DNA of 29,166 nt, from IMG/VR virus record IMGVR_UViG_3300017751_000143, positions 1 to 29,166 of that record; one strand, 5' to 3'. The stretch is from a virus. The translations under genes and the position numbers were made by a program. The notes under the pieces were generated by a model that was given only the letters and a program-made list of their open reading frames with translations, was not told the origin of the DNA and made no database searches. This document shows, piece by piece, positions 1-29,166 of the stretch (the first letter of the stretch is position 1; each line of letters begins with the position of its first letter).

Positions 1-723
1 CAATCATCATCTGGTGGTGGATCAACTCAAGCATATCAAGGAATTACAGACACTTCTTACAATACTGCTATGACTCAATCTCAACAAGATACTGCTGTTG
101 CACAAAACATAGTTGATCTTGTAGATCAAGGTGTAAATATTAATGATGCTTTAACTGGAAAAACTAGATTTGAAAGAATTACAAGTTCACCATTTATTAC
201 TTTAAATATTTTAAAAGAAATTATCTCTCCTTTTGCCAATGCTGCAAATAAAAAAAGAAGAAATAAATATATGTCTACAGCAGATATAAAAGCATACGAA
301 TTAGGTACAGGATTAAATTGGAATCCTAATGGAGTTATTGTAGAGGGATCACCTGAATATAATTATTTATTTAATGAAACAGATTATCGTAGCACACTAG
401 GTGATAATAATAATAATAATGATGGTGGTGGTGGTGGAAATAATAATGTAGTTTTATATGATAATCCTGAAGATGTAAAAACTATTGAAACAAATGAGAA
501 CTCAATGGTTAATGATTATTTTAATAATAATTCAACAAACACAGTTTCTAAAGGACTTTTAGAAAGATATGAAAAAGCTAAAACAGATATAACTGCAAGA
601 ATAAATACAATGAATGACAATCAATATGGGTTAAATAGAAATGGCCATACGCCATTTACACAAACAAACACAACAGGTAATCCTTTTTTTATAGATTACC
701 TTAAAGATCAGGGGTTAATTTAA
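1..723 (+). CDS. Virion-associated protein, 5'-partial (possible ejection/internal protein)
   Basis: The reading frame is open from the first base, so the gene starts before the window; the ATG at 70 lies inside it and is probably not the true start. What remains is about 240 residues. It begins with a Ser/Gly-rich stretch and carries a low-complexity Asn/Asp/Gly tract (bases about 400-450), typical of flexible linkers in virion proteins. I recognise no domain. It is followed by two larger genes with a TAATG overlap. In P22-like phages three consecutive ejection proteins follow the tail genes, so an ejection or internal virion role is a positional inference only. Confidence 0.7.
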   Translation, partial: QSSSGGGSTQAYQGITDTSYNTAMTQSQQDTAVAQNIVDLVDQGVNINDALTGKTRFERITSSPFITLNILKEIISPFANAANKKRRNKYMSTADIKAYELGTGLNWNPNGVIVEGSPEYNYLFNETDYRSTLGDNNNNNDGGGGGNNNVVLYDNPEDVKTIETNENSMVNDYFNNNSTNTVSKGLLERYEKAKTDITARINTMNDNQYGLNRNGHTPFTQTNTTGNPFFIDYLKDQGLI

Positions 724-1745
724 TGAGTATATTAAAAGGTTTATTAGAGAACGAAGATTTATTAATAGGTTTAGGTCTAATGAGTGAAGGTGCTAAAGGA
801 AAAAGTTTAGGTGAGGCAGGAATGAACTCTGTTTTACAAGCTGCGAAAATAAAAAAAGCCTTTGCCCCAACTCTTAAAAAAACTAAAGGTGTTTTAAATA
901 CTTTAACAGGTGGTACACAATTTGCAACAGAGGCAGAAATTCAAGCTAGTAATGGAACTCTAATACCTATTCCTTCAAAACCTAATAATACTAATATAAA
1001 TGTTGATGCTTCATCAAAAAAAGAAAGTAAATTTAATGAAATAGTTGGAAAAGGTGAAGGTGAATTTGTTAATACTGTTAAAGATGATGGTAATAAAGCT
1101 ATGGAACAAAACACATCACTTGAACTTTTAAGCGAAGTTTCTCAAGAAATAGAAACAGGAGCAGGTGGAACAACATTATTAGATATTGCAAAACTTGGTG
1201 AAAGATTTGGAATAGATACTAACTGGTTATCAAGTTATGATAAAGGAGAAGGTTTAAAAGGAACTATTGCAAACGCAGAAGTTTTACAAATTTTATCTTC
1301 TTCATTTACTTTAGACGCTATTAGCAAAACTAAAGGATCAATTTCTGACAAAGAAATGACATTTTTTATGTCACTAGCACCTAGTTTAAGTATGAGTAAA
1401 GAGGGTATTAATAATGTAATTGAAATTAATACAGCTATAAATGATAGAAAAATACTTAAGGCTCAAGCGATTGAAGAATGGACTTCAGATGGAACAATGC
1501 CTGGATCAAAAAAAATGGTTGATGGTAAAATGCAAACTTTTAACCAAATGTGGAGTGGCTATGTCAATGCTAAAGGTAAAGATGGTGAATTATTAAATCC
1601 TTTATTTAGTAAAGAAGAAAAAGCTCAAATGTTTGATTTATCTAAAAAAGTTGATTTAGCAGATGGTGCTAAAATTGAAATAAAGAATGGAAAAAAATAT
1701 TACGAATTACCTAATGGTAACTGGATGTGGATTGGTTACGAATAA
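723..1745 (+). CDS. Hypothetical virion protein (possible ejection protein)
   Basis: This 340-residue protein starts at an ATG overlapping the previous stop (TAATG), which implies translational coupling. The N-terminal 70 residues hold Gly/Ala-rich, weakly hydrophobic helices (LLIGLGLMSEGAKGKS region). A Ser/Thr/Asn-rich linker follows near residues 80-100, then a mostly helical body, and the C-terminus is aromatic (NWMWIGYE). There is no signal peptide and no catalytic motif that I can see. Its size and its position between two virion-like genes fit the middle member of a P22-style set of three ejection proteins. That is inference from order, not homology. Confidence 0.7.
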   Translation: MSILKGLLENEDLLIGLGLMSEGAKGKSLGEAGMNSVLQAAKIKKAFAPTLKKTKGVLNTLTGGTQFATEAEIQASNGTLIPIPSKPNNTNINVDASSKKESKFNEIVGKGEGEFVNTVKDDGNKAMEQNTSLELLSEVSQEIETGAGGTTLLDIAKLGERFGIDTNWLSSYDKGEGLKGTIANAEVLQILSSSFTLDAISKTKGSISDKEMTFFMSLAPSLSMSKEGINNVIEINTAINDRKILKAQAIEEWTSDGTMPGSKKMVDGKMQTFNQMWSGYVNAKGKDGELLNPLFSKEEKAQMFDLSKKVDLADGAKIEIKNGKKYYELPNGNWMWIGYE

Positions 1746-1761
1746 TTAAAAAAGGAATATT

Positions 1762-4293
1762 ATGGAAATAGGTCAAATAGTTACAGATGAAGAATTAATT
1801 AAAAATTTAAATGCTCAAAGTGAAAAAAAGAAAGTTGAAAAAGAATACGATATTAAAGAAGGTGAAATTGTTCTTGATCAAAAAACTATTGAAGAATTAA
1901 ACGCCCAAAAATTAAAAAAAATAGAAAAAAAAGAGAGTGAGCCTACTTGGTTTGAAAAAATGCTAGATGTAACTGTTGACGCAGTTACTGGAGATAGCAA
2001 AACTGAATTTAAACAAATGGGTGAAGTGTATCAAATTAAAACAGATTCTTTGGCAAAAGGTTTAGCTTTAAATGTTGGTTGGTTATCAAATGCTAATAGT
2101 GATGCTAGACTTGATATGATCATGAAACAATATCCAGGTACAGTTTTATCTAAAGACAAATTTGATAATATTATAGTTACCCTTCCTCAAAACACAGTTA
2201 AAGATGGTAATAATAGTTTCTATCTTGATAAACCTGGAATTAGTGTAGATGGTTTTGTTAATACAGTTGGTATGACTTTAATGTATATTCCAGGTGCTGG
2301 TTGGGTTGAAAGAAATGTAGCTAAAGGAACTATTGCTAAAGTTGTTGCTCATGGTGGAAGTGCTATGGCCACAGGTGGTGCAAGTGATGTTATAAGCTAT
2401 ACTCTTGGATCAAAACAAGGTGAAGGAATGATTCCTATTCTTGAAGAAGATAAAGCATTAATAAATTTAGTAGCAGGTGCAGGTGGTGAAAAAGTTGGAC
2501 AATTTTTAAAAACTTGGAGTGGTTTTAATGCAGTTAAAAATGTAGTTAAAAATCAAATTCCAAGTAGATTTAATATAGCATCAGGATCTGGTCTTTACTT
2601 TGATAATAAGGGAACAGTTACAAACGCTACAATAAAATTAGCAAAAGAATATGGTGCTAATGATAAAGTTTTGGCCAATAAGACTTTAATGGTTGACTTT
2701 GCTAAAGCACTTGAATCTGGTTTAGATAAAACAACCGCAGGAAATATGGTAGGTCTAAATGAATTTGGAATATCTATTTGGTTGGCTCAAGCTAGTGGTA
2801 ATAAAAAAGTTTTAAATAAAATTCAATTAATGAGGGATGGTGCTTATGGTGATGATATTCAAAAAATTATACAAGCACAGGATGATAAACAATTAAAACA
2901 AGTATTTGAGTATCTTGGTAAATATAGATCAAAATTATTAAATCAAAAAAATAGTGTTGATCAAATTCCACCTAATATGAAAAATGAAGTTGGAAAAAAT
3001 GTTGATGAAAATATTAAACAAGTTGAACAACTTATAAAAGAAACAGAAGAAAAAATGTATAATAGTGTTCAAGCTAAATATTCAGCTGTAGATAAAAACG
3101 CTAAATTAAGTTTTAAAAAACCTGTATTAAAAAACTTTACATATCATATTAATAAAGCCTTGCTAGACGCTGATGATGGAATAGGACAAGTATTAAATAA
3201 AGAACTTATGCCTCAATCTAGTGTGGTTATGAAAAGTTTAAATAAATTTATGTCATCTTTAGAAAACAAAAATTTATCTAAAATTACAGTTGGAATGTTA
3301 GAAACTGAAAGAAAAAAAATAGTTAAAATGATGTCAAATATGCCAAATGGTGTAGATAAATCTGCGTTAATGGTTATTAAAAAAAGGTTTGATGTTTTTT
3401 ATGATGACGCTATTGAAAAAGGTTTAACAAGTGGAAGTAAAGATGTTTTAGACGCAGTTAAAAAAGCTAGAGCTGCTAACACAGAATTTATGAAAACTTT
3501 TAGTGTTTCAAATATTACTAAAAAAGGTGTTAAGCAAATAGATTCAGGTGGTAAATTTGTTAGAAATGTAATTGATGGTGATTATACTTCTACAGAAATT
3601 GCTAATTTTGTTTATGGTAATTCAGCATCTGGTAAAGCATGGCAAGACAAAAGTGTTAAAGTAATTAATAAATTACATGACATATTTAAACCAAATACAG
3701 AAGGCAGACAATTAATTAAAGATGGTGCTTATTTAAGAATCATTCAAAATAGTTTTAAAAAACAAGGTAGTAGAGAAGTATTTGATCCTATTCAATTTGT
3801 TAAAGCTACAAATGAGGCTTTTAATGGAAGTGGAAAAAATGTTTCAAAACTTTTATTTACTCCCCAAGAACAAAAACAATTATTAGCTTTTGCAAAAGAA
3901 ATTGAAAGCAAAATACCTAGAAAAACTTTTGTCAATGCTGATGAAGGTGCAAATGCCTTTATGGGTATTTGGAACTCTTTCGCAAGAAGTGCAGTTGGAA
4001 TTGCAGGTTTTCAAACTTTTGGCATACAAGGTACTATTAGTGGAAGATTTTTATACGACTCTGTTGCAAAAAATAATGTTAAAGTTCAACAATTAAAAGA
4101 AATAGAAGAAGCTATATTTAAACTTGGAATACCAGAATCAAGTGGTGGTGCAGGTGTTGTTGATCAAGCAATAGAGAAAAGACCTATTTTAAAAAATGCA
4201 GAGGAAAATGTAACTTATAACGAAAAAGTTATACCTAATGCTTCAGCTTTAGAGGGTTATGGTGTTATTAAATCTTTAGATAGGTATAGATAA
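1762..4293 (+). CDS. Large internal virion/ejection-like protein, 843 aa
   Basis: This is the largest gene of the left block, preceded by a clear AAAAAGGA ribosome-binding site. The N-terminus carries two copies of a unit of about 20 residues (residues 4-23 and 34-53) sharing the pattern G-x-IV-x-D-x3-I-x2-LNAQ-x-KK. Residues about 160-215 are Gly/Ala-rich and hydrophobic (VGMTLMYIPGAGW region) and could insert into a membrane. The rest is Lys-rich and helical with probable coiled coils. Large, helical, partly hydrophobic proteins after the tail genes are usual for podoviral DNA-ejection proteins that leave the capsid at infection. I see no transglycosylase motif. The function is inferred from size, composition and place. 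Confidence 0.75.
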   Translation: MEIGQIVTDEELIKNLNAQSEKKKVEKEYDIKEGEIVLDQKTIEELNAQKLKKIEKKESEPTWFEKMLDVTVDAVTGDSKTEFKQMGEVYQIKTDSLAKGLALNVGWLSNANSDARLDMIMKQYPGTVLSKDKFDNIIVTLPQNTVKDGNNSFYLDKPGISVDGFVNTVGMTLMYIPGAGWVERNVAKGTIAKVVAHGGSAMATGGASDVISYTLGSKQGEGMIPILEEDKALINLVAGAGGEKVGQFLKTWSGFNAVKNVVKNQIPSRFNIASGSGLYFDNKGTVTNATIKLAKEYGANDKVLANKTLMVDFAKALESGLDKTTAGNMVGLNEFGISIWLAQASGNKKVLNKIQLMRDGAYGDDIQKIIQAQDDKQLKQVFEYLGKYRSKLLNQKNSVDQIPPNMKNEVGKNVDENIKQVEQLIKETEEKMYNSVQAKYSAVDKNAKLSFKKPVLKNFTYHINKALLDADDGIGQVLNKELMPQSSVVMKSLNKFMSSLENKNLSKITVGMLETERKKIVKMMSNMPNGVDKSALMVIKKRFDVFYDDAIEKGLTSGSKDVLDAVKKARAANTEFMKTFSVSNITKKGVKQIDSGGKFVRNVIDGDYTSTEIANFVYGNSASGKAWQDKSVKVINKLHDIFKPNTEGRQLIKDGAYLRIIQNSFKKQGSREVFDPIQFVKATNEAFNGSGKNVSKLLFTPQEQKQLLAFAKEIESKIPRKTFVNADEGANAFMGIWNSFARSAVGIAGFQTFGIQGTISGRFLYDSVAKNNVKVQQLKEIEEAIFKLGIPESSGGAGVVDQAIEKRPILKNAEENVTYNEKVIPNASALEGYGVIKSLDRYR

Positions 4294-4499
4294 TGGCCAC
4301 TCAATCTCAAAAAAACTCTGAACAAATTATAAAATTACAAGGTGAAATAAAATTAATTCATAATAAAATTTCTGTAATTAAAGATAATCACTTGGCTCAT
4401 TTAGATGCTAAAGTAAATTCAATTTATAAATTATTATGGGCAGTAGGATTGATAAGTCTATCAACCTTGCTCAATCTAATATCAAACCTAATAAGTTAA
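4293..4499 (+). CDS. Small coiled-coil membrane protein, XhlA-like holin candidate
   Basis: This 68-residue protein has an N-terminal heptad-like helix (residues about 8-44, rich in Ile, Lys and Glu) and one C-terminal membrane segment (about 47-66, LLWAVGLISLSTLLNLISNL). That architecture is the one known for XhlA-type holins and hemolysins: a cytoplasmic coiled coil followed by a single transmembrane helix near the C-terminus. It starts at TAATG over the previous stop and lies about 1.2 kb upstream of the M15 endolysin gene. A holin role fits the context, but single-TM coiled-coil proteins are not diagnostic. A second membrane protein at 6148-6525 is a competing holin candidate. Confidence 0.75.
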   Translation: MATQSQKNSEQIIKLQGEIKLIHNKISVIKDNHLAHLDAKVNSIYKLLWAVGLISLSTLLNLISNLIS

Positions 4500-4765
4500 A
4501 TAAAACTCAAAAAGGAACTATTGGAGAATATCAGTGTATAGCTGATTATACTAGACAAGGCTATTGGGTAGCCAAGTCATGTGATCCACAATGCCCTTTT
4601 GATTTAGTTTTGGTAAGCCCTGATGGGAAGATTGAACTTGTTGATATAAAAACAAATACTTACAGGAAGAATGTCAAGTCTTATAGGCGTAAGATTTGGA
4701 GAATACCCTCTGCCAAACAAAAAAAATTAGGAATCAAAATAGTAATGGTTGATCATGGAAACTAA
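4436..4765 (+). CDS. PD-(D/E)XK-type nuclease, resolvase/endonuclease-like
   Basis: This 109-residue protein has the core pattern of a small PD-(D/E)XK nuclease: a GTIGEY motif with Glu31, an Asp56 in CPFDLVLV, and Asp70-Ile-Lys72 in LVDIKT, in the right order and spacing (the last motif is Asp-x-Lys rather than Glu-x-Lys). Such proteins include Holliday-junction resolvase-like and restriction-like phage enzymes. The substrate cannot be told from sequence. The best ATG (4436) lies inside the preceding gene, giving a 64-base overlap. No good ribosome-binding site is visible, and conserved sequence begins only around residue 22, so a shorter product from a non-ATG start is possible. Confidence 0.75.
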   Translation: MGSRIDKSINLAQSNIKPNKLNKTQKGTIGEYQCIADYTRQGYWVAKSCDPQCPFDLVLVSPDGKIELVDIKTNTYRKNVKSYRRKIWRIPSAKQKKLGIKIVMVDHGN

Positions 4766-4781
4766 CTTATGGAGTTTAGAT

Positions 4782-4901
4782 ATGAATTATTATTTTACAG
4801 GTGTTTTGATAATACTTATGACGCTATTAGCGTTTTGCGTAAAACCAGCTAATTCAAAAATACAATATTTAAATTATGATTACAGAACAAACATCATTTA
4901 A
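4782..4901 (+). CDS. Small exported or membrane peptide, 39 aa (spanin partner candidate)
   Basis: A short frame gives a 39-residue protein with a hydrophobic N-terminus (residues 5-19, FTGVLIILMTLLAFC) ending in a Cys, followed by a polar tail. This resembles a signal peptide with an imperfect lipobox (LAFC; a canonical lipobox has Gly, Ala or Ser before Cys). It overlaps the next gene, a single-TM coiled-coil protein, by 26 bases. Overlapping small lipoprotein and membrane coiled-coil genes are typical of o-spanin and i-spanin pairs, though usually in the other order. A GGAG motif lies about 8 bases upstream of the ATG. Identity as a spanin component is tentative. Confidence 0.5.
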   Translation: MNYYFTGVLIILMTLLAFCVKPANSKIQYLNYDYRTNII

Positions 4902-5247
4902 AACAGATTTAAAAACTTTAGTAATGATAGCTGTTGGAATTTCAATAGCTGTGTGGACTTATGCAGAAATTAATTCAAGAATAATACACCTTGAAACATC
5001 TAAAGCATTGATGGAACAAGATTTACTTGAGGCCTCAACTCAAAAACCAATAGATCAAGAACAATTTATGTTAATTGAACACTTGGCTTTACAAGTAGAA
5101 AAATTAACTGAAAGAGTTGATGACATGATGCACAACAAAGTCATGATTAGTTCTATTGATAAAGATTTAGATAAAGCATTAAACGATATAGAAAAATTAA
5201 AAGATAGCGTTAGAGCAAATATTGGCAAACTTAATGGAGATCACTGA
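4876..5247 (+). CDS. Membrane-anchored coiled-coil protein, i-spanin-like
   Basis: This 123-residue protein has one N-terminal membrane helix (residues about 14-30, TLVMIAVGISIAVWTYA). A long Glu/Lys-rich amphipathic region without prolines follows, apart from one near residue 57, and is likely a coiled coil to the C-terminus. An N-terminal anchor with a periplasmic coiled coil is the known architecture of inner-membrane spanins (Rz-like). The endolysin gene lies 400 bases downstream and the holin candidate upstream, which supports a lysis role. Similar architectures are also found in uncharacterised phage membrane proteins, so the call remains provisional. It overlaps the next gene by one base (stop/start TGATGG). 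Confidence 0.75.
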   Translation: MITEQTSFKTDLKTLVMIAVGISIAVWTYAEINSRIIHLETSKALMEQDLLEASTQKPIDQEQFMLIEHLALQVEKLTERVDDMMHNKVMISSIDKDLDKALNDIEKLKDSVRANIGKLNGDH

Positions 5248-5459
5248 TGGAACAAATGGTCATAGCTTTATTAATGCTAGTCAATAACGAAATTAAAGAA
5301 GCAAGATTACAACCTGATTTAAGTTCTTGCCTAAAAGGAAAAAGAATAGCCAACAGGGATGTTTCTAACAATGTTGAGTATAGATGTATTAAATCTAAAG
5401 CTGAACTTGAAACTAATATAGATGGCTCACAATCAATTAAGAAACTTATTTTAGAATAA
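5247..5459 (+). CDS. Hypothetical small protein, 70 aa
   Basis: A 70-residue protein with a short hydrophobic start (MEQMVIALLMLVNNEI), two cysteines (in SSCLKGKR and EYRCIKSK) and an otherwise charged, probably mixed alpha/beta body. It is flanked by one-base stop/start overlaps on both sides, so it is translated within the lysis-region operon. The N-terminus could be a short signal sequence, with the two Cys forming a disulfide outside the cytoplasm. I think related small proteins occur in marine podoviruses and myoviruses, but I do not know a function. Confidence 0.8.
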   Translation: MEQMVIALLMLVNNEIKEARLQPDLSSCLKGKRIANRDVSNNVEYRCIKSKAELETNIDGSQSIKKLILE

Positions 5460-5656
5460 TGGATAAATATATAATTAAATTTTTAACAAGCATAGATAAC
5501 TTTTGTAATTCTATTGCTAAACTTTTTGAATCTAAACCTAAAAAACGAAAAAAAAAGAAATGTAGAAATTGTCATTGTGGATGTCACTGCAAAGATGATT
5601 TGCACTCTCATCATTATGATGGTGATTTGTGTACTTGTTCAACCTGTAAATGTTAG
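5459..5656 (+). CDS. Cys/His-rich putative metal-binding protein
   Basis: This 65-residue protein has three parts: an amphipathic N-terminal helix (residues 1-25), a very basic linker (KPKKRKKKK), and a C-terminal stretch of about 30 residues with nine cysteines and five histidines. The cysteines come in C-x-C and C-x2-C pairs (CHCGCHC, CTCSTCKC) around a central HSHH motif. The density recalls metallothioneins or compact zinc clusters rather than a standard zinc finger. The start overlaps the previous stop (TAATGG) and the M15 peptidase gene follows after 6 bases. The sequence shows metal-binding potential; any role (zinc supply to the M15 enzyme, DNA or membrane binding) would be speculation. 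Confidence 0.8.
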   Translation: MDKYIIKFLTSIDNFCNSIAKLFESKPKKRKKKKCRNCHCGCHCKDDLHSHHYDGDLCTCSTCKC

Positions 5657-5662
5657 GAATAT

Positions 5663-6148
5663 ATGCAGTTATCAAAACACTTTAAGCTAGAAGAATTTAC
5701 TAAATCAATGGTGGCTACACGGAATGGTATAGATAATATGCCAGGATCTGGGGAAATAAAAAACCTAGAAAATGTGGCTTATGAAATACTTGAGCCAGTT
5801 AGAGCCAAGTTTGAAAAACCAGTTATTATAACAAGTGGTTATCGTAGCCCAAAACTTTCAGAGGCTATTGGATCAAAAACTACATCACAGCATTGTAAAG
5901 GAATGGCAACAGATTTTGAAATTATTGGAGTACCCAATATTCAAGTAGCTTATTGGATTGAAAACAACTGTGACTTTGATCAGCTTATTTTAGAATTTTA
6001 TAAAAAAGGTGATGCAAATGCTGGTTGGATTCATGTGTCTTACAATGAAAAAGGTACTAATAGAAAACAAGTCTTAACATTTGATGGCAAGACCTATTCC
6101 AACGGACTACCAGAAATGGAATGGAAAGACGGAAAGGTAAAATCATAA
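5663..6148 (+). CDS. Endolysin, peptidase M15 family (murein endopeptidase)
   Basis: This 161-residue protein has the zinc-peptidase signature of the M15 family: GYRS with Arg61, SQHCKGMATDF with the metal ligands His77 and Asp84, and WIHVSY with the third ligand His124. Enzymes of this group cut peptide cross-links of peptidoglycan, and phages use them as endolysins. No signal peptide is visible, so release would depend on a holin; two holin candidates flank the gene. Length is normal for the single-domain M15_3-type endolysins of marine phages. The gene overlaps the next one by a single base (TAATG). The family call is secure; endolysin rather than virion-associated lysin is inferred from position among membrane-protein genes. 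Confidence 0.92.
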   Translation: MQLSKHFKLEEFTKSMVATRNGIDNMPGSGEIKNLENVAYEILEPVRAKFEKPVIITSGYRSPKLSEAIGSKTTSQHCKGMATDFEIIGVPNIQVAYWIENNCDFDQLILEFYKKGDANAGWIHVSYNEKGTNRKQVLTFDGKTYSNGLPEMEWKDGKVKS

Positions 6149-6525
6149 TGTGGTTAAGTGCAATTAAACTAGCTGTTCAAGCAGGTAGTCATATATATAA
6201 AAATAAACAAAAAACTAAAATGTTAATGGCAGATGCACAAATGCACCATGCTGAAAAAATGGCCAACGGTCAAGCAGAATATCAAGGAAAACTTTTAGAA
6301 AGTAGAAACTCTGACTGGAAAGATGAATTTATTTTGGTCTTACTGAGTCTGCCGATTGGAATGTTAGCATTTTCTGTATGGTCAGATAATCCAAAACACA
6401 TGGAAAAGATGAATCTATTTTTTGAACATTTTGGTAATCTTCCGTTTTGGTATCAAACAATTTTTGTTGGTGTCATAGCTAGTGTTTACGGATTAAAAGC
6501 AACAGATTTAATTAAGAGAAAATAA
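6148..6525 (+). CDS. Two-TM membrane protein, holin candidate
   Basis: I place the start at the ATG overlapping the endolysin stop (TAATGTGG); an in-frame ATG 27 bases upstream lies inside the endolysin gene and is less likely. The 125-residue product has an amphipathic N-terminal half rich in Lys, Met and His, an invariant-looking SDWKDE patch (residues 55-60), and two membrane helices (about 61-78 and 101-116). I recall very similar proteins in many marine podoviruses and cyanophages directly after lysis genes. This resembles the organisation of holins such as those of gene transfer agents, but the exact family is uncertain. Confidence 0.8.
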   Translation: MWLSAIKLAVQAGSHIYKNKQKTKMLMADAQMHHAEKMANGQAEYQGKLLESRNSDWKDEFILVLLSLPIGMLAFSVWSDNPKHMEKMNLFFEHFGNLPFWYQTIFVGVIASVYGLKATDLIKRK

Positions 6526-6651
6526 GTGTGGTTAGTAACTAAAAAATTAATAGTCAAATTAAGAATGTTTTATGCAGATATAAGAGGCCATCATGGAAAA
6601 AGATGGGATTATGAGCCATCAGAACATTATTTAGGAAGAAAGAAAAAATAA
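6526..6651 (+). CDS. Small basic protein, 41 aa, GTG start
   Basis: A GTG immediately after the previous TAA opens a 41-residue frame that ends directly against the next ATG. The product is very basic and aromatic (VTKKLIVKLRMFYADIRGHH and a C-terminal RKKK). The perfect fit between neighbours and its resemblance to small proteins I associate with pelagiphages support it as real. There is no Shine-Dalgarno of its own, so translation is probably coupled to the upstream gene. Function unknown. Confidence 0.7.
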   Translation: MWLVTKKLIVKLRMFYADIRGHHGKRWDYEPSEHYLGRKKK

Positions 6652-6873
6652 ATGGATTTTGTTTTAGTCATGGTTATTTGTAGTGTGATTGATGGAAACA
6701 AATGTCAACAAGTTCCTTTACCATTAGACAATTTTAAAGATCATTATGATTGTGTTTCATTCGGTTATGATTTTTCACACAAAATGATTTCTAATATGAG
6801 TAGAGAGTTTGTAAATAAACAAGGTGCTTACATGAAATTTGTTTGTGAAGAAATACCGAAAGTAAATACATAA
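6652..6873 (+). CDS. Hypothetical protein with N-terminal hydrophobic segment
   Basis: A 73-residue protein with a short hydrophobic N-terminus (MDFVLVMVICSVI) and four Cys in all: one in that segment and three further on (KCQQ, DCVSF, FVCEE). This pattern suits a small exported, disulfide-bonded protein. It abuts the preceding small gene and overlaps the next by one base (TAATGG). No family recognised with certainty. Confidence 0.75.
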   Translation: MDFVLVMVICSVIDGNKCQQVPLPLDNFKDHYDCVSFGYDFSHKMISNMSREFVNKQGAYMKFVCEEIPKVNT

Positions 6874-7133
6874 TGGCTGAATATCAAGGAAGAAAAGTAA
6901 CACTCAATAAACCTTTTAGATTGCCTCAAGGTAGTTCTAAAAAGAGTGGTGTTTATGTAAAAAATCAAAAGACAGGCAAAGTTAATAAAGTTACTTTTGG
7001 TGATCCCAACATGAAGATCAGAAAAAACAATCCTAAAGCTAGAAAAAGTTATTTAGCTAGAAGTGGTGGGATTAAGACTAAAGGCCAAAAAACTCTATCT
7101 GCTAATTATTGGTCAAGAAAAGCATGGAGATAA
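6873..7133 (+). CDS. Basic conserved phage protein, 86 aa
   Basis: An 86-residue, strongly basic protein: the N-terminal MAEYQGRKVTLNKPFR is followed by a beta-rich segment (GVYVKNQKTGKVNKVTFGDP) and a C-terminal basic tail ending SANYWSRKAWR. The pattern of a lysine-rich KVNFGDP core plus a terminal YWS(C/R)KxW motif recurs, as I recall, in many marine phage proteins of unknown function, often near structural or maturation genes. The Cys residues frequent in the terminal motif are replaced here (SGG, WSRK). Nucleic-acid binding would fit the charge, but this is not shown. Confidence 0.78.
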   Translation: MAEYQGRKVTLNKPFRLPQGSSKKSGVYVKNQKTGKVNKVTFGDPNMKIRKNNPKARKSYLARSGGIKTKGQKTLSANYWSRKAWR

Positions 7134-7334
7134 ATGGCAACTAAAAAATTATGGGCTAAACCTACAACTATAATTCAAGTAGGTGAATGTAGAGTATGTA
7201 ATAAACCTATTACAAACGATATGAGTTTTTTAGCTTTTCATGACAAGACTCATGCTCATTTTGAGTGCGATAGAAAACAATACTTTAAACAACTAATAAA
7301 GGATAAGAATGAAAAAAGGTTACCACAAAACTAA
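7134..7334 (+). CDS. Small zinc-finger-like protein
   Basis: This 66-residue protein begins directly after the previous stop. It contains a C-x2-C pair (ECRVCNKPI) and downstream His and Cys ligands (FHDKTHAHFEC), a layout typical of a treble-clef or zinc-ribbon fold with one metal ion. The C-terminus is basic. It overlaps the start of the next small gene by 26 bases. Such proteins may bind DNA or act as adaptors; nothing here settles which. Confidence 0.78.
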   Translation: MATKKLWAKPTTIIQVGECRVCNKPITNDMSFLAFHDKTHAHFECDRKQYFKQLIKDKNEKRLPQN

Positions 7335-7452
7335 ATCTGGAAAAATTGCAAAAAAAGGTCTTTGGTTTAATGTAAATCGGAGAAAGAAAAAAGGTATTAG
7401 TCGGTCAAAAGCCAAAAGTACCATAAGTGCTAAAGCATATAGAACTTCATAG
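7309..7452 (+). CDS. Small Lys/Arg-rich protein, 47 aa
   Basis: An ATG inside the end of the zinc-finger gene opens a 47-residue frame with a purine-rich site (AAAGGATAAG) just upstream. The product is extremely basic (KKGYHKTKSGKIAKKGLW, NRRKKKG). It ends with Ser/Lys repeats. I recall near-identical small proteins in pelagiphage and cyanophage late regions. It is the last gene before the attachment region. DNA binding or condensation is likely from charge alone; function unproven. Confidence 0.75.
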   Translation: MKKGYHKTKSGKIAKKGLWFNVNRRKKKGISRSKAKSTISAKAYRTS

Positions 7453-7665
7453 AATTTAAGAATAGGTGGCTCATATTATTATATGGCTTTGTTCTAACTT
7501 TGTTAGAGGGTTTGGGTGGGAAATTACATTTGATTTTACCTAGCATTGTGTTATCGTTTGATTCACATTGGTTATATGTAATGAATGTAAAAAAAATGAA
7601 AAAAAATATTAATTTTATACTTTTTCTAAAAAGAATAGGATTAAAGCTAGTTATTGGGGCTATAC

Positions 7666-7708
7666 ATTGATTAACAGTCAACTGCTCTACCAACTGAGCT
7701 ACCGAGGA
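7666..7708 (-). other. attP: attP core: 5' half of tRNA-Asn(GTT)
   Basis: Read on the minus strand from 7708, the sequence begins TCCTCGGTAGCTCAGTTGG and continues through D arm, anticodon stem and loop (CTGTTAA, anticodon GTT) to the closing strand of the anticodon stem (TCAAT), 43 bases that match a bacterial tRNA-Asn. It then diverges, with no variable loop, T arm or 3' acceptor strand. A tRNA half beside a tyrosine integrase is the classic sign of an attachment site: integration into the host tRNA-Asn gene would restore the full tRNA with a phage-supplied 5' half. The exact crossover point is not visible. Confidence 0.85.
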
Positions 7709-7724
7709 ATAAACTTTTTAAACA

Positions 7725-7730
7725 ATTATA
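7725..7730 (-). promoter_or_regulatory. Consensus -10 box upstream of the tRNA half
   Basis: A perfect TATAAT on the minus strand lies 16 bases upstream of the tRNA 5' end. There is only a poor -35 match (TATCAT at 17 bp spacing). Because integration would cut the host tRNA from its own promoter, this box may drive the restored tRNA-Asn. Support is the motif and its place only. Confidence 0.4.
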
Positions 7731-7861
7731 AGGCTTATATATCTTTAATGATATGTAGGCCACTTTTTTTTACGGCTAAATATAAGGAAAAAGAATTTTT
7801 TTTTAAAAATTTATATCGAATCAATACTCTTAAAAAATATATTTTTATTATATTTTACAAT

Positions 7862-7902
7862 AATAAAGGTTTATTGACTATAATTAAGGGTTTATTGACT
7901 AT
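7862..7902 (+). repeat. Tandem direct repeats, 20/21 bp (arm-type or operator sites)
   Basis: Two adjacent copies, 7862-7881 and 7882-7902, share A-A-T-(T)-A-A-(A/G)-G-G-T-T-T-A-T-T-G-A-C-T-A-T. The shared core TTTATTGACTAT starts at 7870 and again at 7891, 21 bp apart or two helical turns, and the second copy runs into the -35 box of the integrase promoter. A third, near-identical copy lies at 20217-20234. They could bind integrase arm domains or the repressor. Confidence 0.6.
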
Positions 7903-7930
7903 TGCAATTCGCTTATCATTCACATATAAT
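7902..7930 (+). promoter_or_regulatory. sigma70-type promoter of the integrase operon
   Basis: TTGCAA (7902-7907), a 17-bp spacer and a perfect TATAAT (7925-7930) precede the 7970 gene. The start of transcription would fall near 7937, giving a leader of about 33 bases that contains the strong AAAGGAGAG ribosome-binding site. The -35 box abuts the second direct repeat, so a protein bound there could control integrase expression. Confidence 0.65.
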
Positions 7931-7969
7931 CAGGTTATAAACAAGCGTATATAACATAAAGGAGAGATT

Positions 7970-8218
7970 ATGGTTATGAAAATGAATACGATTGAAGGTC
8001 ATAATGTTAGAGAACAAGAGGCCATTAGCCATGCTCAACATTATACTTTGGTTGACTACAAGCCTTTAGGAAAACAAAAGTCAACTGAATATAAAACTTT
8101 AGATGAGGCTATAACAAATGGAAAACTAATAGTAAGTAAAAACCCAAAAGCAAAGATACTTATTTATAGTGTTAAAGATACGAATTGGGCTTTACTTAAA
8201 ACTATTAGAGAGGAGTAA
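7970..8218 (+). CDS. Hypothetical protein at head of integrase operon
   Basis: An 82-residue protein with an excellent ribosome-binding site (AAAGGAGAGATT) placing the start at 7970; a second ATG two codons on is an alternative. The sequence is mixed alpha/beta with a central ETLDEA-like helix (KTLDEAITNGKLIV) and a hydrophobic strand (AKILIYSV). I believe similar proteins accompany integrases in pelagiphages. It is first in an operon with the integrase, so a role in the lysogeny decision or excision is possible, but it has no recognisable DNA-binding motif. Confidence 0.82.
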   Translation: MVMKMNTIEGHNVREQEAISHAQHYTLVDYKPLGKQKSTEYKTLDEAITNGKLIVSKNPKAKILIYSVKDTNWALLKTIREE

Positions 8219-8223
8219 AGAAA

Positions 8224-8448
8224 ATGAGTACAAATAATGAAATAGAGAAGATTGAGAATGTATCAAGATCACTTGATATACTTGTGAGAAAAATGCACAC
8301 TTTCAAAGATAAGCCTGACGCTGTATTTAAAACTAGCTTACCATTAATTGTCACTGATCTTTGTAAGAGTTGGAATGAATTAATTAAAAATGAAAATATA
8401 GGAGAGAGAAATGAGCCAAGAGAATACCCCCCAGAAAATAGAATATAA
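8224..8448 (+). CDS. Hypothetical helical protein in integrase operon
   Basis: A 74-residue protein, mostly helical by composition, with a GAGGAGTAAAGAAA ribosome-binding site. The C-terminal end overlaps the integrase gene by 38 bases, so the two are translationally linked. It contains a single Cys and no recognised motif. Its size and position would suit an excisionase or a small regulator, but it lacks the winged-helix pattern of known Xis families, so I leave the function open. Confidence 0.78.
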   Translation: MSTNNEIEKIENVSRSLDILVRKMHTFKDKPDAVFKTSLPLIVTDLCKSWNELIKNENIGERNEPREYPPENRI

Positions 8449-9589
8449 TAATATTGAGCCTGTTGAAATAGATGGCAAAACTAAATGGAGAATTGCTTAT
8501 ACAGGTAGAGATAGTAAGCCTAAATTTTTAACAAGAATAAATAAAAAAGATTTAAAGTTAGCTATTGTTGATAAGATTGAAGAAGAAGGTTTTATTAAAA
8601 CCAATTCTAAATCTTGGTTTTATGTTCAAGCATACGAACTATGGTACAATAGACAATTATATAAAGAAAAGAATTATGGAAAGCCTTCCAAGAGTTGTCT
8701 TAAAGATTATGATAGCTTTTATAGAAATCATATATTTCCACACTTTCAAAGCCAAGACATAAGATTAATTGATAAAAATAACATAGTTGATTTTGTAGAT
8801 AATTTAGAGGAGAAAGTTAATAATGGTCAAATCAACTCTAAAACATTAAGTAAAATTTATAATGTATTTAAAACAATTATAGATTATTCAGTTAGTAAAG
8901 ATAAAATTAATAAAAACCCTTGCAACTCTCAAGATTTTTTATCTGACATTGAAATATACAATAGAGAGTTTGATCCAATAGATTTTGATTATTGGACAAT
9001 AGATAAAATAGTTCAACTAATAGAACTAATTCCTCATCCTCAAGTTAAATTATTATTTTTTATTATGTTAGAGACAGCTTGTAGGCCAAGTGAGGCTAGA
9101 GGTCTTGCTAGACATCATTTACATTTAGACTCTAATCAAGGTGCTTACATAACTATAAATAGTGCTGTAAAAAGAAATGGAACTTTAGGACTACCAAAAA
9201 CTAAAGGTGGTAAAAGAGATTTAATTATTTCTTCAAGTTTAAGAGATAGATTAAGAAAATATGTAGATGAACTTCCAAAAGATCAAAATAGTCTATTTAA
9301 AAGTAATCTTAATCAATACATAGCTTTAAAGGTACTTATTAGCCATTTAGACAAGGCTTTAGCTAAAATGCGATTGCAACTACCTATTAATCGGAAGTGC
9401 TACTTTTTCCGCCACTACACAGCGACTTTGTGGGCTAAAAATAAAAAATACACAGATCCAATGGACTTGGCAAAAGCACTTGGAGATAAAGACATAAATT
9501 TTGTTAATCGTACCTACATCAAGCCTTATGAAACAAAAAGTTTGGAGTTAGACAAAAGCGATTGGCAAAATCAACAATTTAATTATTAG
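8411..9589 (+). CDS. int: Tyrosine-recombinase integrase
   Basis: This 392-residue protein has a tyrosine-integrase layout: an N-terminal arm-binding region (about 1-65), a SAM-like core-binding domain (about 66-170) and the catalytic domain. Catalytic residues are visible as Arg225 (ETACRPSEARGL), Lys265 or Lys268 in PKTKGGKRDL, Arg334 (FFRHYTA) and the nucleophile Tyr369 (NRTYIKPY). Two usual histidines are replaced: the H-x2-R position is Tyr331 and the LGH position is Asp359. A strong AGGAGAG site precedes the ATG. With the tRNA-Asn half 700 bases upstream, it most likely integrates the phage into the host tRNA-Asn gene. Confidence 0.95.
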   Translation: MSQENTPQKIEYNNIEPVEIDGKTKWRIAYTGRDSKPKFLTRINKKDLKLAIVDKIEEEGFIKTNSKSWFYVQAYELWYNRQLYKEKNYGKPSKSCLKDYDSFYRNHIFPHFQSQDIRLIDKNNIVDFVDNLEEKVNNGQINSKTLSKIYNVFKTIIDYSVSKDKINKNPCNSQDFLSDIEIYNREFDPIDFDYWTIDKIVQLIELIPHPQVKLLFFIMLETACRPSEARGLARHHLHLDSNQGAYITINSAVKRNGTLGLPKTKGGKRDLIISSSLRDRLRKYVDELPKDQNSLFKSNLNQYIALKVLISHLDKALAKMRLQLPINRKCYFFRHYTATLWAKNKKYTDPMDLAKALGDKDINFVNRTYIKPYETKSLELDKSDWQNQQFNY

Positions 9590-9596
9590 GAGAGAT

Positions 9597-9779
9597 ATGA
9601 CCACAAAAAGTAATTTATATGTTTATAGGATTAAATTTGGCAATAAAAGAACAAAAAAAATAAAACTTAAAAAGTTTATTAATGCTGTAAATAATATGAG
9701 TTTTTCACAAAAGTTTTTTATAAATGAAAAAGATGCAAAGCAATTTGTTAAAAATGTGGAGTCTATTAAAAATGCTTGA
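9597..9779 (+). CDS. Small basic hypothetical protein
   Basis: A 60-residue Lys-rich protein just after the integrase, with an AGGAGAG ribosome-binding site that fixes the start. The pattern is a short beta hairpin (NLYVYRIKF) then helices (FFINEKDAKQFVKNV). Its size, charge and position next to int fit a directionality factor, but no xis motif is evident. It may be distantly similar in layout to the convergent 56-residue protein at 9831-10001. Confidence 0.75.
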   Translation: MTTKSNLYVYRIKFGNKRTKKIKLKKFINAVNNMSFSQKFFINEKDAKQFVKNVESIKNA

Positions 9780-9834
9780 GGCTTTTATAATTATAGAGTT
9801 GGTGGCAATTACTTATTATTTAATAACTAATTAA
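9772..9834 (+). CDS. Possible 20-residue hydrophobic peptide
   Basis: An ATG overlapping the end of the previous gene opens a 20-codon frame, almost entirely hydrophobic (LEAFIIIELVAITYYLI). Its TAA shares the TTAA sequence with the stop of the convergent minus-strand gene. There is no clear ribosome-binding site. It could be a tiny membrane peptide translated by coupling, or chance. Confidence 0.3.
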   Translation: MLEAFIIIELVAITYYLITN

Positions 9835-10001
9835 GCGTACCAATATTTATCGTAGTTCTCTTTATCATAGAGGACTACATCCCATTCTATTTTTTTTTTA
9901 ATACTTTTTTTTGCAAATTCTCTAGCCTCTTTGTCCGTTGAGAAAACAACATTAGTGAATGAAGTGAATTTATCTTTAGGCTTATGAATTATAAAATACA
10001 T
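9831..10001 (-). CDS. Hypothetical protein, 56 aa, last gene of minus early operon
   Basis: A complete minus-strand frame of 56 residues begins at ATG 10001 and ends at the convergence point with the integrase operon. The product starts with a beta strand (MYFIIHKPK), has a central Glu/Lys helix (DKEAREFAKKSIKKK) and an aromatic C-terminus (NYDKYWYA), a pattern I associate with small pelagiphage proteins. Upstream is a pyrimidine-rich hairpin arm instead of a Shine-Dalgarno sequence, so its translation must start in another way. Confidence 0.6.
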   Translation of the reverse strand: MYFIIHKPKDKFTSFTNVVFSTDKEAREFAKKSIKKKIEWDVVLYDKENYDKYWYA

Positions 10002-10006
10002 ATAAA

Positions 10007-10060
10007 AGAGAGAGAGGAATTAACAATAAGAGAGCTAAATAATGAAACCTCTCCCTCTCT
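10007..10060 (-). terminator. Long stem-loop between repressor and 56-aa gene, terminator-like
   Basis: AGAGAGAGAGG (10007-10017) pairs with the CT-rich arm at 10048-10060 with a two-base bulge, around a loop of about 30 bases. On the minus strand the stem is followed by TTTTAT, as in an intrinsic terminator, though the loop is long. It may end most transcription after the repressor gene, or control the small gene beyond it. Confidence 0.45.
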
Positions 10061-10078
10061 ATTTACAACTTATGTAAG

Positions 10079-10480
10079 CTAATTTAAATCCTTACTTGTA
10101 GGACTATTATCAAGTTGCTTACTTTCACTTAACAATTTTTCATCATCACACATATCAAGAGTGAATGTAGTATTTTGGCCAACATGAAGATCGTAAATGT
10201 TTGTAAATGAATCCAATGGAATATTTAAAAACTTACTAGCCAAAACCATTTTTAAAGTACACATAGTATTTGAGCCTTTTTCATATTTTTGAACTTGCTG
10301 AAAAGTACAATCTAATTTTTTACTTAATTCAGTTTGAGTGCATGGTCTTATTCTTTCTTTATCACTACCATCTATAATTATTTTTCTTCCTAGCCTTGCT
10401 TGTTTTAATCTTTTACCAATAGCTATATTTATTTCTTGTTGTTTGCTTGTTAAAAAAAATGATTTTTTATTGTTTCCCAT
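10079..10480 (-). CDS. Xre/cI-like helix-turn-helix repressor
   Basis: This 133-residue protein has an HTH_3/Xre domain: IGKRLKQARLGR (residues 21-32) leads into TQTELSKKLDCTFQQVQKYEKG (about 48-69), the scanning and recognition helices, then a closing helix (LASKFLNIPLDSF). A basic 15-residue insertion (residues about 33-47) separates helix 1 from the core. There is no C-terminal peptidase domain, so it is not a RecA-cleaved CI type. It is probably the lysogeny regulator. It sits downstream of the recombination genes and overlaps the upstream gene by 14 bases, with a GGAGAGAAAGAAG start region. Its operators are not proved; the repeats at 7862-7902 are candidates. Confidence 0.85.
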   Translation of the reverse strand: MGNNKKSFFLTSKQQEINIAIGKRLKQARLGRKIIIDGSDKERIRPCTQTELSKKLDCTFQQVQKYEKGSNTMCTLKMVLASKFLNIPLDSFTNIYDLHVGQNTTFTLDMCDDEKLLSESKQLDNSPTSKDLN

Positions 10481-10655
10481 CTTCTTTCTCTCCTTGTTTT
10501 AATTTAACTCTTGATTTTTCTAATTTAATGTCAATGACATCTACTTTAGCATTTTCACTTGGTTTATTTGATGAGTGGGCTTTCTCCACTGTTTCAAATT
10601 CTTCTTCAAACTTTGCATTAATTTCATAAAAAGATTCTTTAATAGCTTTGCTCAT
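10467..10655 (-). CDS. Hypothetical charged helical protein
   Basis: A 62-residue, Glu/Lys-rich protein likely to be all helical (ESFYEINAKFEEEFETVEKA). Start and stop overlap with both neighbours (TAATG at 10655; 14 bases into the repressor gene). No motif recognised. Its fixed place between two DNA-binding proteins suggests a co-regulated accessory, nothing firmer. Confidence 0.72.
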   Translation of the reverse strand: MSKAIKESFYEINAKFEEEFETVEKAHSSNKPSENAKVDVIDIKLEKSRVKLKQGEKEDGKQ

Positions 10656-10939
10656 TAATGGACTTTCATTGTTGGATATTCTTTGTTAAAATGTAAGGTT
10701 GGAATTAAATTAACTTGTTTTCTTGATAATCTAATCTTTCTATGAGCTGACTTACCTTTAGAAATTAATCCTAACTTAAATAACTCTCCACATATTGCAC
10801 CTGCTCTAGCCCTAGAAAAATTATGCGACTCTGCAATTTCTTTATAGGTAGGACTAAATTTTTTTTCTTGAGTAAAATTATTTATGTATTGGAGAACTTT
10901 CCATTTAATTTCACTTAAATAAATATAATCTTTATTCAT
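10655..10939 (-). CDS. LexA-like winged-helix DNA-binding protein
   Basis: I choose the ATG at 10939 because AGAAGG lies 6 bases before it; an upstream in-frame ATG at 10969 lacks a site. The 94-residue product carries a LexA-type winged helix: FSPTYKEIAESHNFS (turn and helix 2), RARAGAICGELFKLGLI (recognition helix) and a wing (SAHRKIRLS). No LexA autoprotease domain follows. Proteins of this build repress or activate phage early genes. It overlaps the DUF3310 gene by 8 bases, and so is expressed with the recombination genes. Confidence 0.78.
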   Translation of the reverse strand: MNKDYIYLSEIKWKVLQYINNFTQEKKFSPTYKEIAESHNFSRARAGAICGELFKLGLISKGKSAHRKIRLSRKQVNLIPTLHFNKEYPTMKVH

Positions 10940-11237
10940 TATCATCCTTCTTAAATAAATTTGTGACATTCTCTTTGGTTTGTTTTACATCCATTCCATC
11001 ATCTTTTAAGGCTTTGAGGTAATTCAACAATTTTTTCAAGTACCACAAGCATTTTTCTAAATCCATAATGATACTATCTACTGATGTTCCATGCTTTGCA
11101 CCAAAACGAAAAAGGTGCTTTAGACCAGCACCCTTTAAGTAACCAATATTTTCCTCATGGGTTTGTTGAGATAAAATGGCATCACAAGTTGGTATGGCCT
11201 TTTTATAATGAGGTGGATTAACACTTTCGTTATCCAT
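10932..11237 (-). CDS. DUF3310 family protein
   Basis: The 101-residue protein matches the DUF3310 pattern: VNPPHYKK at the N-terminus, a middle GLKHLFRFGAKHG segment and DLEKCLWYLKKLL near residues 59-71. This family is widespread in phages, often beside replication or nucleotide-metabolism genes, and has been annotated as nucleotide kinase-like without firm proof. The start overlaps the previous stop by one base. Family assignment is good; biochemical role unknown. Confidence 0.85.
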   Translation of the reverse strand: MDNESVNPPHYKKAIPTCDAILSQQTHEENIGYLKGAGLKHLFRFGAKHGTSVDSIIMDLEKCLWYLKKLLNYLKALKDDGMDVKQTKENVTNLFKKDDNE

Positions 11238-11488
11238 TAAAACGGAGCCTCATCTTGACCACCTTGCTCACCTTGTTCACCTTTAACATAAGGTGGTTTA
11301 ATTTTTCCACTCATGTCAGGTTGTCCTTCTTTTGTCTTATTTGTATTAAGCCAAATAGCTACATCTTTTGCTTTGCCATCTACGGTCATCTTGCCCTGGT
11401 AATGTGGATAAGCCTTACCTGCAACATCAGTATCTCTTTTTTGTCTTTTCCATAACGCCAAACTATTATCGTATTTATCGTCAGCCAT
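11237..11488 (-). CDS. Hypothetical protein, possible OB-fold/ssDNA-binding
   Basis: The start is set at ATG 11488, preceded by AAGGAAGGAAATAAG; a longer frame from 11539 lies inside the upstream gene. The 83-residue product has a LALWKRQKRDTDVAGKAYPH start, a strand pair (GKMTVDGKAKDVAIWLN) and an acidic, Gly/Gln-rich C-terminal tail. A small beta-rich body with an acidic tail, next to a recombination annealase, recalls single-strand DNA-binding proteins. This is a guess from layout. Confidence 0.7.
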   Translation of the reverse strand: MADDKYDNSLALWKRQKRDTDVAGKAYPHYQGKMTVDGKAKDVAIWLNTNKTKEGQPDMSGKIKPPYVKGEQGEQGGQDEAPF

Positions 11489-11489
11489 C

Positions 11490-12134
11490 TTATTTCCTTC
11501 CTTGTATTTGTGTTTTAAGTTTATTGTATTCTTGCTCAACTCTTAATTCCTCAAGAGGATCAAGGGCTATTTGTTTAAGTTCATCTAAATATTCATTTGA
11601 TAATGATTGAATCCCTTGCTCAAATTTATTGACACCTACGGAGTGCTTTGCTTGTTCTTTAAGTTTAGCAATCCATTCATTAGCTACTATTTTTGTATCT
11701 TTAGTAGGTGTTGGAATATTTTTTATTACTTTTTTTACTTGTTTAGGTGGCTCTCTATCTTTAATAAAATCCTCTATTTCTTCCGCGGTAGCGATCTCAT
11801 TACCCATAAAACCTAATATACTTAAGGCTCTACCAACGCTGACTGTTTGAGCCTTTTCAAACTCTTTATCTCTATTTAGCATTTGTTTTGATTCACCAAC
11901 GCTTAATTCTTTGCCATCTAATAAAACACTTGCTCTAAATTTACTAGAGCCATTGGCCAACTCACTACTAAAAGTTACAATTTGTAATCTATTTCCAAAA
12001 TATTCTCTTACAAATTTTATACGATAAGGAACTGTAAGGTATTCCCCTTTAGCACCTAGCTTTACATAATCGCTTTGCTTAATTCCATTTTTAAATTCTT
12101 GTATTGCACTCTCCAATGTTTTTTCTTTACTCAT
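11490..12134 (-). CDS. Single-strand annealing protein (Sak/Rad52/Erf-like)
   Basis: This 214-residue protein has the features of a phage annealase of the Rad52/Sak superfamily: a beta-rich core with KGEYLTVPYRIKFVREYFG (about 29-47) and IVTFSSELANGSSKFRASVLL, followed by KAQTVSVGRALSILGFMGNE (94-113), which resembles the AETsAvGRALg motif of those proteins, and then TAEEIEDF. The C-terminal third is Lys-rich and variable, as usual. It would pair complementary strands during phage recombination. The exonuclease genes lie directly upstream in the same operon, forming a Red-like pair. A 4-base ATGA overlap links it to the coiled-coil gene. Confidence 0.72.
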   Translation of the reverse strand: MSKEKTLESAIQEFKNGIKQSDYVKLGAKGEYLTVPYRIKFVREYFGNRLQIVTFSSELANGSSKFRASVLLDGKELSVGESKQMLNRDKEFEKAQTVSVGRALSILGFMGNEIATAEEIEDFIKDREPPKQVKKVIKNIPTPTKDTKIVANEWIAKLKEQAKHSVGVNKFEQGIQSLSNEYLDELKQIALDPLEELRVEQEYNKLKTQIQGRK

Positions 12135-12319
12135 AGTTGTCCTTTATCTCTCATTTTTTTGGTTGGGTTTGTTATTTGTTCTTGTAGTTCTTGAATTTTT
12201 TTATCTTTGTCTTGAATTTCAACTCTTAATTGGCCATTCTTTTTTTGATGAGCATCATTAATTGTTTCCAAATCTTTAATTCTTTGGCGTAAAGGTTTTA
12301 TAATTCCTTGATCATTCAT
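12131..12319 (-). CDS. Coiled-coil hypothetical protein
   Basis: I place the start at ATG 12319, which has AGAGGA four bases upstream and overlaps the exonuclease stop by 8 bases (ATGAATGA). The 62-residue product is a nearly continuous heptad helix (LRQRIKDLETINDAHQKK, VEIQDKDKKIQELQEQ), so it is probably a coiled-coil dimer. Wedged between exonuclease and annealase genes, it may bridge them; no direct evidence. Confidence 0.7.
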   Translation of the reverse strand: MNDQGIIKPLRQRIKDLETINDAHQKKNGQLRVEIQDKDKKIQELQEQITNPTKKMRDKGQL

Positions 12320-12983
12320 AATATCCTCTAAATCTTTGAGTAATTTCTTTTGGGAAACCCTTCCACCAAAAACCATTTTTTCTTATTTCACTAAAGTCAG
12401 GCTTACAAAGTAAAGCCAAAACTTTTGGATCACCATTGGCAAACTCTAATTTCTTTTCCCAACATCTTTGATATAAAACTAATTCGTTATAATATTTTTC
12501 AAGATTATCTTTTTGTAATTCCTCACAATTATCAGGAGTAAAAAGTTTTCTATCATAATCACTTGCATAAGTTAAAAAGGGGATATGGTTTGGTAAAACT
12601 TTTTGATATAAGGCAATTTGAAGGCAATCACTATGAAATGGTTTGGTCGGACATTTCTTTTTTGTGTAAGACAATCCTTTTTTTGTAGTCATTACAGTTC
12701 CAAAAACATTTTTAATATCTCCAAAATAAGACTTCATTGTTTGATCAACTGCAGCACCAATTAAATCTACATAACATAAAAAATAAGTTTGGATTCTTCC
12801 TTGCTCATCCCAATGGGTAAATTCTTTTTCTTCTTCCCATTCTTGCTTTGGTAATTCATTAATATTATCTATGTGATTTTGAGAAATTAAATTTCTATTT
12901 TTAACTATGTTCTCAAATTTAAAACCATCTTTTTCATCAGTTGGTGTATAGTTTTCTATTCTTTCAACAATTTTTTCTATCAT
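12312..12983 (-). CDS. RecB-like PD-(D/E)XK exonuclease, C-terminal catalytic part
   Basis: This 223-residue protein carries the catalytic half of a RecB/Cas4-type nuclease: YVDLIG with Asp73, GDIKNV with Asp89-x-Lys91, and DCLQIALYQK with Gln122 and Tyr126, which matches the QxxxY motif of phage exonucleases. The N-terminal part of the usual fold, with the G-x-x-H-E motif, is missing here and is encoded by the preceding gene in another frame. The two genes overlap by ATGA. Expected role: 5'-end resection that feeds the annealase downstream. Motif spacing is convincing; whether the two halves form one active enzyme is inferred. Confidence 0.7.
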   Translation of the reverse strand: MIEKIVERIENYTPTDEKDGFKFENIVKNRNLISQNHIDNINELPKQEWEEEKEFTHWDEQGRIQTYFLCYVDLIGAAVDQTMKSYFGDIKNVFGTVMTTKKGLSYTKKKCPTKPFHSDCLQIALYQKVLPNHIPFLTYASDYDRKLFTPDNCEELQKDNLEKYYNELVLYQRCWEKKLEFANGDPKVLALLCKPDFSEIRKNGFWWKGFPKEITQRFRGYYE

Positions 12984-13213
12984 GATATTTCCTCAAGTTT
13001 TATTTTTTTAACTAAATGGGCTTGAACAATTTCATGAATCAAAGTTCCACCTTCAAATGAAGATGATTTTGGCATATTCATTTTTTCTTTAGTGGTCATT
13101 ACGATATAATTTCTAAATCGTATATCTTCTGGAATTGTATTTTGTGATTTGGAAGTGTGTTTTAAATTAAATTTTTTATAACAGTCACCTATTATTTTGA
13201 TTCTCTTGCTCAT
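12980..13213 (-). CDS. RecB-like exonuclease, N-terminal part
   Basis: This 77-residue protein ends with FEGGTLIHEIVQAHL (residues 53-67). It reproduces the N-terminal G-x2-(V/I)H-E helix that supplies a metal-binding His (His60) in PDDEXK_1/RecB-like phage exonucleases. The rest of that fold is in the next gene. No Shine-Dalgarno precedes its ATG; instead the -10 box of a good promoter ends only 6 bases upstream, so the message is probably leaderless. First gene of the recombination operon. Confidence 0.7.
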   Translation of the reverse strand: MSKRIKIIGDCYKKFNLKHTSKSQNTIPEDIRFRNYIVMTTKEKMNMPKSSSFEGGTLIHEIVQAHLVKKIKLEEIS

Positions 13214-13219
13214 CCAAGA

Positions 13220-13248
13220 GTAATAAGCTAATTGATATTAAAAGTCAA
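13220..13248 (-). promoter_or_regulatory. Promoter of recombination operon, leaderless geometry
   Basis: On the minus strand TTGACT (13248-13243), 17 bp, then TATTAC (13225-13220), then six bases and the ATG at 13213. Transcription would start at or next to the A of the start codon. A further TTGACA lies upstream near 13270 without a matched -10. The absence of any ribosome-binding site before the ATG agrees with a leaderless message. Confidence 0.55.
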
Positions 13249-13273
13249 TTCACTTAATACTCAATGATAAGTG

Positions 13274-13453
13274 TCAATAATCGTAATATTGTGGGAAAGA
13301 CGAATATTCAATTTGTGATGACCATGACAAATTAATATCTTCAATCAAGGGTTGGATTGTTTTACCTGTTGATGAAGATTTATCTAAAATATCATATCTT
13401 CCATTACTTCTAGGCTCTAAAAAACCTATCCAAATAATTTTAGTTTTTTTATC
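13274..13453 (-). pseudogene. In-frame continuation of the 13454 gene beyond a TAA
   Basis: Directly after the TAA at 13454-13456 the same frame stays open for 59 more codons, ending at TGA 13274. The translation looks protein-like (for example IIWIGFLEPRSNGRYDILDK), with a normal mix of Trp, Pro and Tyr. It has no start codon or ribosome-binding site of its own. It ends just before the promoter of the next operon, as an intact gene would. The TAA could be a CAA-to-TAA mutation, a sequencing error or a readthrough stop. Confidence 0.6.
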
Positions 13454-13984
13454 TTAAGCCAAACTAAATTTATTATCAGCCCCAAAATGAACAAACTTTC
13501 TAGGTTTAAATAATCTTATCATTCCATTTGATATAGGATTTTTTGAAGTAATTGCATGATAACCATTATATCTTGATGGAACACCAACTTTTTTCATTTC
13601 ATTTTTTTTAAATAAACCAACTTGAGCATTACTATAACTTGCCCCAACTATATTAATATAATTTGATTCTCCTAAAAAATAATTAGGTGAAATAAAAAAA
13701 TCTCCATTAGTTCTATGTTTGTTAAAATATTTAGATAAATCTTTTGCTAATTGAAAATGATCATAATATTTAGGTGCATTTTTAGGTTTATTAATTAACC
13801 TAGATATTTTAACTTCCATGTTAGCCCATTCTTTTTTTGGGTAAGTATCTTTAATAAAGTCTTGAGTTGTTTTTTTATATTTACTTTTTAAAAGTTCTAA
13901 TCCTTCTTTTCTAAAATCATTATTATTCATATTGTTTGGACTATACATTATATCCAAATAATTAATTTCTTTTTTATTATCCAT
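13454..13984 (-). CDS. Hypothetical protein, 176 aa, probably truncated by TAA
   Basis: A Lys/Asn-rich protein of 176 residues with no recognised domain; visible segments include a helical N-terminal half and a Gly/Tyr/Phe-rich C-terminal half (FISPNYFLGESNYINIVGAS, PSRYNGYHAIT). The frame continues 59 codons past the stop, so the original product was probably about 236 residues. The ATG has no Shine-Dalgarno; a promoter -10 box lies six bases upstream, so it should be leaderless. It is transcribed divergently from the modification module. I do not recognise the family. Confidence 0.72.
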   Translation of the reverse strand: MDNKKEINYLDIMYSPNNMNNNDFRKEGLELLKSKYKKTTQDFIKDTYPKKEWANMEVKISRLINKPKNAPKYYDHFQLAKDLSKYFNKHRTNGDFFISPNYFLGESNYINIVGASYSNAQVGLFKKNEMKKVGVPSRYNGYHAITSKNPISNGMIRLFKPRKFVHFGADNKFSLA

Positions 13985-13990
13985 TTATTG

Positions 13991-14020
13991 ACATTACATT
14001 GACTTAATAATGGTTGTCAA
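13991..14020 (-). promoter_or_regulatory. Promoter of the interrupted gene, leaderless geometry
   Basis: On the minus strand a perfect TTGACA (14020-14015), 18 bp, and TAATGT (13996-13991) end six bases before the ATG at 13984. The spacing is the same as at 13220-13248. The -10 sequence TAATGT also recurs in the promoter at 19177-19205. Confidence 0.55.
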
Positions 14021-14079
14021 CTTGTTTAAGATTGGTTTATAAATAACTTACGATTCATAATTAAATTTAAAAATTAATA

Positions 14080-14277
14080 ATGATAAAAATGAGAGAAAAC
14101 ATAAGTAAAATCAAGGTTTTTAGACCATCATTTAATAAAGTTAAAATTAATTTTTTAAAAATTTTCTTCTTTAAAACAGTTCTAAACTACAAATTCAACA
14201 AAATTCCCCAACAAGTTTTATTTTTTTTCAGCTTATTTAGTAGGCCTAACGAATCAAAACACAAATTATTGATATGA
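14080..14277 (+). CDS. Doubtful 65-residue frame
   Basis: A Lys/Phe/Asn-rich frame in very AT-rich DNA, without ribosome-binding site, whose translation looks like low-complexity read from AT-rich sequence. It fills most of the 290-base gap between the divergent gene at 13984 and the gene at 14274. I see no other feature in that gap apart from the minus-strand promoter. It may simply be leader sequence. Confidence 0.25.
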   Translation: MIKMRENISKIKVFRPSFNKVKINFLKIFFFKTVLNYKFNKIPQQVLFFFSLFSRPNESKHKLLI

Positions 14278-14525
14278 GTATTTTTTTTTTAATACTAGGT
14301 GTTGCAAGTGCTGATGTAAATCCAGCCATGCACTTAATTAAAATTCCTATATCGCAAGGTGTAAAAAAAATAACTTGTGATCAAGCATTTGAGAAAAATA
14401 CAAAGTTTGTAGAAAATCCTAATTACAAAGAAGGCAACGGAGAAGTGTGGGGTTACTATGTTTATGAAGGTAAGCCAATTTTTTTACATTATTGCAAAGA
14501 CAAAGATGGGAATTGGGTTAGATGA
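14274..14525 (+). CDS. Small secreted protein with signal peptide
   Basis: An 83-residue protein with a short signal peptide (MSIFFLILGVASA, likely cleaved before Asp14) and two Cys in the mature part (ITCDQAF and LHYCKDK) that could form a disulfide. The mature part is mixed and ends DKDGNWVR. Ten consecutive T follow the first codons, a possible slippage site. The stop overlaps the next start (ATGA). I recall similar small exported proteins in pelagiphages; function unknown. Confidence 0.75.
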   Translation: MSIFFLILGVASADVNPAMHLIKIPISQGVKKITCDQAFEKNTKFVENPNYKEGNGEVWGYYVYEGKPIFLHYCKDKDGNWVR

Positions 14526-15031
14526 TAGAAATAAAATTAGACCTATATGAGTTAATGATTACTTCTCAAAATGGTTTGATGAGAGTCTATGAATCAATGC
14601 GTCTTGGTCATGATTGGGGGCATGGATTTAAAGGTAGTCTTAATGAAAAAATTGCTAAATCAATAAGTGGATCGCAAGCAGAATTAGTGGTTGCAAAATA
14701 TTTACAAATTGAACACACTTACCATGTCAATCATGGCAACAATGCCGATCTTATATTTCATGACACTCATTTACAAATACGATCTCAATTACCAAAAAAA
14801 AATAATAGTCTAATTATTAGACCTCAAGGAAGTAAGGTAGGGGAGATTTATATTTTAGTCATAGACAAAGCACCGATCTTTGAAATTCATGGTTTTGTAA
14901 ATTCAACTTATGTATTGGGAAGTGAAAAATACTTAACTGATTTTAATATTCCTAATAGGCCTAAATGCCATGCGATCCCAATTAATTTATTAACGCCAAT
15001 AGACTTACTAAAAAATGGGGCTTGGAACTAA
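14522..15031 (+). CDS. Conserved phage protein with restriction-fold-like motifs
   Basis: This 169-residue protein belongs to a widespread phage family that I recognise by IKLDLYELMITSQNGLMR at the start and by a core resembling a PD-(D/E)XK fold: Glu54 in GSQAELVVAKYL, Asp76 in NNADLIF and Gln85-Ile-Arg87 in LQIRSQ, with a C-terminal FEIHGFV strand. The Lys of the usual (D/E)xK motif is replaced by Arg and the acid by Gln, so catalytic activity is doubtful; DNA binding remains possible. It leads the modification module, overlapping both neighbours. Confidence 0.72.
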   Translation: MIEIKLDLYELMITSQNGLMRVYESMRLGHDWGHGFKGSLNEKIAKSISGSQAELVVAKYLQIEHTYHVNHGNNADLIFHDTHLQIRSQLPKKNNSLIIRPQGSKVGEIYILVIDKAPIFEIHGFVNSTYVLGSEKYLTDFNIPNRPKCHAIPINLLTPIDLLKNGAWN

Positions 15032-15222
15032 TGGCAAATAAAATAAATATTTTTGGTGATATTAGAGTTTGTTCAAAATGTGGTGATCCTGCTGATGTGG
15101 TTGAAAAGGGAACTAATTATTGTGCAGATTGTTTAAGTCGTAAATGGACTGGTAAAAATATTAATACATTAACAAAAGAAGTTATTGAAGATGACACTTT
15201 ACTAAAGGTGGTTAAGCCATGA
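15031..15222 (+). CDS. Zinc-ribbon protein
   Basis: The start is the ATG at 15031, overlapping the previous stop (TAATGG). The 63-residue protein has two C-x2-C pairs, VCSKCGDPAD and NYCADCLSRKW, about 17 residues apart, a simple zinc ribbon. The C-terminus overlaps the methyltransferase start by 4 bases. A zinc ribbon co-translated with DNA-modifying enzymes may help in DNA or protein binding. Confidence 0.78.
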   Translation: MANKINIFGDIRVCSKCGDPADVVEKGTNYCADCLSRKWTGKNINTLTKEVIEDDTLLKVVKP

Positions 15223-15761
15223 TTCCTTTTCCTAAAAAGAAATACGATATAATTTTGGCAGATCCCCCCTGGTATTTTAAAAGTTATTCAAAAAAAGGAG
15301 AAGGAAGAAATGCTACAAAACATTATCCATGTATGGAATTTAACGATCTATTGGATCTTGATATTAACAGTATTGCTAGTGTGGATTGCGTATTGTTTAT
15401 GTGGGTTGTTGATCCTTTACTTGAGAAATCTTTTGAGCTTATTAAAAAATGGGGTTTCACCTATAAAACAGTTGCTTTTACTTGGGCTAAAAAAAATAAA
15501 ACAAATGATAACTTGTTTATGGGGCTAGGTTATTGGACAAGATCAAATCCAGAAATGTGTTTGTTGGCCACTAAAGGTAAGCCAAAAAGATTTTTTAAAA
15601 ATGTAAAACAATTAATTATTGATAAGCGTAGAGAACACTCAAGAAAACCAGATTGTTCAAGAGATAGAATAGTTCAATTATGTGGAGATAAACCAAGAAT
15701 AGAACTCTTTGCTAGACAAAAAGTAAGTGGTTGGGATAATTGGGGTAATCATTTTGAGTGA
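15219..15761 (+). CDS. MT-A70 family adenine methyltransferase
   Basis: This 180-residue enzyme shows the MT-A70 signature: IILADPPWYF with catalytic DPPW at residues 15-18, the downstream CVLFMWVVDPLLEKSFELI segment, LGYWTRSNPEMCLLATKG, and the C-terminal KPRIELFARQKVSGWDNWGN block that binds the cofactor. It should transfer a methyl group from S-adenosylmethionine to N6 of adenine, in phages most likely in DNA. Length is complete for phage versions. It lies in the same overlapping gene string as the glycosyltransferase, so both may protect phage DNA from host restriction. Confidence 0.92.
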   Translation: MIPFPKKKYDIILADPPWYFKSYSKKGEGRNATKHYPCMEFNDLLDLDINSIASVDCVLFMWVVDPLLEKSFELIKKWGFTYKTVAFTWAKKNKTNDNLFMGLGYWTRSNPEMCLLATKGKPKRFFKNVKQLIIDKRREHSRKPDCSRDRIVQLCGDKPRIELFARQKVSGWDNWGNHFE

Positions 15762-16023
15762 TGATAAGCAAAACAATTTGTTTGGCCAAGAGGAGATACA
15801 AGAGGATTGGCGTAAAGAGTGGGATGGGATGCCTGAGTTTGAGCAATATCCTAAAGAGGCTTATCACAAAATTATTGTAAGGTTTGATAGTGAGGAAGAA
15901 CTTCAAAATTTTGCCAAACTTATAGGGCAAGATATAAATAATAAAACTAAAAGTATTTGGCATCCAAAACTTAAATTCGCAAATCATTTTAACAAAAGGT
16001 ACTTGGACAAAGATGAATCCTAA
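15754..16023 (+). CDS. Small phage protein with conserved IGQ/SIW motif
   Basis: No ATG is available; the best start is TTG at 15754, overlapping the methyltransferase stop, with GTG 15727 as an alternative. The product (about 89 residues) contains the pattern W-DGMPEFEQ, YHKIIVRFDSEEELQNFAKLIGQ and KTKSIWHPK, which I recognise from many phages as a small alpha/beta domain found alone or attached to ParB-like proteins. It overlaps the glycosyltransferase gene by 11 bases, a neighbour it commonly has. Its biochemical role is not known to me. Confidence 0.82.
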   Translation: MSDDKQNNLFGQEEIQEDWRKEWDGMPEFEQYPKEAYHKIIVRFDSEEELQNFAKLIGQDINNKTKSIWHPKLKFANHFNKRYLDKDES

Positions 16024-16885
16024 ATATCCAATTTATGTAGTTTCTAAAGCTAGATGGGATAGTAGGCTGACCGTTAAGTCTTTAGAGAGAATGAAAGTTC
16101 CTTATTTTGTAGTAGTAGAGGAACAAGAGCATGAACAATATTGTAGCGTCATTGATGAGTCTAAAGTTTTAATATTAGATAAACAATTCCAAAAAGATTA
16201 TGACATATTTGATGATGAAATTGGCAAGGGCAACGGCACAGGGCCAGGCGCAGCAAGAAATTTTTGTTGGGAACACTCCATAAGTAATGGTCATAAAAAG
16301 CATTGGGTTATGGATGACAATATTTATGATTTTTATAGATTAAATCGTAATGCTAAAAACATAGTACAAACTGGGACAATATTTAAAGCTGCAGAAGATT
16401 TTCATGATCGGTACGAAAATGTTAAGATAAGTGGATTTAACTATTGTAAGTTTTGTATAGCTAGTGAGAAATATCCACCCTTTTTGTTTAATACAAGAAT
16501 CTATTCAACACTATTAATAGATAACTCTACTAAATATAGATGGAGAGGAAGATATAACGAAGATACTGATTTGTCTTTAAGGGTTTTAAAAGATGGAGAT
16601 TGCACCCTTCAATTTAATGCTTTCTTACAAGAGAAGGCTACTACACAAAGGATCAGTGGCGGTAACTCAAAAGAATTTTATGATGAAGAAGGAACTATGA
16701 ATAAATCAAAAATGTTAGAAAAAATGCACCCTGATGTAGCTAAAGTTGTATGGCGTTTTAATAGGTGGCATCACTTTGTAGATTATTCACCTTATAAAAA
16801 GAATTTACCAATTAAAAAGAAAGATCTGATTACCCCCATAGGAGTCAATAACTATGGCATGGTGTTAAAGGAGATTTCTTTATAA
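16013..16885 (+). CDS. TET-associated-type glycosyltransferase (DNA base modification)
   Basis: This 290-residue protein has the features of the TET-associated glycosyltransferase family (GT-A fold): YPIYVVSKARWDSRLT at the N-terminus, GPGAARNFCWEHS, the WVMDDNI metal-binding motif (Asp101, Asp102), TIFKAAEDF, the family block RWRGRYNEDTDLSLRVL (176-192, Glu183/Asp184/Asp186) and FLQEKATTQ. Family members are proposed to attach sugars to hydroxymethylated bases in phage DNA. No TET/JBP dioxygenase or hydroxymethyl-pyrimidine synthesis gene is in the window, so the acceptor is unknown. The gene is intact and co-translated with the IGQ/SIW protein. Confidence 0.88.
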   Translation: MNPKYPIYVVSKARWDSRLTVKSLERMKVPYFVVVEEQEHEQYCSVIDESKVLILDKQFQKDYDIFDDEIGKGNGTGPGAARNFCWEHSISNGHKKHWVMDDNIYDFYRLNRNAKNIVQTGTIFKAAEDFHDRYENVKISGFNYCKFCIASEKYPPFLFNTRIYSTLLIDNSTKYRWRGRYNEDTDLSLRVLKDGDCTLQFNAFLQEKATTQRISGGNSKEFYDEEGTMNKSKMLEKMHPDVAKVVWRFNRWHHFVDYSPYKKNLPIKKKDLITPIGVNNYGMVLKEISL

Positions 16886-17268
16886 TGGCTTTTGAAAAAT
16901 TTGATAAATTATTATTAAACAATAAGGTTTTAAATAGTCATGAGAAATTAATCTATTTAATTTGTTATTCTTTTCGTAATGCCCCTCATGGATGTAGGAT
17001 AAGCCATAAATACCTTATGCAAAGAACAGGGATAGGGTGTAGAAGGACATTAACGAAGTTTTTGGATAGACTTACCCTATTTGGCCTTCTTGCTAGAAAG
17101 CAGGTGGATAACGGCACCAACCATTATGTTTTTGATAAAGAAAAGATGCAAGAATATATTCAACATAATACTAATAAGCGTAGAAAGATTGCATTAGCTA
17201 AAAAGAAAAAAAACAATCCACAAATTAATAAACAAATTGGGAATGTTATCAACATGGTTAAAAAATAA
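16885..17268 (+). CDS. Helix-turn-helix protein
   Basis: A 127-residue protein beginning at TAATGG over the glycosyltransferase stop. Residues about 14-75 form a winged helix of the HTH_36/replication-initiator O type: LNSHEKLIYLICYSFRN, ISHKYLMQRTGIGCRRTLTK as the recognition unit, and LDRLTLFGLLARKQ then a beta wing. The C-terminus is a basic tail. It could regulate the module or act in replication initiation, as similar N-terminal domains do in phage replication proteins; no replicative helicase is seen nearby. Confidence 0.8.
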   Translation: MAFEKFDKLLLNNKVLNSHEKLIYLICYSFRNAPHGCRISHKYLMQRTGIGCRRTLTKFLDRLTLFGLLARKQVDNGTNHYVFDKEKMQEYIQHNTNKRRKIALAKKKKNNPQINKQIGNVINMVKK

Positions 17269-17296
17269 AGTGAATTGGGTGTGGGGATTTACCTTT

Positions 17297-17325
17297 TTGG
17301 GTGTATCAAAATACCCTCTTAATAT
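17297..17325 (+). promoter_or_regulatory. Possible promoter for the 17361 gene pair
   Basis: TTGGGT, 17 bp, TAATAT lies in the 92-base gap before the 17361 gene. The spacer contains an imperfect inverted repeat (GGGTGTAT and ATACCC around CAAA), which could be an operator. The -35 match is weak. Confidence 0.35.
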
Positions 17326-17360
17326 AGACATAGTTATATATACTTAAGGAAGTAAATTAA

Positions 17361-17570
17361 ATGACAACTTATATAGATAAAAATATAATTGCTAAAGCAA
17401 TTACTAATATTGCAAAGAAAAAGAATTTTAATTACTCCAACGCTATTGAGAAAAGAAAAAAGAATTACAAAGCCTACAAGGAGTCAAAGACAAATAGAGA
17501 ATTACAAAAGAAACTATCAAAAGATAGATTTAACACTTACCTAGAGGAGAAGTATAAGAATGATAACTAA
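17361..17570 (+). CDS. Hypothetical basic helical protein
   Basis: A 69-residue Lys/Asn-rich protein with an AAGGAAG site eight bases before the ATG. It is predicted helical throughout and very basic (AKKKNFNYSNAIEKRKKNYK). It overlaps the next gene by 11 bases. No family recognised; its charge allows DNA or RNA binding. Confidence 0.68.
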   Translation: MTTYIDKNIIAKAITNIAKKKNFNYSNAIEKRKKNYKAYKESKTNRELQKKLSKDRFNTYLEEKYKNDN

Positions 17571-17991
17571 TTTTTTAACCATAGACCAATTAGATAGATT
17601 TTTAAGTGTTGCTAGTTTTGTTGATGGTAAATTACCAAAAGTGTCTAATAGAAGGACTCCTTCAATGTTTAAAGTTATTGATGATTTATATGGAATTGGA
17701 GAAACTAAAGAAACGATTCAAAATTCCAGTTACTCCTATAAGGGTAAAATGAAGATTGTCCTAACTTCTAGGCAAATTACTATATATGATTTTGTGGCCA
17801 CCGTTATGCTAGACGCTACAAAGGAAGATAGAGAACTTATATATTTGAGGAACTTTCCACATAGAAAGTCTTATAGGGAACTTAAAAAAATGTATTTGGA
17901 TGTTAGCCATGAGAAACTACGGTATATGTATCTCAAGGCCTTAAAAAGCGTTTGTAGATACGCAAATAAAGACCTTAAGAAATATATTTAA
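17560..17991 (+). CDS. Sigma-region-4-like / DUF6362-like helix-turn-helix protein
   Basis: This 143-residue protein has an AGGAG site 10 bases before the ATG. Its C-terminal half (about 85-140) reads like a sigma-70 region 4 or DUF6362-type helix-turn-helix: ATKEDRELIYLRNFP, HRKSYRELKKMYLDVSHEKLRYMYLKALKSVCRYA. The N-terminal half has a LPKVSNRRTPSMFKVIDD segment. It may be a late-gene regulator placed before the packaging genes, but there is no region 2, so it is not a full sigma factor. It converges on the minus-strand gene, overlapping it by 4 bases. Confidence 0.7.
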   Translation: MITNFLTIDQLDRFLSVASFVDGKLPKVSNRRTPSMFKVIDDLYGIGETKETIQNSSYSYKGKMKIVLTSRQITIYDFVATVMLDATKEDRELIYLRNFPHRKSYRELKKMYLDVSHEKLRYMYLKALKSVCRYANKDLKKYI

Positions 17992-18353
17992 TTTAATTTA
18001 TGTTTTGTTTTTTCTATCCAATTAATTAGCTTATTTGAGGCATTAGAGTCTATATACCAATCATCAACACCACCATAAAGGTCTAAACCTCTATTTTTAA
18101 TAGAGCCATAGCCATCTTTACCTAATAAGGTGTTCATGTAATACTTGGCTACTTGTTGACCATATTTACTAAAAAAAGGTTTATCTTTATATCTTAAATC
18201 ATAAAAGGTAATATATTTTGCTTTCCCTTCCTTACTCAAGATTACATTAAAAGAAATACCCTTATCATTGGTAATCTTTTTTCTATATTGTGGATTCTTT
18301 CTTGGTCTTTTGTCATACCTTAAATCATTTGGATCAACTAATATTGACATCAT
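17988..18353 (-). CDS. Hypothetical protein, 121 aa
   Basis: Preceded by a strong AAAAAGGAGAGA site; the start is ATG 18353 (a second ATG follows directly). The product is basic with aromatic residues (SFNVILSKEGKAKYITFYDL, GGVDDWYIDSN). A DNA-binding AP2-like or integrase-like strand pattern could be imagined, but no family is clear. Last gene of the minus-strand operon; its start overlaps the upstream zinc-ribbon gene by 20 bases. Confidence 0.72.
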   Translation of the reverse strand: MMSILVDPNDLRYDKRPRKNPQYRKKITNDKGISFNVILSKEGKAKYITFYDLRYKDKPFFSKYGQQVAKYYMNTLLGKDGYGSIKNRGLDLYGGVDDWYIDSNASNKLINWIEKTKHKLN

Positions 18354-18498
18354 TCTCTCCTTTTTCTATGTTTTCACTTCCACAACTAGCACAAACTTCA
18401 CTCATTTGTGAGAGATCATACCAACTATAATTTTTTGAATTATCAAAATCTTTTAACAAAGTTCCTTCTTCACTACTACAATCTTTACATTTATTCAT
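18334..18498 (-). CDS. Small zinc-ribbon protein, 54 aa
   Basis: A 54-residue frame with an ideal AGGAGAGATAG start region and ATGA overlap with the gene before it. It has C-x2-C pairs at both ends (KCKDCSSEE and VCASCGSEN), separated by about 30 residues, forming a likely zinc ribbon. Two independent signals (ribosome-binding site and motif) make it real. Function unknown. Confidence 0.75.
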   Translation of the reverse strand: MNKCKDCSSEEGTLLKDFDNSKNYSWYDLSQMSEVCASCGSENIEKGENDVNIS

Positions 18499-18605
18499 CT
18501 ATCTCTCCTATTGTTATGATAATCAATTATTTCATTAGTTCCTTTTATGCCTAAATAGGCCATAAGGCCTATAAGGGTGAATCCTAATAATAAAAATATG
18601 ATCAT
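18495..18605 (-). CDS. Single-TM peptide, 36 aa
   Basis: A 36-residue frame that begins immediately after the stop of the 176-residue gene and overlaps the next start. Residues 2-20 form a membrane helix (IIFLLLGFTLIGLMAYLGI) followed by a polar, basic tail (YHNNRRDR). Exact fit between neighbours supports it. Possibly a small inner-membrane protein acting on the host during infection. Confidence 0.65.
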   Translation of the reverse strand: MIIFLLLGFTLIGLMAYLGIKGTNEIIDYHNNRRDR

Positions 18606-19136
18606 TTATGCCTCACAATCTAAAAATTGATTGAATTTAAAAGTACCCATTGTGAAGAAGTTGCTTTCATGACTATCATTCAAAAAGGCTTTTAATCTTC
18701 TTGATTGTCTTTCAATGGTTGTAAATGTTTTTTTAGCTTTAATTGAGTCGTTGTCATAACCACAATTATCACAAAAATCATTAAATCCATCCCTTGAACA
18801 ACTATAATCACTTCTTAAACACTCAAGAACACCACTAGCCGTAGGTTCTCTATCTATTCCATAACCTTGACTAAAAAATATAGTCATTTGCTTATGACCA
18901 TATCTAGTGTCTAAATGATTACCTTTTAATTTGTATTTTCTTTTTAAAGTGACTTTGTAATGATTCATATCTTGTCTTTCCATGTGAGGATTTGAATCAC
19001 TATACTCATTAACAATAGTAATATTATTATCTTTAACAAAATCATCTATTGTATTTGTTTTTTCTAGGTTTTTAAAAGTTTGTTCAACTATATTTGAACT
19101 TTCTTTTAATGATTGTTTTTCTTGTTCTCTTGTCAT
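18606..19136 (-). CDS. Conserved phage protein of unknown function
   Basis: I place the start at ATG 19136 after AAGGAGAGCAAC; a longer frame from a TTG at 19205 runs through the promoter. The 176-residue product has an MNHYKVTLKRKYKL strand, MTIFFSQGYGIDREPTASGVLECLRSD and CGYDNDSIKAKKTFTTIERQSRRLKAFL. I recognise this combination (a GY-x-x-DS motif after a short Cys-containing loop) from many phages, always uncharacterised. It is complete and is the second gene of the operon. Confidence 0.8.
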   Translation of the reverse strand: MTREQEKQSLKESSNIVEQTFKNLEKTNTIDDFVKDNNITIVNEYSDSNPHMERQDMNHYKVTLKRKYKLKGNHLDTRYGHKQMTIFFSQGYGIDREPTASGVLECLRSDYSCSRDGFNDFCDNCGYDNDSIKAKKTFTTIERQSRRLKAFLNDSHESNFFTMGTFKFNQFLDCEA

Positions 19137-19176
19137 GTTGCTCTCCTTTTTATTTATATTAATTGACATATCATTG

Positions 19177-19205
19177 ACATTAAGTTGATTATTGATGAGA
19201 GTCAA
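19177..19205 (-). promoter_or_regulatory. Promoter of the 19136 operon
   Basis: On the minus strand TTGACT (19205-19200), 17 bp, TAATGT (19182-19177). The leader would be about 35 bases and contains the AAGGAGAG ribosome-binding site. The -10 matches that of the promoter at 13991-14020, suggesting a shared early class. Confidence 0.55.
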
Positions 19206-19308
19206 TTAACTTTTTTAATTATTTGACAAATAAAGATTTAATGATGTAAAAAGGGATACACTACATCTAGTAAGGTTTTTTCATTTACCACAATTAGAAG
19301 TAGGTTAT

Positions 19309-19371
19309 ATATAAGGGCTATTTAATAGTCTTTGATTCTCTCTCTCCAATTACTACAAAATGCCCTTATAT
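19309..19371. repeat. Inverted repeat, 10-bp perfect arms, 43-base loop
   Basis: ATATAAGGGC (19309-19318) and GCCCTTATAT (19362-19371) are perfectly complementary and lie just past the stop of the 19375 gene on the minus strand. The 169 bases between that gene and the next promoter contain no other gene. It may be a terminator, a protein-binding site or a small structured RNA. A GGAGAGAGAG sequence in the loop resembles a ribosome-binding site but no start codon follows. Confidence 0.5.
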
Positions 19372-19374
19372 GCT

Positions 19375-19530
19375 TTAATATTTAGATTCTATTGGCCTTA
19401 ATTGGTGTAATTTAAGCGTTTTAAACACTTTCCTACACTTTAGACCAAACTTAAATTTCTCTCTATTTTTATAAAGAGGAACTATATTAACCTTAAACAT
19501 AGAATAAGGTTTCATTAATTGTTTGTTCAT
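19375..19530 (-). CDS. Small basic protein, 51 aa
   Basis: A 51-residue minus-strand frame with a clear GGAGAG site five bases before the ATG. The protein is basic with alternating hydrophobic strands (YSMFKVNIVPLYKNREKFKF, CRKVFKTLKLHQLR). It is first in the direction of the 17988-19530 group but separated from the rest by the inverted repeat and a second promoter. Function unknown. Confidence 0.7.
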   Translation of the reverse strand: MNKQLMKPYSMFKVNIVPLYKNREKFKFGLKCRKVFKTLKLHQLRPIESKY

Positions 19531-19540
19531 TTTTCTCTCC

Positions 19541-19582
19541 TTGATTCGAATTAATAAAGAATCATAAGATACTTATAAGTCA
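19541..19582. promoter_or_regulatory. Divergent promoter region
   Basis: This short AT-rich gap separates the minus-strand 51-residue gene from the terminase-region genes. On the plus strand TTGATT (19541-19546), 18 bp, TAAGAT is possible; on the minus strand TTGTAA or TTGAGT with 17-bp spacing to TATAAG or TATCTT. Matches are imperfect, and overlapping sites would make the two directions compete. Confidence 0.35.
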
Positions 19583-20050
19583 ATGATAACTCAATTACAA
19601 CCCATTAAAAACATAAGAAATATGGCAAATAAAACAAAATTTAAAAAAGAAGTAATCAAGGACATCATGGAAGAATTGGCTATTGGTCAATCTATTCGGT
19701 CATGTTTATCTCCACAAAATAAGAAGGAAGATAGGCCTTGTTGGGCTACATTTAGATCATGGATGAATAATATCTCCAAATATCCAACATTACGCCAAGA
19801 TTATGAAAAGGCAAAACAAGACGGAATCGAATACCTTCTTTCAGATGCACAGGAATTGATAAATGAAAGCCTTATTAATAGTAAAACAAAAGAAAAAACA
19901 GATTTAGGTCAAACTCATTTAGTTAAGGCTTATATTGATCTAGCAAAGTGGAAATCAGAACGATTAGCACCGAAATATTACGCTAAAAAGGACAGTTTGG
20001 CTTTAATTGGTGATGATAAGAGTCCTCTTGTTGTTAAGTGGGATAAGTAA
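19583..20050 (+). CDS. terS: Terminase small subunit
   Basis: This 155-residue protein looks like a phage small terminase: an N-terminal helix-turn-helix-like segment (about 20-65, VIKDIMEELAIGQSIRSCL, TFRSWMNNI), DYEKAKQDGIEYLLSDAQELI in the middle, and the typical end VKAYIDLAKWKSERLAPKYYAKK, similar to the KWxxSKLxPKKYGDK ending of many TerS proteins. It would recognise the packaging site and guide the large subunit. There is no ribosome-binding site at 19583; an internal ATG at residue 14 is an alternative. Separated from the large subunit by two small genes. Confidence 0.78.
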   Translation: MITQLQPIKNIRNMANKTKFKKEVIKDIMEELAIGQSIRSCLSPQNKKEDRPCWATFRSWMNNISKYPTLRQDYEKAKQDGIEYLLSDAQELINESLINSKTKEKTDLGQTHLVKAYIDLAKWKSERLAPKYYAKKDSLALIGDDKSPLVVKWDK

Positions 20051-20371
20051 AAGTATTGTTTTATATGAATAAATATTAATATTATCCGTAGATTACGCAA
20101 ACCTAACACATGAACGCTTATAGTTGTAATTTCTATAAAAAATGTGTGACATAAATGCAACATCTATATTGATTAGATACAATTATTAAATAAACATTGA
20201 TTTTATTGGTGTTTTGATAAAGGTTTAATGACTAACAATCATTTTCCCATTATTTACTAGGGTTTTGGGGGGTTTTGTGAGAAGGCCACACACCGAAATA
20301 ATTTTGAGCCTAGCTTAAAAGTTTAGGGAAGTTTCACACAAATAGATTAACAAATTTACATAGGAGAAAAA
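20051..20371 (+). other. Intergenic region between terS and terL with G-rich tract
   Basis: These 321 bases hold no gene on either strand. They contain ATAAAGGTTTAATGACTA (20217-20234), which matches 17 of 18 bases of the repeat at 7863, and an unusual G-rich tract in this AT-rich genome (GGG-TTTT-GGGGGG-TTTT-G, 20260-20277). Placement next to terS makes a packaging-site role possible. Confidence 0.55.
20217..20234 (+). repeat. Distant copy of the attachment-region repeat
   Basis: ATAAAGGTTTAATGACTA differs by one base from 7863-7880 and shares AAGG-GTTTA-TGACTA with the copy at 7882-7902. Copies 12 kb apart upstream of two different plus-strand operons suggest a binding site for a common phage regulator. 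Confidence 0.5.
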
Positions 20372-20527
20372 ATGGCTGGAAAAGACATTAGCGAAGAAGA
20401 AAAAAAGAAAAAATTAAAAAAGCTACAAGACATGAGTAAAAAAGAAGTAGCTAAAAACATGGAGTCTATGAGAGGCACTATATCCGACAAAGAATTAGAA
20501 CTTTTTAAAGCATTATTACCAAACTAA
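20372..20527 (+). CDS. Small charged protein, 51 aa
   Basis: A 51-residue frame with a TAGGAGAAAAA site before the ATG. It is a highly charged helical protein (DISEEEKKKKLKKLQDMSKK) that ends ELELFKALLPN. It sits between the terminase subunits. Function unknown; the ribosome-binding site makes it a convincing gene. Confidence 0.75.
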   Translation: MAGKDISEEEKKKKLKKLQDMSKKEVAKNMESMRGTISDKELELFKALLPN

Positions 20528-20528
20528 A

Positions 20529-20720
20529 ATGAAAAAATTTGATGATAAAAAAATGGGTTATACGGCTATTGTTTATGTGATGGAGTCCACTAATAGTGTG
20601 ATTGTTCACTTTGATGGTTTTAATAACCTTAAAGAATGTAATTTCTTTTCTCATCAAATAATGAATGATTTAGGAATAGAATCTTTATCAACCTTACCTC
20701 ATGGAGAAACACTGCATTAG
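20529..20720 (+). CDS. Hypothetical protein, 63 aa
   Basis: Begins one base after the previous stop, in AAACTAAAATG. The product has a strand-rich start (MGYTAIVYVMESTNSVIVHF) followed by FDGFNNLKECNFF and a helix. One Cys. It ends where a seven-G run opens the leader of the terminase gene. No family recognised. Confidence 0.72.
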   Translation: MKKFDDKKMGYTAIVYVMESTNSVIVHFDGFNNLKECNFFSHQIMNDLGIESLSTLPHGETLH

Positions 20721-20738
20721 GGGGGGTTTGTTTTAAAA

Positions 20739-22013
20739 ATGCCAAATATTACTATTCCATATAGACCAAGAGAATTACAAAATTTTTTGCATAAAAAAAT
20801 TGATATGCACCGTTTCAATGTTCTTGTCCTTCACAGAAGGGCTGGAAAAACAGTAGCCATGATCAATCACATGCTAAAGGATGCCTTAACTAATCCTTTG
20901 CCTAACTCAAGATATGTGTTTCTATCGCCGACTTTCAAACAAGGAAAGCTGACCGCATGGGATTATATAAAAACATACGCTGGAAAAATTCCTGGCGTTA
21001 AGTTTAATGAGTCAGAATTAAGATGCGATCTACCTAATAAAAGTAGGATTACAATATTAGGTGCAGAAAATGATCAAGCGATCAGGGGAATAAGTTTAGA
21101 TGGATGTGTATTTGATGAAACTCAAAGCATTAAACCTACTATATTTCCAGAGATTATAAGACCTGCATTAGCAGATAGAAAAGGTTGGTGTGTATTTATC
21201 GGAACACCAAAAGGTAGAAACTACTTCTATCAATTATATCAAAATGCTAAAGAAACTAAAGATTGGTACTCATGCGTTTTCAAAGCTAGTGAAACAAAAA
21301 TTTTAGACCAAGAAGAATTAGACGCTGCAAAAGGCGTTATGTCAAAAGACTTGTATGAGCAAGAGTTTGAGTGTTCATTCAATGCTGCGATCACAGGATC
21401 GTATTATGGAAATATTTTAGAAGGTCTAGCAAAAGAAGGTAGAATAGGGGATGTTCCTTTTGATGATAACCTTGATGTAGAAACCTGGTGGGATTTAGGG
21501 CTGAACGATAGCACTTCAATATGGTTTGTTCAAAAGCATAAAGGTGAAATAAGATTAATAGATTATTATGAGAATAGTGGATTTGGTTTAGATCATTATA
21601 TTGATGTTTTAAATAATAAACCATATTCAGAAGATTACTCAAAACACATAGCCCCTCATGATATTAAAGTTAGGGAACTAGGAAATTTTGGAAAATCAAG
21701 ATTAGATAGTGCTTTAGAATTAGGTATTCATTTTGAGGTAGCACCAAAAGTAAGTGTTGAAGATGGTATAGAGGCAGTAAGAAAAAACTTACAAAATTGT
21801 TGGTTTGATAAAAGTAGATGTGGCACAGCCGTTGAATACTTGAAAGCATATCAAAAAAGATATGATGATAAAAACCAAACATTTAGAAATAAACCTTTAC
21901 ACAATTACGCCTCACACTGCGCAGACAGTTTTAGAACTGGTATTGTAGGGCAAGGATTACAAACTTCTGATTGGAGTGAAGAAGTTCCAATAGAAACAAA
22001 TTATATAGTTTAA
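20739..22013 (+). CDS. terL: Terminase large subunit
   Basis: This 424-residue packaging ATPase/nuclease has a Walker A motif HRRAGKT (32-38), Walker B CVFDE (123-127), coupling motif FIGTPKGR (153-160), and the RNase H-like nuclease acids Asp252 (WWDLGLNDS), Asp275 (RLIDYYEN) and Asp396 (HCADSFRTG). It pumps DNA into the prohead and cuts it. Order and length fit Terminase_6-type enzymes of small podoviruses. The portal gene follows after 5 bases. No clear Shine-Dalgarno: the leader is a G7 run followed by TTTGTTTT. Confidence 0.96.
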   Translation: MPNITIPYRPRELQNFLHKKIDMHRFNVLVLHRRAGKTVAMINHMLKDALTNPLPNSRYVFLSPTFKQGKLTAWDYIKTYAGKIPGVKFNESELRCDLPNKSRITILGAENDQAIRGISLDGCVFDETQSIKPTIFPEIIRPALADRKGWCVFIGTPKGRNYFYQLYQNAKETKDWYSCVFKASETKILDQEELDAAKGVMSKDLYEQEFECSFNAAITGSYYGNILEGLAKEGRIGDVPFDDNLDVETWWDLGLNDSTSIWFVQKHKGEIRLIDYYENSGFGLDHYIDVLNNKPYSEDYSKHIAPHDIKVRELGNFGKSRLDSALELGIHFEVAPKVSVEDGIEAVRKNLQNCWFDKSRCGTAVEYLKAYQKRYDDKNQTFRNKPLHNYASHCADSFRTGIVGQGLQTSDWSEEVPIETNYIV

Positions 22014-22018
22014 AAAAT

Positions 22019-24208
22019 ATGGCAAAAATATCAGAAATAGAATTAAGAGGAATAATACAAAGTGAAATAGACAATGCTCAAGGTTATATGGGTGGTGCGT
22101 TATCGGCAGGCCGAAAGAAATCTCTTGAGTATTATATGGGAGATAAATTAGGTACAGAGATTGATGGTCGTAGCCAAGTGGTAAGTACAGATGTAGCTGA
22201 CACTATTGAAACTATTTTACCTAACTTATTAAGAATATTCACAGGTAGTGATAGAGTAGTTAAATGTGAGCCTGTAAGACCAGAAGATAAACCTCTATCT
22301 GTTCAAGCAACTAACTATATTAACTATATTTTTAACAAAGATAATAATGGTTTTTCTATCCTTTACACATGGTTTAAAGATGCTCTTTTAGAAAAGAATG
22401 GCATAGTTAAAGTTTATTGGGATGATAGCGAAAAGGTTGAGCAAGAAACTTACGAAAATTTAAATCAACAAGAATATCAATTATTAATTAATGATGAGAA
22501 TGTTGAGATAGTTGAAGAAGAGTCTTTTGAAGATCAAAACGCTAAAGAGCAAATAGAATTTGCAAAAAAAATGGCAGAGGCTCAAGGCCAAGTAGTTGAA
22601 GAAATTCCTACTCCAATGCTTTATAATTGTAAAATTAAAAGAACATCAAAAGGTGGTAAAGTTAAAATAGAAAATATTCCACCTGAAGAATTTTTAATTC
22701 AAAGAACAGCAAAGTCTATTGATGAGGCTTCTTTTGTAGCTCACAAAGTTACTAAAACTAGAAGTGAACTTATTGAAATGGGTTACGATAGAGATATTGT
22801 AGAGGATCTTCCAACAACTAATAATATTTTATTAGATGATGAAAGATTAACTAGGTATAGCGATATTGATGAAACACCTTTTAATGATGCACCTGATGAA
22901 TCGACTCAAGAGATAGAAATTTTTGAGTGCTATGTTAGAGCCGATATGGATGGTGATGGCGTAGCCGAATTAAGAAAAGTTATTGTAGCTGGTGAAGGTG
23001 GATATACAATTTTAGAAAACATGGTTTGCGACTCCATACCGTTTTGTAGTTTAACACCAATTCCTATGCCACACAGATTTTATGGAAGAAGTGTTGCAGA
23101 GTTAGTTGAAGATGTTCAATTAGTTAAATCTACAGTGATGAGACAGTTGTTAGATAATATGTATTTAACAAATAATAATAGAGTTGCTGTAATGGATGGC
23201 ATGGTTAATTTGGATGACTTATTAACTTCAAGACCAGGGGGTGTTGTAAGAACTAAACAACCACCAAGTCAAGTAATGATGCCTATGCAATCGCAATCAT
23301 TATCTCAACAAGCCTTCCCATTATTAGAATATTTAGATACAGTTAGAGAGTCTAGAACAGGGGTGACTAGATATAATCAAGGCCTTGACGCAGATGCGTT
23401 AAATAAAACTGCAACTGGTGTAAATGCACTAATGACACAATCTCAAATGAGAATGGAATTAGTCGCTAGAGTGTTTGCCGAAACTGGTATTAAAGATTTA
23501 TTTAGAAAAATATTTGAATTAACTTGTAAGTATCAAGACAAAGAAAGAATTGTAGAATTAAACAATCAATTCATTCCTGTAAAACCTACGGAATGGAGAA
23601 ATAGATTTAACATATCAATTACTGTTGGTTTAGGCACAGGAACTAATGATCAACAAATAATGATGATGAATAATATTTTGGAAAGACAAATTCAAGCGTT
23701 CCAATTACAAGGTGGGAAAGAGTACCCAATGGTGAGCCTAAAAAACATTTACAATAGTTTATCTAAAATTATTGAAAATGCTGGTCTAAAAAATGTGGAT
23801 AATTATTTTGTTGATCCAGATCAAGGAAAACAAATGATGCCACCACCTCAACCTCCAGAGCCTACACCTATTGAGAAAATAGAATTTACTAGAATTGCAA
23901 GTGAAGAAAAACGAAAAGTTGCAGAATTAGAATTAGAATTGAAAAAGATTAAGAGTAATAACGCTATGGAAATTTTAAATTTTGAAACAAAAATTAAAGA
24001 CATGGAGTTAAAATATAAAACACAATTAGACTCTTCTAAAATTAAAGCTGACGCTGATATAAATAAAATTATTTTAGGTGGTGAAGTTAAAAGTTTAATG
24101 GATGCTGAAAAATCTACAAAAAATTTACAACAAGAAATTGAAGGTTTAAATGGACAAGATGCAGGAAGGCAAACTCCACCAAGAAGTGAGCCAATCCCAA
24201 AAGGCTAA
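22019..24208 (+). CDS. P22-type portal protein
   Basis: At 729 residues this is the size of a P22 gp1-like portal. The sequence shows YYMGDKLGTEIDGRSQVVSTDVADTIE near the N-terminus, the wing/stem part (PIPMPHRFYGRSVAELVEDVQL) and NKTATGVNALMTQSQMRMELVARVFAETG with the long helix, all features of P22-type portals in marine podoviruses. The C-terminal 150 residues form a Glu/Lys coiled coil (barrel-like). The portal forms the dodecameric DNA channel. It overlaps the next gene by 59 bases. Confidence 0.93.
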   Translation: MAKISEIELRGIIQSEIDNAQGYMGGALSAGRKKSLEYYMGDKLGTEIDGRSQVVSTDVADTIETILPNLLRIFTGSDRVVKCEPVRPEDKPLSVQATNYINYIFNKDNNGFSILYTWFKDALLEKNGIVKVYWDDSEKVEQETYENLNQQEYQLLINDENVEIVEEESFEDQNAKEQIEFAKKMAEAQGQVVEEIPTPMLYNCKIKRTSKGGKVKIENIPPEEFLIQRTAKSIDEASFVAHKVTKTRSELIEMGYDRDIVEDLPTTNNILLDDERLTRYSDIDETPFNDAPDESTQEIEIFECYVRADMDGDGVAELRKVIVAGEGGYTILENMVCDSIPFCSLTPIPMPHRFYGRSVAELVEDVQLVKSTVMRQLLDNMYLTNNNRVAVMDGMVNLDDLLTSRPGGVVRTKQPPSQVMMPMQSQSLSQQAFPLLEYLDTVRESRTGVTRYNQGLDADALNKTATGVNALMTQSQMRMELVARVFAETGIKDLFRKIFELTCKYQDKERIVELNNQFIPVKPTEWRNRFNISITVGLGTGTNDQQIMMMNNILERQIQAFQLQGGKEYPMVSLKNIYNSLSKIIENAGLKNVDNYFVDPDQGKQMMPPPQPPEPTPIEKIEFTRIASEEKRKVAELELELKKIKSNNAMEILNFETKIKDMELKYKTQLDSSKIKADADINKIILGGEVKSLMDAEKSTKNLQQEIEGLNGQDAGRQTPPRSEPIPKG

Positions 24209-24443
24209 AGAAGTATTGGACAACCCCTCTTTTAAAGAGGCCTTTGATAAGTTAAGAAATTTATATTCAACTAGCTTATTAAATACAGGAACTAACGAAA
24301 CTGAAACTAGAGAAAAGCTATGGTTAGCTTATCAAGTTTTAGGAAAAGTAGAACAACACTTTAGAGAAATTATAGATACTGGAAAACTAGCCTCAAAACA
24401 ATTAGAGGATTTTAGAGCCACTATTGAAAAACAAAAATTCTAA
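24150..24443 (+). CDS. Hypothetical protein between portal and scaffold
   Basis: The 97-residue frame starts inside the end of the portal gene; ATG 24150, ATG 24159 and GTG 24186 are all possible starts and none has a strong ribosome-binding site. The conserved part is ASFKEAFDKLRNLY-like (NPSFKEAFDKLRNLYSTSLL) then REKLWLAYQVLGKVEQHFREII and TGKLASKQLEDF. I recall this small helical protein at the same place in other marine podoviruses with P22-type portals. Probably an assembly factor; unproven. Confidence 0.75.
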   Translation: MDKMQEGKLHQEVSQSQKAKEVLDNPSFKEAFDKLRNLYSTSLLNTGTNETETREKLWLAYQVLGKVEQHFREIIDTGKLASKQLEDFRATIEKQKF

Positions 24444-24503
24444 ACAATCAAGTTTAGGATAAGTCAACCTCATAAGAGGAACTTAACTTAAAAAGGAAAA
24501 TAT

Positions 24504-25553
24504 ATGTCAGACAATGGTAATCCATTACAGGAAAGTCAAACTGATTTAGATAAAGCACAATCTGCACTAAATGGTTTATTAAATCCAAAAGAAGAAGAAA
24601 CTATTGGACAACAAGAGCCACCAAAAGAAGAAATTAAACAAAATTCTCCTGAACTACAAAATGAGGAATCTCAAGAAGATCAACCTCAAGAACAGGAAAT
24701 AAAGGAAGAAGAAACAGAGGAAACTGAAAAAGAATCCGAAGAAGAAACTTCCGAAGATGTATCTGATGAAGAACAAGAGATTGATACTCAAGAGAAACCA
24801 GATTCCCCATCTTACAAAGTAAAAGTAAATGGACAAGAATTAGAAGTTACACTTGATGAGTTGAGAAACGGTTATTCAAGGGATGCTGACTACAGACAAA
24901 AGACTGAATTACTTTCAAACGAAAGAAAACAATTTCAATCTGAGTCTGAAAAGCAAAGACAAAACTATTCTTTAAAACTTAATGAATTGAATAATTTGGT
25001 CAAGGATGCTCAACAGCAAGTAGATCAAGAAATAAGTAATGATGATTTAGAAAAGCTGTACGAAGATGATCCAACAGAAGCTATGAGGGTTGAAAGAAGA
25101 ATAAAAGTTAAGAAAGAAAAACTTAACGAAGCTCTTAAAGTTACTCAAGCTGAACAACAAAAACAATTTGATGAATATTTAGGAAATCAAAAAAGTAAGC
25201 TAATTGAAAAATTGCCTGACTTTGCTGATCCTACTAAAGCAACAAATTTAAAATCATCTATGAGAACTTACTTGAATGATTTTGGTTTTAATGACCAAGA
25301 GATAGGACAAGTTTATGATCATAGAATATTGTTGTTGGTGAATGATGCTATGAAATATAGAAATTTACAAAAAGCAAAACCAAATATTGCTAAAAAGATT
25401 TCTAAACCTTCAAGGCCATTTTCTTCTGGAGTTAAAAAAGATCAATTTATAATTAATTCAAAAGCAAGAAAAGAAAAGTTGAGTCGTCTAAAAAAATCTG
25501 GAAGTGTCAATGATGCGACTAGCATATTTTTAGATATGATTAATAACAAATAA
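24504..25553 (+). CDS. Head scaffolding protein
   Basis: This 349-residue protein has the composition of a scaffold: an acidic, Glu/Gln/Pro-rich N-terminal third, then SYKVKVNGQELEVTLDELRNGY (about 101-122), a recurrent segment in podoviral scaffolds, a long coiled coil, and a basic C-terminal tail (KKDQFIINSKARKEKLSRLKK) that would contact the capsid protein. AAAAAGGAAAATAT precedes the ATG. It sits immediately before the capsid gene as expected. It should be absent from mature virions. Confidence 0.88.
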   Translation: MSDNGNPLQESQTDLDKAQSALNGLLNPKEEETIGQQEPPKEEIKQNSPELQNEESQEDQPQEQEIKEEETEETEKESEEETSEDVSDEEQEIDTQEKPDSPSYKVKVNGQELEVTLDELRNGYSRDADYRQKTELLSNERKQFQSESEKQRQNYSLKLNELNNLVKDAQQQVDQEISNDDLEKLYEDDPTEAMRVERRIKVKKEKLNEALKVTQAEQQKQFDEYLGNQKSKLIEKLPDFADPTKATNLKSSMRTYLNDFGFNDQEIGQVYDHRILLLVNDAMKYRNLQKAKPNIAKKISKPSRPFSSGVKKDQFIINSKARKEKLSRLKKSGSVNDATSIFLDMINNK

Positions 25554-25576
25554 CTCAACAATAAGGACATAAACCT

Positions 25577-26533
25577 ATGACACAAGTTACAGGAACTTAC
25601 AGTACTTATGACGCTAATGGACAAAGAGAAGATCTGTCTGACATAATATATAATATTAGTCCGACCGATACTCCGTTCATGTCAGGTATTGGTAAATCAA
25701 AAGCGACAGCCGTTCTGCATGAATGGCAAACAGACGCTTTAGCTGCAGCTGCAAGTGATAACCACCAAATTGAAGGTGATGAAATTGCTTTCGCTGCTCC
25801 TACAGCAACAGCTAGAATAAATAACAGAACTCAAATTTCAAGAAAATCTGTTATTGTTTCTGGTACTTTAGATTCAGTATCTAAAGCAGGTAGAAATAAC
25901 GAACTTGCTTATCAGATATCAAAAGCGTCTAAAGAACTAAAAAGAGATATGGAAACTACTCTTTGCCACAACCAAACACATCATGCAGGTAGTGATACTG
26001 CAGCTAGAAAATTATCTGGCCTTCCAACTTGGATTCAAGCCAATACTAATAAAGCTGCGAATGGTGCTAATGGTCAAAGTGGTGGAAATGATACTCCAGG
26101 TCATGCAAGAACAGACGGCACTCAAAGAGCCTTCACAGAGGCACAACTAAAAGATGTTGTGAAACAGTGTTGGGATAATGGTGGTGATCCTTCTATGATC
26201 ATGCTTGGCTCTTTCAACAAACAAAAACTATCAGGCTTTACTGGTGGCTCAACTAAAATGACTCAAGCAGATGACAAAAGACTTGTTGCTGCAGTGGACA
26301 TTTATGAGTCAGACTTTGGTGCTATGACAGTTGTACCTAACAGATTCTCAAGATCAAGAGATTGTTTCGTACTATCACCAGATATGTGGTCAGTTGCTTT
26401 CTTAAGAGATTTCAAACTTATGGATTTAGCTACTACAGGTGACGCTGAGAAAAAAGCGATTGTTGTTGAATACACACTAACTAGCAAAAACGAAAAAGCT
26501 AGTGGTGCAGTATTTGATTTAACAACTGCATAA
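25577..26533 (+). CDS. Major capsid protein, SU10-type (DUF5309)
   Basis: This 318-residue protein matches the DUF5309/SU10-like capsid family: QREDLSDIIYNISPTDTPFM at the start, the HEWQTDAL segment, RINNRTQISRKSVIVSGT, KASKELKRDMETTL and a C-terminal half with MIMLGSFNKQKLSGF, DIYESDFGAMTVVPNRF and LRDFKLMDLATTGDAEKK. It has the HK97 fold by family. GC content and codon use are slightly higher than in neighbours, as expected for the most highly expressed gene. A strong stem-loop follows the stop. Confidence 0.94.
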   Translation: MTQVTGTYSTYDANGQREDLSDIIYNISPTDTPFMSGIGKSKATAVLHEWQTDALAAAASDNHQIEGDEIAFAAPTATARINNRTQISRKSVIVSGTLDSVSKAGRNNELAYQISKASKELKRDMETTLCHNQTHHAGSDTAARKLSGLPTWIQANTNKAANGANGQSGGNDTPGHARTDGTQRAFTEAQLKDVVKQCWDNGGDPSMIMLGSFNKQKLSGFTGGSTKMTQADDKRLVAAVDIYESDFGAMTVVPNRFSRSRDCFVLSPDMWSVAFLRDFKLMDLATTGDAEKKAIVVEYTLTSKNEKASGAVFDLTTA

Positions 26534-26548
26534 TCAATTATGATACTT

Positions 26549-26575
26549 GGTGGTGGCGTTTTATACGCCATCACT
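26549..26575 (+). terminator. Stem-loop after the capsid gene
   Basis: A stem of 10-11 bp (left arm ending GGTGGCGT at 26559, right arm beginning ACGCCATC at 26565, extended outward by GG and CT) with loop TTTAT. It is followed by only TTTC, so it is a weak or partial terminator, or an mRNA-stabilising 3' structure that raises capsid output relative to downstream genes. Confidence 0.6.
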
Positions 26576-26643
26576 TTCAAATAACAATTTTGTTTGGTCT
26601 TTGAAGTCATTGACGGAACGAAGCAAATAAAAAAGGAAAAAAC

Positions 26644-26985
26644 ATGAGAACACTTAACGATTACTTTTTAACATCTGCAATTCCAGATGTATCAACTGCG
26701 TCATCAACTTTTGTTGCTGTACCAGATGGTGGAAGAATAATTAAAATTATTACACATAACAAAGCTACAACTACAGGAACTGCTGCAATTTCTTTTGAAA
26801 TAGGTGGTGTTGCTGTAACTAATGGTGGAATTAGCCATACAGCTTCAGGATCAGCAGGTAGAGTTCTTACATCAGAGCCTTCTGCAGCTAATAGAGTTGA
26901 AGAAGATGGTACTATTGAATGTATCACTAATGGTGGATCAACTAATGCCTCTAAAATGGAAATTACTTTTGTTATAAGAAGATAA
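26644..26985 (+). CDS. Capsid decoration-like protein
   Basis: A 113-residue protein rich in Thr, Ser, Gly and Ala, with a beta-strand pattern (RIIKIITHNK, AAISFEIGGVAVTNG, KMEITFVIRR). This composition and position after the capsid gene resemble decoration or head-fibre proteins. AAAAAAGGAAAAAAC precedes the ATG. Family not certain. Confidence 0.78.
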   Translation: MRTLNDYFLTSAIPDVSTASSTFVAVPDGGRIIKIITHNKATTTGTAAISFEIGGVAVTNGGISHTASGSAGRVLTSEPSAANRVEEDGTIECITNGGSTNASKMEITFVIRR

Positions 26986-26993
26986 TAAACGAT

Positions 26994-27030
26994 TTTGAGG
27001 GGATCTTGTCTAGCGATACTTCCCCTCAAA
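26994..27030 (+). terminator. Stem-loop after the decoration-like gene
   Basis: A perfect 9-bp stem, TTTGAGGGG (26994-27002) with CCCCTCAAA (27022-27030), and a 19-base loop. No T run follows, so it may protect the upstream message or reduce readthrough rather than terminate fully. It lies in the gap between two structural genes. Confidence 0.55.
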
Positions 27031-27055
27031 TACCAATCAACTAAAGGAATATAAT

Positions 27056-27151
27056 ATGCCATACGGAATGGGAACTTACGGATCTAAAAAAGGCAGACCG
27101 CCTAAAAAAAACAAAAAGAAAAAATCTAAAAAAAAGAAAAAGGGAAAATAA
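27056..27151 (+). CDS. Lys-rich peptide, 31 aa
   Basis: A 31-residue frame with AAAGGAATATAAT before the ATG. It starts MPYGMGTYGSKKGRPPKK and ends in a poly-lysine tail. I recall similar small proteins (MGTYGSKKGRPPKK) in marine phage head modules. Strong charge suggests DNA contact within the capsid. The ribosome-binding site and tight spacing (the next ATG is 2 bases after the stop) support it. Confidence 0.72.
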   Translation: MPYGMGTYGSKKGRPPKKNKKKKSKKKKKGK

Positions 27152-27152
27152 T

Positions 27153-27431
27153 ATGAGTTATAATTATGGTTTAAGACCAGGAGTAACACAAAAAATAACT
27201 ACAAACAATTCTTCACAAGCCTCTTCTGCTTTTACAGCAGGAACTACATATATTAGAATTGTTGCTGATGCTAATTGCCATTGGGCTATAAGCACTTCTC
27301 CAACTGCAGCTGCGACTTCAGCTTTTTTACCTTCTGGTGAAATAGAAATTTTAAAAGTTAGTGCTGGTGAAAAGATTGCTGTGTTTCATGGATCATCAAC
27401 TAATGTATATGTGACTGAAATGTCAGGCTAA
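27153..27431 (+). CDS. Small virion protein, decoration-like
   Basis: A 92-residue Ser/Thr/Ala-rich beta protein (TTYIRIVADANCHWAISTSP, GEIEILKVSAGEKIAVFHGS) with a single Cys. Starts 2 bases after the Lys-rich peptide and overlaps the next start by one base. Beta-rich small proteins here are commonly capsid decoration or cement proteins; unconfirmed. Confidence 0.78.
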   Translation: MSYNYGLRPGVTQKITTNNSSQASSAFTAGTTYIRIVADANCHWAISTSPTAAATSAFLPSGEIEILKVSAGEKIAVFHGSSTNVYVTEMSG

Positions 27432-27565
27432 TGGCTAGACAGAAGTTTGTTAGCTTTACTCCAAGACCAAAACCTAAAAAACGGCCTAGAGTACATAAGA
27501 AAAGTTTAAATAAGTCAGAGAAAAGAAATAAAAAACTTACCAGATATAAAGGGCAAGGTAGATGA
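27431..27565 (+). CDS. Small very basic protein, 44 aa
   Basis: Opened by TAATGG and closed by ATGA overlaps, this 44-residue frame encodes a protein of more than one third Lys/Arg (FTPRPKPKKRPRVHKKSL, KRNKKLTRYKGQGR). Both overlaps with neighbours support it. Function unknown; nucleic-acid binding likely from charge. Confidence 0.72.
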   Translation: MARQKFVSFTPRPKPKKRPRVHKKSLNKSEKRNKKLTRYKGQGR

Positions 27566-27903
27566 CAAAGAATTTTAATGTTGAACAAGATGGTTTAGTA
27601 TCAGAGTCCTTTATTGGAACAGATAAAGGTGTTGTTCATAAAAGACAAGTCAATACTACTCCTATTTTGGAAAATAATAAAAAGTTATATAATCAAAATG
27701 ATGGTTATAGCCCTGACAAAAGTTTAAAAAGAATAGCTACTATTCCAACACTTATTTTAGAGATTTGGACAAAAGAATATCACAAAGATCAAAATAAAGG
27801 TAATTGGTTTGAACTACCTAAAGAAGTTCAACAAAAAATTTTAAGAGAAAAATTAAATAGTTCTGATTATAGATATTTTAGAACAGCACCAGGAAAATTT
27901 TAA
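27562..27903 (+). CDS. Conserved structural-region protein, 113 aa
   Basis: This 113-residue protein has an N-terminal GLVSESFIGTDKGVVHKRQ segment and a conserved-looking helical C-terminus (ILEIWTKEYHKDQNKGNWFE, LPKEVQQKILREKLNSSDYR, then YFRTAPGKF). I recall the NWFxLPKEVQ and YFRTAPGKF motifs from other marine podovirus head modules. It overlaps both neighbours. The role is unknown. Confidence 0.78.
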   Translation: MTKNFNVEQDGLVSESFIGTDKGVVHKRQVNTTPILENNKKLYNQNDGYSPDKSLKRIATIPTLILEIWTKEYHKDQNKGNWFELPKEVQQKILREKLNSSDYRYFRTAPGKF

Positions 27904-28568
27904 TGGCATTAACAACATACACAGAATTAAAAACATCAATAGCAAATTGGTTAGATAGAAGTGATTTAACTTCGGAGATTGCTGATGATTTTATTAAGCT
28001 AGCAGAGGCTGATCTTAATTCTAAATTAAGAGTTAGAAAAATGATTGCTCAAGCTACAATTACAGTAAATGCTGAAACTGAATCTTTACCAACAAACTTT
28101 TTACAAGTTAGAGATTTTTATATTTTAAGTGGATCAACTAAATATCCTTTAAGATATATGACTCCCTCACAAATGGATCAAGTTAATGGTACTTCTACAA
28201 CAGGAATACCATCAAGTTATACTATACTTGGTGATACTTTAAGATTTATGCCAAAACCAGATGCTGAATATACTAGCTACATGAATTACTATAAAAGTTT
28301 TGATGCTTTAAGTTCTAGTGTTGCAACAAACTATATTTTAGAAAAACATCCAGCGATTTATTTGTATGGATCATTATTTCATGCTGCAAACTTTCTAGGG
28401 GGTATAGAGCCTCAAAGATTAGCAAAATGGGAAGCTATGTATGGTACAGCTTTAGAAAGATTAGAATTAAACGACAGAGAAGATCAATTTAGTGGATCAC
28501 CTTTACAAATGAGAGGTGAGGACACAGTGGCTTCTCCATTTAAAACAATATCAACTAAAAATTATTAA
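27903..28568 (+). CDS. Head-tail adaptor protein
   Basis: This 221-residue protein begins TYTELKTSIANWLDRSDL, then an EADLNSKLRVRKM helix, a strand region around SLPTNFLQVRDFYILSG and PLRYMTPSQMDQ, and HPAIYLYGSLFHAANFLGG with a final helix. This is the organisation of P22 gp4/SU10-type adaptors that dock on the portal. Its order after the head genes and before the tail protein agrees. Complete; starts at TAATGG. Confidence 0.85.
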   Translation: MALTTYTELKTSIANWLDRSDLTSEIADDFIKLAEADLNSKLRVRKMIAQATITVNAETESLPTNFLQVRDFYILSGSTKYPLRYMTPSQMDQVNGTSTTGIPSSYTILGDTLRFMPKPDAEYTSYMNYYKSFDALSSSVATNYILEKHPAIYLYGSLFHAANFLGGIEPQRLAKWEAMYGTALERLELNDREDQFSGSPLQMRGEDTVASPFKTISTKNY

Positions 28569-28570
28569 TT

Positions 28571-29166
28571 ATGCAATTACCTTTTGGTGAATGGTTGCCT
28601 GACCAACCAGCACATTTAAATCCTGGCTCAACTGTAGCGACTAATGTTTATCATGCTGCTTCAAGTTATAAGCCTGTAAAAAGTTTAGTAGCTTATAGTG
28701 GTGCATCAAATGTTACACAAAATGCAAAAGGTGCAGGATCATTTAGGGATAATACAAACGCTGTATTTACCTTTGTTGGAACTAAAGATAATATTTATAA
28801 ATTAACATCAGGAACTTTTTCTAGTGTTAAAGGATCATGTACAATTAGTGGTACAGATACAGATTTTTTTACTTTCACTCAATTTGGCCAATATGTAATT
28901 GCTAGTAATGGTAAAGATGCACCTATGGTGTACGATATGTTAAGTAGTGCAAATCCAAAAGTATTTGTCACTTTGCAAAGTCTAGCATCAAGTGGAAGTA
29001 CAGTACCATCTAAATTTAGAATATCAGGTGTTATAAGAGATTTTTTAGTTACAGGAAATATTGAAAACGCTAAAAATAGAGTTCAATGGTCAGGGATTAA
29101 TGATATTTCAATGTGGGAAAGTGGAGTTAGTTCAAGTGACTTGCAAGACTTACCAGGATCTGGTGG
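28571..29166 (+). CDS. Tail nozzle-like protein, 3'-partial
   Basis: The gene begins two bases after the adaptor stop and is open to the end of the window (198 codons). The translation has MQLPFGEWLPDQPAHLNPGS, then a beta-rich repetitive body (FTFVGTKDNIYKLTSGTF, FTQFGQYVIASNGKDAPMVY) and RVQWSGINDISMWESG. These features recall P22 gp10-like packaged-DNA stabilisation or nozzle proteins, which follow the adaptor. The rest is outside the window. Confidence 0.8.
   Translation, partial: MQLPFGEWLPDQPAHLNPGSTVATNVYHAASSYKPVKSLVAYSGASNVTQNAKGAGSFRDNTNAVFTFVGTKDNIYKLTSGTFSSVKGSCTISGTDTDFFTFTQFGQYVIASNGKDAPMVYDMLSSANPKVFVTLQSLASSGSTVPSKFRISGVIRDFLVTGNIENAKNRVQWSGINDISMWESGVSSSDLQDLPGSG

What the first reader, a model, noticed from the sequence alone, without database searches (positions are those of the whole stretch)
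14522..17268. DNA-modification module: MT-A70 methylase plus TET-associated glycosyltransferase without a visible base oxidiser
Seen: five overlapping genes encode a restriction-fold-like protein, zinc ribbon, MT-A70 methylase, IGQ/SIW protein and a glycosyltransferase with DDN and RGRYNEDTDLSLRVL motifs, followed by a helix-turn-helix gene. Known: TET-associated glycosyltransferases are proposed to decorate hydroxylated pyrimidines. Inference: the phage may carry sugar-modified DNA, yet no TET/JBP, hydroxymethylase or thymidylate-synthase-like gene is in the window. Either the missing genome part has it, the host provides the substrate, or the enzyme acts on another target.
Basis: partly seen in the sequence, partly recalled or inferred. 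Interest (0 to 1): 0.68.

Follow-up and report, generated by a model that had tools for sequence, protein, structure and literature searches.

The report
Two-part orphan phage DNA sugar-transferase cassette
This marine temperate phage carries a mobile two-gene cassette, a TAGT-family glycosyltransferase and a small protein that is its obligate partner, which probably puts sugar on phage DNA although no carrier tested has a recognised enzyme for making the chemical handle that such transferases normally need.

Summary
The genes are as described. The transferase (16013-16885) is a real PF20691/TAGT protein (153 bits, cut-off 27.5), and no TET/JBP, thymidylate-synthase/hydroxymethylase or AlkB-like gene is in the window.

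The "MT-A70 + TAGT module" is not a unit. In sibling phages MT-A70 directly abuts the HTH gene with no TAGT. The TAGT is a cassette inserted in a slot where siblings carry C5-, N4/N6- or other DNA methyltransferases and PAPS-reductase-like genes.

The true unit is TAGT plus the "IGQ/SIW" protein. Over 143 loci they are fused (19 genes), overlap by exactly 11 nt (92 of 117 tightly linked split pairs, mostly ATGAATCCTAA), or lie close together. The exceptions are truncated or masked at contig ends. About 20 carry IGQ on a ParB domain, the kind that phages fuse to DNA methyltransferases; one encodes ParB-IGQ-TAGT as one chain. AlphaFold gives IGQ-TAGT pLDDT 94 (IGQ alone 69).

None of 49 records of this clade has TET/JBP, whereas TET-linked TAGTs lack IGQ. 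The part missing from the window is virion structure in near-complete siblings.

Best reading: a widespread IGQ-TAGT enzyme that glycosylates phage DNA against restriction, with an acceptor not made by any known hydroxylase. DNA as target is inferred, not shown.

The parts
15754..16023 (+). IGQ/SIW protein (89 aa, probable TTG start; the 98-aa ORF from GTG 15727 is the alternative): obligate partner of the TAGT
   Evidence: Directly upstream of, or fused to, TAGT in 88 of 91 loci and in all untruncated loci of 143. Invariant W32, M35, P36, E37, F53, F62, W78, P80 in 98-aa numbering.
16013..16885 (+). TAGT-family GT-A glycosyltransferase (290 aa)
   Evidence: PF20691 E=1e-44, six-frame match 6e-47, invariant DDN and NEDT motifs, GT-A fold of a homologous natural fusion.
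16013..16023 (+). 11-nt stop/start overlap ATGAATCCTAA (DES-stop of IGQ over MNPK of TAGT)
   Evidence: Exactly 11 nt in 92 of 117 tightly linked split pairs; ATGAATCCTAA in 47 of them.
16313..16321 (+). DDN motif (DxD-type, nucleotide-sugar/metal site)
   Evidence: Invariant over 34 relatives.
16553..16564 (+). YNED motif (putative catalytic acidic pair of GT2-like GT-A enzymes)
   Evidence: Y181, N182, D184 invariant and E183 at least 90% over 34 relatives.
15219..15761 (+). MT-A70 DNA adenine methyltransferase, a lineage backbone gene and left flank of the cassette; not part of the IGQ-TAGT unit
   Evidence: PF05063 110.6 bits. Present in siblings with and without TAGT.
16885..17268 (+). 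HTH/replication-initiator-like gene, right flank of the cassette
   Evidence: phrog_270 6.5e-7, phrog_391 4.5e-6. Abuts MT-A70 directly in TAGT-less siblings L117, L131, L133 and L134.
14522..15031 (+). Conserved lineage gene with an E...D...QxR pattern (PD-(D/E)XK-like, not proven)
   Evidence: phrog_18407 2.6e-8; alignment of sibling copies.
15031..15222 (+). Small CxxC zinc-ribbon protein (ATG start at 15031)
   Evidence: Sub-threshold zinc-ribbon hits; syntenic in siblings.

Best explanation
Genes 15754-16023 and 16013-16885 encode one enzyme in two chains, IGQ plus TAGT, a GT-A glycosyltransferase. The IGQ protein folds onto the transferase and probably helps to bind or select the acceptor. 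In related systems it is carried by a ParB/Srx domain, which would load the enzyme onto DNA. The enzyme transfers a sugar, probably from a host UDP-sugar, to bases of the replicating phage genome and so protects it from host restriction, like the DNA methyltransferases that occupy the same slot in sibling phages. Its acceptor is not a base hydroxylated by TET/JBP or by a T4-type hydroxymethylase, because these are absent; it is either an unmodified base group or a handle of unknown origin. Shown here: family membership, intact motifs, obligate IGQ-TAGT linkage, predicted joint fold, cassette mobility, and absence of the known hydroxylases that were tested. Inferred: glycosyltransfer activity, DNA as target, anti-restriction role. 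Unknown: the acceptor and the sugar.
For: Family and motifs. Obligate pairing and fusions. High-confidence joint fold of a natural IGQ-TAGT fusion (pLDDT 94.3, pTM 0.91) against IGQ alone (68.7, 0.37). GT-A fold matches to UDP-sugar transferases and to phage TAGTs, including a beta-glucosyl-HMC-alpha-glucosyltransferase. ParB-IGQ architectures and a ParB-IGQ-TAGT chain. The same ParB domain is found in phage DNA methyltransferases (phrog_498; PMC12783734). Slot shared with DNA methyltransferase and PAPS-reductase-like genes in siblings. Known TAGT function in T2/T6: addition of glucose to glucosylated hmC in DNA (PMC13216743; PMC13390438). No TET/JBP in 49 of 49 records of the clade, including nine cultured-phage records; no AlkB-like 2OG oxygenase in 23 records; no thymidylate-synthase family in the two 47-48 kb Vibrio phages and 18 contigs.
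Against: No virion of this clade has a reported modified nucleoside that I could find. The T4-related Aeromonas phages Aeh1 and 65 carry IGQ-TAGT, yet the dCMP of phages lacking the T4 modification network is thought to lack major modification (PMC2993671). GT-A folds serve many acceptors, and the closest solved structures act on proteins or glycans. The IGQ domain has no known homologue outside this pairing, so its DNA link rests on ParB. Three Pfam families were tested as hydroxylases; an unknown one could be missed. The joint model is of a homologue (50% identity in TAGT), not of the window proteins.
Confidence: 0.55

Rival explanations
1. IGQ-TAGT is a glycosyltransferase for a non-DNA acceptor, such as a host or phage protein, tRNA, or surface glycan (superinfection exclusion or seroconversion type).
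For: GT-A enzymes act mostly on such acceptors, and the best solved-structure matches are protein or glycan transferases. FkbM-type or other methyltransferases, a cytidylyltransferase, and sialyltransferase-like and GT9-like genes neighbour some copies, as expected of sugar tailoring. No acceptor-base synthesis genes were found.
Against: ParB/Srx linkage, a cassette slot shared with DNA methyltransferases, and DNA function of the characterised PF20691 member of T6. No membrane or export features were noted in the 290-aa or 89-aa proteins (not formally tested).
Confidence: 0.25
2. Canonical pathway: the acceptor is a hydroxylated pyrimidine made by a TET/JBP or hydroxymethylase encoded in the missing ~10 kb of this phage, or supplied by the host.
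For: The contig is a fragment, and known TAGTs act after hydroxylation.
Against: In the near-complete sibling the missing stretch is tail fibre and ejection genes plus unknowns. 49 of 49 records of the clade lack TET/JBP. TET-linked TAGTs form a separate, 100/100-supported group without IGQ. Hosts span many phyla.
Confidence: 0.1
3. MT-A70 and TAGT form one modification module, the sugar being added to a site prepared by the methylase.
For: Adjacent, co-directional, overlapping genes.
Against: MT-A70 is found with TAGT in only about 10 of 91 loci, all of one phage lineage. Siblings keep MT-A70 without TAGT, and most phages with IGQ-TAGT have no MT-A70 beside it.
Confidence: 0.03

Closest known systems
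T2/T6 beta-glucosyl-HMC-alpha-glucosyltransferase (PF20691/TAGT, phrog_842)
   Same: Same family; a structure-level match to this annotated class in Klebsiella phage PKO111; GT-A fold.
   Different: The T6 gene lies beside its thymidylate-synthase-type gene (inferred to be the dCMP hydroxymethylase) in a genome with an alpha-glucosyltransferase. It has no IGQ part and is too distant for phmmer seeded with the window or P12024L proteins.
TET/JBP-linked TAGT, e.g. Nonlabens phage P12024L
   Same: PF20691-type transferase, phage early region, methyltransferase next door.
   Different: Only about 24% identity. Adjacent TET/JBP (PF12851 2.8e-29). No IGQ partner. Separate 100/100 group in the tree.
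Solitary TAGT of Aeromonas phage Aeh1 and relatives ('unknown base', Iyer et al. 2013 as cited in PMC8056088)
   Same: Same clade, 57-58% identity; IGQ fused to TAGT in one chain.
   Different: There the pair is fused and sits in large T4-like genomes; here it is split with an 11-nt overlap in a ~39 kb temperate phage genome.
ParB-domain DNA modification enzymes of phages (ParB fused to or beside methyltransferases; CmoX/CmoY clusters)
   Same: Same ParB/Srx domain next to a DNA-modifying enzyme.
   Different: The catalytic partner is a glycosyltransferase with the IGQ part; in the window the ParB domain itself is absent.

Membership tests
PF20691 TAGT | Profile score above the curated cut-off | tested here: met
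   153.4 bits against 27.5; 154.1 bits in six-frame search.
PF20691 TAGT | GT-A fold with DxD-type and acidic catalytic motifs | tested here: met
   DDN and YNED conserved; GT-A matches of the model of a homologue with 50% identity.
PF20691 TAGT | Glycosyltransfer to a nucleobase of DNA | not testable with these tools
   Needs biochemistry; shown by others only for the T-even member.
TET/JBP-associated modification system | TET/JBP oxygenase in the same genome | tested here: not met
   PF12851: none in the window and none in 49 records of the clade; positive control found. The window's own genome is incomplete.
T4-type 5-hydroxymethyl pathway | Thymidylate-synthase-family hydroxymethylase | tested here: not met
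   PF00303: none in the window, none in 18 contigs and two Vibrio phages. Aeh1 and 65 have a TS-family gene but lack T4 gene 42.
MT-A70 plus TAGT module | Conserved co-occurrence of the two genes | tested here: not met
   Decoupled in both directions.
IGQ-TAGT pair (proposed here) | IGQ directly upstream of or fused to TAGT | tested here: met
ParB-linked DNA modification enzymes | ParB/Srx domain in the same protein or operon | tested here: not met
   Not in the window: its IGQ stands alone. Met in about 20 related loci.

The most novel reading that the evidence does not exclude
IGQ-TAGT is a DNA glycosyltransferase that needs no prior base hydroxylation. Guided by IGQ (and by ParB where present) it attaches a sugar directly to a canonical base, perhaps at particular sequences, as a methyltransferase does. 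This would be a new chemistry of DNA modification, common in environmental phages.
Probability: 0.25. Interest if true: 0.9.

Novelty: new variant of a known kind. Interest (0 to 1): 0.6.

Why it matters
Solitary TAGTs are reported in 288 of 753 GT-bearing phage genomes with no known acceptor pathway (PMC13216743). This analysis gives one large clade of them a definable unit: an obligate partner domain, a ParB connection to DNA-modifying enzymes, and a swap-in position among DNA methyltransferases. It names small cultured phages (Vibrio phages 1.076.O and 1.124.O) in which the open question 'what does a TAGT without TET do?' can be answered by one nucleoside digest. It also tells experimenters to express IGQ together with TAGT; the transferase alone is probably incomplete, which could produce false negatives.

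Tried and rejected
1) MT-A70+TAGT as one unit: rejected by sibling genomes and by TAGT loci elsewhere. 2) Another conserved partner (hydroxylase, sugar synthesis): neighbourhood clustering of 90 loci found none except IGQ; the next most frequent family is in 18 of 90 at variable positions. 3) Structure of IGQ alone: low confidence, not interpretable. 5) PDB sequence search for TAGT and IGQ: nothing usable. 6) Plasmids: no TAGT of this clade. 7) Iyer et al. 2013, which defined TAGT, is not held, so I could not check whether it mentions the IGQ part or ParB. 8) L116/L113/L115 slot genes had no Pfam hit but PHROGs name them DNA methyltransferase or PAPS-reductase-like. 9) The apparent mutual exclusion of C5-methyltransferase and TAGT in the slot was not used as evidence: few, related genomes.
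Full report
WHAT THE WINDOW IS. The window is a whole IMG/VR record, a 29,166-base linear viral fragment. It holds integrase and repressor-like genes, leftward recombination genes, a rightward early operon, then terminase, portal and major head protein, so it is a temperate tailed phage. Near-complete siblings are 38.7 and 39.4 kb. The stretch that the window lacks corresponds in the 38.7 kb sibling to tail-fibre and other virion genes, an ejection-like protein and a few unknowns, not to a nucleotide-modification operon.

The ORFs, motifs and overlaps are as reported. The transferase is a clear PF20691 (TAGT) protein and the methylase a clear MT-A70 protein. TET/JBP, thymidylate-synthase/hydroxymethylase and AlkB-like families are absent from the window in six frames; the PF12851 search was shown to work on P12024L.

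THE MODULE IS DRAWN DIFFERENTLY. I collected 80 viral-contig relatives (60-100% identity; the scan stopped at about 600) and cultured phages at 50-58% identity: Aeromonas Aeh1, 65 and phiAS5, Tenacibaculum PTm1, Vibrio 1.124.O, 1.076.O, 12B8 and Kuja, Pectobacterium POP12. MT-A70, zinc ribbon and the 14522 gene accompany TAGT only in about ten loci of this phage lineage, whereas the small IGQ/SIW protein is at TAGT in 88 of 91. Clustering all neighbours in 90 loci gave no other conserved partner. Sibling phages with 76-82% identical terminase show the same order with or without the cassette. In L117, L131, L133 and L134 the MT-A70 gene runs directly into the HTH gene; in the window, L114, L054, L009 and others IGQ-TAGT lies between. 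In other siblings the neighbouring positions hold a C5-cytosine methyltransferase (PF00145), an N4/N6 methyltransferase in place of MT-A70 (PF01555), other phage DNA methyltransferase families, or a PAPS-reductase-like gene. The locus is therefore a variable DNA-modification site, and IGQ-TAGT is one of its exchangeable cassettes.

IGQ AND TAGT ARE ONE MACHINE. Over 143 loci, 19 genes are IGQ-TAGT fusions, and 92 of 117 tightly linked split pairs overlap by exactly 11 nt, most often ATGAATCCTAA, which encodes DES-stop of IGQ and MNPK of TAGT in two frames. Six pairs have a gene inserted between them; those without IGQ are cut by contig ends or masking. In the window the overlap is 16013-16023. 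IGQ alone is predicted poorly (pLDDT 68.7, pTM 0.37). In the natural fusion from L222, with split homologues aligned as separate rows, the model has pLDDT 94.3 and pTM 0.91 with IGQ residues at about 84-95. The natural inference is that IGQ folds on the transferase. The model is of a homologue (50% identical in TAGT), not of the window proteins.

LINK TO DNA. In about 20 loci, from phage contigs and prophages of Bartonella, Erwinia, Pantoea, Chryseobacterium, Acidobacteriaceae and others, IGQ is the C-terminal part of a ParB-domain protein just upstream of TAGT; L222 encodes ParB, IGQ and TAGT in one frame. The ParB part matches 488 phage records, many annotated as DNA methyltransferases, and a DNA-methyltransferase PHROG. 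PMC12783734 states that ParBc domains frequently occur fused to DNA methyltransferases. Terminase genes next door in L201, L205, L212 and L229 show prophage context. With the known role of the T6 member (PMC13216743; PMC13390438), DNA is the most likely acceptor. This remains inference.

NO KNOWN ACCEPTOR PATHWAY. None of 49 records with this clade has TET/JBP, including nine cultured phages. The two Vibrio phages of 47-48 kb and 18 contigs also lack the thymidylate-synthase family, and 23 records lack AlkB-like 2OG oxygenases. Aeh1 and 65 lack T4 genes 42 and 56 and the glucosyltransferases (PMC2993671). TET-linked TAGTs of the P12024L type form a separate 100/100-supported group and have no IGQ in the loci examined. 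The absence is thus a property of the clade, not of this fragment.

MECHANISM. Most likely IGQ-TAGT binds a UDP-sugar through DDN, uses the NED acids as GT2-like enzymes do, and transfers the sugar to DNA presented by IGQ and, where present, ParB. The modified sites would resist restriction. The acceptor group is unknown: either a canonical base group, which would be new chemistry, or a handle made by an unrecognised enzyme. FkbM or other methyltransferases, a cytidylyltransferase, second TAGTs, and sialyltransferase-like and GT9-like genes beside some copies suggest that the sugar can be elaborated. The main rival is a non-DNA acceptor (confidence 0.25).

NOVELTY. Orphan TAGTs are not new: the Aeh1 copy is listed as modifying an 'unknown base' after Iyer et al. 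2013 (PMC8056088), and 288 of 753 genomes have solitary TAGTs. I found no mention of the IGQ partner, the hard-wired overlap, the ParB architectures or the exchange with DNA methyltransferases, but the 2013 paper could not be read. I rate it a new variant of a known kind.

LIMITS. Loci were found by conserved-motif patterns, so frequencies describe this clade, not all PF20691. Most contigs are incomplete. No activity is shown anywhere in the clade.

Noticed in passing
L201 5196-7253 and L202 (Erwinia, Pantoea prophages): Sialyltransferase-like (phrog_4603), GT9-like (phrog_6804) and methyltransferase (phrog_6564) genes lie directly upstream of ParB-IGQ, TAGT and terminase (families tested in L201 only): a possible larger glycan-building DNA-modification operon.
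   Followed up: partly
L026 1329-2120; L080 1824-2627; L067 7662-8513 and 8785-9747; L216 5749-7473; Kuja (L088): Second, divergent TAGT genes beside or between IGQ and TAGT, possibly adding a second sugar as in T6.
   Followed up: partly
L006 9265-10008; L008 8661-9068; L100 5197-6024: FkbM methyltransferase, cytidylyltransferase and class I methyltransferase genes next to IGQ-TAGT, suggesting sugar tailoring.
   Followed up: partly
L115 4391-5218, L116, L119, L124, L151; L212 5019-5939; L226 6307-7029: PAPS-reductase-like PP-loop genes (phrog_424/PF01507) recur in the sibling slot and near IGQ-TAGT in bacterial genomes; role unknown.
   Followed up: partly
L226 4747-7029 (Rhodovulum euryhalinum): Two ORFs plus a PAPS-reductase gene upstream of IGQ-TAGT resemble, from memory only, a type IV CRISPR-Cas neighbourhood.
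   Followed up: no
L208 7081-7990; L238 7384-8083: IGQ fused to N-terminal domains that do not look like ParB, so IGQ may pair with several targeting domains.
   Followed up: no
window 4436-4765: Weak PD-(D/E)XK nuclease-like gene (PF11645 E=3e-4) between the ejection and lysis genes, 70-75% conserved in siblings G043 and G044.
   Followed up: no
BFVD A0A6G6XN95: An 890-aa viral protein matches the whole IGQ-TAGT model at 41% identity (TMq 0.86); its other domains and its phage were not identified.
   Followed up: partly
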